DNA of 64,000 nucleotides from Sphaerisporangium rufum (lineage in GTDB: Bacteria > Actinomycetota > Actinomycetes > Streptosporangiales > Streptosporangiaceae). Position 1 is the first letter of the stretch; each line of letters opens with the position of its first letter. Location: contig NZ_BOOU01000065.1 of assembly GCF_016863395.1 (NCBI RefSeq), positions 1-64,000 of the forward strand, in the 5' to 3' direction. The position numbers were made by a program, and so were the translations under genes. This document shows, piece after piece, positions 1 to 64,000 of this stretch. A model generated the notes under the pieces. That model saw nothing but the letters and a program-made list of their open reading frames with translations. It ran no database searches and was not told the DNA's origin.

Positions 1-16
1 CGGTGCGGGAGGCCGA

Positions 17-2377
17 TCAGCGCTCGGCGAGCTCGTCGAGCTCGTTGACGGCGGCGCGGACGTCCGCGCTGGTGATGGTGGTGAGCTCCTCGGCGCTCGC
101 GCCGCCGCCGCGCCCGGCGAGGCGCACATCGCGCCCGAGCGCCGCCCGCTCGAACAGCGACCGGGCGAACCGGCCGTTGCCCAGCCCGTCGATCAGGCCC
201 TCGGCGCAGACCCAGGAGAACACCTCCGCCAGGTCGCGCCGCGCCGCGTCGTCGAAGCGGTCGCCGGCGCCGCGGGCCTGCAACTCGGCGATCTCGGTCA
301 GCTCGGCCGGGGTGTAGGACGGGAAGGCGACGCGCTGGTTGAACCGGCTGGCCAGGCCGGGGTTGGTGGCCAGCAGCCGCTCCATCTCGGCGGCGTATCC
401 GGCCAGGATGACGACCAGCCGGTCGCGGTCGTCCTCGGCGCGCTTGAGCAGGGTCTGCACCGCCTCGGCGCCGAAGGCGTCCCCGCCCTGGTATCCGCTG
501 TTCACCAGGCTGTAGGCCTCGTCGATGAACAGCACGCCGCCGATCGCGCGGTCGACCAGCTCGTTGGTCTTGATCGCGGTGGCGCCCAGGTGCTGGCCGA
601 CCAGGTCGCCGCGGGAGGCCTCCACGACGTCCGGGCGGGACAGCAGCCCGAGGGCGGCGAACACCCGGCCGAGCACCCGGGCCACCGTGGTCTTCCCGGT
701 GCCGGGCGGGCCGACGAACACGAAATGCCGCATCTGCGGCGGGGCGGGCAGGCCCTGCTCCTGCCGCATCCGGGCCACCCGCAGCTGGGCGGCGATGGCG
801 TGCACCTGGCGCTTGACCGGCTCCAGGCCGGCCATCCGGTCCAGGTCGGCCAGCGCCTCCTCCAAGGTCGGCGTGGCCTGGTAGCCGCGGAAGCGGGCGG
901 TGATGTCGTTGAAGGCCTTGACCAGGTCGGCGGTGGTGGTGGTGACCAGGTCCTCCCGGCTCGGCGCGCCGCCGCCGCCCACCACGCGCACGTCGCGGGC
1001 CTGGGCGGCGGCCTCCACCAGGCTGCGGGCGAACCGGGCGTTGCCCAGCTCGTCGACCAGGCCGCGGCGGCGGACGTCCTCGAACAGGCCGAGCAGCACC
1101 GGCGGCGCGTCCGCCGCCAGCCGCTCGCCGCGCCGCGAGCTCAGCAGCTCGGTGATGCGCAGCAGCTCGGCCGGCGAGTAGGAGGGGAACCGCACCCGGG
1201 TGGCGAACCGGGAGGACAGCCCGGGGTTGGACGAAAGGAAGGCGCCCATCTCCTTCTCGTAGCCGGCCAGGATGACCACCAGCCGGTCCCGGTCGTCCTC
1301 GGCCCGCTTGAGCAGGGTCTGCACCGCCTCGGCGCCGAACCGGTCGCCCTGGCCGTCCCCGGAGTTGATGAGGCCGTAGGCCTCGTCGACGAACAGCACG
1401 CCGCCGAGGGCCCGGTCGACCAGCTCGTTGGTCTTGATCGCGGTGGCGCCCAGGTACTCGCCGACCAGGTCGGCCCGCTGCGCCTCCACCACGTACGGGG
1501 TCTCCAGCAGGCCGAACGCGTAGAAGATCTTGGCGACGGTGCGGGCCACCGAGGTCTTGCCGGTGCCGGGCGGCCCCACGAAGACGAAGTGGCGCATCGG
1601 CTGCTCGGTCGCGTACCCGGCCTCGGCGCGCAGCCGGGAGGCCTCGATGGACGCGGCGATCGAGCGCACCTGCTCCTTGACCGGCTCCAGCCCGATCATG
1701 CTCTCCAGCTCGTCCAGCGCCTCGTCCACCGAGATGGGCGGCGGCACGGCCCGCTCGGGCGGGCCGCCCCGCTCGGCGGCGCCGTCGCGCACCCGCCGGC
1801 GGGCCTGCGCGGGCGGGCGGGCGGGGGCGGCGGCGAGCCCGCGGCGGACCTGGCCGGCCTGCACCAGGCGGTACAGCAGCACGGCGGCCGCCACGCCGTA
1901 GGCGGCCCACAGGGCGATGGCCGGGGAGAACGTCGCCACGGCGAAGGCGACCATGCCCGCCGGGGCGAGCGCGGCCAGCGTGGTGACCCAGGGCGTCACC
2001 CACCTGATCAGGTGGGCGGCGACGCCGGCGATCAGGCCGAGCAGCAGGAACAGCGTCGGCAGCGCGGAGTGGGGCTGCAGGTAGGACCCCATGACCACCA
2101 TCACGCACGACCACGCCGCGACCACCACCACGGTCGCCGCCGCCCGCGGGAAGCGCAGCGTCAGCTCGGCGAAGCCGAGCAGCACCAGCGTGGTGAGGAA
2201 GGTGGCGAAGGGGGACCAGCCGAGGAACACCGCCAGGACCAGCGCACCGGCCAGGACGCCGCCGAAGATCACCCGCCTGGTGGTCCGGGAGAGCCGGAAA
2301 TAGCCCAGCCGGACGCGCTCGAACGCGTCGCGGGCCGCGGCGCGCCCCGCCGGCCGGGCCTTGTCGGAGTACCGCAT
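17..2377 (-). CDS. Membrane-anchored double AAA+ ATPase (CbxX/CfxQ, EccA-like)
   Basis: The 786-residue protein has a hydrophobic N-terminal third (about five membrane segments, residues 36-172), a basic linker, then two AAA+ modules. The first has Walker A GPPGTGKT at 268-275 and Walker B VLFVDEA near 327; the second repeats them at 556-563 and near 615. The two modules share long near-identical stretches, for example LGATAIKTNELVDRA, so they arose by internal duplication. CbxX/CfxQ-type ATPases include the rubisco activase CbbX and the EccA ATPases of type VII secretion; the N-terminal membrane domain is unlike cytosolic EccA. No ESX genes are visible here, so substrate and pathway are unknown. 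The gene lies 112 bases downstream of the TPR/membrane gene on the same strand. Confidence 0.85.
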   Translation of the reverse strand: MRYSDKARPAGRAAARDAFERVRLGYFRLSRTTRRVIFGGVLAGALVLAVFLGWSPFATFLTTLVLLGFAELTLRFPRAAATVVVVAAWSCVMVVMGSYLQPHSALPTLFLLLGLIAGVAAHLIRWVTPWVTTLAALAPAGMVAFAVATFSPAIALWAAYGVAAAVLLYRLVQAGQVRRGLAAAPARPPAQARRRVRDGAAERGGPPERAVPPPISVDEALDELESMIGLEPVKEQVRSIAASIEASRLRAEAGYATEQPMRHFVFVGPPGTGKTSVARTVAKIFYAFGLLETPYVVEAQRADLVGEYLGATAIKTNELVDRALGGVLFVDEAYGLINSGDGQGDRFGAEAVQTLLKRAEDDRDRLVVILAGYEKEMGAFLSSNPGLSSRFATRVRFPSYSPAELLRITELLSSRRGERLAADAPPVLLGLFEDVRRRGLVDELGNARFARSLVEAAAQARDVRVVGGGGAPSREDLVTTTTADLVKAFNDITARFRGYQATPTLEEALADLDRMAGLEPVKRQVHAIAAQLRVARMRQEQGLPAPPQMRHFVFVGPPGTGKTTVARVLGRVFAALGLLSRPDVVEASRGDLVGQHLGATAIKTNELVDRAIGGVLFIDEAYSLVNSGYQGGDAFGAEAVQTLLKRAEDDRDRLVVILAGYAAEMERLLATNPGLASRFNQRVAFPSYTPAELTEIAELQARGAGDRFDDAARRDLAEVFSWVCAEGLIDGLGNGRFARSLFERAALGRDVRLAGRGGGASAEELTTITSADVRAAVNELDELAER

Positions 2378-2489
2378 TTTGCCTCCCCGGTCGCCTCCCG
2401 GTTATACCGCACCGCAAGCGCACGCGCGCGTCCCGGCGCCTGCCCGGCACGGCGCGCCGCGAACCCGTCCGGGCAGGGGTGGGGAGAGA

Positions 2490-4403
2490 TCAGCGGCCGG
2501 CGGCGGGCCGGGCCTCGTGGCGGCCGGGGTACTCGCCGACGAACACGTGCTTGGGCGTCACGCGCAGCACACTTTCGGCCGGGTCGGGGACGGCGATGCC
2601 CCGCACCACCGCCCAGAAGCGGCGCTCGGCGGGGTCGGCGGCGAAGACCGCCACCCTGGGGTCGCGCTCGGCCGCCGCCCAGGCGTCCTCGGCGACGATC
2701 AGCCGCAGCTCGCCCGGGGCGCCGGCCGACAGGACGGCACCGACCGGCAGCGACCGGGGCCCGTCGGCGCCGTTGTAGGACAGCACGACGCCGCGCGAGC
2801 GGGTGAACGCCCGCCGCACCTCGGCGGACAGCCCGACCGGCGGGCTCACCTCGCCGGGCAGCCGGGGCCCGCAGCCCTCGCACATGACCAGCGAGCCCCG
2901 CCACGGCCCGGCCGAACCGTGCCACCAGGCGAGCGCGCCGCGGGCCGCGAACGCCGCCACCACCGCGGCGAGCGCCGCCGCCACCGTCCACCAGGCCGCC
3001 GCCGCCACGGCGGGCGGCGCACCGGCGACGGCCGCGGCACCGGCCGCGACCAGCGCGGCCGCGCAGCCGGCGAGCGCGGCCAGCGCCGCCGCCAGCACCC
3101 GGTCGGCACGCAGCGCGCCGGCCGGCCCGCCGGGCAGGCCGGCCCGGGCACGGACGTAGAGCATGGCGGCCGGCAGCGCGACACCGGCGAGCGCGGCGCG
3201 CCGCTCGCCGGCGACCAGTGGCAGCAGGGCGAGCGCGGCGGCCAGGAACCACAGCCGGGCGGTGACGATCCACAGCGTGACGCCGGTGTCGCGCCGCCCG
3301 ACCGGCTCGGGCGGCGCCGCGGCGAACTGGGCCAGGGCCCGCAGCGGCCGGCCCTGCCACGCCTCGGTGACCACCCGCAGCGCCGGTACGGCGACCGGGT
3401 TGAACAGCACCAGGCCGAACAGCCCGGCCCATGATCCGCCGATCAGGTCGTCGAGCCGCGACAGCGCGGCCGGGGCCGCCGGGACGGCGAGGGGTACGGC
3501 GCCGTCGATGACCGAGGTGAGGGCGCCGCCGAAGGACCGGTCCGGCAGGGTGGCGAGCGCCGCGGCGTAGGCCGCCGTCGCGAGCAGCGCCACCGACACC
3601 GCGACGCACAGCCACAGGTCGCGGGCGAGCATGCCCGGGACGTACCGCCACACGGTGACGGCGCGGGCGTGCCAGGCGGCCAGCAGCGGTACGGCCAGCA
3701 GGACCGCGGCGCCACCCGCCCGCGCCGGCCCGTGCATCCCGTACCGGAAGGCGAGGACGGCGACCGCGGCCAGCGCGGCGGCCAGCAGCAGGCGCACCTG
3801 CCAGGCCCAGCCGGCCAGGGCGCGGCGGGCGCGGGCGGTGTCCCTGGGATCGACCGGCCAGGCCGGGTCGTGGTGGTCGCGGGGCCGTTCCCAGCGCAGC
3901 AACGCCAGTCCGAGGTTGACGCGCGCCCCCGGATGCCGCTCCTCCCGGCGGATCGCGGCCCGGTAGGCGGTGGCCGCCTGCGCGTGGTCGCCGCGCAGCA
4001 GCGCCAGGTCGCCGGCCAGGACGTGCGGGTCGGGTTGCTCGGCGGCGAACCGGACGGCCCGCTCGGCCTGCGCCCACGCCTCGCGCCACCGGCCGGGGAC
4101 GCGGCGCAGCGCGGCGCCCAGCCGTAGCCGCGCGGCCCAGGAGCCGGGTGCGAGCCGGACGGCCTCCCGGGCCGCGACGACCGCCTCGGAGTCGCGGCCG
4201 AGGCGTTCCAGGGCGAGACTCGTCAGCCGATGTCCCCATTCGCCGTCCGGGTCGCGGAGCACCGCCTCGCCGGCGGCCTCCAGCGCGCCCTCCGGCTGGT
4301 CGCGGGACAGCCGGGCGACGGCGGTCACGCACCACGCGCGGGGATCGGCACGGTCTCGCGGGGATGGCACCGGAGAGGGATCGGACTCGCTGGTGTTCCC
4401 CAC
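2490..4403 (-). CDS. TPR-repeat polytopic membrane protein
   Basis: This is a 637-residue protein. Residues about 20-190 hold degenerate tetratricopeptide-like helices (ALEAAGEAVLRDPDGEWGH, then AVVAAREAVRLAPGSWAARL, then AATAYRAAIRREERHPGARV). About eight to ten hydrophobic segments follow between 200 and 510. A soluble C-terminal part begins with a single MCEGCGP motif near 515 and ends in a beta-rich segment (VRGIAVPDPAESVLRVTPKHV) that recalls split-barrel flavin-binding folds; that comparison is only an impression. It precedes the double AAA+ gene on the same strand with a 112-base gap, so the two may be co-expressed. Function is not recognised. Confidence 0.7.
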   Translation of the reverse strand: MGNTSESDPSPVPSPRDRADPRAWCVTAVARLSRDQPEGALEAAGEAVLRDPDGEWGHRLTSLALERLGRDSEAVVAAREAVRLAPGSWAARLRLGAALRRVPGRWREAWAQAERAVRFAAEQPDPHVLAGDLALLRGDHAQAATAYRAAIRREERHPGARVNLGLALLRWERPRDHHDPAWPVDPRDTARARRALAGWAWQVRLLLAAALAAVAVLAFRYGMHGPARAGGAAVLLAVPLLAAWHARAVTVWRYVPGMLARDLWLCVAVSVALLATAAYAAALATLPDRSFGGALTSVIDGAVPLAVPAAPAALSRLDDLIGGSWAGLFGLVLFNPVAVPALRVVTEAWQGRPLRALAQFAAAPPEPVGRRDTGVTLWIVTARLWFLAAALALLPLVAGERRAALAGVALPAAMLYVRARAGLPGGPAGALRADRVLAAALAALAGCAAALVAAGAAAVAGAPPAVAAAAWWTVAAALAAVVAAFAARGALAWWHGSAGPWRGSLVMCEGCGPRLPGEVSPPVGLSAEVRRAFTRSRGVVLSYNGADGPRSLPVGAVLSAGAPGELRLIVAEDAWAAAERDPRVAVFAADPAERRFWAVVRGIAVPDPAESVLRVTPKHVFVGEYPGRHEARPAAGR

Positions 4404-4436
4404 GCCGTCATGGTGCGTTGCGGATCAACGATTGCC

Positions 4437-4472
4437 TAGGTATCGGACATATACCTATGGCTCTCTAGAGAG
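4437..4472. promoter_or_regulatory. Two palindromes in the divergent promoter region
   Basis: TAGGTAT and ATACCTA form a perfect 7-bp inverted repeat separated by 7 bases (4437-4457), immediately followed by the perfect 12-bp palindrome CTCTCTAGAGAG (4461-4472). They lie between the TPR gene (start 4403, minus) and the MFS gene (start 4629, plus) in an unusually AT-rich patch, where a repressor could act on either gene. No regulator is encoded next door. Confidence 0.4.
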
Positions 4473-4628
4473 GTGGCGGGCCGCCCCGGCAGCCCCGCCG
4501 GCCCCACCCGTCCCGCGGGACCACCGGGGCGACCGGTCCGTTAGGCATTGCGGCAACTTGCTGAACTACCCACGGAGATGGCCTAAGCTGCCACGCATGT
4601 CGGCAGGCGAAGGACATTTGAGTAGCCA

Positions 4629-6194
4629 ATGACCGTTTTGAGCGCCCGGCCGCAGGTCCCTCCCGGCCGCGTCCCCGCGGGCCACCAGGCTAACCGCTGG
4701 TCGGTGCTCGCGCTGCTGTGTTTCAGCCTGCTGCTGATCGCCGTCGACGCCACGGTGCTGCACATCGCGGTGCCCGCGCTGACCGCGGCGCTGGAGCCGT
4801 CCGCGGTGCAGCTGCTGTGGATCATCGACATCTACTCGCTGGTCGTCGCCCCGCTGCTCGTCACCTTCGGCACGCTCGGCGACCGCTACGGCAAGCGGCG
4901 CTTCGTGCTGGCCGGGTACGTGGTGTTCGGGGTGGCGTCGCTGGCCGCGGCGTTCGCCGGCGGCCCGCTGATGCTCATCGCGGCCCGGGCACTGCTCGGC
5001 GTCGGCGGTGCCATGATCATGCCGGCCACTCTGTCGATCATCCGGCAGGTGTTCACCGACCGCCGCGAGCGCGCGGTGGCCCTCGGCGTGTGGAGCGCGG
5101 TGGCCGCCGGCGGGGCGGCGGTCGGGCCGCTGGTCGGCGGGGTGCTGGTCGAGCACTTCTGGTGGGGCGCGGTCTTCCTCATCAACGTGCCGCTGCTGGT
5201 CGTGGCGCTGCCGCTCGCCATGCGGCTGCTGCCCGGCTCCCGCGGCGACCGGCGGCACCGCTGGGACGCGCCGAGCGCGGCGCTGTCGGTGCTCGGCATC
5301 CTGTTCGTCGCCTTCGGGCTCAAGGAGGCGGGGCACGGCAGCCTGATGGGCACGCGGCCGGCCCTGGCGATCCTGGTCGCCGGGGTCGCGCTGCTGGTGT
5401 GGTTCACCGCCCGCCAGCGCCGGCTCGCCCACCCGCTGCTCGACATCGGCCTGTTCGCGCAGCGCGGGTTCGCCCTCGGCGTGGTGTGCGTGCTGCTCGC
5501 GGTGTTCGCGCTGGTCGGCCTGCAGCTCATGCTCGCCCAGTACCTCCAGCTGGTGCTGGGCGACAGCCCGCTGCGCGCCGGGGTGCGCATGCTGCCATTG
5601 ATGATCGCGGCGATCGCCGGCGGCCTGTGCGCGGCGCGCCTGCTGCAGCGCTTCGGGCTGCGCGCGACCATGTCCGGCGGCCTCGCCCTGTCCGGGCTGT
5701 CGCTGGCCCCCACCGTCACCTGGGGCGCCGAGCAGCACCCGCTGCTGCTGTGCCTGTGCTTCGCCGGCATCGGGTTCGGGGTGGAGGTGGCGCTGCTGGC
5801 CGCCTCCGACACGATCATGGCCTCCGCCCCGGAGGCGCGGGCCGGGGGCGCGGCGGCCATCGAGGAGACGGCCTACGAGCTCGGCGCCGGCCTCGGCGTC
5901 GCCGTGCTCGGCACCATCACCACCGTCGTCTACGCGCCGGCCGTGGCCACCGTCCCCGGGGTCGGCCCGCACGCGATGGGCCAGGCACGGGAGTCGCTCG
6001 CCTCGGCGGCCCACGTGGCCCGGGAGATCGGCGGCGGCACCGGTGCCACGCTGATGGACACCGCCCGCGCCGCCTTCGTCACCGCCCTGCACTCGACGGT
6101 GGTCGTCAGCGTCGTGCTGCTCGCCGCGACCGCGCTGGCCGCCGCCGTCCTGGTCCCCCGGCGCCGCGCCGCCCCCCGGTCCGCCCCGCGCTGA
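4629..6194 (+). CDS. MFS multidrug exporter, DHA2 (14-TM, QacA/SmvA-like)
   Basis: At 521 residues it has the length of 14-helix drug:H+ antiporters. The first helix carries the DHA2-type signature (LLLIAVDATVLHIAVPAL), the helix 2-3 loop reads GTLGDRYGKRRF (motif A), and helix 5 has a motif C-like run (AGGAAVGPLVGGVLVE). The protein should sit in the plasma membrane and expel amphipathic or cationic compounds in exchange for protons; the real substrate cannot be read from sequence. It stands alone, facing away from the TPR gene, with two palindromes about 160-190 bases upstream. ATG 4629 was chosen because the conserved first helix starts at about residue 25; the ribosome binding site is weak. 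Confidence 0.88.
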   Translation: MTVLSARPQVPPGRVPAGHQANRWSVLALLCFSLLLIAVDATVLHIAVPALTAALEPSAVQLLWIIDIYSLVVAPLLVTFGTLGDRYGKRRFVLAGYVVFGVASLAAAFAGGPLMLIAARALLGVGGAMIMPATLSIIRQVFTDRRERAVALGVWSAVAAGGAAVGPLVGGVLVEHFWWGAVFLINVPLLVVALPLAMRLLPGSRGDRRHRWDAPSAALSVLGILFVAFGLKEAGHGSLMGTRPALAILVAGVALLVWFTARQRRLAHPLLDIGLFAQRGFALGVVCVLLAVFALVGLQLMLAQYLQLVLGDSPLRAGVRMLPLMIAAIAGGLCAARLLQRFGLRATMSGGLALSGLSLAPTVTWGAEQHPLLLCLCFAGIGFGVEVALLAASDTIMASAPEARAGGAAAIEETAYELGAGLGVAVLGTITTVVYAPAVATVPGVGPHAMGQARESLASAAHVAREIGGGTGATLMDTARAAFVTALHSTVVVSVVLLAATALAAAVLVPRRRAAPRSAPR

Positions 6195-6374
6195 CCCTGG
6201 CGGAGCCGGTGTAAGACCCGTCCCGGCTGGGCAGTCGGCGGTACGGCGGGCACCCCGGAGACGGGAGCGCCGGCCGTAAGGCCACGACCGCCCGACCTGT
6301 ACTCATATCCGGTCACATTTCAGGTGACGGCAATCGTCTGTGCAACGACCCCACCCCCCGGGAGAATAAGAGCC

Positions 6375-7190
6375 GTGAGACAGAGCTTGCGGGATCTCGC
6401 GTCGCTGGCGGCCCGGCTGGGCGTCGGCGGCATCTTCTTCGCCAACGGCTGGCACAAGCTTGAGTACGGCCTGACGGCCACCGGTGACCAGTTCGCCAGG
6501 ATGGACGCGCCGGCGCCCGCCGTGTGGGCCGCGGCCACCATGCTCATCGAGCTGATCGGCGGCGCGCTGCTGGTCGCCGGGCTGGCGGTCCCGGCCTGCG
6601 GGCTGGTGCTGTTCGCCGAGGCGCTCGCGGTGTTCGCCCTGGTCAGCGGGGACACCGGGCTTCCGCTCACCGGCGGCGACATCAACCTCATCGTGGCGCT
6701 CGGTGCCGCCTCGGTGCTGCTGGCGGTGGTGGGGGCCGGCCGGCTGTCGGTCGACCACCTGGTGGTGATCCGCCGGCGCGAGGCGGAGGCCGAGGACGAG
6801 ATGGCCGCCGACAAGGAGGCCGACGACGTGATCTCCTCCTGGCGGGAGGCCTCGCGACCGGCGCCGGCCGACGCCGTGGCGGACGCCGACGGGCCGGCCA
6901 CCAACCCCATCCCGCGCACCGGCACCGGCAAGACCTCGCGCGCCGGCGCCGCCGGGGCGCCGAGCACCGCAGGCGAGCCGGCCGGCGCCGGGGAGCCGGC
7001 GGCGGCGACCGGGCCGCGCAAGGCCCGCCCCCGCCGCCCGGCCAGGACCGCCGAGCCGGCCGGCACCACCTCGCCGGCCGGCGCCGCGCCCGCCGACGCC
7101 AGGCCCGACGCCAAGCCCGCCGACGCCGCGCCCGGCCAGGACCGCCTGGTGGCCGGCCGCCGCACCACCCCCGCCCCGGACGCTGACTGA
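6375..7190 (+). CDS. DoxX family membrane protein with Ala/Pro-rich tail
   Basis: I place the start at GTG 6375, preceded by GGGAGA and beginning VRQSLRDLASLAARLGVGGIFF; an ATG at 6324 would only add an unlikely extension. The first 130 residues are the DoxX fold: four helices with the characteristic FFANGWHKLEYG in helix 1 and GDINLIVALGAASVLLAVVGAGRLSVD near the end. The remaining 140 residues are a low-complexity Ala/Pro/Gly/Asp tail, probably cytoplasmic. DoxX proteins are poorly characterised membrane proteins linked in some bacteria to redox stress. The gene is monocistronic and followed by a repeat region that may end transcription. Confidence 0.8.
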   Translation: MRQSLRDLASLAARLGVGGIFFANGWHKLEYGLTATGDQFARMDAPAPAVWAAATMLIELIGGALLVAGLAVPACGLVLFAEALAVFALVSGDTGLPLTGGDINLIVALGAASVLLAVVGAGRLSVDHLVVIRRREAEAEDEMAADKEADDVISSWREASRPAPADAVADADGPATNPIPRTGTGKTSRAGAAGAPSTAGEPAGAGEPAAATGPRKARPRRPARTAEPAGTTSPAGAAPADARPDAKPADAAPGQDRLVAGRRTTPAPDAD

Positions 7191-7200
7191 CTCCCGCCGG

Positions 7201-7260
7201 CTCCGACCGGTTCCGACCGGCTCCGACCGGACGGCTCCGACCGGGTCGGACCGGCTCCGG
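7201..7260. repeat. 10-bp tandem repeat after doxX
   Basis: CTCCGACCGG occurs at 7201-7210, 7221-7230 and 7235-7244, and once with a leading T at 7211-7220. It is followed by an inverted continuation in which TCCGAC pairs with GTCGGA over a CGG loop. The inverted part could act as a terminator for the doxX gene. Confidence 0.7.
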
Positions 7261-7461
7261 CCGGCGGCGGCTCCGGCCCGCCGGGCGGGCCCGCCGTCCT
7301 CCGCTAGGCGCCGTACTCCCGGGCCGCCGGGGCGGGCCGAACCGACCCGTGCCGCCTGCCCGATGTCGTACACCCGATCGAGGTGGACCGCCCAGCGGAA
7401 AAGGCGTTCGTAGTCGGCGAAACCCCGCCATTTCCCCCCGGTCAGGCGGCAAGATGACCTC

Positions 7462-8661
7462 GTGCGTCTTCCCGGCTGGTTCGCCGAGCGCGTCGAGCCC
7501 ACCCCCGCCCACGAGGAACTGCGCGTCTCCACCCTGGAGCTGTTCTTCGACCTGGTCTTCGTCTTCACCATCACCCAGCTGACCACCCTGCTGGTGGACG
7601 GCCTGGCCGACGGCGGCCACCCGCTGCCCGCCGCGCTGCGCGTGCTGCTGGTGTTCGGCGTGATGTGGTGGATGTACGCCGGGTACGCCTGGCTGACCAA
7701 CACGATCCCGCCGGTGCGGCCGGCCCGCCGGGTGCTGGTCCTGCTCGGCATGGTCGGCTTCCTGATCATGGCGCTGGCGATCCCGACCGCGTTCGACGGC
7801 GGCGGATGGGCGTTCGCACTGGGCTATCTGATCATCGTGCTGGTGCACGCCGGCCTGTACCTCCAGGCCACCGCGTCGATCGTCCGGGTCGTCCCGTTCA
7901 ACCTGGCCGCCACCGGCCTGCTGTTCGCCGCCGGGTTCACCGACGGCCCGCTGGTGCTCGTGCTGTGGGCGGCGGCCATGGTGCTGCTGTGGGCCAGCCC
8001 GTACTTCATCGGCCAGAAGGGCTTCCCGCTGCACCCGGCGCACATCGTCGAGCGGCACGGCCTGCTGGTGATCGTGGCGCTCGGCGAGTCGGTGGTGGCG
8101 ATCGGCATCGGCGCGCACGGCCACATCGATCCCGGGCTGGCGGTCGCCGCGGCGCTCGGGCTGGCCCTGGCCGCCTGCCTGTGGTGGGTGTACTTCGGGG
8201 GCGACGACGAAGGACCGGCCGAGCGGGCCCTGGCCGGCGCCGAACCGGTCCGCCGCACCCGGCTCATCCTGGGCGCCTTCTTCTACGCCCACATCCCGCT
8301 GCTGCTCGGCATCGTCGGCGTGGCGGCCGGCGTGAAGAAGGCGCTCGGCCACCCCTTGGAGGCCTTGCACGCCGGCCCGGCGGTCGCGCTGGCCGCCGGC
8401 GTGACGCTCTACCTGGCCGGGGACGTGCTGTACCGGAAGGTGCTCGGCCTGCCCGGCCACCGGACGCGCCCGGTGGCCGCGGCGCTGGCGCCGGTCACCA
8501 TCGTGGCCGGGCTGTGGTCGGCCCTCGCCCAGCTCGCCGCGCTCACCGCGCTGCTGGTGGCCGTGCTCGCGGCCGAGCACCGGCGGCGTCCCGGCCGGGC
8601 GCCGAACCCGCCCGGGACGCCGCAGCCGCCCGCCGATCCGGCGGGCGGCGCGCCGGCCTGA
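7462..8661 (+). CDS. LtrA family (low temperature requirement A) membrane protein
   Basis: The 399-residue protein is almost entirely hydrophobic (about 10-12 helices). It starts with the family's N-terminal signature, a short amphipathic stretch followed by VSTLELFFDLVFVFTITQLT, and has the mid-protein motif HIVERHGLLVIVALGESVVAIG. These are the two conserved blocks of LtrA, a family first linked to low-temperature growth of Listeria; no biochemical activity is established. GTG 7462 is the only start compatible with the conserved block. No ribosome binding site is visible and CAAGAT stands 12-7 bases before it, so the mRNA may be leaderless. Transcription converges with the esterase gene. 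Confidence 0.85.
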   Translation: MRLPGWFAERVEPTPAHEELRVSTLELFFDLVFVFTITQLTTLLVDGLADGGHPLPAALRVLLVFGVMWWMYAGYAWLTNTIPPVRPARRVLVLLGMVGFLIMALAIPTAFDGGGWAFALGYLIIVLVHAGLYLQATASIVRVVPFNLAATGLLFAAGFTDGPLVLVLWAAAMVLLWASPYFIGQKGFPLHPAHIVERHGLLVIVALGESVVAIGIGAHGHIDPGLAVAAALGLALAACLWWVYFGGDDEGPAERALAGAEPVRRTRLILGAFFYAHIPLLLGIVGVAAGVKKALGHPLEALHAGPAVALAAGVTLYLAGDVLYRKVLGLPGHRTRPVAAALAPVTIVAGLWSALAQLAALTALLVAVLAAEHRRRPGRAPNPPGTPQPPADPAGGAPA

Positions 8662-8713
8662 CCGGTCCTGGCACCGCCCGCGCGACGGCTCAGATCACCA
8701 GGCGGGCCACCAC

Positions 8714-10042
8714 TCAGCCCGCGGCGCAGGCGCCGCCGTTGAGGGTGAACGCCGACGGCCTGGAGGTGTTCCCGGTGTGGCCGGCCTGGAAGCCGAAAGA
8801 GGCCGAGCCGCCCGGCGCGATGGTGCCGTTGTAGGAGACGTTCCGGGCGGTCACCTGGCCGGCGGCCGGAGAGATCGTGGCGTTCCAGGCGGAGGTCACC
8901 GTCTGGCCGGCCGGCAGCGCGAAGGCCAACGACCAGCCGTTGACCGCCGTGGGGCCGGTGTTGGTGATCTTCACCTCGGCGGTGAAGCCGGTGTTCCAGG
9001 AGTTCATCGTGTAGGTGACCTGGCAGGGACCGGTGCCGGGCGTGGGGGTCGGGGTCACGGTCGGCGTCGGGGTCGGGGTCACGGTGGGGGTCGGCGTGGG
9101 GGTCGGGCTGGGGCCGGGGTCGCCGGACGTGAGGCCGAAGAACTCGATCACCCGCTGCGCCATCCCGCCCTGCGGCAGGCTGTGCCCGACACCCTGGACG
9201 CTGATCGCCTCCACCGGCGCCATCGTCCCGGTCCCGCCGTAGCGGGTTCGCGTCCAGTTCGAGGCCGGCGCGTCGGTGAACGACGGCGTCTGGCTCAGGC
9301 CGTGGACGTCGGTCCACTGCTTGATCTGCTCCTGGAAGTTCGGATACCGCAGCGTGGCGTCCTCGGTGCCGTGCCAGGTCTGCATCCGCGGCCGGGCCCC
9401 GGTGTACCCGGGGTAGGCGGCGCGCACCAGATCGCCCCATTGCTGCGGGGTCTTACTGATCTGGCCGTTGGCGCAGGCGCTGTTCCAGCTCGACCCGTCG
9501 GTGGTGGCGAAGCAGCCGAACGGCACGCCCATGAAGGCGGCGCCCGCCTTGAACACGTCCGGGTAGGCGCCGAGCAGCACGTTGGTCATCATGCCGCCCG
9601 AGGAGGCGCCGGTGACGAACACCCGGGAGGCGTCGCCGCCCCGGTTCTGCGCCACCCAGCGCACCATCGACACGATGCCCACCGGGTCGCTGCCGCCGTT
9701 GTGCGACAGCGCCTGCGGCGAGGAGACGTCGAAGCAGGAGCCGCTGCGCGTCGCCGACGGGTACACGACGATGAACCCGTACCGGTCGGCCAGCGAGGCG
9801 AACTCGGTCCCGGAGTAGAACGCCGGTCCCGAGCCGGTGCAGTAGTGCACGGCCACCAGAATGGCCGGCCGGGCCGCCACCCGGTCCGGGACGTACAGGT
9901 GCATGCGCAGGTTCGTGGGGTTGGTGCCGAACCCGGTCACCTCGACCAGCGACGCCGACGTCGCCGGGCCTGCCACCGCCACGCCGGTGACCAGCATCGC
10001 CGCGGCCGCCACCGCGCCGAGCAACATGGATCTCAGTTTCAT
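8714..10042 (-). CDS. Secreted CE1-like esterase / PHB depolymerase-like with C-terminal CBM2
   Basis: ATG 10042 has GAAGGA at good spacing, and the protein (442 residues) opens with a Sec signal peptide (MKLRSMLLGAVAAAAMLVTG, cleavage near residue 31). The catalytic domain is an alpha/beta hydrolase with nucleophile motif GASSGG and a likely catalytic His in VGHSLPQGG. It belongs to the LpqC/poly(3-hydroxybutyrate) depolymerase and feruloyl/acetylxylan esterase group. A Pro-Thr repeat linker leads to a roughly 100-residue family 2 carbohydrate-binding module (CQVTYTMNSWNTGF to the end, with paired Cys). CBM2 usually binds cellulose or xylan, so side-chain removal from plant polysaccharide is more likely than PHB degradation. 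This fits the glycosidase and sugar importer genes further along. Confidence 0.88.
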   Translation of the reverse strand: MKLRSMLLGAVAAAAMLVTGVAVAGPATSASLVEVTGFGTNPTNLRMHLYVPDRVAARPAILVAVHYCTGSGPAFYSGTEFASLADRYGFIVVYPSATRSGSCFDVSSPQALSHNGGSDPVGIVSMVRWVAQNRGGDASRVFVTGASSGGMMTNVLLGAYPDVFKAGAAFMGVPFGCFATTDGSSWNSACANGQISKTPQQWGDLVRAAYPGYTGARPRMQTWHGTEDATLRYPNFQEQIKQWTDVHGLSQTPSFTDAPASNWTRTRYGGTGTMAPVEAISVQGVGHSLPQGGMAQRVIEFFGLTSGDPGPSPTPTPTPTVTPTPTPTVTPTPTPGTGPCQVTYTMNSWNTGFTAEVKITNTGPTAVNGWSLAFALPAGQTVTSAWNATISPAAGQVTARNVSYNGTIAPGGSASFGFQAGHTGNTSRPSAFTLNGGACAAG

Positions 10043-10200
10043 GGGCCGTCCGTCCTTCTCGACCGGTGCCAAGGTCAGTCGGGAGTATCGATCCCGGTCC
10101 GGGAGGCGGCAAGGCGCGGCGGGACCGGCGGTCCCCGGCCGGGCCCTGACCTGGACCATGCCGTCCCGCCGGATCAGCCGTTTTTGAAAGTTTCTCCACT

Positions 10201-11655
10201 TCACCGGTACTTTCGACGCCGTCCGGCGAGGTCGTGGAGGGCGATGGCGGCGGCCAGGCAGGCGACCGGTACGGCGGGCAGCATGTAGCGGTGGTCGAAG
10301 TCCAGCGCGGCGACCGGTGCGACGAGCAGGAAGGCGGCCGTCATCCACGGCAGGGCCGCGGCGCGGCGCCGGCCGGCCGCACCGATCCCGCCGATCAGCA
10401 GCAGCACGCCGAACAGCGGCCCGTGCAGCACCTCCGGATAGGTGTACGCGCCGAGCGCGCGGGCGTACGGCTGCACCGAGGACATCCCGCGGATCGTGCC
10501 GTCGTACTCCTGCCGCACCTTGCCGATCAGCGCGTGGCCGGGCAGCGGCCAGGACCCCACCGGGAAGGTGAGCGTCGGCACCACCCGCAGCGGGTGGCGC
10601 ACCGGAGTCCAGGCGAACGCCAGCGAGGTGTCGCGGGCGACGTCGGCCAGATAGTCCAGCGGCTGGGCGGCGATGGCCCGCAGCGCGAACGACCGGGCCA
10701 GGTCGTTGTGCGAGAACCGGTCCCCCGGCAACCGGTTCAGCGCGGCGCCCGGCGCCCACACGTACTCCGACGCCGCGTCGACGACCGTGCCGTTGGGGCA
10801 CAGCGCGGCCTCGGCGGCCGGCGGCCTGATCACCGAGCAGTCGGCGAACGTCATGGTCCGCGCCCATAGCGCCACGCCGTCGGAGCCGCTCAGCGCGAAC
10901 CGGCCGTGGTGGGCCTGGTACCAGGCCGCGTACCCGGCGAGCGGCAGCACGCCGGCGACGGCGAGCGCGGCCACCCGCCGCGCCCCGGCCCGCCGCACCA
11001 GCAGATACAGGGCGAACAGCCCGACCAGCGGCACCGCGACCGTACGGCTGAGCCCGGCCAGTGCCACCAGCAGGCCGGCCGCGGCGGCGGCCGGCACCGT
11101 CGGCACCGGCCGCCAGAGCAGGACCACCAGCGCCGCGACGACCAGGAACATGGTCTGGGTGTCGGCGAGCACGGCGTGCTCCAGCCGGACGAACGCCGGG
11201 TCGAACAGCACCGGCAGCGGGGCCAGGGCCGCCGCCCAGCCGGGCAGCCCGCGCCGGCGCAGCAGCGCGTAGATCAGCACGCCCATGCCGAGCCCCATCA
11301 GGTGCTGGACGGCGGCCACCAGGCGCACGCTGTGGAAGGGCAGCAACATCCGCAGGAAGAAGGGGTAGCCGGCCGGGTGCAGCGCACCGGACGGCTGCAG
11401 GTGGACGGCGGTGTCCAGGTAGGTGAAGGAGTCGTACCAATACAGCTGCGCGGTGTCGTAGCCCAGCATGACCAGGGCGCGCACCCCGGCGGCGAGGGTG
11501 ATCACGACCAGGAAGGTCAGGTGGCCGCCGTCGCGGACCCGGCGCGCGGGACCGATGATCAGGTGGGCGGCCCGCCGGATCGGACCGCCCGCCCGGCCTG
11601 GTGCGGCCGGGGCGGCGGCCGGACCGGCCGGGCCGGTGGCGTCGCGTACGGGCAT
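10201..11655 (-). CDS. Polytopic membrane glycosyltransferase (GT-C fold, ArnT/PMT-like)
   Basis: This 484-residue protein has about 11 membrane helices. The first extracellular loop carries YWYDSFTYLDTAVHLQPSGALHPAGYPFFL, with the acidic residue after helix 1 and the HPAGYPF motif typical of glycosyltransferase family 39-like enzymes. These use polyprenyl-phosphate sugars on the outer face of the membrane. The acceptor (cell-wall glycan, lipid or protein) cannot be deduced. The gene is divergent from the response-regulator gene at 11806 with 150 bases between starts, so the direct repeat at 11742 could affect both. Confidence 0.75.
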   Translation of the reverse strand: MPVRDATGPAGPAAAPAAPGRAGGPIRRAAHLIIGPARRVRDGGHLTFLVVITLAAGVRALVMLGYDTAQLYWYDSFTYLDTAVHLQPSGALHPAGYPFFLRMLLPFHSVRLVAAVQHLMGLGMGVLIYALLRRRGLPGWAAALAPLPVLFDPAFVRLEHAVLADTQTMFLVVAALVVLLWRPVPTVPAAAAAGLLVALAGLSRTVAVPLVGLFALYLLVRRAGARRVAALAVAGVLPLAGYAAWYQAHHGRFALSGSDGVALWARTMTFADCSVIRPPAAEAALCPNGTVVDAASEYVWAPGAALNRLPGDRFSHNDLARSFALRAIAAQPLDYLADVARDTSLAFAWTPVRHPLRVVPTLTFPVGSWPLPGHALIGKVRQEYDGTIRGMSSVQPYARALGAYTYPEVLHGPLFGVLLLIGGIGAAGRRRAAALPWMTAAFLLVAPVAALDFDHRYMLPAVPVACLAAAIALHDLAGRRRKYR

Positions 11656-11741
11656 CGTCGGACTCCCTTCGGGTGCCCGGGCCGATCCCGGGCACGACGG
11701 GGCAGTCCAGCGAATGATCGATAACCTTGAGGTGACCTGAT

Positions 11742-11761
11742 CGCGTTATGTCCGCGTTATG
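11742..11761. promoter_or_regulatory. Direct-repeat site for the OmpR-type regulator
   Basis: CGCGTTATG occurs twice, at 11742-11750 and 11753-11761, with an 11-base period. Two direct half-sites one helical turn apart are the classical arrangement for an OmpR/PhoB-type dimer. The site lies 45-64 bases upstream of the response-regulator start, in the region shared with the divergent glycosyltransferase, so autoregulation is the simplest inference. Confidence 0.6.
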
Positions 11762-11805
11762 CCGGATTCGTCATGCTGGCCCGGCCTGGAGCGAAGGAGG
11801 CGCGG

Positions 11806-12462
11806 ATGCGGGTGCTGATCGCCGAGGACGAGCGGATGCTCGCCGACTCGATCGCCGAGGGGCTGCGGGCCGAGGCGCTGGCCGTCGACATCGCCTACGA
11901 CGGCGAGGCGGCGCTGGAGCGGCTCGGCGTGCACGACTACGACGTGCTCGTGCTGGACCGCGACCTGCCGGGGCGGCACGGGGACGACGTGTGCCGGACC
12001 CTGGTGGCCGGCGGCGCGCTGGTCCGGATCATCATGCTGACCGCGGCCGCCGACGTCGGCTCGCGGGTGGACGGCCTGTCCCTCGGCGCCGACGACTACC
12101 TGCCCAAGCCGTTCGCCTTCGAGGAGCTGCTCGCCCGGGTGCACGCGCTCGGCCGGCGGACGCGGCCCGCCGACCCGCCGATGCTGGAACGCGCCGGCAT
12201 CCGGCTGGACTGGGCCCACCGGCAGGTCTTCCGGGACGGACGCTACCTGCCGCTGGCCCGCAAGGAGTTCGGCGTGCTGGCGGAGCTGCTGCGGGCGCGC
12301 GGCGCGGTCGTCTCGGCGGAGACCCTGCTGGAGAAGGTGTGGGACGAGCACATCGACCCGTTCACCAACACCGTGCGGACAACCATGACCAAGCTGCGCC
12401 GCAAGATCGGTCAGCCGCCGGTCATCGAGACCGTCACCGGCGCGGGATACCGGATCCCATGA
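11806..12462 (+). CDS. OmpR/PhoB family response regulator
   Basis: ATG 11806 follows a near-perfect GAAGGAGG; a start further upstream would be out of place before the receiver domain. The 218-residue protein has a receiver domain (MRVLIAEDER, acidic pocket at residues 8-9, phospho-acceptor D51, Thr in MLTAAAD, K101 in LPKPF). It ends in a winged-helix output domain (residues about 125-218, ending TVTGAGYRIP). It is partner to the histidine kinase whose ATG overlaps its stop codon (ATGA), so the two are translationally coupled. The signal and targets are unknown apart from the likely self-regulation through the 11-bp period repeat upstream. Confidence 0.93.
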   Translation: MRVLIAEDERMLADSIAEGLRAEALAVDIAYDGEAALERLGVHDYDVLVLDRDLPGRHGDDVCRTLVAGGALVRIIMLTAAADVGSRVDGLSLGADDYLPKPFAFEELLARVHALGRRTRPADPPMLERAGIRLDWAHRQVFRDGRYLPLARKEFGVLAELLRARGAVVSAETLLEKVWDEHIDPFTNTVRTTMTKLRRKIGQPPVIETVTGAGYRIP

Positions 12463-13625
12463 GCGAGCGGGTGCGGGCGAGCGTGCGCCTGCGGTTCGCC
12501 GTCGCCTGCGGCGTCGTCTTCGTGCTGGCCGGAGCGGTCCTGGTGGCCGGGCTGGCCCTGCTGGTCCGGCACAACCTGCAGCCGAGGGACGGGCTGCGCC
12601 ATCCCCAGTACATCAGCGCGGGCGGGGCCTGGTACTCGCAGTGGGAGCGGGAGTACCGGATCGCCGAGCTGCGCGTCGCGCAGGTCCGGCGGGTCTACCA
12701 GGCGGACACCGTCCGCAACGTCGTGGTGGTCGGCGGGCTGGCGCTGCTCCCGGCCGGCGTGCTGGCCGGGCTGCTCGGCTGGCGGGCCGGTGGCTGGGCC
12801 GTGCGCCCGGTCCGGTCGGTGACCGCCAGCGCGCGGCGGGTGGCGCAGAGCCACGACCTGTCCGAGCGCATCGCCTACGACGGCCCGCCCGACGAGGTAG
12901 GCGAGCTGGCCGGCATCGTCGACGGGATCATCGGCCGGCTCGGCCGCGCCTACGACGGCCAGCGGCGGTTCATCGCCAACGCGTCCCACGAGCTGCGCAC
13001 GCCGCTCACCATCAACCGGACGCTGGTCGACGTGGCGGTCCGCCGGCCGGAGGCCAGCGAGGACGTCCGGCGGCTCGGCGAGTCGCTGCTCACGGTGAAC
13101 ACCCGGCACGAACGGCTGATCGACGCGCTGCTGGCCCTGGCCGAAGGCGAGCGCCGGATGCTGGACCGCCGCCCGTTCGACCTGGCCGACGTGGTCGAGC
13201 ACGTGCTCGACCTGGCCGTCGCCGAGACCGCCGAGCGGAAGGTGACCGTGCACCGGCTGCTGGACCCGGCGCCGACGTCGGGCGAGGCGGTGCTGGTGGA
13301 GCGGCTCGCGCAGAACCTGGTGGAGAACGCCGTCCGCCACAACCACGCCGGCGGGCAGGTGTGGGTGTCCACCCGGCGGCGGGCCGACCGGGTGGAGCTG
13401 GTGGTGGCGAACACCGGGCTGCCGGTGCCGGCCTACGAGATCGAGACCATCTTCGAGCCGTTCCGCCGGCTGCATGGCGACCGGCTGGAGTCCGAGCGGG
13501 GCAGCGGGCTCGGACTGTCGATCGTCAAGGTGGTGACGGAGGCGCACGGCGGCGTGGTCACCGCGGCCCCCCGCGAGGAGGGCGGCCTGACGGTCGCCGT
13601 GGAGCTGCCCTACCACCAGCCATGA
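12459..13625 (+). CDS. Sensor histidine kinase, HAMP-containing
   Basis: The 388-residue protein starts at ATG 12459, overlapping the regulator stop by four bases. Two membrane helices (about 13-36 and 87-108) bracket a short extracytoplasmic loop of about 50 residues containing AGGAWYSQWERE. A HAMP segment follows, then the dimerisation box ANASHELRTPL with phospho-acceptor H177, an N box (QNLVENAVRHN near 285), and G boxes (RGSGLGLSIVKV). All catalytic motifs look intact. The small sensor loop suggests detection of membrane state or a small ligand. Transcription ends against the lacI gene, with a hairpin at 13659-13691 in between. Confidence 0.92.
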   Translation: MSERVRASVRLRFAVACGVVFVLAGAVLVAGLALLVRHNLQPRDGLRHPQYISAGGAWYSQWEREYRIAELRVAQVRRVYQADTVRNVVVVGGLALLPAGVLAGLLGWRAGGWAVRPVRSVTASARRVAQSHDLSERIAYDGPPDEVGELAGIVDGIIGRLGRAYDGQRRFIANASHELRTPLTINRTLVDVAVRRPEASEDVRRLGESLLTVNTRHERLIDALLALAEGERRMLDRRPFDLADVVEHVLDLAVAETAERKVTVHRLLDPAPTSGEAVLVERLAQNLVENAVRHNHAGGQVWVSTRRRADRVELVVANTGLPVPAYEIETIFEPFRRLHGDRLESERGSGLGLSIVKVVTEAHGGVVTAAPREEGGLTVAVELPYHQP

Positions 13626-13656
13626 TGCGGCACCGACGCGGCACCGATGCGGCACT
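13624..13656. repeat. Three 11-bp direct repeats
   Basis: GATGCGGCACC, GACGCGGCACC and GATGCGGCACT follow each other without spacing right at the end of the histidine kinase gene. Significance is unknown; they may simply be replication slippage. Confidence 0.7.
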
Positions 13657-13658
13657 GA

Positions 13659-13691
13659 CGCCGGGCACGGGCCACCCCGCGGCGCCCGGCG
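13659..13691. terminator. Hairpin between convergent kinase and lacI genes
   Basis: CGCCGGGC (13659-13666) pairs perfectly with GCCCGGCG (13684-13691). There is no T run, as is common for terminators in high-GC actinomycetes. Its place between two convergent stop codons supports the call. Confidence 0.5.
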
Positions 13692-13694
13692 GGT

Positions 13695-14702
13695 TCAGCG
13701 GGCGGCGGTGCTGCGGCGGACGGTCAGCCGGGGGTTGAGCAGGGTGGCCTCGGGCACCGACTCGCCCTCCAGCTTGGCCATCAGCAGGTTCACCGCCTGG
13801 GCGCCGACGTCCTCGGCCGGGATGAGCACCGAGGTGAGCGCCGGGCTGGCCCGTTCGGCGACGTCGTCGGGGCAGATGGCCACCACCGAGACGTCCTGCG
13901 GCACCCGGCGGCCGAGGACGCGCAGCGCGCCGAGCACGTGACCGACCGCGGCCTCGTTGTGCACCACCAGGCCGGAGGTGCCGGGATGCCGCTCCAGCAG
14001 CGCCGACACCGTCGCGCACACCTCGTCGAAGGTCTCCTCGCACGGCCAGGCGACCGTGCCGGCCGCGTGCCGGTGGCCGGCCGCGACGAAGCCCTCCATC
14101 ACCCGCTCGGCGAAGGCGGTGCCCCGCTTGTAGACGACGTTCGGCGCGCCGAGCAGCGCGATCTCCCGGTGCCCGAGCCCGGCCAGATGCTCGGCGCAGA
14201 TCGCCCCGGCCTGCGCGAAGTTCAGGTCGACGCAGGTCAGCCCGGAGGCGTCCGCCGGGAAACCGATGAGCACGCTCGGCTCGCCGAGGTCGCGCAGCAA
14301 CGGCACCCGGGGATCGTGGATCTCCACGTCCATCAGCACCAGCCCGTCCACCATGGCGCTGGCGGCCACCCGGCGCAGCCCGTCGGGGCCCTCGTCGGCG
14401 GTCATCAGCAGCACGTCGTGGTCGAAGCGCCGCGCCGTGGTGACCACCGAGGTGGCGAACTGCATCAGCACCGGCAGGTGCATCCCGGCCCGCAGCGGCA
14501 GCACCAGGGCGATCACGTTGGACCGCTTGCTGGCCAGCGCCCGCGCGCCCGCGTTGGGGTGGTAGCCGAGGGCCCGCACGCTGCGCATCACGCGCTCGCT
14601 GGTGCTCTCGGAGATGGCGCGCTTGCCGCTGAGCACGTAGGAGACGGTGCTGACCGCGACACCCGCGTGCCTGGCGACGTCGGCGATGGTGACCGTTCTC
14701 AC
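13695..14702 (-). CDS. LacI family transcriptional regulator
   Basis: The 335-residue repressor starts at GTG 14702, whose GTGA overlaps the stop of the upstream GH3 gene, so the two are co-transcribed and coupled. Residues 4-50 hold the LacI helix-turn-helix and hinge (TIADVARHAGVAVSTVSYVL, then ALASKRS), followed by a periplasmic-binding-protein-like sugar domain ending RLTVRRSTAAR. It most likely binds the three TCGAAGCGCTTCGA palindromes upstream of the GH3 gene (17563-17637) and is released by a beta-glucoside or its breakdown product. In that case it would control its own operon. Ligand identity is inferred only from the neighbouring glucosidase. Confidence 0.92.
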   Translation of the reverse strand: MRTVTIADVARHAGVAVSTVSYVLSGKRAISESTSERVMRSVRALGYHPNAGARALASKRSNVIALVLPLRAGMHLPVLMQFATSVVTTARRFDHDVLLMTADEGPDGLRRVAASAMVDGLVLMDVEIHDPRVPLLRDLGEPSVLIGFPADASGLTCVDLNFAQAGAICAEHLAGLGHREIALLGAPNVVYKRGTAFAERVMEGFVAAGHRHAAGTVAWPCEETFDEVCATVSALLERHPGTSGLVVHNEAAVGHVLGALRVLGRRVPQDVSVVAICPDDVAERASPALTSVLIPAEDVGAQAVNLLMAKLEGESVPEATLLNPRLTVRRSTAAR

Positions 14703-17533
14703 CGGCCGCCTCCGATGGTGCCCGGCGCGAAGGTGAGCGTGCCCAGCGTGATCCCCTCGTTCTCGAAGACGACGTAGAGGTCGCGGACCCCGGCCACCCC
14801 GGCCAGCGGGCAGCCGACCTCGACCAGCTCGTGGCGGTCCCGGACCGGCGCGATCGAGACCGCCCCGGCCACCGGCCCGGTGAGCGGGTCGTCCAGCCGC
14901 AGGCTCAGCACCCCGCCCTCGGTGCTGCCCGCGGTGAAGGCGCACCGCGCAGCGCCGGCCGCGAAGTCCACGCCGTGGAAGGCGATCCACGAGCCGGGAT
15001 CGGTACCGCGGACCGCGTCGCCGTCGACCCGGCCGGCGTCGCACAGCACGATGCCGTCGTACTCGTCGTTGCCGATCGCCTCCAGCGGCCGCCGGTAGGG
15101 GTCGCGCGGCGCGAGGCGCTCGCCGTCGACGGTGAACCGCCCCGACAGCCGGATGTCGCGGGCCGACCGGCCGACCTGCACGGTGTGCGCGGCGTCCTCG
15201 ACCACGAACCGGTCCTTGGTGACGTCCCAGAAGGCCAGGTCGGCGGCGGCCACCGTCAGGGTGACCGTGCCGCTCTCCCCCGGCGCCAGCCGCAGGCGCT
15301 CGAACGCGCGCAGCTGCCGGAGCGGCTGCTTGACCCGGGAGCGCCGCTGCCGGGTGTAGAGCTGGACGACCTCGGTCCCCGGCCGGTTCCCGGTGTTGGT
15401 GACCGTGCAGCGCACGGTCAGCGACTCCTCCGGCGCCAGCCGCTCGGCCGACAGCTCCAGCGCGGAGTACTCGAAGCGGGTGTAGCTGAGGCCGTGCCCG
15501 AACGGGTAGAGCGGCGTGCCGCGGAAGTACAGGTAGGTGGCGTCGGTGGCGATGATGTCGTAGTCGAGCAGGTCGGGCAGCTCCCCCGCCGAGCGGTACC
15601 AGGTCTGGGTGAGCCGCCCGCCCGGGTCCTGGTCGCCGAACAGCACGTCGGCGAGCGCGTGGCCGTACTCCTGGCCGCCGTGCGCGGACCAGACGATCGC
15701 CGGCACCCGCTGCTGCGCCCACGTCACGGCGAACGGGTAGCCGCTGCTGAGCACCAGGACGGTGTCGGGGTTGGCCTCGTGCACGGCCCGCAGCAGTTCC
15801 TCCTGGGCGGGCGGCAGGCCGAGGTCGGCCCGGTCCTCGGTCTCCCGGCCGTTCACCAGCGGGTGGTCGCCGGCCACCACGACCGCCACGTCGGCCGCGG
15901 CGGCCAGCTCGGCCGCCGCCTGCGCGCCGCCGCGCACCAGCTCCAGGGTGAGCACGAGGGGCTGCCCGCCTTCGGCGGCCAGCCGCAGCGTGCCGTCGGT
16001 GGTGGATGCGACGTACCTGCCGGTGGCGATGTGCCGCAGGACCAGCGTGCCGCGCGGCCGCTCCTCCAGCCGGAAGGTCTGGCGCACCTCCCAGCCGTTC
16101 GGGCCGGGCTGGTCGTTGACCAGCACGTCGTCGTCGCCGGCCGAGAGGTACCTGCCGTTGGCGGCCGAGCGCAGCGCGTAGGCGCCGCCGCCCCAGTCGA
16201 ACAGGTCGAACCAGGTGGCCTCCGGGCCGGCGGCGGACGTCAGCCGGACCGGCCCGCCGTCGCGGCCGGCGACCGCGGTGACGTACCGGCCCCTGCTGCC
16301 CAGCGCGACGCGGTCCACGCCCTCGCAGAAGGTGACCTCGCAGCGCTCGGCCAGCCCGGCGCGGGCGGTCACCGCGTACGGCAGCGTGCCGCTGTACCAG
16401 TCCTCCATCAGGGTGTCGGCGAGCGGGCCGACGACGGCCACCCGGGAGGGCGCGCGCAGCGGGAGGATCCCGTCGTTCTTCAGCAGCACGATGGCGCGGG
16501 TGGCGGCCTCCCGGGCGAGCGCCTGGTGCTCGGGGCCGTTGACGACCTCCTCGCCGACCTCGTAGGGGCTGCCGGGGTCGAACTCGCCGAGCCGGAACCG
16601 GATGGCCAGCGCGTGCCGGGCGGCGGCGTCGACGTCCTGCTCGGCGAGCAGGCCCCGCTCCAGCGCGGTCCGGATGTGGCCGAGCGTCGCCTCGGTCCGG
16701 TCGTCGTCCTGGGTGAAGCTGTCGGTGCCCGCCTTGATCGCCGCCGCGTACGCCTCGGCGGGGTCGGCGTAGTAGGCCTGCAGGCCGGTGAGGTTGGCCG
16801 GCGCGTAGGCGTCGCTGACGACCAGCACCTCCTGGTCGGTCCAGGTACGCAGGACCTGGTTCACCAGCGGGCTGAGCATGGCCGGGCGGCCGTTGACCAG
16901 GTTGTAGGAGGTCATCACCGCCACCGCGGCCCCGCTCGCGATGGCGGGCCGGAACGCCTTCAGCTCGTACTCGTGCAGCACCCGGGGCGGGACGTTGCTG
17001 GAGGTGGTGCACCGGTCGGTCTCGTTGTTGTAGGCGAGGAAGTGCTTGAGGGTGGGCGCGGTGCGCAGCGTCGGGTGCTCGCCGCGCAGGCCGCGGGCGA
17101 AGGCGGTGCCCATCAGGCCGGTCAGCCACGGGTCCTCGGCGTAGCCTTCCTCGTTGCGTCCCCAGCGCGGGTCGCGCAGCGGGTTCACCACCGGTGCCCA
17201 CACGTTGAGGCCGGCGCCGTCGGGGTCCTTGCGGTGGAAGGCCACCACCTCCGCCCCGGTGGCCGCGCCGACCCGGCGGACCAGTTCCGGATCCCAGGTG
17301 CTGGCCAGCCCCACCGCCTGCGGGAAGACCGTCGCCGGCCCGAGCCAGGCCAGCCCGTGGAGTGCCTCGGTGCCGGTGCGGAAGGCGCCCACGCCGAGCC
17401 GGGGCACCGGGGCCTGGTACTGGTGGAGCAGGCCGACCTTCTCCTCCAGGGTGAGCCGGCCGAGCAGGTCGGCGACCCGCTCGGCGACCGGGCGGGCGGG
17501 GTCGCGGAAGGCCTCCGGGGCGGGTTCGTTCAT
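14699..17533 (-). CDS. Intracellular GH3 beta-glucosidase-like enzyme with inserted beta-trefoil-like domain
   Basis: The 944-residue protein has the GH3 barrel (LTLEEKVGLLHQYQ, TEALHG, WGRNEEGYAEDP, LKHFLAYNNE) with nucleophile D241 in VVSDAYAPANL. The alpha/beta sandwich and C-terminal FnIII-like domain follow. Between them, near 400-500, sits an insert with fascin-like repeats (RSAANGRYLSAGDDD, ATGRYVAST). There is no signal peptide, so it should act in the cytoplasm on imported oligosaccharides or glycosides. ATG 17533 is preceded by GAAGGA. It is first in a two-gene operon with lacI and is downstream of three identical operator palindromes. Beta-xylosidase or other GH3 activity cannot be excluded; a second GH3 with the same insert is encoded at 29813-32809. 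Confidence 0.9.
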   Translation of the reverse strand: MNEPAPEAFRDPARPVAERVADLLGRLTLEEKVGLLHQYQAPVPRLGVGAFRTGTEALHGLAWLGPATVFPQAVGLASTWDPELVRRVGAATGAEVVAFHRKDPDGAGLNVWAPVVNPLRDPRWGRNEEGYAEDPWLTGLMGTAFARGLRGEHPTLRTAPTLKHFLAYNNETDRCTTSSNVPPRVLHEYELKAFRPAIASGAAVAVMTSYNLVNGRPAMLSPLVNQVLRTWTDQEVLVVSDAYAPANLTGLQAYYADPAEAYAAAIKAGTDSFTQDDDRTEATLGHIRTALERGLLAEQDVDAAARHALAIRFRLGEFDPGSPYEVGEEVVNGPEHQALAREAATRAIVLLKNDGILPLRAPSRVAVVGPLADTLMEDWYSGTLPYAVTARAGLAERCEVTFCEGVDRVALGSRGRYVTAVAGRDGGPVRLTSAAGPEATWFDLFDWGGGAYALRSAANGRYLSAGDDDVLVNDQPGPNGWEVRQTFRLEERPRGTLVLRHIATGRYVASTTDGTLRLAAEGGQPLVLTLELVRGGAQAAAELAAAADVAVVVAGDHPLVNGRETEDRADLGLPPAQEELLRAVHEANPDTVLVLSSGYPFAVTWAQQRVPAIVWSAHGGQEYGHALADVLFGDQDPGGRLTQTWYRSAGELPDLLDYDIIATDATYLYFRGTPLYPFGHGLSYTRFEYSALELSAERLAPEESLTVRCTVTNTGNRPGTEVVQLYTRQRRSRVKQPLRQLRAFERLRLAPGESGTVTLTVAAADLAFWDVTKDRFVVEDAAHTVQVGRSARDIRLSGRFTVDGERLAPRDPYRRPLEAIGNDEYDGIVLCDAGRVDGDAVRGTDPGSWIAFHGVDFAAGAARCAFTAGSTEGGVLSLRLDDPLTGPVAGAVSIAPVRDRHELVEVGCPLAGVAGVRDLYVVFENEGITLGTLTFAPGTIGGGR

Positions 17534-17562
17534 GGGAACCGTCCTTCGCTCGCCGAGGCCCG

Positions 17563-17637
17563 GTCGAAGCGCTTCGACGACCGCGTCCGGCTGTCGAAGC
17601 GCTTCGATGGCCGGAAGGGTTGTCGAAGCGCTTCGAC
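17563..17637. promoter_or_regulatory. Three copies of a 14-16 bp LacI-type operator
   Basis: TCGAAGCGCTTCGA, a perfect palindrome with the central CG typical of LacI-family sites, occurs at 17564-17577, 17594-17607 and 17623-17636. The first and third extend to a 16-bp palindrome (GTCGAAGCGCTTCGAC). Start-to-start distances are 30 and 29 bases. They lie 30-105 bases upstream of the GH3 start, whose operon encodes a LacI-family repressor. Confidence 0.8.
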
Positions 17638-17762
17638 GCTGTTTAGGGGGTATTTCCGAAGTGTTACGTCCGGGGGTTCTTATGAAGACTGCCCGCTTTG
17701 CCGGTCCGGGTCAAGAGCGGATGCGGTCCCGTGACCCGTGGCGCCCGGCAGCACCCGGACGG

Positions 17763-18968
17763 TCAGGCGGGCAGCCGGCCGGAGTCGATGGAGTCCAGCA
17801 ACCGGGCCGCCGCGCCGAGCGCCGCGGCGCCGTGCCCGAGGGCGGATATCTCCACCCGGACGCCGCCGCCGGCCGGTGCCACGCTGCCCCGGGCCAGCTC
17901 CGCACGCGCCGCGGGCAGCATCCACTCCCCGAGCGGGACGTAGTAGCCGCCCAGCACGATGACGTCGGGGTTCAGCAGGTTCGCCAGGATGGCCAGCCCG
18001 CGGCCGAGGTCGCCGCCGATGCTCTCCAGCGAGCGCAGCGTCTCGGCGTCACCGCCCCGGGCCAGCCGGACGACCTCGTCCACCTCCGGCTCCAGCTCGG
18101 CGGGCGTGGCGTCCGGGGCGGTGCGCCGCAGCACGGCGCCGACGCCGGCCACCGCCTCCAGGCAGCCGTGCCGGCCGCACCGGCAGCGGGGCCCGGCCGG
18201 ATCGATCTGGATGTGGCCGACCTCGCCGGCGAACCCGGCGCCGCCACGACGCAGCCGGCCGTCCATCAGGACGCCCGCGCCCACCCCCACCTCCCCGGTC
18301 AGGTACACCAGGTTGGCCGCGCCGCCGCTGCCGCCGAAGCGGTGCTCGGCCAGCGCGCCGAGGTTCCCGTCGTTGTCGACCAGCACCGGGAAGCCCGGGT
18401 CGCGCAGCGCCTTGGTCAGGTCACCCGCCAGATCGACGTCCCGCCAGCCGAGGTTCGGCGCGACGCGCACGCAGCCGCCCAGGTCGACCAGGCCGGGCAC
18501 CGCGACGCTCAGCCCGAGCACCCGCCGCGACTCCTTGCCCATCCGGCCGAGCACCCGGCGGGCCAGCGCGGCCACCGCGGCGATCGCCTGCGGCGGGGTG
18601 GCGGTCGCGCCGGGGAAGGCCCGGCGCCAGGACAGCAGCTCAGTGCCGGCCAGGTCGACGGCCACCGCGGTCAGGTAGTCGACGTTGACCTCGATGCCCA
18701 CCGCCGCGTACGGGGAGCCGTCCAGCATCAGCATCGTGGCCGGCCGGCCGACGCGGTTCTCGGTCAGGCCGGTCTCCTTCAGCAGCCGGCGCTCGATGAG
18801 GTCGGCCACCAGGCTGGACACGGTCGCCTTGTTCAGGCCGGTGGAGGCGGCGATGTCGGCACGCGAGCAGGGCGCGTTGTCCCGGACGAACCTCAGCACG
18901 ACGGCGAGGTTGGTGGCCCGCACGTCGGCGAAGTCCGCCGGCTGAGGGCCGGTGTGCGCGTTGATCAA
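17763..18968 (-). CDS. ROK family transcriptional repressor (XylR/NagC-like)
   Basis: The protein of up to 401 residues has an N-terminal winged helix (RADIAASTGLNKATVSSLVADL) and a ROK sugar-kinase-like domain. That domain has the zinc motif CRCGRHGCLE, a glycine-rich DNDGNLGALAEHRFG segment and EVGHIQID. The start is uncertain: a TTG at 18968 or the GTG at 18923. It is divergent from a sugar ABC importer at 19235. The space between holds a 25-bp dyad like the XylR operators of Firmicutes, and the same dyad precedes the GH31 operon at 38432. I infer a repressor of both loci, responding to xylose or a xylo-/isoprimeverose-type sugar. Confidence 0.9.
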   Translation of the reverse strand: MINAHTGPQPADFADVRATNLAVVLRFVRDNAPCSRADIAASTGLNKATVSSLVADLIERRLLKETGLTENRVGRPATMLMLDGSPYAAVGIEVNVDYLTAVAVDLAGTELLSWRRAFPGATATPPQAIAAVAALARRVLGRMGKESRRVLGLSVAVPGLVDLGGCVRVAPNLGWRDVDLAGDLTKALRDPGFPVLVDNDGNLGALAEHRFGGSGGAANLVYLTGEVGVGAGVLMDGRLRRGGAGFAGEVGHIQIDPAGPRCRCGRHGCLEAVAGVGAVLRRTAPDATPAELEPEVDEVVRLARGGDAETLRSLESIGGDLGRGLAILANLLNPDVIVLGGYYVPLGEWMLPAARAELARGSVAPAGGGVRVEISALGHGAAALGAAARLLDSIDSGRLPA

Positions 18969-19134
18969 GATCAGCCCCGTTCCCGCTGAGCCCCGGCGGG
19001 CCCATCATGCCGCATCGCCGAGGAGGTGGTCATGCCGCTCCCTGGTGCTCGCCCCGCCCATGTCATCGATCTGTGACCCGCCTCCCGGGCCGAACGGCGG
19101 ACCCTCCCTTGTGGGGCGGGTCACCCTCGGCTAA

Positions 19135-19159
19135 TTTGTTTGGTCACCAGACGAACTAA
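19135..19159. promoter_or_regulatory. XylR/ROK-type operator, copy 1
   Basis: The 25-bp dyad has arms TTTGTTTG and CGAACTAA separated by nine bases. Copy 2 at 38468-38492, read on the opposite strand, has TTTGTTCG and CAAACTAA with the same spacing. The joint consensus TTTGTTYG-N9-CRAACTAA resembles known XylR (ROK) operators. It sits 76 bases before the ABC binding-protein start and 167 bases from the ROK gene. Confidence 0.7.
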
Positions 19160-19234
19160 CTCTACCCCGGGATCGGCCCCGGCCGACACCCCCGAAAAGC
19201 CCAACACCCGGGCACGAAGAAGGAGGCGCGCGCC

Positions 19235-20905
19235 GTGAAGAACTCCCCCGATGGCGCGATAACCAGCCGGCGAGGTTTTCTCGGACTCGTCGGCGCCGGC
19301 AGCCTGGTGGCCGCCACCGGCGGCCTGACCGGATGCGCCGCGAAGAAGGAGCTGCCCAAGGGCACCGCCGTCGCCGCCGACAAGTTGTCCGGACTGGTGC
19401 CGAAGCAGATCCCGTTCCAGGTGCCCGGACTCACCCCCGACCTGCCCGGCGGCGCATTCGTCGACCCCGGCTTCCTCAAGCGCCCGGCGCAGTTCGTCCA
19501 GGCGGTCACCGAGAAGCCGATCACCAGCGGCAAGCAGATCACCGCGATGACCCCGCTGTGGGGCAAGGTGCCGCCCGGCCTGGGGAACAACGCCTACTAC
19601 GACGCCGTCAACGAGCAGCTCGGTGGCGTGGTGAAGTTCAACATCCAGGACGGCATGACCTACGGCGACAAGCTCAGCGCCGTGCTGGCCAGTGGCGACG
19701 TGCCGGAGATCATGCAGATCCCGGGCTGGGAGGCCCAGAAGATCGCGCACTTCACCGAGGCGGCCAACAAGCTGTTCGCCGACCTGTCGCCCTACCTGGC
19801 CGGCGACAAGGCCAAGGACTACCCGCTGCTGGCCGCCTACCCGACCGCCGCGTGGCAGTACGCGGTGTACGGCGGCGTGCTGCAGGCCATCCCGTGGGCG
19901 AACGCGCCGTACCCGTTCCTGATGCTCTATCGCAAGGACATCCTGGACGAGCTCGGCATCACCGCGCCCACCAACGCCGACGAGATCTACGCGATGGGCA
20001 AGGAGGCCACCGACGCCAAGAAGAAGCGCTGGGCGTTCGCCGGCATCGAGCAGGAGATCCAGCGGGCCTTCAACGTGCCGCGCGAGTGGCGCAAGAAGGG
20101 CGACGGCACGCTGATCTACAAGTACGAGACGCCGGAGTTCGAGCAGCACATCGAGTACATGGTCAAGCTGTACGCCGACGGCCTGGTGCACCCGGAGATC
20201 GTCGCCAACAAGGACGCCAACGTCAAAAGCCTGATGGGCTCCGGCCAGGTCCTGATGAACCGGGACGGCGTCGGCGGCTGGCACGAGCTGTACGGCACCT
20301 ACCTGCCCGACAACCCCAAGCTGCGCTTCGCCGCGCTGGACCCGTTCCCGGCGAAGGCTGGCGGCAAGGTGATCGTCTGGCGCAACGAGCCGGCCGGCAT
20401 GTTCGCCTTCATCCGCAAGGACCTGTCCCCGGACCGGATCCGCGAGCTGCTGCGGGTGGCCAACTGGTGCTCGGCCCCGTACGGCACCGCGGAGAACGAG
20501 CTGCTCACCAACGGCGTCGAGGGCAAGCACTACAACGTCAAGGACGGCCTGGTGCAGCGCACCAACCTGGGCGAGAAGGAGGCACAGCCGACCTACATGT
20601 TCCTGTCCGGCCGCCCGGGCGCGATCACCGAGGCGCAGTACCCGGACTACGTCCCCTCGCTGCACGCGTGGGAGACCAAGGCGGCCACCTTCCTGGAGGA
20701 GGACCCGTTCGTAGGGATCCGGGTGGAGGTGCCGTCCAAGATGTCCGGCCTGGTGACCCCGACCGAGGACAAGATGCAGGAGATCTTCCGCGGCAAGCGC
20801 CCGATCTCGGAGTGGAAGCAGGTCGTCCGGAACTGGCAGGAGCAGGGCGGGAACGAGGCGCGGGAGTTCTACCAGAAGACCGCGCGGGACAACGGCCGGT
20901 TGTGA
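19235..20905 (+). CDS. Sugar ABC transporter substrate-binding lipoprotein (family 1, Tat signal)
   Basis: GTG 19235 follows AGAAGGAGG. The 556-residue precursor has a twin-arginine motif (SRRGFLG at 11-17) and a lipobox LTGC with Cys34, so it is exported folded and lipid-anchored outside the membrane. The mature part is a large extracellular solute-binding protein resembling the LipO/YtcQ group that serves complex oligosaccharide importers. Conserved blocks include QYAVYGGVLQAIPWANAPYPF and KRPISEWKQVVRNWQEQGG. It overlaps the first permease gene by GTGA. With the dyad operator upstream it is likely induced by the sugar sensed by the ROK repressor. Confidence 0.93.
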   Translation: MKNSPDGAITSRRGFLGLVGAGSLVAATGGLTGCAAKKELPKGTAVAADKLSGLVPKQIPFQVPGLTPDLPGGAFVDPGFLKRPAQFVQAVTEKPITSGKQITAMTPLWGKVPPGLGNNAYYDAVNEQLGGVVKFNIQDGMTYGDKLSAVLASGDVPEIMQIPGWEAQKIAHFTEAANKLFADLSPYLAGDKAKDYPLLAAYPTAAWQYAVYGGVLQAIPWANAPYPFLMLYRKDILDELGITAPTNADEIYAMGKEATDAKKKRWAFAGIEQEIQRAFNVPREWRKKGDGTLIYKYETPEFEQHIEYMVKLYADGLVHPEIVANKDANVKSLMGSGQVLMNRDGVGGWHELYGTYLPDNPKLRFAALDPFPAKAGGKVIVWRNEPAGMFAFIRKDLSPDRIRELLRVANWCSAPYGTAENELLTNGVEGKHYNVKDGLVQRTNLGEKEAQPTYMFLSGRPGAITEAQYPDYVPSLHAWETKAATFLEEDPFVGIRVEVPSKMSGLVTPTEDKMQEIFRGKRPISEWKQVVRNWQEQGGNEAREFYQKTARDNGRL

Positions 20906-21885
20906 GCGTGTCCGCACGACCGGAGGTCCGGCCCGCCGAGCGGGCCGAGCCTGCCGGCACCGCTCCGCAGCCCGACACCTGGCGGACCCGGCTGCGGCGG
21001 GACTGGCCGCTGCTGGTGATGGGCCTGCCGATGGTGATCACGGTGACCGCCTTCTGGTGGCTGCCGACCCTGGGCAACGTCATCGCCTTCCAGGACTACA
21101 ACCCCTACAGCGGCGGCATCTTCGGCAGCCCCATCCTGGGCTTCACCAACTTCCAGCTGCTGTTCTCCGACCCGCAGTTCATCCGGGCGGTGACCAACAC
21201 CCTCGGCATCACCGCGTTCCAGCTGGTCTTCTACTTCCCGGTGCCGATCGCGCTGGCGCTGCTGCTGAACAGCATCATGTCGCCGCGGCTGCGCGCCCTG
21301 GTGCAGGGGGTGGTCTACCTGCCGCACTTCTTCTCCTGGGTGCTGGTCGTCGCCATCTTCCAGCAGATGCTCGGCGGGGCCGGCCTGCTGGCGCAGACGC
21401 TGCGCCAGCACGGTTACCAGGGCATCGACGTGATGACCAACTCCGACACCTTCCTGCTGCTGGTCACCTCGCAGACGGTGTGGAAGGACGCCGGCTGGGG
21501 GTCGATCATCTTCCTGGCGGCGCTGAGCACCATCGACCCGAACCTGTACGAGGCCTCGGCGGTGGACGGCGCCGGGCGGTGGCGGCGGATGTGGCACATC
21601 ACCCTGCCGGGGTTGCGGCCGGTCATCGTGCTGCTGCTCATCCTGCGGCTGGGCGACGCGCTGAACATCGGCTTCGAGCAGTTCATGTTGCAGCGCTACG
21701 CGGTAGGCAGCCAGGTGTCGGAGGTCTTCGACACCTTCGCCTACTTCTCCGGCCTGAAGACCGGAGATCTCGCCTACGGCGCGGCGGCCGGCCTGTTCAA
21801 GGGCCTCGTCGGACTGGTCCTGATCGTCGCGGCCAACCGGGTCGCGCACGCGCTCGGCGAGCGGGGGGTGTACTCCAAGTCATGA
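20902..21885 (+). CDS. Sugar ABC transporter permease (LplB/YteP-like)
   Basis: The start GTG 20902 overlaps the preceding stop (GTGA); a second GTG at 20908 is equally in frame. The 327-residue protein has a polar N-terminus, six membrane helices and the inner-membrane permease loop motif EASAVDGAGRWRRMWHITLPGLRP. This is the EAA motif that contacts the ATPase. It is the first of two permeases of a CUT1 importer with the lipoprotein upstream. No ATP-binding subunit gene follows; a shared MsmK-type ATPase elsewhere is expected. Confidence 0.93.
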   Translation: MSVSARPEVRPAERAEPAGTAPQPDTWRTRLRRDWPLLVMGLPMVITVTAFWWLPTLGNVIAFQDYNPYSGGIFGSPILGFTNFQLLFSDPQFIRAVTNTLGITAFQLVFYFPVPIALALLLNSIMSPRLRALVQGVVYLPHFFSWVLVVAIFQQMLGGAGLLAQTLRQHGYQGIDVMTNSDTFLLLVTSQTVWKDAGWGSIIFLAALSTIDPNLYEASAVDGAGRWRRMWHITLPGLRPVIVLLLILRLGDALNIGFEQFMLQRYAVGSQVSEVFDTFAYFSGLKTGDLAYGAAAGLFKGLVGLVLIVAANRVAHALGERGVYSKS

Positions 21886-22835
21886 GCACCACGGACACCG
21901 TCATCCCCGCCCCCGGCCGGGGCGGCCCGCGGCGAGGTAAGCGCGGCCGGGCCCCCTGGGAGGAGCCGGGCTCGCTGGCCGGCCGGCTGGGCAAGGGCGG
22001 CGTCATCGCCGTCGTACTGCTGCTGGTGATCTTCCCGCTCTACGCCATCCTGCTGACCAGCCTGAGCGACTCGCGCACGGTCAACGCGGCCGGCGGCCTG
22101 GTGCTGGTGCCGGACGGGATCTCCTTCGACGCCTACCGGCAGATCTTCTCCGACACCGTGGTCAGCCGGGCGATCATGGTGAGCACCGGGGTCACCCTGT
22201 TCGGCACGCTGTTCAGCGTGGCGCTGAGCGTGCTCGGCGCCTACTCGCTGTCGCGGCCGGGCTCGTTCCTGCACAAGCCGATGCTGTTCAGCGTGCTGCT
22301 GATGTTCGTGTTCTTCCCCGGCATCATCCCGACCTACCTGCTGGTGAGTTCGCTGGGGATGAAGGACACCTACCTGTCGCTGATCCTGCCCTCGGCCATC
22401 TCGGCGTTCAACGTGGTGGTGCTGCGGGCGTTCTTCATGAACATCCCGCGCGAGCTGCTGGACAGCGCGCGCATCGACGGCGCCGGCGAGTTCCGCATCC
22501 TGTGGCGGATCGTGCTGCCGCTGTCCAAGGCGGTCACCGCGGTGGTCGCGCTGTTCTACGCGGTCGGCTACTGGAACGCGTGGTTCAACGCCATGCTGTA
22601 CATCGACGACTCGGCCAAGTGGCCGCTGGCGCTGATCCTGCGCGAGTACGTGGTGAACGCGGCGTCGCTGCCGGCCGGCACGGCCGGCGTCGCGGGCTAC
22701 GGGCACTCGGTGCCGCCGACCCTGGCCATCAAGATGGCGATCGTGATGGTCGCGGTGCTGCCGGCGCTGCTCATCTACCCGTTCGTGCAGCGGCACTTCA
22801 CCAAGGGCGTCATCATCGGCGCCATCAAGGGCTGA
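21882..22835 (+). CDS. Sugar ABC transporter permease (LplC/YtcP-like)
   Basis: ATG 21882 overlaps the upstream stop as ATGA. The 317-residue protein has six membrane segments and the EAA loop DSARIDGAGEFRILWRIVLPLSK. It ends with VQRHFTKGVIIGAIKG, a C-terminus characteristic of this permease subfamily. It completes a binding protein-permease-permease operon lacking the ATPase. A strong hairpin at 22864-22892 follows. Confidence 0.93.
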   Translation: MSTTDTVIPAPGRGGPRRGKRGRAPWEEPGSLAGRLGKGGVIAVVLLLVIFPLYAILLTSLSDSRTVNAAGGLVLVPDGISFDAYRQIFSDTVVSRAIMVSTGVTLFGTLFSVALSVLGAYSLSRPGSFLHKPMLFSVLLMFVFFPGIIPTYLLVSSLGMKDTYLSLILPSAISAFNVVVLRAFFMNIPRELLDSARIDGAGEFRILWRIVLPLSKAVTAVVALFYAVGYWNAWFNAMLYIDDSAKWPLALILREYVVNAASLPAGTAGVAGYGHSVPPTLAIKMAIVMVAVLPALLIYPFVQRHFTKGVIIGAIKG

Positions 22836-22863
22836 CCTGGCGCGACGGCAGGCGAAGACCGGC

Positions 22864-22892
22864 CCGGCGGGTGACCTGACCTCACCCGCCGG
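22864..22892. terminator. Bidirectional hairpin after the ABC operon
   Basis: CCGGCGGGTGA pairs perfectly with TCACCCGCCGG across a 7-base loop (11-bp stem). It lies between the end of the permease gene and the convergent small zinc-protein gene; no T run. Confidence 0.65.
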
Positions 22893-22943
22893 ACCGGTAC
22901 CCCTAACAATGTCCGGATCGGGCCCTGATCGCAAGCCCGTACG

Positions 22944-23192
22944 TCAGGCCGTGACCTTTCCGACCCGGTCCACGAGATCGCGGACGCCCTCTTCCCGGGC
23001 GCAGTGCGCGCAGCAGTACCAGTGGCCGCCGGCCTCGACGCCGTGTCCGATGATCCGGCAGTCGCAGTGCTCGCACCGGGGCGCCATGGCCTGGATCGCG
23101 CACTCGAAGCAGTCGAAGGTGTGCACCCCACCCTTGGCGTGGATCTCGAAGCTCATGTCGTAGTCGTTACCGCATTGCTCGCATCTGGCCAT
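22944..23192 (-). CDS. Small Cys-rich putative zinc-binding protein
   Basis: The 82-residue protein holds ten cysteines, mostly as CxxC pairs: C4/C7, C28/C31, C40/C43 with C45, and C60/C61/C64, plus His residues between them. This suggests two small zinc sites. The N-terminus (MARCEQCGNDYD) resembles short actinobacterial zinc-ribbon proteins of unknown function. GGAGG stands at good spacing before the ATG. It is divergent from the pseudokinase gene, with a nested palindrome between them, and stands alone on its strand. Confidence 0.75.
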   Translation of the reverse strand: MARCEQCGNDYDMSFEIHAKGGVHTFDCFECAIQAMAPRCEHCDCRIIGHGVEAGGHWYCCAHCAREEGVRDLVDRVGKVTA

Positions 23193-23258
23193 GGTGGTGC
23201 CTCCTATCGCCTTTTCCCGGCGTACCCAGCGATCCGGACGATAGGCAGCAGAAGCCGT

Positions 23259-23293
23259 GAATCATTCCAATAGTCGACTATTTCCGATGATTC
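23259..23293. promoter_or_regulatory. Nested 35-bp palindrome in a divergent promoter
   Basis: The core AATAGTCGACTATT (23269-23282) is a perfect 14-bp palindrome. It is framed symmetrically by GAATCAT (23259-23265) and its exact complement ATGATTC (23287-23293). The patch is far more AT-rich than its surroundings. It lies 67-101 bases upstream of the zinc-protein start and about 180 bases upstream of the kinase-like gene. A dimer-of-dimers operator is the simplest reading. Nothing else was recognised in the 23193-23473 gap. Confidence 0.6.
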
Positions 23294-23473
23294 CGAATAC
23301 CTGGTCGGAGGTCACCGGCGCCCCAGCAACCCCCCGGGGAACAGGGGAAACGAGCCCGGAGGGGCGGCGGGTGCCGGGCCGGGCCAGGAAACCAGGTGAT
23401 GGGACTTACCATCCCGGCCCACCGTAAATAGCATAATCAACGATCTACTCCCGACTCCGAGGAGACATCCGCC

Positions 23474-25519
23474 ATGCCGCAGGTCGCCCCCCTGCACGCG
23501 GACGACCCGCCCGTCTTAGCCGGCCACCGCCTCGTCGCCCGGCTCGGCGAGGGCGCCCGCAGCGTGGTCTACCTGGCCCGGGACGCCGGCGGCGAGCAGG
23601 TCGCCGTGAAGCACCTGCGCGCCGACGTCACCGAGACCGGCCGATTCCTGGCCCGGGTGGAGGAGCTGCGGCAGGTCTCCGCCTTCTGCACCGCCCAGGT
23701 GCTGGAGACCGGCGAGGCCGCCGGCCGGCCCTACATCGTCAGCGAGTACATCGACGGCCCCACCCTGCGGGCCGCGGTCGCCGACGACGGCCCGATGCGC
23801 GGCGCCGCGCTGCACCGGCTGGCCATCGGCACGATGACCGCGCTGGTGGCCATCCACCAGGCCGGCATCGCGCACCTGGAGTTCCACCCCGGCAACGTGC
23901 TGCTCGGCCCGGACGGGCCCCGGGTCATCGACTTCGGCGTCGCGCAGGCGCTGGACGCCGGCATGGACAGCACCACCCGCGCCGTCGGCAGCCCCGCCTA
24001 CCTGGCTCCCGAGCAGCTGGAGGGCACCACGCCCGGCCCGGCGGCCGACATGTTCGCCTGGGCCGCCACGATGCTGTTCGCCGCCTCCGGCGAATCCCCC
24101 TTCGACGCGGGCTCGATGTCCGCCACCATCAACCGCGTCCTGTACGGCCAGCCCGACCTCGCCGTACTGGACGGCGACCTGCTCAGCCTGGTCGCCGAGT
24201 GCCTGTCCAAGGACCCGGCCCGCCGGCCCACCGCCGGCGAAGGCCTGCTCCGGCTGGTCGGCCACTCCCAACTCCTCGCCACCACCGAGCAGGCCGCCGT
24301 CCCGGCGGCGCCCGCCGCGCCGGCCACCCCCCTTCCCGCCGATGCACCCACGGGGCCACCCCCGCCGGACCCGGCCGCCCGGGTCGACCTGCCGCCGCCG
24401 GTCCCGCCGCGCCGCCGCCGGCCGTGGGCACTGCTCGGCGCGGCCGCCGTCGCCATCGCGATCGTCTCCGGTGGCACGGTGTACGCGCTCGCCCCGCGGC
24501 CCGCCCCGGTGGCCGCGCCCGCGCCGAGCCCCACCCCGGTGCCGACCTCGAGCGCCGTGCTGGTCGACGCCTCGCCCAGCCCGCCGCCGGCGGCCACCAA
24601 GACGGTCACCGGGGCCGGGGTGAAGCTGACCACGCACGAAAACCCCGCCGATCCGATCCGGCTGAACGCCTACTTCATCGCCGACATCGCCAAGAAGAAG
24701 TACGAGACATACGTCCGCGACCCCGGCGCCGACACCTTCAAGATGATCGCCAAGGACGGCGAGTTCGGCGACCCCCTCCCGTCCCCGGACGGCCGGTGGA
24801 TCGCGATCAACCCGTGGCTGAAGTTCGCCGGCGGCGACCACGACTACCTGACCTTCATCGACCGCGCGACCGGCGCCAAATTCTCGGTGGAGACCCTGGA
24901 GCAGCCGCTGCGCGGCCTGGCGGCCTCCTGGAGCCGGGACTCCAGGAGGGTTCTGCTGACCGTCTACGAGTTCGACGACAAGAAGAAGCAGCAGTACCCG
25001 ACCGGGTTCGTGACGGTGGACGTCACCACCCGCAAGGCGACCATCGTGCGGACCGACGACCAGCGCGACGGCTACGGCAACTTCGTGTGGTCACCGGACG
25101 GCCGGTTCGTGGTCGGCGCCTACGAGAAGAAGAACCCGCGGTTCGGGCTGCGCTTCCGCGACCTGACCGGCAACGTCGTACGCACCCTGCCCTGGGTGGG
25201 CCTGATCCCCGGTGACGGCACCTTCTCCCCCTCCGGCCGGTCCTTCTACACCTACTGCCCGACCAGGACCGGCAAGGATCCGGACTACTGCGTATGGAGC
25301 GCGGAGACCGGTAACCGGATCGCCACGATACCGTCCGGTGCCGGCGACTCCTCGATCCAGCAGTGGTGGGACGAGCACCATCTGCTCGTCTTGAAGCCCG
25401 CCAAGAAGGAAGAGAAGTGGGTCGTCATCGACTTCCACGGTGAGGAGAAGCGCACGCTGGTCGAGACGCCGAAGGCCGGGGACAGAGGGTTCCAGCTGCT
25501 CAGGTTCGGCGGGAGATAG
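23474..25519 (+). CDS. Membrane Ser/Thr kinase-like protein, probable pseudokinase, with beta-propeller sensor
   Basis: GAGGAGA precedes ATG 23474. Residues 15-265 are a Hanks-type kinase fold with glycine loop LGEGARSVV, ATP lysine K46 and D153 of DFG. The catalytic loop reads HLEFHPGN at 134-141 instead of HRDxKPxN, so both the catalytic Asp (E136) and the following Lys (H138) are replaced. A Pro-rich linker and one membrane helix (about 318-340) lead to an extracellular domain of about 300 residues with repeats such as SPDGRWIAINPW and SPDGRFVVGAY, typical of TolB/WD40-like propellers. It is followed seven bases later by an intact paralogue; it may bind ATP and act as a scaffold or regulator of that kinase. 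Confidence 0.85.
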   Translation: MPQVAPLHADDPPVLAGHRLVARLGEGARSVVYLARDAGGEQVAVKHLRADVTETGRFLARVEELRQVSAFCTAQVLETGEAAGRPYIVSEYIDGPTLRAAVADDGPMRGAALHRLAIGTMTALVAIHQAGIAHLEFHPGNVLLGPDGPRVIDFGVAQALDAGMDSTTRAVGSPAYLAPEQLEGTTPGPAADMFAWAATMLFAASGESPFDAGSMSATINRVLYGQPDLAVLDGDLLSLVAECLSKDPARRPTAGEGLLRLVGHSQLLATTEQAAVPAAPAAPATPLPADAPTGPPPPDPAARVDLPPPVPPRRRRPWALLGAAAVAIAIVSGGTVYALAPRPAPVAAPAPSPTPVPTSSAVLVDASPSPPPAATKTVTGAGVKLTTHENPADPIRLNAYFIADIAKKKYETYVRDPGADTFKMIAKDGEFGDPLPSPDGRWIAINPWLKFAGGDHDYLTFIDRATGAKFSVETLEQPLRGLAASWSRDSRRVLLTVYEFDDKKKQQYPTGFVTVDVTTRKATIVRTDDQRDGYGNFVWSPDGRFVVGAYEKKNPRFGLRFRDLTGNVVRTLPWVGLIPGDGTFSPSGRSFYTYCPTRTGKDPDYCVWSAETGNRIATIPSGAGDSSIQQWWDEHHLLVLKPAKKEEKWVVIDFHGEEKRTLVETPKAGDRGFQLLRFGGR

Positions 25520-25526
25520 GCCCGGC

Positions 25527-27695
25527 ATGGCGCACACCACCCCGCTGCTGGCCGGCGACCCGGCGGCACTCGGCGAATACCGGCTGACCGGCCGGATCGG
25601 CGAGGGCGGGCAGGGGTCGGTCTACCTCGGCGTGTCCCCGGCCGGCGAGCAGGTCGCGATCAAGGTGCTGCGGTCGAGCCTGGTCACCACCGGCTCGGCC
25701 GGGGTGTCCCCGGAGGACTTCCTGCGCGAGACCGAGATCCTGGCCCGGGTCGCCCCGTTCTGCACCGCCCAGGTGATCGGCAGCGGCACCGCCGGCGGCC
25801 GGCCGTACATCGTCAGCGAGTTCGTGGACGGCCCCAACCTGCAGCAGGTCGTGCGGGCGGACGGCCCGCTGCGCGGCACTCGGCTGCGCCGGCTGGCCGT
25901 CGGCACGATGACCGCGCTGGCCGCCATCCACCGGGCCGGCGTGGTGCACCGCGACTTCAAGCCGGGCAACGTGCTGCTCGGCCGGGACGGGCCGCGGGTC
26001 ATCGACTTCGGCATCGCCCGCGCCCTGGACACCAGCCTCACCGGCGAGGAGATCCTCGGCACCCCGCCCTATATGGCCCCCGAGCAGCTGGAGGCCGCCT
26101 CGGTCGAACCGCCGGCCGACCTGTTCGCCTGGGCCTCGACCATGGTGTTCGCCGCCACCGGCCGCCCGCCGTTCGGCATGGACTCGCTGCCGGCGGTCGT
26201 CAACCGCATCCTGCACCGCGACCCCGACCTCGGCGACCTGCCCGAGCTCGACCCGGAGCTGGCCGAGCTGGTCGCCGACTGCCTGGCCAAGGACCCGGCC
26301 CGGCGGCCGTCCGCCCGGCGCGCGCTGCTGCGGCTGCTCGGCGCGGCCGGCCGACCGGCCGGTGGCGACCTGCTGTCGGCCGGTACCGCGGCCGCGGCCG
26401 GCCCTACCACCGGCCCGGGCACCGGTCCCACCACCGGCCCTGGTTCGGGGCCCACCACCGGCCCACGTACCGGGGCCACCACCGGACCCACTACCGGGCC
26501 CGGCACCGAAGCCGCCGGCCCGGTCCCGCCGGCCGTGGCCGGACCGGACATGCCGCTGGACGAGATCACCGTCCGGCGGCGGTCGGCGGCCGCGCCGACG
26601 CTGCCCGCCGGCCTGCCGAAACGCCGCGGGCCGCGGCTCGCCGCCGCGGCCGCCGCGCTCGCGCTGGTCTCGGCCGGTGCCGCGTACGCCCTGGTGCGGG
26701 CAGGGCAGGATGACCCGCACCCGCCGCCGGTGCGGACCGCGGCGCCTCGCCCGATCGCCGAGCGGACCGGCGCGCCGCCCCCGGCCACCGCCGACCTCAC
26801 GCTGCCCGGGACCAAGGCGGTGGTCCACGAGAACCCGGCCGACCCGGTGCGGCTCACCTACTTCCAGGACCTGGCGAACCTCGGCTCCACGCCGCAGGTA
26901 CGCGACCCGCGGACCGGCCGGTTCCGGGCGGCCGGCCAGTTCAACGAGACGCTGCTCGCGCCGGACGGCTGGACCGCCCGGTTGCCGCTGCTGAAGGAGT
27001 CGACCCCCGAGCCGTACGACACCGTCCGGCTGACCGATCCGGCCACCGGCCGGGTCTTCCTGGTGCGGCTGGCCGACAAGCCGCTGCAGGACTTCAACCC
27101 GTACTGGTCACCGGACGGCCGGCGGCTGCTGCTCACCACCTTCCGGCTGGACGGTGACCGGCGGCAGGCCGTGGGCTTCGCCGTCGTCGACCGGGCGAGC
27201 GCGACCGCGAAGGTCGTACCCGTGGCCGGGCTGACCGCGGGCGCCGCACCGTTCATGTGGGTGCCGGGCACCGAGACGATCGCCCGGCGGCACGTCGAGA
27301 GCGGGCGCGACGGGATGCGCTTCTACGACCTGACCGGCCGGGTGCTGCGGTTCCTGCCCGGGCTGGGGACGACCTACGACCAGGAGGGCGCGTTCGCGCC
27401 GGCCGGGCGGCGGTTCGTCACCACCTGCCCGGAAGCCAAGTATCACGCCTGCGTGTGGGACACCGCGACCGGCCGCCGGCTGGCGTCGTTCTCGCTGCCG
27501 GTGACCACCAAGGTGATCGGCTGGTACAACGACGCGCATCTCATCGTGCGCGACACCCGCCGGGACGGCCTCCGGCTGAGCATCACCGACCTGGCGGGCA
27601 GGACCGTCCGAGCCCTGGCCGAGATCCCGCGCCCCAAAGGCTACGACGGCGCGTCGCTCATGTGGATCCGCTACACCGCGACGGCCGCCCCCTGA
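25527..27695 (+). CDS. Membrane Ser/Thr protein kinase with extracellular beta-propeller
   Basis: The start ATG 25527 lies seven bases after the preceding gene. The 722-residue protein has a complete kinase core: GEGGQGSVY loop, K46, HRDFKPGN with D143, and DFG at 160. A repetitive Gly-Pro-Thr linker (near 290-325) and one membrane helix (about 375-395) precede a six-to-seven-bladed propeller-like extracellular region with SPDGRRLLLTTF repeats. It is a paralogue of the upstream pseudokinase in all domains, so the pair arose by tandem duplication. It should phosphorylate cytosolic Ser/Thr targets on an external cue; targets are unknown. Confidence 0.92.
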   Translation: MAHTTPLLAGDPAALGEYRLTGRIGEGGQGSVYLGVSPAGEQVAIKVLRSSLVTTGSAGVSPEDFLRETEILARVAPFCTAQVIGSGTAGGRPYIVSEFVDGPNLQQVVRADGPLRGTRLRRLAVGTMTALAAIHRAGVVHRDFKPGNVLLGRDGPRVIDFGIARALDTSLTGEEILGTPPYMAPEQLEAASVEPPADLFAWASTMVFAATGRPPFGMDSLPAVVNRILHRDPDLGDLPELDPELAELVADCLAKDPARRPSARRALLRLLGAAGRPAGGDLLSAGTAAAAGPTTGPGTGPTTGPGSGPTTGPRTGATTGPTTGPGTEAAGPVPPAVAGPDMPLDEITVRRRSAAAPTLPAGLPKRRGPRLAAAAAALALVSAGAAYALVRAGQDDPHPPPVRTAAPRPIAERTGAPPPATADLTLPGTKAVVHENPADPVRLTYFQDLANLGSTPQVRDPRTGRFRAAGQFNETLLAPDGWTARLPLLKESTPEPYDTVRLTDPATGRVFLVRLADKPLQDFNPYWSPDGRRLLLTTFRLDGDRRQAVGFAVVDRASATAKVVPVAGLTAGAAPFMWVPGTETIARRHVESGRDGMRFYDLTGRVLRFLPGLGTTYDQEGAFAPAGRRFVTTCPEAKYHACVWDTATGRRLASFSLPVTTKVIGWYNDAHLIVRDTRRDGLRLSITDLAGRTVRALAEIPRPKGYDGASLMWIRYTATAAP

Positions 27696-27710
27696 GGCTT
27701 GTCCGACGAT

Positions 27711-27782
27711 TCACACCAGGTAGCGCAGCGGCACATCCGGGCTGGGCCGCGCGTCCAGAGCGACGATGTCGTGCGGCCCCTG
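27711..27782 (-). pseudogene. Possible 3-prime remnant of a lost gene
   Basis: An open stretch of 23 codons on the minus strand reads QGPHDIVALDARPSPDVPL followed by RYLV and a stop. It is preceded directly by an in-frame TGA and has no start codon. Codon use is strongly coding-like (almost all G or C in third position). It sits where the tetR-SDR module begins, so it may be the tail of a gene cut by that insertion. Too short for identification. Confidence 0.3.
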
Positions 27783-27800
27783 TCAGGAATACCGCGTGCC

Positions 27801-28457
27801 CTAGCGGGCCAGGCGGTCCAGTAGCTCGCCGAGCAGCGCGCGTTCGCCAGCGGTGAGGGCACCCGGATCGTCGGCGACCAGCGCACGCAGTGTCAGCGCG
27901 GCGCTCGCACGGGTCGCGGGGGCGTCGGCGGAGGGTGTGTGCAGGACTCCGGCCAGCGCGGCTTCGCGGACGCGTCCGGACAGCCTGAAGTCCGGCTCCG
28001 GTTGGCTGATCAAGGTGAGCGTGATGCCGACGTTGGCGGCGAGCACCTGTTCGGCGGCTTCATCCGCCGGCACCTTGAGCAGGCCCTGGGCGGCGGCGGC
28101 GGTCAACCGCTCGCGCAACGCCGCGTGCGCGGGAGCGGTGACGGCGCAGGGCTTTCCCGGCTCGGCGCGGCCGTAAAGCAGCCCATAGAACGACGGGTGC
28201 TCCAGCCCGAACCGCACATGCCTGTCCCAGCCCTCGCGCAGGTCGTCCAGCGGGTCACCAGAACTCTCGACCGCCGTGTACTGGGTGAAGCCGTGGTTCA
28301 CCACGGCGTCGATCAGGCCCTGCTTGCTGCCGAAGTGGTGGTACAGCGTCGGGGCCTGCACCCCGGCGCGTTCGCACACCGCCCTCGTGGACACCGTGCC
28401 GCCGCTCTCCAGCAACTCCGCCGCGGCGAGCAGGAGTCGATCCCGCGCGTTCTGCAT
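27801..28457 (-). CDS. TetR family regulator
   Basis: The 218-residue protein has the TetR DNA-binding domain at 1-50 (RDRLLLAAAELLESGG, then CERAGVQAPTLYHHFGSKQGLIDAVV) and a C-terminal ligand domain. It is divergent from an SDR gene, and the 58 bases between them contain two abutting 20-bp operator-like sites, so control of both itself and the SDR/SnoaL pair is likely. Third positions are less GC-rich than in the kinase genes before it. Ligand unknown. Confidence 0.9.
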   Translation of the reverse strand: MQNARDRLLLAAAELLESGGTVSTRAVCERAGVQAPTLYHHFGSKQGLIDAVVNHGFTQYTAVESSGDPLDDLREGWDRHVRFGLEHPSFYGLLYGRAEPGKPCAVTAPAHAALRERLTAAAAQGLLKVPADEAAEQVLAANVGITLTLISQPEPDFRLSGRVREAALAGVLHTPSADAPATRASAALTLRALVADDPGALTAGERALLGELLDRLAR

Positions 28458-28461
28458 GCTT

Positions 28462-28501
28462 GCTATATTAGCTCATATAGCGCTACATTGCTCACTATAG
28501 C
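28462..28501. promoter_or_regulatory. Two adjacent 20-bp TetR operators
   Basis: GCTATATTAGCTCATATAGC (28462-28481) is followed without spacing by GCTACATTGCTCACTATAGC (28482-28501). Each is an inverted repeat (GCTATA/TATAGC) and the two are direct repeats of each other. They fill the gap between the divergent tetR and SDR starts and overlap where promoters must lie. Confidence 0.75.
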
Positions 28502-28515
28502 GGAAGGAGAAGTCC

Positions 28516-29346
28516 ATGAAGACCTGGTTCATCACAGGTGGAACGCCCGGAGGGTTCGGCCTGGTCTATGCCGAGGCCGCACTGGAACAGGGCGATCAGG
28601 TGGCGGTGACAGCGCGCCGGCCCTCTGAACTGCGGAAATGGGCTGAACTGCACGGCGATCGTGTGCTGGTTCTCCAGCTCGATGTCACCGATGCCGAGCA
28701 GGTGCGCGCGGCGGTCAAGACCGCGGAGGAGCGGTTCGGCGGGATCGACGTGCTCGTCAACAACGCCGGCCGTGGCTGGTTCGGCTCGGTCGAGGGGGCC
28801 TCCGACGAGACGATCCGCCGCACGTTCGACCTCAACCTGTTCGCCGTGATCGAGGTGATCCGCGCGGTCCTACCAGGTATGCGGGCACGCGGCGACGGCT
28901 GGATCGTGAACATGTCGTCGGTGGCGGGCCTCGTCGGCGCACCGGGGTTCGGCTACTACTCGGCGGCGAAGTTCGCGCTCGAAGGACTGTCGGAGACACT
29001 GCGCCATGAAGTCGAGCCGTTCGGTGTGCGCGTGCTCGTCGTAGAGCCGGGAGCGTTCCGCACCAAGGCCTTCGCCGGCTTCCAGAGCGAGCCCGTCAAC
29101 GAGATCGTCGACGCCTACGTGCCGATGGTCGAGGGCGTCAAGGCGGCGTTCGTGGAACATGACGGCAAGCAAGAGGGTGACCCTGAACGGGGAGTGCGGG
29201 CCGTGATCAGCGCGATGAACGCACCTGTGCCGCCGCTACGGATCGTCCTCGGCAACGCCGGCCACGACGCCGTTGTCGCGATGCACGAGAACGCGCTCGC
29301 GGAGCTGCGCGCTAACGAAAAGCTCTCGCGCGGTGCGGACTTCTAA
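28516..29346 (+). CDS. Short-chain dehydrogenase/reductase (classical SDR)
   Basis: GGAAGGAG precedes ATG 28516. The 276-residue enzyme has a dinucleotide-binding TGGTPGGFGL (variant of TGxxxGxG), NNAGRG, the catalytic Ser in NMSSVAG and YYSAAK for Tyr/Lys. The ARRPSEL segment after the second strand suggests NADPH preference. It is probably an oxidoreductase of a small carbonyl or alcohol compound under control of the divergent TetR protein. A small SnoaL-like gene follows 57 bases later. Base composition is milder in GC than surrounding genes. Confidence 0.92.
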   Translation: MKTWFITGGTPGGFGLVYAEAALEQGDQVAVTARRPSELRKWAELHGDRVLVLQLDVTDAEQVRAAVKTAEERFGGIDVLVNNAGRGWFGSVEGASDETIRRTFDLNLFAVIEVIRAVLPGMRARGDGWIVNMSSVAGLVGAPGFGYYSAAKFALEGLSETLRHEVEPFGVRVLVVEPGAFRTKAFAGFQSEPVNEIVDAYVPMVEGVKAAFVEHDGKQEGDPERGVRAVISAMNAPVPPLRIVLGNAGHDAVVAMHENALAELRANEKLSRGADF

Positions 29347-29403
29347 ACCCTACTCACCATGACGCGCCCGCGTCCTGACCCCCGAGAAGACCGGAGAGCG
29401 GAA

Positions 29404-29727
29404 ATGGACGACATCACCCTTCCCAAGGCTGTCGAGAACTTCATCGCGGCCACCAACGCGCACGACGCGAGCGCACTGGCCGCGGTCTTCGGCGACGAGG
29501 CCACCGTGCGCGATGACGGGACGACCTACGCCGGCGAGGCCGAGATCCGCGAGTGGAGCCAGGTGCACCTGATCAACCCAAAGATCGTGATCACGCCGAC
29601 CTCGTTCGCGGGCGATCGTCTGGTGGCCTCCGGGGACGGTGAGTTCCCCGGCGGGCCGCTGCCTTTCGCGTTCGTGTTCGGCATCAAGGACGACCAGGTC
29701 ACCGACCTCGCGATCGATCCTGTCTGA
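29404..29727 (+). CDS. SnoaL-like / NTF2-fold small protein
   Basis: GGAGAGCGG precedes ATG 29404. The 107-residue protein begins LPKAVENFIAATNAHDASALAAVFGDEATVRDDG, the standard opening of SnoaL-like polyketide-cyclase or nuclear-transport-factor-2 fold proteins, and ends in the expected beta strands. Such proteins bind small hydrophobic ligands; catalysis is often unproven. It follows the SDR gene as second member of the TetR-controlled module. Confidence 0.8.
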   Translation: MDDITLPKAVENFIAATNAHDASALAAVFGDEATVRDDGTTYAGEAEIREWSQVHLINPKIVITPTSFAGDRLVASGDGEFPGGPLPFAFVFGIKDDQVTDLAIDPV

Positions 29728-29769
29728 CTCATCCCACCGGCCGCACCCGATGACCGGCACGGGCGGCCC

Positions 29770-29802
29770 GCGCCCCGTCCCCGGCCGGCGGGAACGGGGC
29801 GC
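29770..29802. terminator. Hairpin between convergent genes
   Basis: GCGCCCCGT pairs with ACGGGGCGC across a 15-base loop that can itself fold on CCGGCCGG. It is located between the SnoaL-like gene and the end of the GH3 gene; no T run. Confidence 0.5.
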
Positions 29803-29812
29803 CGGCGGGCGG

Positions 29813-32809
29813 CTACCGGGTGAGCGCGAAGTCCTTGACGCGCACGTCGCCGGTGAAGACGAGGTACACGTCCTGGACGCCGCCGGCCCGGGCCAGCGGG
29901 GCGGTCACCGTGGTGTAGGAGTACACCCCGCCGGTGGCCGGCACCGCCACGTCGCCGAGCCGCCGGCCGGTGGGCGAGCCCAGCCGCACCTCGATCCGGC
30001 CGGGCGCCGCCGCGGCCACCGAGGCGGTGAAGCCGGTCGCGCCGCCGCCGAGCGCGGCCCGCTCGAAGGAGATCCAGTCGCCGGTGCTCGTGCCGCCGAC
30101 CGCGTCCCCGGCCACCTTGGTCTCGTCGACCAGCTCGACCCCCCGGTAGTCGTCGAAGTCGGCGGCCCGGGTGGTGGCGAACAGGTCCCGGTCCGGGATC
30201 TTCTCACCGGCCACCTTCAGCGTGGTCCGGGCCCGCACCCGGTCGGAGGCGCCGCCCACCATGACGTCGTGCTCGGCCTTCTCCACCGCCCAGGCGCGCC
30301 GGGTGACGTCCCACAGCTTCAGGTCGGCGGCCGGGAAGGAGAGAGTGACCTGCCGGGTCTCGCCGGCGGCCAGGTGCACCCGCTGGAAGGCCCGCAGCTG
30401 CTTGACCGGCTGGTCCACCCGGGAGGAACGCTGGTGGGTGTAGAGCTGGACGACCTCGTCGCCGGCGACCTTCCCGGTGTTGGTCACCTTGACGGTGGCC
30501 CGCACCGTACCGTCCGGCCGCACGGTGCCGGCGTCCAGCCGCAGGCCCTGGTAGCCGAAGGTGGTGTAGCTCAGGCCGTGGCCGAAGGCGTACAGCGGCC
30601 GGTCCTTGGCGTACAGGTAGGTGGTGCCGGTCTTGATGATGTCGTAGTCGAGGATGTCGGGCAGCCGGTGCCCGGCGCGGTACCAGGTCTGGGTGAGCCG
30701 GCCGGCCGGGTCGGCGTCACCGAACAGCGTGTCGGCCAGGGCGTGCCCGGTCTCGGCGCCGGCGTGCGTCGTCCACAGGATCGCCGGCACCTTGTCCTGC
30801 GCCCAGTCGATCGTCGTCGGGTAGCTGTTCTGCAGCACCATCACGGTGCGCGGGTTGGCCTTGAGCACCGCCTCGACCAGCGCGCGCTGGCCCTCGGCGA
30901 GGTTCATGTCGGTCCGGTCGTGGTCCTCGCGGCCGTTGATGGCCGGCGAGCTGCCGACCACGACCACCGCGACGTCGGCGGCCTTGGCCGCGGCGACCGC
31001 GGCCTGTACCCCGCTGCTCACGGCCTCCTTGGCGAACCGCGCCGCCTGGTCGGCGGTGGTGAGGGTCAGCGTGCCATCCGGGCCGGCCTTGATGTAGTGG
31101 TTGGGGCCGAACCAGTCGAAGGCGGTCTCGTATCCGGCGTACCGCAGCAGGTAGGTGCCGTCGGCCTGCGCCTCCAGCTTGAACTGCTGCTGGGCGAACC
31201 AGCCGTTGGGGCGCACCTGGTCGTTGACGAAGTTCGACCAGTTGTAGCCGACGTACCGGCCGTTGGCGGCGCTGCGCAGCGTCAGCACGCCCTGGCCCCA
31301 GTCGAAGACGTCGAACTGCTCGGCCGGCCCGGCCGTGGCGGCGGCTGTCCTGAGCACCGCGCCGCCGGTGCCGGTGCCCGCGGTGACGTACCGGCCGGTG
31401 GCGATGTCCTTCAGCGCGATCCGGTCCACGCCCTCGGTGCCGGTCACCGTGCCGCGGGCGTCCAGGCGTTCCTTGACGCCGTCCAGCGCGGTCACCTGGT
31501 AGGGCAGATCACCGGAATACCAGTCGGTGTACACGGTCTGCGACAGCGGCCCGATCACCGCGACCTTGCCGGGGGACGCCGGCAGCGGCAGCGCGCCGCG
31601 GGAGTTCTTCAGCAGCACCATCGCCTCGGCGGCGGCCCGCCGGTTCAGCGCCCGGTGCGCGGCGCTGTCGATGACCTCCTTGCCGATCTTCCCGTACGGG
31701 CCGCCGTCCGGGTCGAACTCGCCGAGCCGGAACCGGATGCTCAGGATGTGCCGGACGGCGGTGTCGACGTCGGCCTCCTTGATCAGGCCCTGGGCCAGCG
31801 CGTCGGTGATCGCCTGGTTGGTCGGCCCGCCGTTGGTGTCGTCCACCGTGTAGCTGTCGATGCCCGCCTTGAGCGCCGCCGCGTCCGCCTCGGGCAGGGT
31901 GGCGTAGTACTTCTGGCTGTTCACCAGGTTGTTCGGCGCCCAGGCGTCGGTGACGTTGAGCAGGTCCTGGTCGGTCCAGGAGCGCACCCGCTCGTTCAGG
32001 TCGGGGTTGACGGTGGCCGGGCGGCCGTTGACCAGGTTGTAGGAGGCCATGACGCCGGTCGCCGCGTTCGCCGCGATCGCGGGCTTGAACGCCGCCTGGT
32101 CGTACTCCTCCTCCACCCGGGGGCGCAGGCTGGAGGAGGTGGTGTCCCGGTGGATCTCGTTGTTGTTGGCCAGGTAGTGCTTGAGCGTGGGGGCGGTCTT
32201 CAGGTACCGGGGGTCGTCACCGCGCAGGCCGGAGGCGTAGGCCACCGAGATCGCCCCGGTCAGCGCCGGGTCCTCGGAGTAGCCCTCCTCGTTGCGGCCC
32301 CAGCGCGGGTCGCGCAGCAGGTTGACCACCGGCGCCCACAGGTTCAGGCCCCACACCCGGGGGTTCTGCGCGTTGTACCCGCGGGCCTCGTCGCCGACCG
32401 CGGCGCCGACCTTCTTGACCAGTTCCGGGTTCCAGGTGCTGGCCAGGCCGACGGCCTGCGGGAAGACGGTGCCCTTGGCGGTCACCAGGGCGCCGCCGTT
32501 GTCGACGTCGGTGGACCAGGCCACCCCGTGCAGGGCCTCGGTGCCGGTCTTGAACAGCCCGATGCCGAGCCGCGGGATGGCGGGCTGGAACTGGTGCAGC
32601 AGCGAGATCTTCTCCGGCAGGGTGAGCCGGCCCGCCAGGTCGTCGATCCGCGCGGCCAGCGGCAGGGCGGGATCGCGGAACGGGTACTCCTCGGCCGCGC
32701 CGGCCGGGATGGCCGGCAGGGTCGCCAGCAGGCCGAGGACGGCCGCCACCAGCAGCGGTCGTCGCAGCGGCCGGCGTAGTGGCCGCCGTAGTGGTCGTCG
32801 CAGGGGCAT
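29813..32809 (-). CDS. Exported GH3 glycosidase with beta-trefoil-like insert
   Basis: The 998-residue protein begins MPLRRPLRRPLRRPLRRPL followed by a hydrophobic stretch ending IPAGAAEE, an export signal with four RRPL repeats. The mature enzyme has the GH3 domains (LTLPEKISLLHQFQ, TEALHG, WGRNEEGYSEDP, nucleophile D288 in NVTDAWAPNNL). It carries the same fascin-like insert as the GH3 at 14699 (RSAANGRYVGYNWS) and an FnIII-like C-terminus. It is the last gene of the GH31/ABC operon and should hydrolyse beta-linked oligosaccharides outside the cell. Beta-glucosidase or beta-xylosidase activity cannot be separated from sequence alone. Confidence 0.9.
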   Translation of the reverse strand: MPLRRPLRRPLRRPLRRPLLVAAVLGLLATLPAIPAGAAEEYPFRDPALPLAARIDDLAGRLTLPEKISLLHQFQPAIPRLGIGLFKTGTEALHGVAWSTDVDNGGALVTAKGTVFPQAVGLASTWNPELVKKVGAAVGDEARGYNAQNPRVWGLNLWAPVVNLLRDPRWGRNEEGYSEDPALTGAISVAYASGLRGDDPRYLKTAPTLKHYLANNNEIHRDTTSSSLRPRVEEEYDQAAFKPAIAANAATGVMASYNLVNGRPATVNPDLNERVRSWTDQDLLNVTDAWAPNNLVNSQKYYATLPEADAAALKAGIDSYTVDDTNGGPTNQAITDALAQGLIKEADVDTAVRHILSIRFRLGEFDPDGGPYGKIGKEVIDSAAHRALNRRAAAEAMVLLKNSRGALPLPASPGKVAVIGPLSQTVYTDWYSGDLPYQVTALDGVKERLDARGTVTGTEGVDRIALKDIATGRYVTAGTGTGGAVLRTAAATAGPAEQFDVFDWGQGVLTLRSAANGRYVGYNWSNFVNDQVRPNGWFAQQQFKLEAQADGTYLLRYAGYETAFDWFGPNHYIKAGPDGTLTLTTADQAARFAKEAVSSGVQAAVAAAKAADVAVVVVGSSPAINGREDHDRTDMNLAEGQRALVEAVLKANPRTVMVLQNSYPTTIDWAQDKVPAILWTTHAGAETGHALADTLFGDADPAGRLTQTWYRAGHRLPDILDYDIIKTGTTYLYAKDRPLYAFGHGLSYTTFGYQGLRLDAGTVRPDGTVRATVKVTNTGKVAGDEVVQLYTHQRSSRVDQPVKQLRAFQRVHLAAGETRQVTLSFPAADLKLWDVTRRAWAVEKAEHDVMVGGASDRVRARTTLKVAGEKIPDRDLFATTRAADFDDYRGVELVDETKVAGDAVGGTSTGDWISFERAALGGGATGFTASVAAAAPGRIEVRLGSPTGRRLGDVAVPATGGVYSYTTVTAPLARAGGVQDVYLVFTGDVRVKDFALTR

Positions 32810-32886
32810 GGCGCCTCCAGGTCAGGGGGAACGCGGGGTCGGCGGGAACGGGGATCAGGCGGGCGGGGCGGCGGTGTCCGGTGCGG

Positions 32887-33786
32887 TCACTTGACCGCGC
32901 CCACGGTGACCCCGCGGGTCAGGGTGCGCTGGAAGATCAGGAAGAACGCGACGGCCGGCAGGATGCCGAGCAGCGCCGAGGCGCTGGAGGTGGTGGCGTC
33001 CATCAACCGCTCGCCCTGCAGGACACCGAGGGCGACCGGCACCGTCTGGTTGTCGTTGGAGATCAGGAAGATCAGCGGCAGGAAGAACTCGTTCCAGGTC
33101 CAGATGAAGAAGAAGATGGCCAGCACGCTCAGCGTGGGGCGGCTGATCGGCACCACGATCCGCCACAGGATGCGCCACCGGCTCGCGCCGTCGATGGCCG
33201 CCGCCTCGATGATCTCCCGGGGGAAGGCGCCGAGCACCGCCGACAGCAGGTAGGTGCCGAAGGCGCCCTGCACCACCGTGAAGATCAGGATCAGCGCCAG
33301 GCCGTTGTCGTACAGGCCGACCGCCTTGGCGATGTAGTACAGCGGGTAGGCCAGCGCCTCCTGCGGCATGGTGTTGGCGACCAGGAACAGCACCAGGATC
33401 CATAGCCGGCCGCGCACCCGGCCGATGCCGAGGGCGTAGGCGTTCAGCACCGACAGCACCACCGCGAGCACCGCGACCGCGCCGCTGATCACCAGGCTGT
33501 TGAGCAGCTTGCGGCCGAAGTTCACCCGGTTCCAGAAGTCGATGATCCCGTCCAGGCTGACCGCCTGGGGCAGGGCGAGCGGCCCGCCCGCCGCGTAGTC
33601 GGCCGGCGTCTTGACCGCGTTCAGCGCGACCAGCAGGAAGGGGACGAGCATGGCGACGGCCAGCACGGCGAGCGCCGCGAGGACCGCCCACCGGCCGGGG
33701 CCGGCGCCTCGAGGACGGCCGGAGGCGGGCCGCGGACCGCGGGCCGGCCGGGTGGTGCGCGCCGGGCGCGCGGAGACAGAGGTCAT
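32887..33786 (-). CDS. Sugar ABC transporter permease (MalG-like)
   Basis: ATG 33786 overlaps the upstream permease stop as ATGA. The 299-residue protein has a basic N-terminus, six membrane segments and the EAA loop EAAAIDGASRWRILWRIVVPISRP. It ends with LTRGVTVGAVK, typical of CUT1 MalG-type subunits. It works with the permease and lipoprotein encoded upstream; the 77-base gap to the GH3 gene is compatible with one transcript. Confidence 0.94.
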   Translation of the reverse strand: MTSVSARPARTTRPARGPRPASGRPRGAGPGRWAVLAALAVLAVAMLVPFLLVALNAVKTPADYAAGGPLALPQAVSLDGIIDFWNRVNFGRKLLNSLVISGAVAVLAVVLSVLNAYALGIGRVRGRLWILVLFLVANTMPQEALAYPLYYIAKAVGLYDNGLALILIFTVVQGAFGTYLLSAVLGAFPREIIEAAAIDGASRWRILWRIVVPISRPTLSVLAIFFFIWTWNEFFLPLIFLISNDNQTVPVALGVLQGERLMDATTSSASALLGILPAVAFFLIFQRTLTRGVTVGAVK

Positions 33787-34685
33787 GACTCGCGCTCCTG
33801 GACGCGCAGGAAGAGGAAGGCGACGACCACGATGATGATCGCCAGGACGGTGGCGATCGCCGACCCGTAGCCGGCGTTGGCCTTCTCGAAGAAGTTGAGG
33901 TAGCTGAAGTAGGAGGGCACCAGGGTGGCGGTGCCCGGCCCGCCCCTGGTGAGCACGAAGATGGGCCCGAAGACCTTGAGCGCGGCGATGGTGCAGGTGA
34001 GCAGCACCACGAAGATCTCCGGCCGGATCTGCGGGATCGTGATGTGCCAGAACCGCCGCCACCAGGAGGCGCCGTCGATCTCGGCGGCCTCGTACAGCGC
34101 GGGATCGACCCGCTGCAGGCCGGCCATGAAGATCACCACGGGATAGCCCAGCTGGAACCACACCATGACCGCCATCACGGTGGCCAGCGCGAAGTCCGGG
34201 TCGCCCAGCCAGTTGCGCGACAGCGCGCCGAGCCCGACGGCGTCCAGCAACTCGTTCAGCACGCCGTAGGAAGGGTGCAGCATCCACCCCCACACCACGC
34301 CGGCCACCGCGACCGGCAGCACCTGGGGCAGGTAGTAGGCGGCGCGCAGCGCGCTCGCCGTCCGCGCGCCGAACTTCCGGCCGATGTAGTCGAACAGCGC
34401 GGCGGCCAGCACCAGCCCGACGGCGGCCGGCACGATCGCCATCGCGACGATCAGCAGCACGTTGTGCTGGAAGGACGCCCAGAACCGCTCGTCCTGGAAG
34501 AGGCGCCGGTAATTGTCCAGGCCGATCCATCTGGGGGTGCCGAAGCCGCTCCACCGGGTGAAGCTGGCCGCCACGTTCATCAGGAACGGCACGATGATCA
34601 CGGCGAGCAGCAGCAGCGCGCCGGGGAGCAGGTAGAGCCAGTAGCCGAGGCCGGTCCGCGGCGCGGCCGGGTTTTTGACTGCCAT
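33783..34685 (-). CDS. Sugar ABC transporter permease (MalF-like)
   Basis: The 300-residue protein has six helices and the EAA motif EAAEIDGASWWRRFWHITIPQIRP. It is the first permease of the second sugar importer in this window and differs from the pair at 20902-22835, so the two systems are not recent duplicates. A hairpin lies between the binding-protein gene and this one, which can lower permease relative to binding-protein expression. No ATPase gene is present in the operon. Confidence 0.94.
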   Translation of the reverse strand: MAVKNPAAPRTGLGYWLYLLPGALLLLAVIIVPFLMNVAASFTRWSGFGTPRWIGLDNYRRLFQDERFWASFQHNVLLIVAMAIVPAAVGLVLAAALFDYIGRKFGARTASALRAAYYLPQVLPVAVAGVVWGWMLHPSYGVLNELLDAVGLGALSRNWLGDPDFALATVMAVMVWFQLGYPVVIFMAGLQRVDPALYEAAEIDGASWWRRFWHITIPQIRPEIFVVLLTCTIAALKVFGPIFVLTRGGPGTATLVPSYFSYLNFFEKANAGYGSAIATVLAIIIVVVAFLFLRVQERES

Positions 34686-34767
34686 CGATGATCCGGCGGC
34701 CCGCCGCCGGGTGGCGGGCGGCGCCGTTCCTCCTTAGCGCGGCGGTGGTGCGGTGGTCCGGCCGGCA

Positions 34768-34809
34768 CCGTCCCGCCCGGCCGGACGGACGGGCGGGCGG
34801 GCGGGACGG
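34768..34809 (-). terminator. Intra-operon hairpin after the binding-protein gene
   Basis: The 12-base arms CCGTCCCGCCCG and CGGGCGGGACGG form a perfect stem six bases downstream of the lipoprotein stop codon. Such hairpins after the first gene of sugar ABC operons usually stabilise the upstream message or partly end transcription. Confidence 0.6.
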
Positions 34810-34815
34810 GCGTGC

Positions 34816-36129
34816 TCAGTTGCCGATGTCGGCCAGGTTGTCGGCGTACGGCTTGGCGAGCTCGTCCAGCACCTGCGCGGGCGGCTTGCTGCCGTTGATG
34901 AGCTCCTGGGTGCCGGCCACCATCACGTCGTAGTAGCCCGGCGCCGGCCAGTCGGGATAGAACGCGAGACCGTCCTGGGCGGACAGCTTGTTGAAGTTCT
35001 CGATGAGCTCCTTGCTCTTGGCGTCGGTGATCGCCGCGGTGTCGGCCGCCACCGGGACGCCGCCGGCATTGCCCAGCTTGTTCTGGATGTCCTTCTTCAT
35101 GGTGAGGTCGAGGAAGTCGTAGGCCAGGTCCTTGTTCTTGGACTTCTCCGGGACCACCCACATGTTGCCGCTGGAGCCGGCGTTCAGCTGGTTGCCCGGC
35201 CACAGGAAGGTGCCCCACTCGAACTTCTTGATCTCGTCGGCCATCCGGCCGTACCACCAGCTGCCGGAGATCATGATGGGGAACTTGCCCGCGATGAAGG
35301 CGGTGCCCATGTCCTCGGCCTTGATGCCGGCCGAGTCCTTGCTGATGTAGCCCTTCTTCACCCAGTCGGCGAAGGTGGTGGCGCCGTAGGTCCACTCCGG
35401 CCCGTGGAAGTCGACCTTACCCTTGTAGAGCTGGAATGCGTCGACGAACGGGCGCTGCGCCTTGGACAGCGCGAGCTGGTACATGATCTGCTGGGCCGGG
35501 TACTCGGCGCCGCCGACCGAGATGGGGGTGGTGCCGGCCTTGACGAACGTGTCGAGCGCCGCGGTGAACTCCTCAAGGGTGGTGGGCACCTCGATGCCCT
35601 GCTTCTTGAAGGCGTCCTTGTTGTAGTAGACCATCACGTACTCGGCGTAGTTCGGCAGGCCGAACCACTGGCCCGAGCCCATGACGCCGCGCTCGTCGTA
35701 GCGGGCGGTGGTCTGCAGGCTCGGGCTGAGCAGCTTGTCCCAGCCGCGCTTGGCCGCCTCGTCGGACAGGTCGGTCAGCAGGCCCTGCTTGGACAGCAGC
35801 CCGGCGGTCGCGTTGCCCTTGTTGTACTCCATCACGTCCGGGGCCTGGTCGGAGCCCAGCACCATGCCGGCCGTCTTCTGCATCTGTTCGAAGCTCTTCT
35901 CCTCGAACTTCACCTTGACGTTCGGGTGGCTCGCCTCGAACTGCTTGATCGCCTCGGCCCAGGCGACGCCCATGGCGCTGTTGGCCGCCTCGTAGTGCCA
36001 CAGCGTGAGGGTCTTGGGTGCCGCCGACGACCCTCCCTCGCCGGACGGTGCGGAGCCGTCCGACGAGCCGCAGGCGGCCAGCGCCAGCGCCGCGGCGGCC
36101 AGCGCGGCGGCGATCCGTGTCTTGGACAT
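34816..36129 (-). CDS. Sugar ABC transporter substrate-binding lipoprotein
   Basis: The 437-residue precursor has a short signal peptide and lipobox LAAC with Cys20, then a low-complexity Ser/Gly linker. The family 1 solute-binding domain follows (TLTLWHYEAANSAMGVAWAE, then PDVMEYNKGNATAGLL, GSWWYGRMADEIKKFEWGTF). It is anchored outside the membrane and hands the sugar to the two permeases encoded downstream. GGAGA stands before the ATG. It follows the GH31 gene by 17 bases, so it belongs to the same operon. The likely substrates are xylose-bearing oligosaccharides, inferred from GH31. Confidence 0.94.
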   Translation of the reverse strand: MSKTRIAAALAAAALALAACGSSDGSAPSGEGGSSAAPKTLTLWHYEAANSAMGVAWAEAIKQFEASHPNVKVKFEEKSFEQMQKTAGMVLGSDQAPDVMEYNKGNATAGLLSKQGLLTDLSDEAAKRGWDKLLSPSLQTTARYDERGVMGSGQWFGLPNYAEYVMVYYNKDAFKKQGIEVPTTLEEFTAALDTFVKAGTTPISVGGAEYPAQQIMYQLALSKAQRPFVDAFQLYKGKVDFHGPEWTYGATTFADWVKKGYISKDSAGIKAEDMGTAFIAGKFPIMISGSWWYGRMADEIKKFEWGTFLWPGNQLNAGSSGNMWVVPEKSKNKDLAYDFLDLTMKKDIQNKLGNAGGVPVAADTAAITDAKSKELIENFNKLSAQDGLAFYPDWPAPGYYDVMVAGTQELINGSKPPAQVLDELAKPYADNLADIGN

Positions 36130-36146
36130 GGCGTTCTCCAGATGTG

Positions 36147-38432
36147 CTAGCCGGCGACGGCCCGGGCGGGGGCACCGGCGATGGGGGCGATCTCGATGGC
36201 GGTGATCCGGCAGGGGCCGTCGGCGCGCACGTGCAGCTCGTCGCCGTCCCTGGTGGCGGTGACGGTGGTGTCACCGTCGACGTCTCTGATGACGGCGTGG
36301 CCGCCGTCGCCGTAGCTGACCAGCGTGACCTCGCCGAACGGCCGGTCGCCCACGGTGTCGGCGACCTCGGTCACCGGCAGCAGCGCGCCGTACCGGACGA
36401 ACAGCGGTATCCGCTCCAGCGGTGCCGACACCGTGATGTACCGGCCGCCGTGGTGCACCTCGTGGGTCCAGTAGTCCACCCACTGCCCGGCCGGGAGATA
36501 GACCTGGCGGACACCCTCGGGTGAGATCATCGGCGCGACCAGCAGGTCCGGGCCGAGCAGGTACTGCAGGTCGGCCTGCCAGGCCACCGGGTCGCCCGGA
36601 TCGTCGACGCACATCGCCCGCATCATCGGGACGCCGGTGCGCGCCGCGTCGACCGCCGCCGAGTAGATGTAGGGCATGAGCCGGTAGCGCAGCCGGATCG
36701 CGTCGATCGCCAGCTGCTCCACGGCGGGGAACTCCCACGGCTCGCGGCTGGTCGTGCCGTGGAAGCGCACCAGCGGGGACAGCGCGCCGAACTGCGCCCA
36801 CCGCACGTACAGGTCGTCGGTGGGGGTGCCGGTGAAGCCGCCGGCGTCGTGGCTCCAGTACGGGACGCCGGACAGGCCGTGTGACAGCCCGCCGCGGATG
36901 GTGCTCCCCATGGCGGCGTAGGAGGTGAAGGTGTCGCCGCCCCACTGCGCCGCGTGCCGCTGGCCGCCGAGGAACGACGAGCGCGCCCACACCAGGCCGT
37001 GCCCGTTGACCTCGCGGGTGACCTCCGACACCACGTCGTTGAACAGCAGCGTGTAGACGTTGTGCAGCTCGGTGCCGGTCATCCCGTTGGCGGCGACCGA
37101 GTCGGCCGGCACGCCCTCGGCGAAGTCGGTCTTGAAGGCGCTGACGCCCTGCCGCAGCAGCCGGCGCAGCAGGTCCTTGAACCAGTCCACCGCCTCGGGG
37201 TGGGTGAGGTCGACGATGCCGCACGCGGGATAGGAGCCGTGCCAGGAGTCGGCGACGTACACCTCGCCGTCCGGGCGCCGCAGGAAGTAGCCCCGTTCGG
37301 CGGCCGCGGCGAAGTCCGGGCTGAGGTGGGAGATGTAGGGGTTCATCCACAGGCAGACGTGGAAGCCCTGCTCGGTGAGGGTGGCGAGCATCCCCTCGGG
37401 GTCGGGGAAGGTCTCCGGGTCCCACCGCAGGTCCGACCAGTGCCCTTCGGCCTGCCAGTAGCAGTCCAGGTGCAGCACGTCGCAGGGGATGCCGCTCTCG
37501 CGGATCCGCCGGGCGCGCTCCAGCACCCGCTGCTGGCTGTCCTTGAAGAAACCGGAGGAGATCCAGCTGCCGAACGCCCACTTGGGCGGCAGCGCCGGAG
37601 CGCAGGTGAGCCGGTCGTACCGGGCGAGGATGTCCGGGATGCCGGGTCCGGCGATCACGTAGTAGTCCAGCAGCGCGTCGGGCACGACGAACTCGACGCA
37701 GCTGTGCGTGGCGCGGCACACGTCGAACTCGACCGGCATGCCGCTGTCCACCAGGACGCCGTAGCCGCGGCTGGACACGTAGAAGGGCACGTTCTTGTAG
37801 GCGCGGTCGGATTCGGCGCCGAAGGCGTCGAAGTTCCACATCAGCGGCCGCTGCCCGCGCTTGTCGAGCGGGGTGAACTTCTCGCCGAACCCGCCGAAGT
37901 GCTCGTCGGCGGGGGCCACCAGGCTCTCGTGGTAGGCGACCGGCTCCCCGTCGACGTGCGAGCGCCCGAAGGGCAGGGTGCGCAGCCGGCCGCTGATGTC
38001 GACGTGGCCGCGTTCCTGCTCGGTCAGCACCCGGCCGGTCGCGTCGGTGAAGCGCAGGTGCCAGGGCTCCAGGTCGATCTCGGCGCGCACCGCGCCGGCG
38101 TTCACGACCACCCGTCCCTCGCCGGTCTCCACCCGGGCGGCGGGGTGCGGCCGGGGGTGCACCATCTGGATCGCCCGGGCCGAGCGCGTCCTGGCCTCGG
38201 CGTCGTCGGAGAGCCGGACCCGGATCACGCCCTCGCCGGCGGCCTCCACCCGGACCAGCAGCACCTCTTCGGCGGACGTCGCCGCCTTGAAGGTCACCCC
38301 TTCGGCGTCGGCGGTCATCACCTCGGCGGCGGTCAGCGCCGACAGCCCTTGCTCGCCCCGGGCGCGCACCGGAAGATCCGGCGGATCCGCACTGAAATAC
38401 TCGTGCGCGGTGAGCGGTGGACGGTACGGCAT
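36147..38432 (-). CDS. GH31 alpha-xylosidase (YicI-like)
   Basis: I choose ATG 38432 (AGGAGAG at good spacing, protein MPYRPPLTAHEYF), giving 761 residues, close to the 772 of E. coli YicI. The nucleophile D436 lies in KTDFAEGVPAD, matching the KTDFGE block of alpha-xylosidases, and the acid/base D500 lies in QWGGDTFTSYAAM. Also present are HLDCYWQAEGHWSDLRWD and GWxSHDAGGF-like PYWSHDAGGF. There is no signal peptide, so it acts in the cytoplasm, releasing alpha-linked xylose from imported xyloglucan fragments or isoprimeverose. It is first in a five-gene operon with an importer and an exported GH3, and carries the ROK-type dyad 36-60 bases upstream of its start. Confidence 0.9.
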   Translation of the reverse strand: MPYRPPLTAHEYFSADPPDLPVRARGEQGLSALTAAEVMTADAEGVTFKAATSAEEVLLVRVEAAGEGVIRVRLSDDAEARTRSARAIQMVHPRPHPAARVETGEGRVVVNAGAVRAEIDLEPWHLRFTDATGRVLTEQERGHVDISGRLRTLPFGRSHVDGEPVAYHESLVAPADEHFGGFGEKFTPLDKRGQRPLMWNFDAFGAESDRAYKNVPFYVSSRGYGVLVDSGMPVEFDVCRATHSCVEFVVPDALLDYYVIAGPGIPDILARYDRLTCAPALPPKWAFGSWISSGFFKDSQQRVLERARRIRESGIPCDVLHLDCYWQAEGHWSDLRWDPETFPDPEGMLATLTEQGFHVCLWMNPYISHLSPDFAAAAERGYFLRRPDGEVYVADSWHGSYPACGIVDLTHPEAVDWFKDLLRRLLRQGVSAFKTDFAEGVPADSVAANGMTGTELHNVYTLLFNDVVSEVTREVNGHGLVWARSSFLGGQRHAAQWGGDTFTSYAAMGSTIRGGLSHGLSGVPYWSHDAGGFTGTPTDDLYVRWAQFGALSPLVRFHGTTSREPWEFPAVEQLAIDAIRLRYRLMPYIYSAAVDAARTGVPMMRAMCVDDPGDPVAWQADLQYLLGPDLLVAPMISPEGVRQVYLPAGQWVDYWTHEVHHGGRYITVSAPLERIPLFVRYGALLPVTEVADTVGDRPFGEVTLVSYGDGGHAVIRDVDGDTTVTATRDGDELHVRADGPCRITAIEIAPIAGAPARAVAG

Positions 38433-38467
38433 CGGCTCTCCTGGACGGTGCGCGGACTCGGCGTGAA

Positions 38468-38492
38468 TTAGTTTGCCGACTATACGAACAAA
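38468..38492. promoter_or_regulatory. XylR/ROK-type operator, copy 2
   Basis: TTAGTTTG and CGAACAAA are separated by nine bases. Read on the minus strand the site aligns end to end with copy 1 at 19135-19159, sharing 13 of 16 arm positions exactly or as purine/pyrimidine changes. It lies 36-60 bases upstream of the alpha-xylosidase start, overlapping the expected promoter. Confidence 0.7.
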
Positions 38493-38658
38493 CGTCAACA
38501 GCGTGCCGGGGGGCCGTGGTGCTCGTGGAAGGACCGGTCCGGCGCGCGCGGCCGGCGTCAACGTCGATGGTCCGCCCCGCCGGCTCTGGTTAATGAGAGG
38601 ACGCCGGACGCGCGGAGGAATAGTCTGCTCACGCGACCCGCCCCGGAAGGAGAGAGTC

Positions 38659-38760
38659 ATGAGGCGCGTCAGAATCGTCCGGCTCCGCCCGAGCCGCCGC
38701 ACGCCGCGTACGGACGGCCTCGACCTGCGTACCCCGGCGGGCCGCCCGCTGCCCTATTAG
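38659..38760 (+). CDS. 33-residue basic peptide (hypothetical)
   Basis: A strong GGAAGGAG stands eight bases before ATG 38659. The peptide begins MRRVRIVRLRPSRRTPR and ends GLDLRTPAGRPLPY; nearly half the first 17 residues are Arg. It is followed by two related-looking small genes on the same strand (both start with M/V-K-R-L and a hydrophobic stretch). No homologue is recognised. The ribosome binding site and GC-rich third positions argue for translation; function unknown. Confidence 0.5.
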   Translation: MRRVRIVRLRPSRRTPRTDGLDLRTPAGRPLPY

Positions 38761-38841
38761 CGGCTTACGAGATACTCAACGCGATGGATATGGCCGTCCG
38801 CCGGCATCGGATGGCCGGCAGCGCATGCCCTGGGGGTGACG

Positions 38842-39015
38842 ATGAAGAGGCTCACGGTGGTACCCGCGTCCGCGCCGCGGCACAAGGTGCTCGACATCCG
38901 CTCAGCCCGCCGCCGGCGGACGGCCGCCGGGGCCGACGTCGTGCACCTGCAGGCCTACACCGGCCGCAACGTGATCAGGTTCCCCCGCCCCGGCGGCGGC
39001 ACCCCCGCGGCCTGA
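38842..39015 (+). CDS. Small paralogous protein, copy 1 (57 residues)
   Basis: The start ATG 38842 follows GGGGGTGA. The protein begins MKRLTVVPASAPRHKVLDI, has a basic run SARRRRTAAG, and ends with a conserved block VVHLQAYTGRNVIRFPRP and a Gly/Pro/Ala tail. It is about 90 percent identical to the next gene in alignable positions, with most DNA differences silent or in the basic run, so the protein is under selection. No domain is recognised; no export signal or membrane helix is visible. Confidence 0.7.
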   Translation: MKRLTVVPASAPRHKVLDIRSARRRRTAAGADVVHLQAYTGRNVIRFPRPGGGTPAA

Positions 39016-39192
39016 CCGCTCACCCCGGCGCCGCCCGCGCCGGGGTCCGCCGGTCGGCCACCGCCCGGCACGACCCGGCCGGGCGGATGGCCGGGCGGGC
39101 CGCCCCGCTGCACCATTAGTCGCTTTACGACGGATTTAAGGCGGTTGATGTAGACAGTGCAGGGTCGACACCGTACGTCCCGGGGGGTGGCA

Positions 39193-39363
39193 GTGAAGAG
39201 GCTCACGGTGGTGCCCGCGTCCGTGCCGGGGCACAAGGTGCTCGACATCCGCTCCGCCCGCCGCGGGCGCGTGGCCGCCGGGGCCGACGTCGTGCACCTG
39301 CAGGCCTACACCGGCCGCAACGTGATCAGGTTTCCCCGCCCCGGCGGCACCCCCGCGGCCTGA
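39193..39363 (+). CDS. Small paralogous protein, copy 2 (56 residues)
   Basis: The start GTG 39193 aligns with the ATG of copy 1. The sequence runs VKRLTVVPASVPGHKVLDI, then SARRGRVAAGADVVHLQAY and TGRNVIRFPRPGGTPAA. It ends four bases before the stop codon of the convergent SMR gene. It has the same promoter-like elements upstream as copy 1. Function unknown; a nucleic-acid-binding or regulatory peptide is conceivable from its charge but unsupported. Confidence 0.7.
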   Translation: MKRLTVVPASVPGHKVLDIRSARRGRVAAGADVVHLQAYTGRNVIRFPRPGGTPAA

Positions 39364-39367
39364 CCGC

Positions 39368-39688
39368 TCACTCGGGTGTGGTGATCCGCGCCAGCACGAC
39401 TCCGCCGACGATCATCGCCAGCGCCGCCAGCCGCCCGGCGCCGGCCGGATCGCCGTGCACGACGATGCCCAGACTGATCGCGCCGGCCGCGCCGATGCCG
39501 GTGAACACCGCGTAGGCGGTGCCGACCGGCAGCGTCTCCATCGACCGGGACAGCAGCCACACCGCGGCCACGCCCAGCACCAGGCACAGCAGCGTCGGCA
39601 GCGGCCGGCTGAAGCCGTCGGTGGGCTTGATGCTCTGCGACCAGGCCACCTCCACCAGCCCGGCCAGGACGAGGACGGCCCAGCTCAC
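39368..39688 (-). CDS. Small multidrug resistance (SMR) transporter, SugE-like
   Basis: GTG 39688 overlaps the azoreductase stop (GTGA). The 106-residue protein has four membrane helices, with the essential Glu in helix 1 (LVLAGLVEVAWSQSIKPTDGF) and the SMR signature GTAYAVFTGIGAAGAISLGI. The sequence KPTDGFSR is typical of the SugE/Gdx branch, which exports guanidinium or quaternary ammonium compounds as antiparallel dimers. It is second in an operon with the azoreductase, under the divergent TetR regulator. Confidence 0.9.
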   Translation of the reverse strand: MSWAVLVLAGLVEVAWSQSIKPTDGFSRPLPTLLCLVLGVAAVWLLSRSMETLPVGTAYAVFTGIGAAGAISLGIVVHGDPAGAGRLAALAMIVGGVVLARITTPE

Positions 39689-40353
39689 CGGCCCGTCACC
39701 TCCTCCCCCGCCTTCGCCGCCAGTTCCTCGGCCAGCGCCAGCGCGGCGGCGCGCGACTCGCGGTGCCGGTCCCGCAGCGGGGCCAGCGCCGGGTCCGGCA
39801 GCGCGTTGGCCAGCTCGGTCGTCACGAAGGTCACGTCGGTCACCCCGAAGTGGCCGGCGAGGAAGTCGCGCAGATACCGCTCCTGGTGGTCGAACGGCTC
39901 CCGGGGCGTGCCGGGACCGTAGGCCCCGCCGCGCGCGGCGGCCACCACGAACGAGCGGCCGGCCAGCGACATCCGGGGGAAGGTCACCTGGTCGATCCAC
40001 GCCTTCAGCGCCGCGGGCACCGAGTAGTTGTACATCGGCGTGCCGATGAGCACCAGGTCCGCCGCCACCAGTTCGTCCAGCAGCGGGGCCACCACCGTCC
40101 AGGCCCGTTCCTGGGCCGGGGTGCGCACCGCCTCCCGGTACCGCGCGATCTCGGTGATCTCCTCGCGCAGCATGGTGTCGCAGATCTCCGTCCACGCCTC
40201 GTCGATGTGCGGGACCGGGTCGGCGGCGAGATCGCGGTAGGTGACGGTGCGGTCGGGGCCGGCCGCCCGCCAGGTGCGGGCGAAACGCGCAGACAGCTCC
40301 CGGGAGAACGAGCCGCGCCGGGCGCTGGCGTCGAGGTGCAGCAGATGGCTCAT
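39685..40353 (-). CDS. FMN-dependent NADH:quinone/azo reductase (AzoR-like)
   Basis: The 222-residue flavodoxin-fold enzyme begins MSHLLHLDASARRGSFSREL, which contains the phosphate loop for FMN. The second conserved block is GTPMYNYSVPAALKAWIDQV and the third ARGGAYGPG. AzoR-type enzymes reduce quinones and azo dyes and protect against electrophiles. ATG 40353 is divergent from the tetR gene; the gap holds three palindromic sites. Co-translation with the SMR transporter suggests a response to a toxic aromatic or cationic compound. Confidence 0.92.
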   Translation of the reverse strand: MSHLLHLDASARRGSFSRELSARFARTWRAAGPDRTVTYRDLAADPVPHIDEAWTEICDTMLREEITEIARYREAVRTPAQERAWTVVAPLLDELVAADLVLIGTPMYNYSVPAALKAWIDQVTFPRMSLAGRSFVVAAARGGAYGPGTPREPFDHQERYLRDFLAGHFGVTDVTFVTTELANALPDPALAPLRDRHRESRAAALALAEELAAKAGEEVTGR

Positions 40354-40370
40354 GAACGCCGCCTTCAGAG

Positions 40371-40456
40371 AAGTGGACACTATGTCCGGTTGAGCGTAAC
40401 GGCCAACCGGACATGGTGTCCACTTGTTCGCCGAGACAACCGGACGGCGCGTCCGG
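40371..40456. promoter_or_regulatory. TetR operator pair plus third palindrome
   Basis: Two 22-bp arms (40371-40392 and 40404-40425) are inverted copies with one mismatch, 11 bases apart. Each is itself a dyad (GGACACTATGTCC; GGACATGGTGTCC), so this is two operators facing each other. A third site, CCGGACGGCGCGTCCGG (40440-40456), is a perfect 17-bp palindrome with related outer half-sites. All lie between the divergent azoR and tetR starts. Confidence 0.8.
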
Positions 40457-40470
40457 ATATGCTGGGCGGG

Positions 40471-41022
40471 ATGGAACGAGCCGACGCCGCCCGCAACCGC
40501 GCCCGCATCCTGGCCGCGGCCGAGCGGCTGTTCGCCGAGCGCGGCGCCCCCGGCGTCACCATGGAGGACATCGCACGGGCCGCCGGCGTCGGCCGGGGCA
40601 CGCTCTACCGCCGCTACCCCGACCGGGCCGCGATCGCGACGGCACTGCTGGACGAGCACGAGCGCGCCCTGCAGGCCGAGCTCATCGCCGGCACCCCGCC
40701 TCTGGGTCCGGGCGCGCCGCCCGGCGAGCGGCTGGCCGCCTTCTACGCCGCCATGATCGCGCTGCTGGAGAAGCACGCCCATCTCGTGCTCGGCGCGGAG
40801 ACCGGCCGGTCCCGCTTCCGCACCGGCGCGTACGGATTCTGGCGCACGCACGTGCGCGCGCTGCTGGTGGCCGGCGGCGAGACCGAGCCGGACGCCCTGG
40901 TGGACGTGCTGCTCGCGCCGCTGGCCCCCGAGGTCTACACCCACCAGCGCGGCGAGCGCGGCCTGTCACCCGAGCAGATCACCGCCGCGCTCACCCGCCT
41001 GGCCGGCCGCCTACTGCGCTGA
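40471..41022 (+). CDS. TetR family repressor
   Basis: The 183-residue protein has the TetR DNA-binding domain at 1-55 (RNRARILAAAERLFAERG, then IARAAGVGRGTLYRRYPDRAAIATAL) and a helical ligand-binding domain. ATG 40471 is preferred over ATG 40459 because the conserved domain starts at once. It is divergent from the azoreductase-SMR operon and presumably binds the symmetric operators in between, repressing both directions until a toxic ligand binds. Confidence 0.92.
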   Translation: MERADAARNRARILAAAERLFAERGAPGVTMEDIARAAGVGRGTLYRRYPDRAAIATALLDEHERALQAELIAGTPPLGPGAPPGERLAAFYAAMIALLEKHAHLVLGAETGRSRFRTGAYGFWRTHVRALLVAGGETEPDALVDVLLAPLAPEVYTHQRGERGLSPEQITAALTRLAGRLLR

Positions 41023-41239
41023 GCACGCCGCACCCGGCGGCCGACCGGCCGGCTGCGCGGGTAGCCGATGATCATCACACGTTGCCGGCGATCACGTTCC
41101 TGCCCGGGACGCGGGCAGGCGCTGCCGCGCGGTCGAGACGGCTCACCCGGCACCGGGAGGCGGCCGCCCGGCCGGTCGCCGGCTCGCCGCGGCACCCCGG
41201 TCCGGGCCGGACCTCCGCCCGCCATCCGGCCCCCGGCCG

Positions 41240-42037
41240 TCAGCGGCTCGCCGCGGCGCGAGCCAGCGCGTGACCGGTGAACGCCGCCGGGTACGGCGAC
41301 CGGGCGACCGCCTCCGCCTCGGTGATCTCCCCGGCCCGCACCGCCCGGCACAGCTCCGCCACCGCCGCCAGCTCGGCACGCTGCCCGGCCACGAACGCCG
41401 CGTCCACCGGATCGCCGTGCCCGGGCACCACGATGCGCGGGCCGGCGGCGAGGATCTCCCCCACCGCGTCCGGCCACCGCTCGGGGAAGGAGTCCTCGAA
41501 GGCGGGCGGCGCCCCCTGCTCCACCAGGTCGCCGGCGAACACCACCCCGGCGTCCGGCACGTGCGCCACCAGGTCGTGCCCGGTGTGGCCCGGCCCCGGG
41601 TGCCACAGCAGCACCCGCCGCCCGCCGAGGTCGATCTCCGCCCGGTCCGGCACCACCCGGTCCGGCGGCACCGCCCGCGCGTCGGCCAGCCGGCCGGCCG
41701 CCGCCGCGTCTCCGGCCGACCGGTGGTACTCCATGCCGTCCGCCCGTGCCCCGCCGCCCGCGAGCTCGGCCCGGCAGCCGGGATGCCCCCACACCGGGCA
41801 CCCGCCGAACGCCGCGGTGCCGAAACAGTGGTCGAAGTGCGCGTGGGTGAGCAGCACCGACCAGGGCAGGCCGGTCAGCTCGCGCACCGCGGCCGCGAAC
41901 TCCGCGCCCTGCTCCTCGTCCGCCCCGGTGTCCACCACCAGGCACGCCCGCTCCCCCACCACCAGGCCGAGCGACAGGTCCAGCGTGGCGTGGCGCCGCA
42001 CGAAGACCCGCTCGGCCACCTCGACCCACCGCGCCAT
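41240..42037 (-). CDS. Metallo-beta-lactamase fold hydrolase
   Basis: The start ATG 42037 (MARWVEVAERVFVRRHATLD) gives 265 residues. The metal motif THAHFDHC (HxHxDH) is followed by the later ligands in HPGPGHTGHD, VVFAGDLVE and VVPGHGDPVD. The family includes beta-lactamases, glyoxalase II and lactonases. The arrangement resembles quinoprotein-relay SoxH-like or general MBL hydrolases, and the substrate is unknown. It is on the same strand as the next gene upstream with a 46-base gap. The 217-base convergent gap on its 3-prime side (41023-41239) holds nothing I can identify. Confidence 0.88.
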   Translation of the reverse strand: MARWVEVAERVFVRRHATLDLSLGLVVGERACLVVDTGADEEQGAEFAAAVRELTGLPWSVLLTHAHFDHCFGTAAFGGCPVWGHPGCRAELAGGGARADGMEYHRSAGDAAAAGRLADARAVPPDRVVPDRAEIDLGGRRVLLWHPGPGHTGHDLVAHVPDAGVVFAGDLVEQGAPPAFEDSFPERWPDAVGEILAAGPRIVVPGHGDPVDAAFVAGQRAELAAVAELCRAVRAGEITEAEAVARSPYPAAFTGHALARAAASR

Positions 42038-42083
42038 CGTCCCCGCCCCTTCGCCGCCGCCCGCCACCGACGCTAACGCACGG

Positions 42084-42734
42084 TCAGCCGGCCACGGCGG
42101 CCAGGACGCGGTGGCGCCGGGGGGTCTCGATCTCGTCGACGATGGCCACCGCCAGGTCGGCGTAGGAGAACGAGGCCGACCCGTCACCGCCGGGCAGGAC
42201 CGTGCCGTCACCGATCCGGTACCGGCCGGTGCGCGGCGCGTCGGCGTCCAGCACGACCGGCGGCGGGGCCAGCACCACCCAGTCCACCGGGGTGTCCGCC
42301 GCGCGCAGCACGTCGAGCTGTGCCGCGTGCCCGACGGAGAACTCCCGGTACTCGGCGGGGAAGCCGGGGGCGTCGTGCACCTTCACTCCCGGCGCGGTCT
42401 CCAGCGCGGTGCCGATGCCGACCAGCACCAGCCGGCCCACCCCGGCGCGCGCCAGGCCGGCGAGCAGGGCACCCGCCGCCGCGGGGAAGAACTCCCCCGC
42501 CGGCACGTCCAGCCGGGCGGCCGCGTTGACGGCCGCGTCGTGGCCCGCCGCGGCCGCGGCGACCTCATCCTCTCGGGTCACGTCCCCGGCGACCAGCGTC
42601 ACCCCCTCGGGGGCCGGGCCGTACCGGGCCGGGTCCCGCAGCACGGCCGTGACCCGGTGGCCCCGGGCGAGGGCCTCGGTGACCACGTACCGGCCGGCGC
42701 GCCCGCCGGCACCGAAGACGACGATCCTGCTCAT
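42084..42734 (-). CDS. NAD(P)-binding atypical SDR (NmrA/YwnB-like)
   Basis: The 216-residue protein begins MSRIVVFGAGGRAGRYVVTEALARGHRVTAVLRDP, a Rossmann fold with GAGGRAG in place of the usual GATG. It continues with VTLVAGDVTRED and LVLVGIG. It lacks the YxxxK catalytic pair, as many NmrA/YwnB-like proteins do, and may be a quinone reductase or redox sensor. It is divergent from an HxlR-type regulator gene with 105 bases between, the usual arrangement for HxlR-controlled NAD(P)-dependent reductases. Confidence 0.85.
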   Translation of the reverse strand: MSRIVVFGAGGRAGRYVVTEALARGHRVTAVLRDPARYGPAPEGVTLVAGDVTREDEVAAAAAGHDAAVNAAARLDVPAGEFFPAAAGALLAGLARAGVGRLVLVGIGTALETAPGVKVHDAPGFPAEYREFSVGHAAQLDVLRAADTPVDWVVLAPPPVVLDADAPRTGRYRIGDGTVLPGGDGSASFSYADLAVAIVDEIETPRRHRVLAAVAG

Positions 42735-42811
42735 CGGCAGTGCTCCGTTCGACAGGGCCGCCCGGGCGGCGGCCGCTGCCGAAGGACGCTACGGGGCACC
42801 CCCCTGGTTAC

Positions 42812-42827
42812 CGCAAAGATAGTTGCG
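42812..42827. promoter_or_regulatory. Candidate HxlR operator
   Basis: CGCAA and TTGCG are separated by six bases (CGCAAAGATAGTTGCG), flanked by TAC on the left and TA on the right. The dyad is 12 bases before the hxlR-like start and about 80 bases from the divergent reductase gene. Confidence 0.6.
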
Positions 42828-42839
42828 TACGCTGCCGTC

Positions 42840-43205
42840 GTGACACGGCCCCTCGATCCCGACATGTTCGCCGGCTGCGACGGCTCGCACGCCCCGCTGT
42901 TCCGCGTCGGCGGGAAGTGGACATGGCGGCTGATCCGCTGCCTGGAGGACGGGCCCCGGCGCTTCTCGGAGCTGCTCGTCCCGCTGCGCTACATCACCCC
43001 CAAGGTGCTCACCGAGACGCTGCGCGCCATGGAGCGCGACGGGCTGGTCGCCCGCAGCGCGCACCCCGGGATGCCGCCGCGGGTGGAGTACGAGCTGACC
43101 CCGCTCGGCCACTCGCTGCTCGACCCCATGAACGCCTGCTGCACCTGGGCCGCCGCGCACCTGCCGGCGGTACTGGCCGCCCGCGAGGCCCACGAGCCCG
43201 CCTGA
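42840..43205 (+). CDS. HxlR family winged-helix regulator
   Basis: The start GTG 42840 gives 121 residues. HxlR hallmarks are an early cysteine (FAGCDGS, Cys13), FRVGGKWTWRLIRCLEDGPRRFSEL, and TPKVLTETLRAMERDGLVAR followed by VEYELTPLG. HxlR proteins often sense aldehydes, quinones or thiol stress through that cysteine; a redox role is inferred. It is divergent from the NAD(P)-binding protein gene, its likely target. A strong bidirectional terminator follows. Confidence 0.92.
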   Translation: MTRPLDPDMFAGCDGSHAPLFRVGGKWTWRLIRCLEDGPRRFSELLVPLRYITPKVLTETLRAMERDGLVARSAHPGMPPRVEYELTPLGHSLLDPMNACCTWAAAHLPAVLAAREAHEPA

Positions 43206-43322
43206 CGGTGGCCGCCGGTCACCGGGGCACCGCCCGGCCGGGCAGGACCCGACCGGACCGGCGGGGCCCGCACCGCGGGGTACGCGCCTTCCGTGCCTGG
43301 CCGGCGTCGGCCGGGCACGCCG

Positions 43323-43359
43323 GAAGGGAGGTCCCGGAACATCTCCGGGACCTCCCTTC
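43323..43359. terminator. Strong bidirectional terminator
   Basis: GAAGGGAGGTCCCGGA pairs perfectly over 16 bp with TCCGGGACCTCCCTTC across the 5-base loop ACATC. It lies between hxlR and the convergent nrdJ gene. Confidence 0.85.
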
Positions 43360-43397
43360 TTCACGAGCCGGCCGGACCGGTGCCGCGGCCGGCGGCG

Positions 43398-46301
43398 TCA
43401 GCTGCAGCCGCTGGTGCTGCCGCAGCCCTCGCAGACGTAGCAGCTGCCCGCGGGGCGCATCTTGGTGCCGCAGGTCATGCACAGCGGCGCGTCCGCGGTG
43501 CGGCCCTGGTGGCTCTCCAGCGCGCGGGCCGACCCGTTGCGCCTGGCGGCGGGCGGCTCGGCGACGGCCGGCCCGGCCGGGCGGTCCTCCACCCGGTCCT
43601 CGGGGCGCTCCTCTACGGGAGGCTCCTCTATCGGCGCCGACTGGGCCAGTGCCGCGGTGTCGATGATCACCTCCGGCAGGGCGGCCGGGTCCTCGCCGCG
43701 CTGCTGCGCCGCCCGCTCGGCCGCCGAGAACACCCCGAGCGCGGCCCGGTCCTCGTACGGCAGGTGGTCCAGCGCCAGCCGGCGGAAGATGTAGTCCACC
43801 ACCGAGGCCGCCATCCGCACGTCCGGGTCATCGGTCATGCCGGCCGGCTCGAAGCGCATGTTGATGAACTTGCTGACGAAGGTGTCCAGCGGCACGCCGT
43901 GCTGCAGGCCGACCGAGATCGCCACCGAGAAGGCGTCCATCACGCCGGCCAGGGTGGACCCCTGCTTGGACATCTTGAGGAAGACCTCGCCGAGCCCGTC
44001 GTCGGGGTAGGAGGAGGCCGTCATGTAGCCCTTGGCGCCGCCCACCGTGAAGCGGGTGGTGGTGCTCGGCCGCTGGTTCGGCAGCCGGCGGCGGGTGGGC
44101 CGCGGCACCTCGACCACCTGGATCACCGGCTCGGCGGCGGGCGCCGGAGCCTGCACCGCGGCCTTCGCCGCCGCCTTCTCCGACGACTTGCCGGCGACCG
44201 ACAGCGGCTGGCCGACCTTGCAGTTGTCCCGGTAGACGGCCAGCGCCTTCAGGCCGAGCTTCCAGCCCTCCAGGTACACCTGCTCGATGTCCTCGACGGT
44301 GGCCGACTCCGGCAGGTTCACCGTCTTGGAGATCGCGCCGGACAGGAACGGCTGGGTGGCCGCCATCATCCGCACGTGCCCCATCGGGGCGATCGCCCGC
44401 CGGCCCATGGCGCAGTCGAACACCTCGTAGTGCTCCGGCCGCAGCCCGGGCGCGTCCATCACGTGGCCGTGCTCGCCGATGTACTCGACGATGGCCTCGA
44501 CCTGCTCGGGCTGGTAGCCCAGCCGGCGCAGCGCCCGCGGGATCGTCTGGTTGACGATCTGCATGGACCCGCCGCCGACCAGCTTCTTGAACTTCACCAG
44601 CGCCAGGTCCGGCTCGATGCCGGTGGTGTCGCAGTCCATCATCAGGCCGATGGTGCCGGTCGGCGCGAGCAGGCTGGCCTGGGCGTTGCGGTAGCCGTTC
44701 TTCTCGCCGAGGCGCAGGCACTCCTGCCACTGCCGGGTGGCCTCGGCCAGGATCGGCCGGTCCAGGGCGTCCATCGGGCGCAGCGTGTCGTTGGCCGCCG
44801 CGTGCTTGCGCATGACCCGCTTGTGCGGCTCGGCGTTGCGCTCGTACCCCTGGTAGGGCCCGACGACGGCGGCCAGCTCGGCGCTGCGCCGGTAGGAGAC
44901 GCCGGTCATCAGGCTGGTGATCGCCCCAGCCGCGGCCCGGCCGCCATCGGAGTCGTAGGCGTGCCCGGTGGCCATCAGCAGCGCGCCCAGGTTGGCGTAG
45001 CCGATGCCGAGCTGCCGGTACGCCCGGGTCGTCTCGGCGATCTTCTCGGTCGGGAAGTCGGCGAAGGTGATCGAGATGTCCATCGCGGTGATGATCAGCT
45101 CGGTCATCTTGACGAAGGCGGGCACGTCGAAGGTGTCGTCGTCGCGCAGGAACTTCAGCAGGTTGATGCTGGCCAGGTTGCACGAGGAGTTGTCCAGGTG
45201 GACGTACTCCGAGCACGGGTTGGACGCGGTGATCCGCCCGGTCTCCGGGCAGGTGTGCCAGTCGTTGATCGTGTCGTCGTACTGCACGCCGGGGTCGGCG
45301 CACTCCCAGGCGGCCTGCGCCATGGAGCGGAACAGCCCGCGCGCGTCGACCTGCTCGATGACCTCGCCGCTCAGCCGGGCGCGCAGCCCGAACGGGTCGC
45401 CCGCCTCGACCGCGCGCATGAACTCGTCGGAGACGCGCACCGAGTTGTTGGCGTTCTGGTACTGCACCGACACGATGTCCTTGCCGCCGAGGTCCATGTC
45501 GAACCCGGCGTCGCGCAGCGCGCGGATCTTGTCCTCCTCGCGCGCCTTGGTCTGGATGAACTCCTCGATGTCGGGGTGGTCGACGTCGAGCACCACCATC
45601 TTGGCGGCCCGGCGGGTGGCGCCGCCGGACTTGATGGTGCCCGCGGAGGCGTCCGCGCCGCGCATGAAGGAGACCGGGCCGCTGGCGGTGCCGCCGCTGG
45701 ACAGCAGTTCCTTGCTGGAGCGGATGCGGGACAGGTTCACCCCCGAGCCCGACCCGCCCTTGAAGATCACGCCCTCTTCCTTGTACCACTCCAGGATGGA
45801 CTCCATCTGGTCGTCCACCGACAGGATGAAACAGGCACTCACCTGATTTGGTGACATAGTGCCCACGTTGAACCAGACCGGGGAGTTGAAGCTGAAGATC
45901 TGGTGGATGAGGGCGTGCTTCAGCTCGTGGTCGAAGATCTCGGCGTCCTCGTCGGAGGCGAAGTAGCCGTTCTCCCGGCCGGTGCGGGTGTAGACGCCGA
46001 CGACCCGGTCGACCAGCTGCTTCAGGCTCGCCTCCCGCTGCGGGGTGCCGACGGCGCCGCGGAAGTACTTGGTGGTGACGATGTTGGCCGCGTTGACCGA
46101 CCAGAAGTCGGGGAACTCCACGCCGCGCTGCTCGAAGTTGACCGAGCCGTCCCGCCAGTTGGTCATGACGACGTCACGGTGCTCCCAGCGCACCTGGTCG
46201 TACGGGTGCACGCCGGGCGTGGTGTGAATGCGCTTGATCTTCAGGCCCTTGGTGGCCCGCTTGCCGCCGCGCCCCACTGAGCCACTCACCGTCTCCGTCA
46301 T
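43398..46301 (-). CDS. nrdJ: Class II (adenosylcobalamin-dependent) ribonucleotide reductase
   Basis: ATG 46301 follows GGAAGGGGAAG; the protein has 967 residues. Conserved blocks are GGSGSGVNLSRIRS, KSGGATRRAAKMVVLDVDHPD, SNPCSEYVHLDNSSCNLAS (the catalytic NPCSE site) and LLAPTGTIGLMMDCDTTG. The C-terminus carries the Cys-rich tail CMTCGTKMRPAGSCYVCEGCG, a zinc-ribbon-like end. The enzyme makes deoxyribonucleotides using coenzyme B12, without oxygen. It lies 140 bases downstream of nrdR on the same strand, so NrdR controls its own reductase. Long open frames on the other strand are shadows. Confidence 0.96.
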   Translation of the reverse strand: MTETVSGSVGRGGKRATKGLKIKRIHTTPGVHPYDQVRWEHRDVVMTNWRDGSVNFEQRGVEFPDFWSVNAANIVTTKYFRGAVGTPQREASLKQLVDRVVGVYTRTGRENGYFASDEDAEIFDHELKHALIHQIFSFNSPVWFNVGTMSPNQVSACFILSVDDQMESILEWYKEEGVIFKGGSGSGVNLSRIRSSKELLSSGGTASGPVSFMRGADASAGTIKSGGATRRAAKMVVLDVDHPDIEEFIQTKAREEDKIRALRDAGFDMDLGGKDIVSVQYQNANNSVRVSDEFMRAVEAGDPFGLRARLSGEVIEQVDARGLFRSMAQAAWECADPGVQYDDTINDWHTCPETGRITASNPCSEYVHLDNSSCNLASINLLKFLRDDDTFDVPAFVKMTELIITAMDISITFADFPTEKIAETTRAYRQLGIGYANLGALLMATGHAYDSDGGRAAAGAITSLMTGVSYRRSAELAAVVGPYQGYERNAEPHKRVMRKHAAANDTLRPMDALDRPILAEATRQWQECLRLGEKNGYRNAQASLLAPTGTIGLMMDCDTTGIEPDLALVKFKKLVGGGSMQIVNQTIPRALRRLGYQPEQVEAIVEYIGEHGHVMDAPGLRPEHYEVFDCAMGRRAIAPMGHVRMMAATQPFLSGAISKTVNLPESATVEDIEQVYLEGWKLGLKALAVYRDNCKVGQPLSVAGKSSEKAAAKAAVQAPAPAAEPVIQVVEVPRPTRRRLPNQRPSTTTRFTVGGAKGYMTASSYPDDGLGEVFLKMSKQGSTLAGVMDAFSVAISVGLQHGVPLDTFVSKFINMRFEPAGMTDDPDVRMAASVVDYIFRRLALDHLPYEDRAALGVFSAAERAAQQRGEDPAALPEVIIDTAALAQSAPIEEPPVEERPEDRVEDRPAGPAVAEPPAARRNGSARALESHQGRTADAPLCMTCGTKMRPAGSCYVCEGCGSTSGCS

Positions 46302-46441
46302 AACTTCCCCTTCCGAGACCCCTCGTGGAGCCCTCGTGTCGGACATCGCACGCGCCGCTCGCTCCCCCGGCGCCGGGGCCCAGGACGGCCGCGGCCGGCG
46401 GCCGGGGACCTGGTGGTGCAGATGTGGTCTTGTGGCGCCGG

Positions 46442-46906
46442 TCACTCGTCGTCGTCGACGGGCCGGGCCGTGCGCAGCTGCTTGATCTCTTCCTCGAAGT
46501 CGGCCAGCGTCTCGAAGCCGCGATAGACCGACGCGAAGCGCAGGTAGGCCACCTCGTCCAGCTCGCGCAGCGGGCCGAGGATCGCCAGGCCCACCTGGTG
46601 GGCGGGGATCTCGGCCGAGCCGGTGGAGCGGATGCTCTCCTCGACGCGCTGGCCGAGCTGGGCCAGGGAGTCCTCGCCGACCGGCCGGCCCTGGCAGGCG
46701 CGGCGCACGCCGGCGATCACCTTGTCCCGGGAGAACGGCTCGGTCACCCCGCTGCGCTTGCCGACCATTAACAGGACCGTCTCCTGGGTGGTGAACCGGC
46801 GCCCGCAGTCGGGGCAGGTGCGCCGGCGGCGGATGGCGGCGCCGTCCTCGGTGGAACGGCTGTCGATGACCCTGGTATCCGGATGGCGGCAGAACGGGCA
46901 ATGCAT
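46442..46906 (-). CDS. nrdR: Transcriptional repressor NrdR
   Basis: The start ATG 46906 has a perfect AAGGAGG. The 154-residue protein has an N-terminal zinc ribbon (C3, C6, C31, C34: [13 protein letters not shown] and [14 protein letters not shown]) and an ATP-cone domain (about 49-139) that senses ATP/dATP. NrdR represses ribonucleotide reductase genes by binding paired NrdR boxes when dATP is high. It is followed by nrdJ on the same strand. Two good NrdR boxes lie 258-304 bases upstream, implying a long untranslated leader. Confidence 0.96.
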
Positions 46907-47163
46907 GTGCCGCCTCCTTTTCATCGTGATTCCCATCGGCCCCGTGAGTGGCCCGCGGAATAGGGCCGGACCGGCCGAGCATCGGCCCCGACCATGCCGT
47001 GATCCCGCGTTCCCTCGTTTCCGCGTCGCCGCGTTCCCGCGGTGCGCCGGCGCGTTTCCGGATGTCCGCGTCTCCGGTTTCGCGGGGGGCGCGCGGCCGC
47101 TTCCCGGGCATTCGGGAATATGCTCGCGCCCGCCCGGCGATTGACCGCTGAGCGTCAACGAAA

Positions 47164-47210
47164 ACACAACCTATGGTGAACCACATGGCTGTAACTACTA
47201 GATGTTGTGG
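47164..47210 (-). promoter_or_regulatory. Pair of NrdR boxes
   Basis: ACACAACCTATGGTGA (47164-47179) and, read on the minus strand, CCACAACATCTAGTAG (47195-47210) fit the actinobacterial NrdR consensus (ACAC-A-AT-T-GTGT type). Start-to-start distance is 31 bases, three helical turns, as known for functional NrdR box pairs. Confidence 0.8.
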
Positions 47211-47462
47211 TCCAACCTAGAAGCGCGGCACCCATGAACGCAAGTCGGCGCGGCCGCCGGGCCCGAACCCGCCGCCCACCAGGGACGACGGAGCCGCCTC
47301 GGCGTGTCGTGGGGCCGGCCGCCCCCGGGCGGGGGGTGTCCGGCGGCGGCCGGGCTGATCGACTTTCCGGATGTCCAGGCATAAGATCGCGGAGTCGAAC
47401 ACGATATCGATCGAACTCCCGTACGATGTGGTCCACCAGGCGTCCACCGGCTCGGGACACAA

Positions 47463-47478
47463 TCGAACAACTGTTTGA
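47463..47478 (+). promoter_or_regulatory. SOS box (LexA operator)
   Basis: TCGAACAACTGTTTGA matches the actinobacterial SOS box TCGAAC-N4-GTTCGA with one mismatch (T for C near the end). It is 110-125 bases before the lexA start, which supports autoregulation. Confidence 0.85.
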
Positions 47479-47587
47479 ATAAGATCTTGAACGACGTTAT
47501 TGTCGCGGTATGTGACATTGACTGCACCGACCGGCGGCCGGGCACGGCATGGCGGAGCGCCCCGCGGGCGCCGGCGAGGAGGAGCTT

Positions 47588-48301
47588 ATGGGCGAGCAGG
47601 AAGAGACCGGCGTGGTGGTCAGCGACCTCGCGGTGCGCAGGCGTGACTCCCTCGGGCTGACCCCGCGGCAACGCAAGATCCTTGAGGTGATCCGCGATTC
47701 CGTACAGCAGCGCGGCTACCCGCCGTCCATGCGCGAGATCGGCGAGGCGGTCCAGCTGACCAGCACCTCCAGTGTCTCCCACCAGCTGACGGCATTGCAG
47801 CGCAAGGGCTACCTGCGCCGCGACCCGCACCGGCCGCGAGCCCTTGAGGTGCGGCTGCCGGGCGAGCCGGCGCTGTGGGTGGACCCGGTGGCGCCGGGCG
47901 AGGAGGAGCCGCTGGTGAGCCGGCCGACGGCCGCCTTCGTGCCGCTGGTGGGGCGGATCGCCGCCGGCGGGCCGATCCTGGCCGAGGAGCGGGTGGAGGA
48001 CGTCTTCGCCCTGCCCAAGCAGCTGGTCGGCGAGGGCACGCTGTTCCTGCTCCAGGTGACCGGCGACTCGATGATCGACGCCGCGATCGCCGACGGCGAC
48101 TGGGTGGTGGTCCGCCAGCAGCCGGTGGCCGACAACGGTGACATCGTGGCGGCCATGATCGACGGCGAGGCCACCGTGAAGACCTTCAAGCGCAAGGACG
48201 GGCACGTCTGGCTGGTGCCGCACAACTCCGGCTACGACCCCATCCCGGGTGACGAGGCGACCGTGCTCGGCAAGGTGGTCGCGGTGCTGCGCAAGCTCTG
48301 A
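47588..48301 (+). CDS. lexA: LexA repressor
   Basis: I choose ATG 47588, preceded by GAGGAGGAG; ATG 47549 is in frame but has no binding site. The 237-residue protein has the winged helix ([20 protein letters not shown], then [19 protein letters not shown]). The self-cleavage bond A126-G127 is in GRIAAGGPI, and the catalytic pair is S161 (TGDSM) and K198 (ATVKTF). LexA represses DNA-damage genes and cuts itself when stimulated by RecA filaments. It is divergent from nrdR-nrdJ, so dNTP supply and SOS control share one intergenic region. A terminator follows. Confidence 0.96.
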
Positions 48302-48308
48302 GCGGCGC

Positions 48309-48351
48309 GCCGAGGGCCGGCCCCCCATCCCAGGGGTGGCCGGCCCTCGGC
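48309..48351. terminator. Terminator between convergent lexA and leuS
   Basis: GCCGAGGGCCGGCC pairs perfectly over 14 bp with GGCCGGCCCTCGGC, extended inward by CCCC/GGGG past a bulged T. A short GTTTCC follows on the plus side. Confidence 0.75.
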
Positions 48352-48370
48352 GTTTCCGGCAAGCCGGGCG

Positions 48371-50839
<2,469 letters not shown>

Positions 50840-50875
50840 GTCCCTCGGATCGTCTCGGCGGCCCCGCTCGGCCAT

Positions 50876-50902
50876 AAAGAAACCCCCCGTGTCCACGAGG
50901 GG
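50876..50902 (-). terminator. Intrinsic terminator in the leuS leader (attenuator)
   Basis: On the minus strand CCCCTCGTG pairs with CACGGGGGG (nine pairs, one G-T) and is followed by TTTCTTT. It ends one to two bases before a possible leuS start and 37 bases before the preferred one. A second, stronger stem, CCGCGTCG with CGACGCGG (50906-50940) plus an inner CCGGC/GCCGG, lies just upstream and contains the leader-peptide stop codon in its loop. Confidence 0.75.
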
Positions 50903-50922
50903 CGGCCGCGTCGTCCGGCGGA

Positions 50923-50970
50923 TCAGCCGGTCCGACGCGGCTCACCAAGGAGCAGGGTCCTGCCACGCAT
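50923..50970 (-). CDS. Leucine leader peptide upstream of leuS
   Basis: The 15-codon frame reads [15 protein letters not shown], with three consecutive leucine codons (CTG CTC CTT) and its stop inside the loop of a stable hairpin. There is no ribosome binding site, but the ATG coincides with the expected transcription start of the promoter at 50977-51006, so the message would be leaderless. This is the layout of ribosome-mediated attenuation: slow translation at the Leu codons when charged tRNA-Leu is scarce should change folding downstream. The antiterminating partner structure is not obvious. Confidence 0.7.
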
Positions 50971-50976
50971 AGCCCA

Positions 50977-51006
50977 AGGGTAGCGCAGCGGGCAATCGCC
51001 GGTCAT
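50977..51006 (-). promoter_or_regulatory. Promoter of the leuS leader
   Basis: On the minus strand ATGACC (51006-51001, near TTGACC) is separated by 18 bases from TACCCT (50982-50977). The -10 element ends six bases before the leader-peptide ATG, placing transcription start on its A. Confidence 0.65.
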
Positions 51007-51077
51007 ACCGTTCAGCCGCTCCCCCGGGTGGAGCGGGAAAACGGACATCACCCGACGCGAGCGACGTTAGATCCTCT

Positions 51078-51107
51078 GTGACCACTAATGTCCTTTTCGT
51101 TTACCCT
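51078..51107 (+). promoter_or_regulatory. Promoter for the proline-rich membrane protein gene
   Basis: GTGACC (51078-51083) and TACCCT (51102-51107) are 18 bases apart. The GTG at 51115 begins eight bases after the -10 element, so transcription may start on the start codon. The same -10 hexamer is used by the divergent leuS leader. Confidence 0.55.
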
Positions 51108-51114
51108 CTTCGTC

Positions 51115-52989
51115 GTGGCGAACTCCTACGAACCGGGACACGGCCCGGCCAACCCGGCGGCGGACCTGCCGATGCAGGACCCGCCGACCGACCCGACGGG
51201 CCTGAGGTTGCGCGGAGCATTCTCTGATTCTCCTGCGGACCACCCCGCTTCACATGAGATCATGCCGAGCACCCCCAATCCGGGCATGATGTCGAGAGGT
51301 TCCCGAGCGATGGCCCCTGAGCAGACCGGCCGGACCACGCGCCCCCCGGCATGGCCGGAGATGCCGCCGCCGCCTCCGCCGCCGTCCTCGGGATCCGGAG
51401 CGGGGACGCCCGGCCGGCGGGACGGGGGCCCCGGACGGGCCGGCCCGGCGGATACCGCCGAGCGGCCGATGCCGTCCGGCACGCAGCACGCGGGGCCGGT
51501 GGCGGCACGGGCCGGCATGGCTCCGCCGCCCGCCCCGGAGAGGTACGATTCCCGGCCCCCGCAGGGCCGGCCGCCGGCCGGAACCGGGCCCCGGCGCCCG
51601 CAGGAGCAGACCGGACCGCAGCACTTCCCGCCGCCGCCCGCCGGGCCGCGGCACCACCCGGCGCAGGACGGCGGGCCGTCCGGCCCCCGTACCGGGCCGC
51701 AGGGCGGGCCGGCCGGACCACCGCCCGGCGCCCAGTCCGGCCCGTTCACCGGACCGCAGACCGGACCGCACGCCAGGCCGCAGAGCGGACCCCCTACCGG
51801 ACCGTCGCAGACCGGCCCCCGTACCGGGCCGCAGACCGGACACCGTACCGGGCCGCAGAGCCGACCGCCGGCCGGACCGGGTACGGGTCCGCGGCCGGCG
51901 CCGCATCCCGGTCCGCAGGACGACCGGCGGTGGCGCCAGGCGCCGGACGGACGCCCGGCCGAGGCGCGCGGCGGCCCGCCGCCCTCCTACGTGCCGCCCG
52001 GCACCGAGACCACCGTTCGGGTGCCCGCCGGGACGGTCGCCGGGGCCGGTGGCGCGCCCGCGGCACGGCCGGCCACGCCGCCCGGGGAGGCGCACGATCC
52101 CTACAAGCCCTTCGTGACGGCGGGCCAGATCAGCGGGCCCAAGACCCCGCCGCCCGCCCGCCAGCAGGAACTGTGGAACACGGTCTTCGGCGAGAACTAC
52201 GAGGCCATCGGCGAGGAGCAGGAGGACGCGGCCGGCGGCCGCCGGGCGTGGCTGCCGGCCCTGGTCGCCTCGGCCGGAGTGGCGCTGCTCGCGGGCCTGC
52301 TGTGGGCGTTCCTGGCCGGGCCGCTCCGCCCGTCCACCGGCGGCGACGGGGGCCAGGAGGCCGCCGGCACCCCGAAGGCGTCCGCCTCGGCCTCGGGGCG
52401 CGCCGGCGCGACCCGGCCGAAGGTCCTCGCCCGGCTGCCGAAGTACCGCGGCACGGCCTCGCCGGTGGCGGGCACCGTGACCGATCCGGCGGCGGGGGTC
52501 TCCGTGCCGCGGCTCGGCGCGCCGTGGCGGCTGGACCAGCGCGGCGCGCAGGTGCGCACGTCCTTCGGCCTGACCACCCGCCAGTACGTTGCGGCCGGCA
52601 CCGACGCGACCGGCCGGCCCCGCTACGCCCAGCTGATGACCGGCCCGCTGCCGGAGAAGCTCGCCGGCAAGTACTCCGCCGACAAGCCGGCCGACCTCGC
52701 CCCGACGCTCAGCTCGGTGGCCTACTGGGCGCGGTTCAAGTTCTTCCCGGCGGGCAACACCGTGGTGAAGAAGGCCGAGCAGAACCTGACGTCCGGCGGC
52801 CGGCCGGCCCGGGTGGTGGTCTACGAGGTGGTGGCCGGCGACACCAGGACCACGCTGGTGGTCGGCGCGGTGAGCACCGGCGGCGCGCGGCCGGCGATCG
52901 TCTACATGTCGGTGCCGGACACCCGCAAGGCGCTGCTGCCGGACGTCAACACGGTGTTCGCGGCGGTCCGGCCGGCCGCGGCCGGCTGA
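51115..52989 (+). CDS. Pro/Gly/Thr-rich single-pass membrane protein, unknown function
   Basis: From GTG 51115 the protein has 624 residues. Codons 30-60 have unusually low GC in third position, so a start at ATG 51289 or 51310 remains possible. Roughly residues 80-290 are Pro-rich with many TGPQTGP and GPRTGPQ repeats, presumably cytoplasmic and disordered. A membrane helix (LPALVASAGVALLAGLLWAF) follows near 380-400. A compact extracellular domain of about 170 residues (SVPRLGAPWRLDQRGAQVR to the end) has no family I recognise. The fold is plausibly a cell-envelope sensor or assembly factor, but nothing proves it. Confidence 0.75.
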   Translation: MANSYEPGHGPANPAADLPMQDPPTDPTGLRLRGAFSDSPADHPASHEIMPSTPNPGMMSRGSRAMAPEQTGRTTRPPAWPEMPPPPPPPSSGSGAGTPGRRDGGPGRAGPADTAERPMPSGTQHAGPVAARAGMAPPPAPERYDSRPPQGRPPAGTGPRRPQEQTGPQHFPPPPAGPRHHPAQDGGPSGPRTGPQGGPAGPPPGAQSGPFTGPQTGPHARPQSGPPTGPSQTGPRTGPQTGHRTGPQSRPPAGPGTGPRPAPHPGPQDDRRWRQAPDGRPAEARGGPPPSYVPPGTETTVRVPAGTVAGAGGAPAARPATPPGEAHDPYKPFVTAGQISGPKTPPPARQQELWNTVFGENYEAIGEEQEDAAGGRRAWLPALVASAGVALLAGLLWAFLAGPLRPSTGGDGGQEAAGTPKASASASGRAGATRPKVLARLPKYRGTASPVAGTVTDPAAGVSVPRLGAPWRLDQRGAQVRTSFGLTTRQYVAAGTDATGRPRYAQLMTGPLPEKLAGKYSADKPADLAPTLSSVAYWARFKFFPAGNTVVKKAEQNLTSGGRPARVVVYEVVAGDTRTTLVVGAVSTGGARPAIVYMSVPDTRKALLPDVNTVFAAVRPAAAG

Positions 52990-52996
52990 CCGTCCG

Positions 52997-53041
52997 GCGG
53001 GCGCCGCGCACGCGACCGGGCGGGCCGGGTGCGCGGCCCGC
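52997..53041. terminator. Hairpin between convergent genes
   Basis: GCGGGC and CGCGCAC pair with GTGCGCG and GCCCGC, leaving a two-base bulge (13 bp). It lies between the Pro-rich membrane protein gene and the end of the P450 gene. Confidence 0.55.
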
Positions 53042-53050
53042 CGCGGCCGG

Positions 53051-54331
53051 TCAGAAGTCGCAGGGCAGGTGCTTGATCCCGTTGATGAAGTTGGAGAACA
53101 GCCGCTCGGGCCGGCCGGCCTCGATCCGCGGCACCCGGGTCAGCAACTCGCGGAACATCACGGTGATCTCCCGGCGGGCCAGGTGGGCGCCGAGGCAGAA
53201 GTGCGGTCCGGGGCCGCCGAACCCGACGTGCGGGTTGGGGTGGCGGGTGATGTCGAACCGGTCGGGGTCGGCGAACACCGCGCGGTCGCGGTTGGCCGAC
53301 CAGTAGAACATGACGGCCTTCTCCCCCGCGCGATAGCGCGTGCCGTTCAGCTCGATGTCCTGGGTGACCTTGCGGCGCATGTAGTTGACCGGGGAGGCGA
53401 GCCGCACGATCTCCTCCACCGCGGTCGGCGCCAGGCCGTCGACGTCGGCCAGCCAGCGGGCCTTCTGCTCGGGCTCGCGGGTGAGCAGGTGCAGGCCGTG
53501 CGAGATCGCGTTGCGGGTGGTCTCGTTGCCCGCCACCACCAGCAGGATGAAGAACGAGCCCAGCTCCTGCATGGTGAGGCGCTCGCCGTCGATGTTGGCG
53601 TTCACCAGGGAAGAGATCAGGTCGCCGGTGGGGTTCGCCTCCCGGTGCGCGGCGAGGTCCTGCACCAGTTGCTGAAGTTCCATACCCGCGGTGAGCAACG
53701 CCCCCACGATGCCGTCGACGGAGTCGGCCGGGACGTACTCGGTGTCGGAGGCGCCCAGGATGATGTTGGAGCGGTCGAAGACGAACCGGTAGTCGCGCTC
53801 CGGGATGCCCATCATGTCGCAGATGATCTTCAATGGCAGCCGGGCGGCGACCTCGGTGACGAAGTCGCAGCCGGGCCCGGTCTCCAGCAGATCGTCCACG
53901 ATCTTCGCGGCGGCGACCCGCACGTCGTCCTCGAACTTCTGGATCATCTTGGGAGTGAACGCCCGGGAGACGATCCGGCGCAGCCGGGCGTGCCGCGGGT
54001 CGTCCATGTTGATCATCGAGCCGAAGTACTCGGTGAACTCCGGCGGCATGTCCGGGATGTTGGTCGCACCGCCCTGGCCGGAGCTGAAGACGTCCGGGCG
54101 CCGGCTGATGGCCAGCACGTCGGCGTGCCGGACGATGGCGTGGTAGCCCTCACCGGGCGTCGCGTAGGTCACCACCGGCTCGGCGAAGAAGACGGGCGTC
54201 TCGCGCTCGCGCAGCAACGCGAAGGCGCGCTCGCGGTCGGCCATCGGCCGGGCCCAGAAATCCCAGTCCGACAGGTTCACCTGATCGACGGACGTGAGCG
54301 GCGGGCGTTCCGGGGGTGTCTCCACTGTCAT
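53051..54331 (-). CDS. Cytochrome P450 (second of pair)
   Basis: The start ATG 54331 (MTVETPPERPPLTSVDQVNL) gives 426 residues; ATG 54340 is also in frame. The I-helix motif VVAGNETTRNAI, the ExxR motif in AVEEIVRLASPV and the haem-Cys loop FGGPGPHFCLGAHLARREI are all complete. It is a soluble bacterial P450 needing separate ferredoxin partners, not encoded here. It resembles actinobacterial P450s acting on steroids, fatty acids or terpenoids, but I do not assign a CYP family. It follows the other P450 by 64 bases; a TTGACG element and a palindrome in that gap suggest it can also have its own promoter. Confidence 0.93.
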   Translation of the reverse strand: MTVETPPERPPLTSVDQVNLSDWDFWARPMADRERAFALLRERETPVFFAEPVVTYATPGEGYHAIVRHADVLAISRRPDVFSSGQGGATNIPDMPPEFTEYFGSMINMDDPRHARLRRIVSRAFTPKMIQKFEDDVRVAAAKIVDDLLETGPGCDFVTEVAARLPLKIICDMMGIPERDYRFVFDRSNIILGASDTEYVPADSVDGIVGALLTAGMELQQLVQDLAAHREANPTGDLISSLVNANIDGERLTMQELGSFFILLVVAGNETTRNAISHGLHLLTREPEQKARWLADVDGLAPTAVEEIVRLASPVNYMRRKVTQDIELNGTRYRAGEKAVMFYWSANRDRAVFADPDRFDITRHPNPHVGFGGPGPHFCLGAHLARREITVMFRELLTRVPRIEAGRPERLFSNFINGIKHLPCDF

Positions 54332-54349
54332 GCGACACATGATTTGAGA

Positions 54350-54361
54350 AAGTGGTCACTT
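54350..54361. promoter_or_regulatory. Palindrome before the second P450 gene
   Basis: AAGTGGTCACTT is a perfect 12-bp palindrome. On the minus strand it lies just after TTGACG and overlaps the spacer of a possible promoter, 19-30 bases before the start codon. A repressor site is plausible. Confidence 0.4.
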
Positions 54362-54395
54362 ACGTCAAACCGGGCCGCCGGATCGTGGCGCCGGA

Positions 54396-55658
54396 TCAGC
54401 CCGTCCGGTAATCGAGGTGCTTGATGCCGTTGATGAAATTGGACAGTAGATAATCGGGTTCGCCGGCCGCGCGGATGCCCGGCATCCGGGTGAACAGCTC
54501 GCGGAACATGACCGTCACCTCCCGCCGGGCCAGGTGGGCGCCCAGGCAGTAGTGCGGCCCGGGCCCGCCGAACCCGACGTGCGGGTTGGGGCTGCGGGTG
54601 ATGTCGAAGACGTCCGGGTCGGTGAACACCGCCTCGTCGCGGTTGGCCGAGTTGTAGAACAGCAGCACCTTGTCGCCGGCCCGGTACTCCTGCCCGCCCA
54701 GCACGTGGTCGCGGGTCAGGGTGCGGCGGAACTGGATCACCGGGGTGCTGAAGCGGACGATCTCCTCCACCGCGCCGGGGACGTACTTCTCGAAATCCTC
54801 CAGCAGCAGCGCGCGCTGCGCGGGGTGGTCGGTGAACAGCTTCAGGCCGTGCGCGATGGCGTTGCGGGTGGTCTCGCTGCCGGCCACCACCAGCAGGATG
54901 AAGAACGAGCCGAGCTCCTGCGGGCTCAGGTGCTCCTCGCCGTTGACCAGCAGGCTGGTCAGGTCACCGGTGGGCCGCCGGCGGCGCTCGCGGCCGAGCC
55001 GCTGGGCCAGGCCGCTCAGCCGGTGCCCGGCGCGCAGCAGCCGGGCCAGGCCGCGGGCGACGTTCAGCCGGGAGATGTCGGGCCGGATGCCGGTGTACTC
55101 GGCGTCGGCGTTGCCGAGGATGACGTTGGTGTCGTGCAGCACCGCGTCGTGCGCGCCGGGCGGGATGCCCATCATGTCGCAGATGACGCGTACCGGCAGC
55201 CGGGCGGCGATCTGCGGCACGAAGTCGCCGGGCCCCTCCTCGACCGCCCGGTCGACGATCTCGCGAGCCGCCCGGGCCAGGTCCTCCTCCATCTTGGCGA
55301 GCACCTTGGGGGTGAAGGCGCGCGAGACGATCCGGCGCAGCCGGGCATGGCGGGGATCGTCCATGTTGATCATCGAGCCGAAGTAGACGGCCATCCAGCG
55401 CGGCAGGTCGGGGATGCTGTTGGCGGCCGGCTCGCTGCTGAACACCGCCGGGTTGCGGCTGGCCTCGACGACGTCGGCGTGCCGGACCAGCGCGTAGTAA
55501 CCGGCGCCGTGGCCGATGAACGGGATGGGGTTCTCCCGGGTGAACACCGGCCGGTCCAGCTCGCGCAGCCGCCGGAAGGCGTCCTCCCGGCGCTCCCTCG
55601 GCAGCCCCCAGAAGGGGATGTACGACAGGTCGATGTCCGCCACGCCACCAGCCGCCAT
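54396..55658 (-). CDS. Cytochrome P450 (first of pair)
   Basis: GGAGGT precedes ATG 55658. The 420-residue protein has VVAGSETTRNAIAHGL, an ExxR motif in AVEEIVRFSTPVI and FGGPGPHYCLGAHLARREV with the haem cysteine. It shares most of its sequence with the downstream P450 (for example MINMDDPRHARLRRIVSRAFTPK), so the two are tandem paralogues. It is second in the operon GMC oxidoreductase-P450-P450, pointing to oxidation of a hydroxylated hydrophobic compound. Confidence 0.94.
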   Translation of the reverse strand: MAAGGVADIDLSYIPFWGLPRERREDAFRRLRELDRPVFTRENPIPFIGHGAGYYALVRHADVVEASRNPAVFSSEPAANSIPDLPRWMAVYFGSMINMDDPRHARLRRIVSRAFTPKVLAKMEEDLARAAREIVDRAVEEGPGDFVPQIAARLPVRVICDMMGIPPGAHDAVLHDTNVILGNADAEYTGIRPDISRLNVARGLARLLRAGHRLSGLAQRLGRERRRRPTGDLTSLLVNGEEHLSPQELGSFFILLVVAGSETTRNAIAHGLKLFTDHPAQRALLLEDFEKYVPGAVEEIVRFSTPVIQFRRTLTRDHVLGGQEYRAGDKVLLFYNSANRDEAVFTDPDVFDITRSPNPHVGFGGPGPHYCLGAHLARREVTVMFRELFTRMPGIRAAGEPDYLLSNFINGIKHLDYRTG

Positions 55659-55705
55659 CCGGACGCACCTCCGACGTCAATGTTTCGAGGAAGCGGCGGC
55701 CGGCG

Positions 55706-57250
55706 TCAAGACGCCCGGATGAGGTCGGCCGCCCGTTCCGCGATCATGATGGCCGGGGCGTGCGTGTGCCCGCGGTTGAGGGCCGGCATGACCGAGGCGT
55801 CCACCACCCGCAGTCCGGGCACCCCGATGACGCGCAGCGAGGGGTCGACCACCGCGTCGTCGTCCACGCCCATCCGGCAGGTGCCCACCGGGTGGTAGAG
55901 GGTCTCGCCGTGCTCGCGGGTGAAGCGGGCCAGCTCCTCGTCGCTCTCCTCGCCCGCGTAGGGGGCCATCGGGCCGTCGGTGTAGGGCCGCAGCGCGGCG
56001 GCGGCGAACACCTCCCGGGCCTTCTTCAGCCCGGCCAGCATCCGCCGCAGGTCCGCGCCGGCCGTGAGGTACGCCGGGTCGATGGCGACGTCCTCGCCGT
56101 CCAGGGTGACCCGGCCCCGGCTCTCCGGCCGTAGCAGGATCACCCCGATCGACAGCCCGTGCCCGGCGGGCCTGGTCAGCCCATGGTCGGCGAACGGGAC
56201 GGGTGCGAAGATCAGCTCGATGTCGGGGGCCGGCTCCTCCGGGGTGGTCCGGAGGAACGCCACCGCCTCCCCGATGTTGGAGGTGAGCATGCCGCGCCGG
56301 CCGACCAGGAAGCGGGCGAGGTTGCCCACCGTCTCGGCGCCGGCCAGGGTGATCGGCCGCGGGCAGCGCATCATCACCGCCGAGGCCAGGTGGTCCGACA
56401 GGTTGCGGCCGACGCCCGGCAGCTCGTGGCGCGGCGTCACCCCGGCGGCCCGCAGCTCGCCGGGGTCGCCGATGCCCGACAGCATCAGCAGGCGCGGCGA
56501 GCCGATCGTCCCGGCCGAGACGATCACCTCGCGCGACGCGGTCGCCCGCCGGCCGGCGCCGAACTCGACGCCGGTGGCCCGGCCGTCCTCGTCCAGCAGG
56601 ATCCGGCGCGCGTGCGCCGCGGTGAGCACCGTCAGGTTGGGCCGGGACATCGCGGGCCGCAGGTAGGCGTCGGCCGCGCTCCACCGGCGGCCGCGGTCCT
56701 GGGTGACCGGGGTCTGCGCGCACCCCTCGTTGGACGGTCCGTTCAGCTCCGGCAGCCGGGCGATGCCGACCTCCTCGCAGGCGCGCAGGAACGCCGCGGT
56801 GGCGACGTTCGGGGTGCGCAGCTCGGAGATGTGGATCGGCCCGTCGGTGCCGTACACGCCGCCGTGGTTGGAGCCCGCCCGCCGCTCGGCGCGCCGGAAG
56901 TACGGCAGGACCTCCTCGTACGACCAGCCGGGCAGGTTCCAGCCGTCGTAGTCGGCCCGGTGCCCGCGCACCCACATCTGCGCGTTGATGGTCGAGCAGC
57001 CGCCGAGGGCCTTGCCGCGCGGCCAGTACATCTCCCGCCCGGCCATCTCCGGCTGCCCGACGGTGTGGTGGTCCCAGTCGAACCGGGTCTTGAACAGCTT
57101 GGTGAAGGCGGCGGGAACGCGGACCTCCAGCTTCCGGTCGGCGCCGCCGGCCTCCAGCAGCAGGACCTTCACCGAAGGATCGGCCGACAGCCGGGCGGCG
57201 AGCACGCAGCCCGACGAGCCGGCTCCGACGATGACGTAGTCGTATTGCAT
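55706..57250 (-). CDS. GMC family FAD-dependent oxidoreductase (choline/alcohol dehydrogenase-like)
   Basis: GGAGG precedes ATG 57250. The 514-residue flavoprotein begins MQYDYVIVGAGSSGCVLAARL (FAD dinucleotide motif GAGSSG). It has the GMC signatures WPRGKALGGCSTINAQMWVRG and VSAGTIGSPRLLMLSGIG, and the C-terminal catalytic region HPVGTCRMG and NRGHTHAPAIMIAERAADLI. It should oxidise a primary or secondary alcohol to an aldehyde or ketone. It heads the operon with two P450s and is divergent from an acyl-CoA/AMP ligase, suggesting hydroxylation, oxidation and CoA activation of an alkane-, terpene- or steroid-like chain. Confidence 0.93.
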   Translation of the reverse strand: MQYDYVIVGAGSSGCVLAARLSADPSVKVLLLEAGGADRKLEVRVPAAFTKLFKTRFDWDHHTVGQPEMAGREMYWPRGKALGGCSTINAQMWVRGHRADYDGWNLPGWSYEEVLPYFRRAERRAGSNHGGVYGTDGPIHISELRTPNVATAAFLRACEEVGIARLPELNGPSNEGCAQTPVTQDRGRRWSAADAYLRPAMSRPNLTVLTAAHARRILLDEDGRATGVEFGAGRRATASREVIVSAGTIGSPRLLMLSGIGDPGELRAAGVTPRHELPGVGRNLSDHLASAVMMRCPRPITLAGAETVGNLARFLVGRRGMLTSNIGEAVAFLRTTPEEPAPDIELIFAPVPFADHGLTRPAGHGLSIGVILLRPESRGRVTLDGEDVAIDPAYLTAGADLRRMLAGLKKAREVFAAAALRPYTDGPMAPYAGEESDEELARFTREHGETLYHPVGTCRMGVDDDAVVDPSLRVIGVPGLRVVDASVMPALNRGHTHAPAIMIAERAADLIRAS

Positions 57251-57392
57251 TGCGCCTCCGCGAGCAGGTCAGCACTCTGTCACGTACTTACGCCGATCGT
57301 CGCGCGCCGTCCACGCTTGTTACCGATTAGTAGCCAACGGTGGCCATGATGGGGGGACCGCCGCCGGCGGGCGCAGTGAGGGAGGAACCACC

Positions 57393-58931
57393 ATGCTCAA
57401 CCTGTCGGTCGTCCTGGAGGACAGTGCCCGAGAGTGCCCGGACCGGACCGCGCTGGTGCTCGGCGATCTGCGCATGTCCTACGCCCTGGTGGACTCGCTC
57501 GCCTGCCAGGTGGCGCACCTGCTGGCCTCCCAGGGCATCGGCCGCGGTGACACGGTGGCGCTGGCCTGCCCGAACCTGCCGTACTTCCCGTTCGTCTACT
57601 ACGGCATCCTCAAGGCGGGCGCCGCCGTGGTGCCGCTCAACGTGCTGCTGCAGCCGCAGGAGATCGCCTACCACCTGCGCGACTCGGGGGCGACGACGCT
57701 GTTCTGCTTCGAGGGCACCGCCGACCTGCCGCTCGGCGAGCGCGGGCTGGCCGGCTTCCGGGAGGCGACCGGCGGCACCGACGGGTTCTTCCTGCTGCCC
57801 GCCACGCCGATGGCCACCGAGTCGGGCATCGAAGGAGTGCCGACGCTGTGGGCGGCGCTGGCCGGCCGGCCCGGCGAGTTCGAGACGGCGCGCACCGGCC
57901 CCGACGACACCGCGGTCATCCTCTACACCAGCGGCACCACCGGGCGGCCCAAGGGGGCCGAGCTGAGCCACCAGAACATGCTGATGAACGCGATCGTCTC
58001 CGACGAGATGTTCCCCCGGGCCGGCGAGGACGTCTTCCTGGCGACGCTGCCGCTGTTCCACTCCTTCGGGCAGACAGTGATCATGAATGTGGGGTTCCGG
58101 CGGCGGGCCGCGCTGGCGCTGGTGCCGCGGTTCGAGCCCGGCGCCGCGCTGGCGCTGATGCGGCAGGAGAAGGTGACCCTGTTCGCCGGGGTGCCGACGA
58201 TGTACTGGGCCCTGCTGACCGCGGTGCGCGCCGGCGGCGAGGTGCCGCCGACGCTGCGCACCGCGGTGTCCGGCGGCGCGTCACTGCCGGTGGAGGTGCT
58301 CAAGGACGTGGAGCGGACGTTCGGGGTGACCGTCCTGGAGGGCTATGGCCTGTCGGAGACCTCCCCGGTGGCCAGCTTCAACCAGCCGGGCCGCCCCACC
58401 AAGGCCGGCACCGTCGGCACGCCGATCTGGGGCGTGGAGATGCGGCTGGTCGACGCGGACTGGAAGACCGTGCCCGGCGAGGGGCCGGGCGAGATCGCGA
58501 TCCGCGGCCACAACATCATGAAGGGGTACCGCGGGCGTCCGGAGGCCACCGCCGAGGTGATGCGGGACGGCTGGTTCCGCACCGGCGACATCGCCACCCG
58601 GGACGCCGACGGCTACTACTCCATCGTCGACCGCGCCAAGGACATGATCATCCGTGGCGGGTTCAACGTGTACCCGCGGGAGGTCGAGGAGGTGCTGATG
58701 ACCCACGAGGCGGTGTCGCTGGCCGCGGTCGTCGGCGTGCCGCACGAGTCGCTCGGCGAGGAGGTCAAGGCGTACGTCATCCGCACCCCCGGCGCGACCG
58801 TCACCGAGCCGGAGCTGGTGGCGTGGTGCCGCGACGCGATGGCCGCCTTCAAGTACCCGCGCGTGGTCGAGTTCCGCGACGGCTTCCCGATGACGGCCAG
58901 CGGCAAGATCCTCAAGCGCGAGCTGCGCTGA
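57393..58931 (+). CDS. Acyl-CoA synthetase / AMP-dependent ligase (FadD-like)
   Basis: GAGGGAGG precedes ATG 57393. The 512-residue adenylate-forming enzyme has the P-loop ILYTSGTTGRPKGAELSH, the A5-type motif EGYGLSETSP, GWFRTGDIATRDADGYY, IIRGGFNVYPREVEEVL and the C-terminal lysine in ASGKILKREL. It activates a carboxylic acid to its CoA thioester. It is divergent from the GMC-P450-P450 operon (142 bases apart), where it would take the acid produced by those oxidases into beta-oxidation. Confidence 0.94.
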   Translation: MLNLSVVLEDSARECPDRTALVLGDLRMSYALVDSLACQVAHLLASQGIGRGDTVALACPNLPYFPFVYYGILKAGAAVVPLNVLLQPQEIAYHLRDSGATTLFCFEGTADLPLGERGLAGFREATGGTDGFFLLPATPMATESGIEGVPTLWAALAGRPGEFETARTGPDDTAVILYTSGTTGRPKGAELSHQNMLMNAIVSDEMFPRAGEDVFLATLPLFHSFGQTVIMNVGFRRRAALALVPRFEPGAALALMRQEKVTLFAGVPTMYWALLTAVRAGGEVPPTLRTAVSGGASLPVEVLKDVERTFGVTVLEGYGLSETSPVASFNQPGRPTKAGTVGTPIWGVEMRLVDADWKTVPGEGPGEIAIRGHNIMKGYRGRPEATAEVMRDGWFRTGDIATRDADGYYSIVDRAKDMIIRGGFNVYPREVEEVLMTHEAVSLAAVVGVPHESLGEEVKAYVIRTPGATVTEPELVAWCRDAMAAFKYPRVVEFRDGFPMTASGKILKRELR

Positions 58932-58971
58932 GCGGCCGCCGCCGCGCCGGGCAGGGGCCTGTCCCGGCAGG

Positions 58972-59002
58972 CCCGTCCCGGCCGGGGTCCGGCCGGGACG
59001 GG
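58972..59002. terminator. Strong hairpin between convergent genes
   Basis: CCCGTCCCGGCCGG pairs perfectly over 14 bp with CCGGCCGGGACGGG, loop GGT. It separates the ligase gene from the methyltransferase gene. Confidence 0.7.
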
Positions 59003-59008
59003 GCGGGC

Positions 59009-60268
59009 TCAGGGCCAGTCGCGGGACGGCCGCAGCGGCACGCCGGACTCGCCGCGCTCGCCCAGCTTGACGCCGAGGATCTGGTGCAGCTGCACCTTGT
59101 TGCGCTCGAAGCCGACGACGCAGCCGGCCATGTACAGGCGCCACACGCGCGCGGTGCCCTGGCCGACCTCGGCGACGGCCTCGTCCCAGTGCGCGTCCAG
59201 GTTGGCGCACCACTTCTCCAGCGTCCTGGCGTAGTGCTCGCGCAGGTTCTCCTCGTGCCGGATCTCGAAGCCGAGGTCCTCCATCTCGCGGATGAGCAGG
59301 CCGACCGACTCCAGCTCGCCGTCGGGGAAGACGTACCGGTTGATGAACCCCTTCTTGTTGAAGGTCTTCTCGACGCCGGTGGGCCGGGTGATGCAGTGGT
59401 TCAGCAGCCGGCCGCCCGGGCGGAGCTTGCCGTACAGGAAGCCGAAGTACCCGGGCAGCTGGTCCTTGCCGATGTGCTCGGTGAGGCCGATGGAGCTGAC
59501 CGCGTCGAAGTCTCCCTCGGTCACGTCGCGGTAGTCCAGGTGCCGCACCTCGGCCAGCTCCGTCAGGCCCGCCTCGGCGATGGCCTTCTGCGCCCACTCG
59601 GCCTGCTGGCGCGACAGGGTGACCCCGAGCACCTTGACGCCGTACTCGCGCGCGGCGTGGACGACCATGCCGCCCCAGCCGCAGCCGACGTCCAGCAGGC
59701 GCATGCCCGGCTTCAGCCCGAGCTTGCGGGCCACCAGGTCGAACTTGGCGTACTGCGCCTCCTCCAGCGTCGCCCCCTCCTCGGGGAAGACCGCGCAGGT
59801 GTAGGCCATCGACGGGCCGAGCACCCACTCGTAGAAGCGGTTGGAGACGTCGTAGTGGTGGTGGATCGCCTCGGCGTCGCGCTGCTTGGCGTGCCGGCTG
59901 CCGAGCCGCGCGAGGGCGCTGTGCCGCACCTCCTGCGGGGGCGGCGGCACCCGCATCAGCAGCGGCTTGACACCGAGCGCGCGGGCGACCGACGCCTTCT
60001 CCTTCAGCGGCAGGTCGTGCAGGGTGACCCGGGCCATCTCCGACAGCAGCGTGTACATGTCGCCGTGCACGTCGAGGTGACCGGCGACGTAGGCGCGGGC
60101 CAGCCCCATCTCGCCCGGCGCCTGCGCCAGGTAGGCCAGTGCGATCGGCGATTTCACCTCGATCAGGACCGGCGCGCCCGCCGGGCCCGACTTGCTGCCG
60201 TCGTACGCGGCGAACCGCACGTTCGCCTCCGGCCCCACGACCTTCTCGAAGATCTGGGCGAGTGTCAT
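59009..60268 (-). CDS. tmsB: Cyclopropane-fatty-acid-synthase-family methyltransferase (TmsB-like)
   Basis: GAGGAGG precedes ATG 60268; the protein has 419 residues. The SAM-binding motif LLDVGCGWGGM follows an N-terminal lipid-binding domain, and the HYDVSNRFYEWVLGPSMAYTCAVF block is typical of the family. In actinomycetes a methyltransferase of this type next to a DHCR24-like FAD protein forms the tmsAB (bfaBA) pair. TmsB methylates the double bond of oleoyl phospholipid to 10-methylene and TmsA reduces it to 10-methylstearate. The FAD protein lies 13 bases upstream here, so I favour TmsB over a plain cyclopropane synthase. No tmsC gene follows. Confidence 0.85.
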   Translation of the reverse strand: MTLAQIFEKVVGPEANVRFAAYDGSKSGPAGAPVLIEVKSPIALAYLAQAPGEMGLARAYVAGHLDVHGDMYTLLSEMARVTLHDLPLKEKASVARALGVKPLLMRVPPPPQEVRHSALARLGSRHAKQRDAEAIHHHYDVSNRFYEWVLGPSMAYTCAVFPEEGATLEEAQYAKFDLVARKLGLKPGMRLLDVGCGWGGMVVHAAREYGVKVLGVTLSRQQAEWAQKAIAEAGLTELAEVRHLDYRDVTEGDFDAVSSIGLTEHIGKDQLPGYFGFLYGKLRPGGRLLNHCITRPTGVEKTFNKKGFINRYVFPDGELESVGLLIREMEDLGFEIRHEENLREHYARTLEKWCANLDAHWDEAVAEVGQGTARVWRLYMAGCVVGFERNKVQLHQILGVKLGERGESGVPLRPSRDWP

Positions 60269-60281
60269 CGAACCAACCTCC

Positions 60282-61673
60282 TCAACGCCCCCGGACGCAC
60301 TTGTCGTAGAGGTCGAGCAGCCGTCCCTGCGGGTCGTAGGCCCGCTTGACCGGCCAGTAGGCGTCGCCGTTGTACAGACGCCAGAACTCCTCACGGGGGT
60401 AGAACGATGTGGAATACAGGGACTTGTGTCCGCCGAGTTCGTGCACGGTGTGCTCGATCAACCTGTTGTGGTAGCCGTCGGACCGCCCGCGCGGCAGCGC
60501 CACCATGCCCCAGAACCCGAAGTTCACGTACAACCGGCCCGGCTCCAGGGGGTACATCGGCCACGAGCCGCCGGCGCGCAGCGGGCACATCCACACCGGC
60601 GTCATTCCCACCTTGCCGTGGAAGAACTCCAGGAAGTCGGCGCCGCGTTCCACCGGCACCTCGACGTCCTGGATGACCGACTCCTGAACGGGGTTGTCCC
60701 GCCAGCGGTCCACCCGCGCGGTCAGGCCGTACCGCTGGTCCAGGCCGACGAGCCTGCGGTAGACGTCCGAGCGCAGCCAGCGGCGCGGCACCAGCGACCG
60801 GACCAGCGGCCGCTGCACCCCGAAGGCGCGCGAGCACCAGAACCAGTCGGTGTCCCAGCGCCACAGGTAGTCGCGGACGGTGAGCCAGTCGCGGGAGCGG
60901 GAGCGGATCGACTGGTAGTAGATGCGCATCCCGGTGTAGTCGGAGGTGTACGGCGCCCGGTCGGCGAAGCGGCCGATGGTCAGGTACATCTCGCCCGGCC
61001 CGAAGAACGTGCCGTCCACGAAGTCGACGGGTTCGCCGTCGTGTTCCTCGGTGTCGCAGATCTCCTGCATGGCCAGCATGCACTTGCCGGCGTCGGAGAA
61101 CGGGACGTGCGTCAGGCGCACGTACGGCTTGACCGGCAGCAGCCGGATGCGCAGCCGCAGCGCGTACCCGAGCGTGCCGTAGGAGTTGGGGAACGCCTCG
61201 AACAGGTCGCGGTGCTCGTTGTCGGCCCGCGCGACCAGCACCCGGCCGTCGCCGGTGAGGATCTCCATCTCCTCGACCGACTCGTGGGGCAGGCCGTGCC
61301 GGAAGCTGGAGGACTCGATGCCGAGGCCGGTCACCGCGCCGCCGAGGGTGATCGTCTTGAGCTGCGGTACGACGTACGGCATCAGCCCGTGCGGCAGGGT
61401 GGCGTCCACCAGGTGCTCGTAGGTGGTCATGCCCTGGACCTCGGCGGTGCGGGCCCGCGGGTCGACGGATATCACCTGGTCCAGGTCGCGCGCCGACAGC
61501 CGCGCGGTGCGGCCGCCCTCGCGGAACCGGAACAGGTTGGTCGTCTGCTTCGCCAGCCGCGGGGAGGCGCCTGGCGGAAGGGCCGTGTACGACTCCCTGA
61601 TCTGCTGGACGGCCTGGCGGTGTGCCGCCATCCGGGCGGTCGCCCCACCCTCGCTGCCTGGGCTATCTGGCAT
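60282..61673 (-). CDS. tmsA: FAD-binding oxidoreductase, DHCR24-like (TmsA-like)
   Basis: The 463-residue protein is a PCMH-type FAD oxidoreductase: SARDLDQVISVDPRARTAEVQG, then LPYVVPQLKTITLGGAVTGLGIESSSFRHG (written in the protein as MPYVVPQLK...), then a cap domain with HVPFSDAGKCM and VRHSLYSTSFYPREEFW-like ending. It is the presumed reductase of 10-methylene- to 10-methyl-fatty acyl chains, acting after the methyltransferase encoded 13 bases downstream. ATG 61673 is used; ATG 61631 (MAAHRQAVQQ) is possible. The pair is a single operon divergent from the racemase gene across a 246-base gap with no other recognised features. Confidence 0.83.
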   Translation of the reverse strand: MPDSPGSEGGATARMAAHRQAVQQIRESYTALPPGASPRLAKQTTNLFRFREGGRTARLSARDLDQVISVDPRARTAEVQGMTTYEHLVDATLPHGLMPYVVPQLKTITLGGAVTGLGIESSSFRHGLPHESVEEMEILTGDGRVLVARADNEHRDLFEAFPNSYGTLGYALRLRIRLLPVKPYVRLTHVPFSDAGKCMLAMQEICDTEEHDGEPVDFVDGTFFGPGEMYLTIGRFADRAPYTSDYTGMRIYYQSIRSRSRDWLTVRDYLWRWDTDWFWCSRAFGVQRPLVRSLVPRRWLRSDVYRRLVGLDQRYGLTARVDRWRDNPVQESVIQDVEVPVERGADFLEFFHGKVGMTPVWMCPLRAGGSWPMYPLEPGRLYVNFGFWGMVALPRGRSDGYHNRLIEHTVHELGGHKSLYSTSFYPREEFWRLYNGDAYWPVKRAYDPQGRLLDLYDKCVRGR

Positions 61674-61919
61674 GCCACCACCCCTGTGAAGTCCGGACGG
61701 GGATCGACGCTAGAACGCTATCTCCTGTGTTGACCACCGACCAGAGTAGACACGTTAAAGCGGCGCAAACTCGGGACCCCCCTGCCAACCGCCGATCCAG
61801 GCGGGTTAGCGTTCCCCAAGGGCCGCGGCGGCCGCCCGGCCCGCCGGCCGTCCCGGCGCCGGCGGGAGGGCCGCCGGACATCCGGGACATGGCGGCCGGC
61901 GCACCTGAGGGAGGCACCG

Positions 61920-63095
61920 ATGAGCCAGCACGGCGACCAGGAGCCGGACGTCGCGGCCGGCACCGCGGCGGCGGCCGGGGACGGGCCGCTGGCCGGCGTC
62001 CGGGTGCTGGAGCTGGCCGGGCTGGCGCCCGGGCCGTTCGCCGGCATGATGCTGGCCGACCACGGGGCCGAGGTGCTGAGGGTGGACCGGGTGGCCGCGG
62101 TGGCGCGGGCCGGCGACCGGGCGCACGCGGGCGTCATGGACCGCGGCAAGCGCACCATCGGCCTGGATCTGAAGTCCGCCGAGGGCGTCGCGGCGTTCAA
62201 GGAGCTGGCCGCGGCGGCCGACGTGGTGATCGAGGTGTTCCGGCCCGGGGTGGCCGAACGGCTCGGCATCGGCCCGGCCGACCTGCACGCCGTCAACGAA
62301 CGGCTGATCTACGGCCGGATGACCGGCTGGGGCCAGGACGGCCCGCTGGCCGGGGCGGCCGGCCATGACATCGACTACATCGCGGTGGCCGGCGTGCTGT
62401 CGATGCTGGGCCGGGCGGGCGAGAAGCCGACCCCGCCGATCAACATCGTCGGCGACTTCGCCGGCGGCGGCCTGATGCTCGCCTACGGCGTGCTGCTGGC
62501 CCTGCTGGAGCGGCAGCGCACCGGCCGCGGCCGGGTGATCGACGCGGCGATGGTGGACGGCGCCGCCCTGCTGTTCGCCATGTTCTACCAGGGGGCGCAG
62601 TCGGGGTTCTGGGGCCCGCGCGGCACCAACCTGCTGGACACCGGGGCACCGATGTACGACACCTACCAGACCGCCGACGGCGGGTACGTCGCGGTCGGCG
62701 CGCTGGAGCCGGCCTTCTGGGCCGAGCTGGTCGCGCGCACCGGGCTCACCGACCTGCCCGACCGCGACGACCGGGCCAACTGGCCGGAGATCCGCGAGCG
62801 GCTGGCCGCGGCCTTCCGGTCGCGTACCCGGGCGGAGTGGGAGCAGATCTTCGAGGGCTCCGACGCCTGTGTGTCGCCGGTGCTCGGCATGGACGAGGCC
62901 GCCCGCCACCCGCACAACGCGGCGCGCGGGACGTTCACCGAGGTGGCCGGGGTGGTCCAGCCGGTGCCGGCGCCCCGGCTGCTCGGCGCCGGACGCGGCG
63001 GCCTGGCACCGGCGACCCGGCTGGACGATCTGTCGGCCTGGGGCCTGCCGGCCGAGCGGGCCGGGGCGCTGCGCGCGGCCGGCGTGCTGGCCTGA
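61920..63095 (+). CDS. Alpha-methylacyl-CoA racemase-like (family III CoA-transferase fold)
   Basis: The 391-residue protein has the CaiB/BaiF fold (GVRVLELAGLAPGPFAGMMLADHGAEVLRV) and the racemase catalytic pair H149 in AAGHDIDYIA and D179 in NIVGDFAGGG. These correspond to the His and Asp of mycobacterial MCR. These enzymes interconvert R and S 2-methylacyl-CoA for beta-oxidation of branched chains, including sterol side chains. GAGGGAG precedes the ATG. Next to tms genes, P450s and a ligase it fits branched-lipid breakdown, although CoA transfer to another acid cannot be excluded. Confidence 0.88.
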   Translation: MSQHGDQEPDVAAGTAAAAGDGPLAGVRVLELAGLAPGPFAGMMLADHGAEVLRVDRVAAVARAGDRAHAGVMDRGKRTIGLDLKSAEGVAAFKELAAAADVVIEVFRPGVAERLGIGPADLHAVNERLIYGRMTGWGQDGPLAGAAGHDIDYIAVAGVLSMLGRAGEKPTPPINIVGDFAGGGLMLAYGVLLALLERQRTGRGRVIDAAMVDGAALLFAMFYQGAQSGFWGPRGTNLLDTGAPMYDTYQTADGGYVAVGALEPAFWAELVARTGLTDLPDRDDRANWPEIRERLAAAFRSRTRAEWEQIFEGSDACVSPVLGMDEAARHPHNAARGTFTEVAGVVQPVPAPRLLGAGRGGLAPATRLDDLSAWGLPAERAGALRAAGVLA

Positions 63096-63162
63096 GCCGG
63101 CTGTGATCGAACTCACCTCAGGTTAATCCGATTCTGACATTCGTGTTTGCTACCGTCAGAGC

Positions 63163-63603
63163 GTGCGGCTGACGAAGTTCACCGATCTGGCGCTCCGGGT
63201 GACCATGCGCCTGGCGGTCGTGGCGGGCGGCGAGCCCCTGACCACCCGAGGGGTGGCCGAGGCGATGCGGATCCCCTACACCCACACCGCCAAGGCCATC
63301 ACCCGGCTGCAGCACCTCGGCGTGGTGGAGACCCGCCGCGGGCGGGGCGGCGGCCTGGCGCTCACTGCCTTCGGCCGCACGGCGTCGGTCGGCTGGCTGG
63401 TCCGCGAGCTGGAGGGCGAGGAGGAGGTCGTCACCTGCGAGGGCGAGGTCCCCTGCCCGCTGCGCGCGGCCTGCCGGCTGCGCGGCGCGCTGCGCGAGGC
63501 CCAGCGGGCCTTCTACGCGGCGCTCGATCCGCTGACGGTCGCCGAGCTGGCCGCCTCGCCGGCGGCGCCGGTGCTGCTCAGCCTGCGCCCGTCTCCGCCC
63601 TGA
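63163..63603 (+). CDS. nsrR: Rrf2 family NO-sensing repressor NsrR
   Basis: The start GTG 63163 lies six bases after the -10-like TACCGT (63151-63156), so the mRNA is probably leaderless. The 146-residue protein has the Rrf2 winged helix (RLTKFTDLALRVTMRLAV, then IPYTHTAKAITRLQHLGVVET) and three cysteines C92, C98 and C104 with C-x5-C-x5-C spacing. These bind the iron-sulfur cluster that reacts with nitric oxide. The flavohaemoglobin gene 74 bases downstream is the classical NsrR target. Confidence 0.92.
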   Translation: MRLTKFTDLALRVTMRLAVVAGGEPLTTRGVAEAMRIPYTHTAKAITRLQHLGVVETRRGRGGGLALTAFGRTASVGWLVRELEGEEEVVTCEGEVPCPLRAACRLRGALREAQRAFYAALDPLTVAELAASPAAPVLLSLRPSPP

Positions 63604-63640
63604 GATCCCCCGCGCCCGGTTCGGGTTCCGTTCGCCGTTA

Positions 63641-63663
63641 AATATGAAGATCAAATACCAATT
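63641..63663. promoter_or_regulatory. Candidate NsrR site before the flavohaemoglobin gene
   Basis: An AT-rich 23-base stretch (AATATGAAGAT, C, AAATACCAATT) has the 11-1-11 layout of NsrR operators with only weak symmetry. It stands out in GC-rich surroundings directly before hmp. Confidence 0.4.
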
Positions 63664-63677
63664 AAAGGAGCCACGTG

Positions 63678-64000
63678 ATGCTGACCCGTGAATCCGCCGA
63701 ACTGGTCCGCGCCACCCTGCCGGTGGTGGGGGCGGCGATCGAGGAGATCGCCACCCGCTTCTACCAGGGCATGTTCGCCGACAACCCCGAACTGCTCCGC
63801 GACCTGTTCAACCGCGGGAACCAGGCCGCCGGCACGCAGCGCAAGGCGCTGGCCGGCTCGATCGCGGCCTACGCGGGAATGCTGGTGAACGGCGAACGCC
63901 CGGAGACCCTGCTGTCGCGCATCGCGCACAAGCACGCCTCCCTGGGCATCCGCCCCGACCAGTACGACCTGGTGCACAAGTACCTGTTCGCCGCCATCGC
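63678..64000 (+). CDS. hmp: Flavohaemoglobin (nitric oxide dioxygenase), N-terminal part
   Basis: AAAGGAG precedes ATG 63678. The 107 residues before the window edge are the globin domain: LTRESAELVRATLPVVGAAIEEIATRFYQGMF, NPELLRDLFNRGNQAAGTQRKAL with the distal Gln region, and a proximal His in RIAHKHASLGI. The FAD and NAD domains would lie beyond position 64000. The enzyme converts nitric oxide to nitrate; the adjacent nsrR supports this. The gene is cut only by the window end. Confidence 0.93.
   Translation, partial: MLTRESAELVRATLPVVGAAIEEIATRFYQGMFADNPELLRDLFNRGNQAAGTQRKALAGSIAAYAGMLVNGERPETLLSRIAHKHASLGIRPDQYDLVHKYLFAAI

Follow-up and report, generated by a model that had tools for sequence, protein, structure and literature searches.

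A leaderless leucine leader peptide and two abutting hairpins with fixed spacing upstream of leuS in Sphaerisporangium rufum and other actinobacteria: a probable transcription attenuator

Introduction

Attenuators of leuS, the gene encoding leucyl-tRNA synthetase, were predicted for Streptomyces coelicolor and S. avermitilis and were called classical (Seliverstov et al., 2005, PMC1262725), and from this prediction onwards a synthetase gene is no new candidate target of attenuation. The available part of that paper also notes missing attenuator parts and puzzling codon mutations of ilvB and leuA; as cited there, altering codons of the S. coelicolor ilvB leader was without effect, and changes in the leuA leader do not fit classical attenuation. 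In S. lividans, the peptide LeuL2 (MRAVRLLLSEPR*), encoded before leuS and followed by a hairpin and a U stretch, is described as leaderless on the basis of RNA-seq in the accessible text of PMC8079986.

Here, we describe the region upstream of leuS in Sphaerisporangium rufum, which lies on the minus strand of the window, that is, of the whole 64-kb stretch of DNA analyzed. An initial annotation had read this region as a ribosome-mediated attenuator, and the comparison with relatives supports this reading, since the Leu codons, the leaderless spacing, the stop codon within a hairpin and the terminator are conserved far outside the genus. Judged from sequence comparison, the leader very probably serves to raise the production of leucyl-tRNA synthetase in actinobacteria when charged leucine tRNA is short.

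Anatomy of the leuS leader

The order of elements in the initial annotation (a -35-like hexamer, a -10, an ATG, a short ORF, a hairpin and a terminator) is borne out, each element lying where it had been placed:

51001-51006, minus strand: -35-like ATGACC (51006-51001), weak and poorly conserved in the genus
50977-50987, minus strand: conserved core promoter, TGCGC plus -10 TACCCT (50982-50977), identical in 10 of 11 genus members
50923-50970, minus strand: leaderless leader ORF of 15 codons, ATG at 50970, 6 nt past the -10, TGA at 50925-50923
50947-50955, minus strand: regulatory Leu codons CTG CTC CTT
50942-50946, minus strand: 5-nt spacer GGTGA, of which GGTG is able to pair with CGCC, i.e., the linker plus the first 3 nt of the terminator
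50905-50941, minus strand: hairpin P1, the proposed antiterminator, with a 9-bp stem GCCGCGTCG/CGACGCGGC and an inner stem
50904, minus strand: 1-nt linker between P1 and P2, an unpaired C
50876-50903, minus strand: intrinsic terminator P2 (hairpin 50903-50882) with TTTCTTT (50882-50876)
50841-50846, minus strand: GAGGGA, the likely leuS Shine-Dalgarno sequence
48371-50833, minus strand: leuS, leucyl-tRNA synthetase, GTG start (TIGR00396, 924.7 bits, cut-off 548.4)

ATGACC (51006-51001) and TACCCT (50982-50977) are separated by 18 nt. The promoter had been proposed from both hexamers; of the two, the -10 is conserved together with TGCGC across the genus (TGCGCTACCCT in 10 of the 11 members, TGCGCTACGCT in the other), whereas the -35 is poorly conserved among the same 11. 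The TGA of the leader ORF sits in the apical part of P1. The start of leuS is most likely the GTG at 50833, behind GAGGGA and 42 nt past the U tract; it is preferred to the ATG at 50839, which several relatives (L004, L007, L008, L012) have out of frame.

The 64-kb window holds a single site at which a -10 is followed after 6 nt by ATG or GTG and an ORF of 6-25 codons, and this site is the leuS leader, with its three Leu codons and terminator; 30 first-order Markov sequences contained a mean of 1.5 such ORFs, none of them with a Leu triplet. On the 5' side of the leader, at about 51050-51110 of the window and at the equivalent place in relatives, there is a conserved GGTCACAACGGATCTATCACC-like stretch. 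It falls between leuS and a divergent ORF at 51088, of whose promoter it is perhaps a part.

Conservation of the leader and its codons

The leader is present in all 11 genus genomes searched. A strict pattern detects it in 119 of 184 distinct leuS upstream regions and leaves 65 without it; this count is a lower bound, as the pattern misses L041 (one Leu codon) and L204 (different promoter spacing), and the 184 regions, drawn from genus, family, order, class and a named genome collection, are non-independent and skewed to close relatives. Two of 195 upstream regions, shorter than 150 nt, were excluded. One genome, G360, carries two leuS genes of different type, each with its own leader (L261, L262), whose products are 68% and 35% identical to the LeuS of the window over the compared stretch.

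The distance from the -10 to the start codon is exactly 6 nt in 109 of 114 distinct leaders and 7 nt in the other 5, within a pattern that permitted 5-8 nt. The predicted transcription start is the A of the ATG. The initial annotation had proposed a leaderless message, and the claim gains from this spacing, which is conserved far beyond the genus, as well as from the S. lividans leader, reported as leaderless in the accessible text of PMC8079986. The second residue of the peptide is Arg in 95/114. The Leu run comprises three codons in 99 leaders, two in 14 and four in 1, and its final codon is CTT in 102 of the 114; CTT makes up 162 of 329 run codons, whereas three window genes use it for 4 of their 128 Leu codons.

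Loss of the leader can also be followed. In a Microbispora-type clade of 15 loci compared by eye (L032, L034, L038, L039, L042, L060-L066, L074, L148 and L187), the promoter TGCGCTAnnnT is retained, the matching in-frame start codon is absent in 14 of the 15 (L061 retains ATG), the Leu run is shrunken or gone, and the U tract of the terminator is eroded. This joint decay of start codon, Leu run and U tract downstream of a kept promoter is evidence for an attenuator. In the Nocardiopsis and Thermobifida relatives, no leuS leader is detected by the strict pattern. A leader before the citramalate synthase gene cimA is retained in the absence of a leuS leader in Nocardiopsis potens (L299), Thermobifida fusca (L306) and three more genomes (L300, L302, L310).

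Two hairpins and their spacing

The 80 nt from 50950 fold as P1 and P2 at -45.6 kcal/mol (z -3.65; 0 of 200 shuffles as good), and in this minimum free energy (MFE) structure the two hairpins are compatible and adjacent. Conditional on a loose spacing filter, which 17 of the 114 leaders failed before alignment, 45 of 52 diverse leaders were aligned (alignment A1), and 94.2% of the cells are paired, compared with 40-55% when the partners are slid by 1-3 columns. Both P1 and P2 are seen by covariation: two-sided changes occur in 12 of 17 pairs of A1 (shuffled mean 4.8, 0 of 500 shuffles as high), and within the 9-bp P1 stem 7 of 9 pairs show them, the remaining 2 being invariant. The P1 helix beats all 30 shuffles in 89 of 114 leaders and fails to do so in 25. 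In 110 leaders that were measured, P1 covers between 20 and 121 nt, with a median of 37; the stop codon begins within P1 in 94 of them and 1-9 nt ahead of it in 16, and P2 begins at least 20 nt past the stop. The stop within a hairpin followed by a terminator, as initially annotated, holds well outside S. rufum.

While the size of P1 and the codons vary, the spacer and the linker vary little. In A1, subject to the filter, the last Leu codon lies 5 nt from P1 in 44 of 45 leaders, and the linker between P1 and P2 is 1 nt in 40 and 0-2 nt in all 45. When maximal helices were measured in all 114 leaders, unfiltered, 105 had a spacer of 3-5 nt and 108 a linker of -2 to +2; after shuffling of the segment between the Leu run and the terminator, only 13% (spacer) and 23% (linker) fall within these ranges.

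Related leaders upstream of cimA, ilvB and leuA

A covariance model, R1, was built from A1, which includes the window leader, so that the score of this leader is uninformative. R1 tallies, which include cimA and other leaders besides those of leuS, come to 79 of 80 family genomes (E <= 1e-3), 189 of 394 sampled class genomes (E <= 1e-4) and 19 of 246 genomes of a phylum sample. Gene context was checked for 92 loci, which are the best and hand-picked matches rather than a random draw and contain three duplicates (L240/L261, L241/L267, L250/L265) and the window's own locus (L252). Of these, 89 stand before leuS, cimA, leuA or ilvB: 62 before leuS genes encoding more and less similar LeuS types, 24 before cimA, two before leuA (L293, L294), and one (L295) before a small ORF followed by an ilvB fragment. 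L270 and L277 run off a contig end, and L287, inside an ORF, was rejected as a false positive. Six matches of the phylum sample fall outside the class, before leuS (L291, L292, L296), leuA (L293, L294) and ilvB (L295).

In addition to the leuS leader, the S. rufum genome contains three related leaders:

L253:1023-1117, contig C21: cimA leader, peptide MFYGLLIISRRAG*, with P1, terminator and the spacing of the leuS leader; 23 further cimA loci
L325:1306-1450, contig C58: leaderless ilvB leader, peptide MRTTGEAIAGLGRARLDGVVLRRRAGR*, with Val-Val-Leu, a 5-nt spacer, P1, a 1-nt linker and a terminator
L254:1501-1595, contig C122, minus strand: leuA leader GTG-LRGLLLLSCRGEGL* (V-LRGLLLLSCRGEGL*), 6 nt past TAACGT

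The gene behind the cimA leader matches TIGR00977 (573.7 bits, cut-off 450), and the leader itself has a spacer of 5 and a linker of 1. All but one of the 24 cimA leaders have a linker of 0 or 1, the exception having -1. Their spacer measures 4-5 in 18 cases; in the other six, where a Val codon after the Ile run was counted in, it measures 0-2, or 3-5 when taken from the last Ile codon. The ATG of the cimA leaders lies more than 6 nt from the likely -10, and they may carry a few untranslated nucleotides. Within the genus, the ilvB leaders, in which Val-Val-Leu precedes P1, show the 6-nt start distance in 10 of 11 (L324 was missed by the pattern), a spacer of 5 in 9 of 10 and of 4 in the other, and a linker of 1 in 10 of 10, although start distance and linker are less independent here, because promoter and terminator were located by typed motifs. 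The leuA leader L254 is the third, weak R1 match of the genome (E 0.02); it has a P1-like hairpin holding the stop codon, and no terminator is seen in its sequence. None of the window, L198, L253, L254, L263 and L295 matched an Rfam release 15 family at the gathering level.

Proposed mechanism and alternatives

The leader is probably a ribosome-mediated transcription attenuator of leuS that senses the charging of Leu-tRNA, an interpretation of sequence in which a ribosome would load on the 5' end as the RNA emerges. With ample charged Leu-tRNA, it would reach the stop codon within P1 and open this hairpin; P2, at least 20 nt past the stop, would then be uncovered, the terminator would form, and leuS would be off. 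With scarce charged Leu-tRNA, the ribosome would stall at the Leu codons, which end 5 nt ahead of P1, and P1 would remain intact. The helicase at the mRNA entry of the ribosome lies about 5 nt from the A site. The 5-nt spacer thus approximates this distance, so that P1 should survive a ribosome paused at any one of these codons and should begin to open when this ribosome takes its next step. As a stalled ribosome would spare P1 and a terminating one would break it, P1 looks like an antiterminator. Within the genus, an intact P1 could take 2-3 nt of the terminator base; in general, a helix 0-2 nt upstream may hinder the terminator by preventing the final pairs at its base from forming within the RNA exit channel, and RNA polymerase would read on into leuS. 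This block of closure in the exit channel is proposed because abutment is general and base sharing is not. To the anatomy, conservation, spacing and covarying hairpins seen in the alignments, the start site, stalling, the direction of the response and the antagonism of P1 and P2 are added as what we infer.

A purely classical attenuation, in which P1, lengthened through the spacer, would compete with the terminator for its basal nucleotides as a genuine alternative fold and would suffice alone, is unlikely, although the genus itself provides arguments for it. In the window leader, GGTG of the spacer pairs with CGCC, which includes the first three terminator nucleotides, and pre-empts three basal pairs; while the 3' arm of the terminator is not yet made, the extended P1 is the MFE structure (-38.0 vs -31.5 kcal/mol), and the full folds with and without the extension are 1.2 kcal/mol apart (-44.4 vs -45.6). 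The first nucleotide of the P2 5' arm is paired (P at least 0.86) before the 3' arm exists in 11 of 11 genus members, where P1 extension and terminator can share 2-3 basal nucleotides. The initial annotation, which saw no evident antiterminator fold, was correct for the MFE structure, but an extension of P1 in this leader could claim the three nucleotides at the terminator base; its suggestion of a possible departure from the classical mechanism agrees with hairpins that mostly abut rather than overlap. As a general rule, however, classical alternative pairing was rejected for lack of support outside the genus in a shuffled-partner test of 45 leaders and in masked-ribosome ensembles of 97. The overlapping extension is not above chance in A1 (23 of 45, shuffled mean 25.9), 54 of 106 leaders lack pre-pairing of the first P2 nucleotide although the spacer was left free, and the extension is masked, and so lost, when the ribosome has Leu2 or Leu3 in the A site. 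Equilibrium free-RNA folding, conditional on the spacing filter and covering 97 of the 114 leaders, revealed no general switch: with the ribosome absent, at Leu3, at Leu1 or at the stop, the terminator base is paired with a median of 0.94-0.95, and its pairing drops below 0.5 in only 12, 7, 7 and 2 of the 97, respectively.

These paired basal positions, which persist in most modelled states, together with the compatible, adjacent hairpins of the MFE structure, would also suit a P1 that aids the terminator through coaxial stacking or pausing; that stacking of P1 and P2 could even help the terminator counts against the proposed attenuator. A ribosome breaking P1 would then lower termination and ample leucine would raise leuS, which is the wrong direction for a synthetase gene, and it would be left unexplained why the Leu codons are placed where a waiting ribosome spares P1, so we regard this as very unlikely. 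Comparably improbable is a terminator with a leader ORF that is insensitive to leucine, either as constant damping or with the ORF merely recruiting ribosomes. The ilvB codon mutations of S. coelicolor without effect (as cited in the available text of PMC1262725) speak for it and argue for caution over the leucine response, but leader codons match the pathway of the gene in leuS, cimA and ilvB, the rare CTT is enriched in the leaders, and start, Leu run and U tract decay jointly. The idea of a T-box, a riboswitch or a LeuS-binding site with an incidental ORF has hardly any credibility. Around the leader (50400-51500), the sole Rfam match up to E 5 is weak (E 0.69, far below its gathering score) and lies outside the leader; no T-box matches up to E 5 in this interval, and no family reaches gathering across the whole window. 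On these results for locus and window, the T-box and riboswitch readings were rejected.

The ribosome-mediated attenuator may, tentatively, belong to a phylum-wide actinobacterial design that controls branched-chain amino-acid genes without requiring any base common to antiterminator and terminator. In it, the hairpin spared by a stalled ribosome, set 0-2 nt upstream of the terminator, would block termination through a clash with terminator closure in the exit channel. Its two defining distances would be, on the side of the ribosome, about 5 nt between the last regulatory codon and P1 and, on the side of the polymerase, about 1 nt between P1 and the terminator. The spacing common to leuS, cimA and ilvB leaders makes the question of the actinobacterial leader mechanism testable.

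Comparison with known systems

The closest relative of the window leader is the Streptomyces leuS attenuator, which likewise has a Leu triplet, a leaderless start (in S. lividans) and a hairpin and terminator before leuS, and which differs in genus and peptide; the window leader itself combines a Leu-triplet peptide, leaderless by its predicted start, with a hairpin and a terminator before leuS, as does the LeuL2 type. Three loci (L263-L265) encode a peptide identical to LeuL2 MRAVRLLLSEPR*, for which reason they are taken as Streptomyces, and they match R1 while being absent from its alignment. In their available parts, the texts of PMC1262725 and PMC8079986 make no mention of spacing or of abutting hairpins, and open-licence literature, covered by titles and the beginnings of abstracts, held no match to the spacing rule, the cimA leader or the abutment idea.

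Another actinobacterial example, the Corynebacterium ilvB-II motif, also has an uORF over P1, then a terminator P2, and branched-chain codons, but its antiterminator is formed by the P1 loop paired with the right shoulder of P2 (PMC10272879, accessible text); by comparison, the P2 base of the leuS leader stays paired in most ensembles. The LEU element of leuA is a Leu leader as well, though without a terminator and with a proposed pseudoknot and a base stem involving the leuA Shine-Dalgarno sequence (PMC1262725, available part). In the leuS leader, the terminator stands between the Leu run and the leuS Shine-Dalgarno sequence, the kinds of element that the proposed base stem of a LEU element would pair. 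The leuA leader of S. rufum (L254), with its leaderless -10 spacing and stop-containing hairpin, resembles that of S. lividans. The trp leader of Bacillus subtilis, as far as described in the accessible texts of PMC3913778 and PMC4347634, has mutually exclusive structures in tandem, which P1 and P2 would match. That leader is controlled by a protein (TRAP) and not by the ribosome. Its antiterminator and terminator overlap in a small shared stretch.

The attenuators of trp, leu, his and pheST resemble the window leader in their regulatory-codon peptide, in a stop codon placed to break one hairpin and in their intrinsic terminator. Their antiterminator shares an arm with the terminator, whereas here the overlap is 0-3 nt. 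A short ORF with regulatory codons, here a Leu run, and an intrinsic terminator before a structural gene are found as in those systems, and, going by position, a ribosome at the stop would disrupt P1 and spare P2. This kind of attenuator is known in Streptomyces; what is new is a fixed spacing that recurs in the leaders of leuS, cimA and ilvB.
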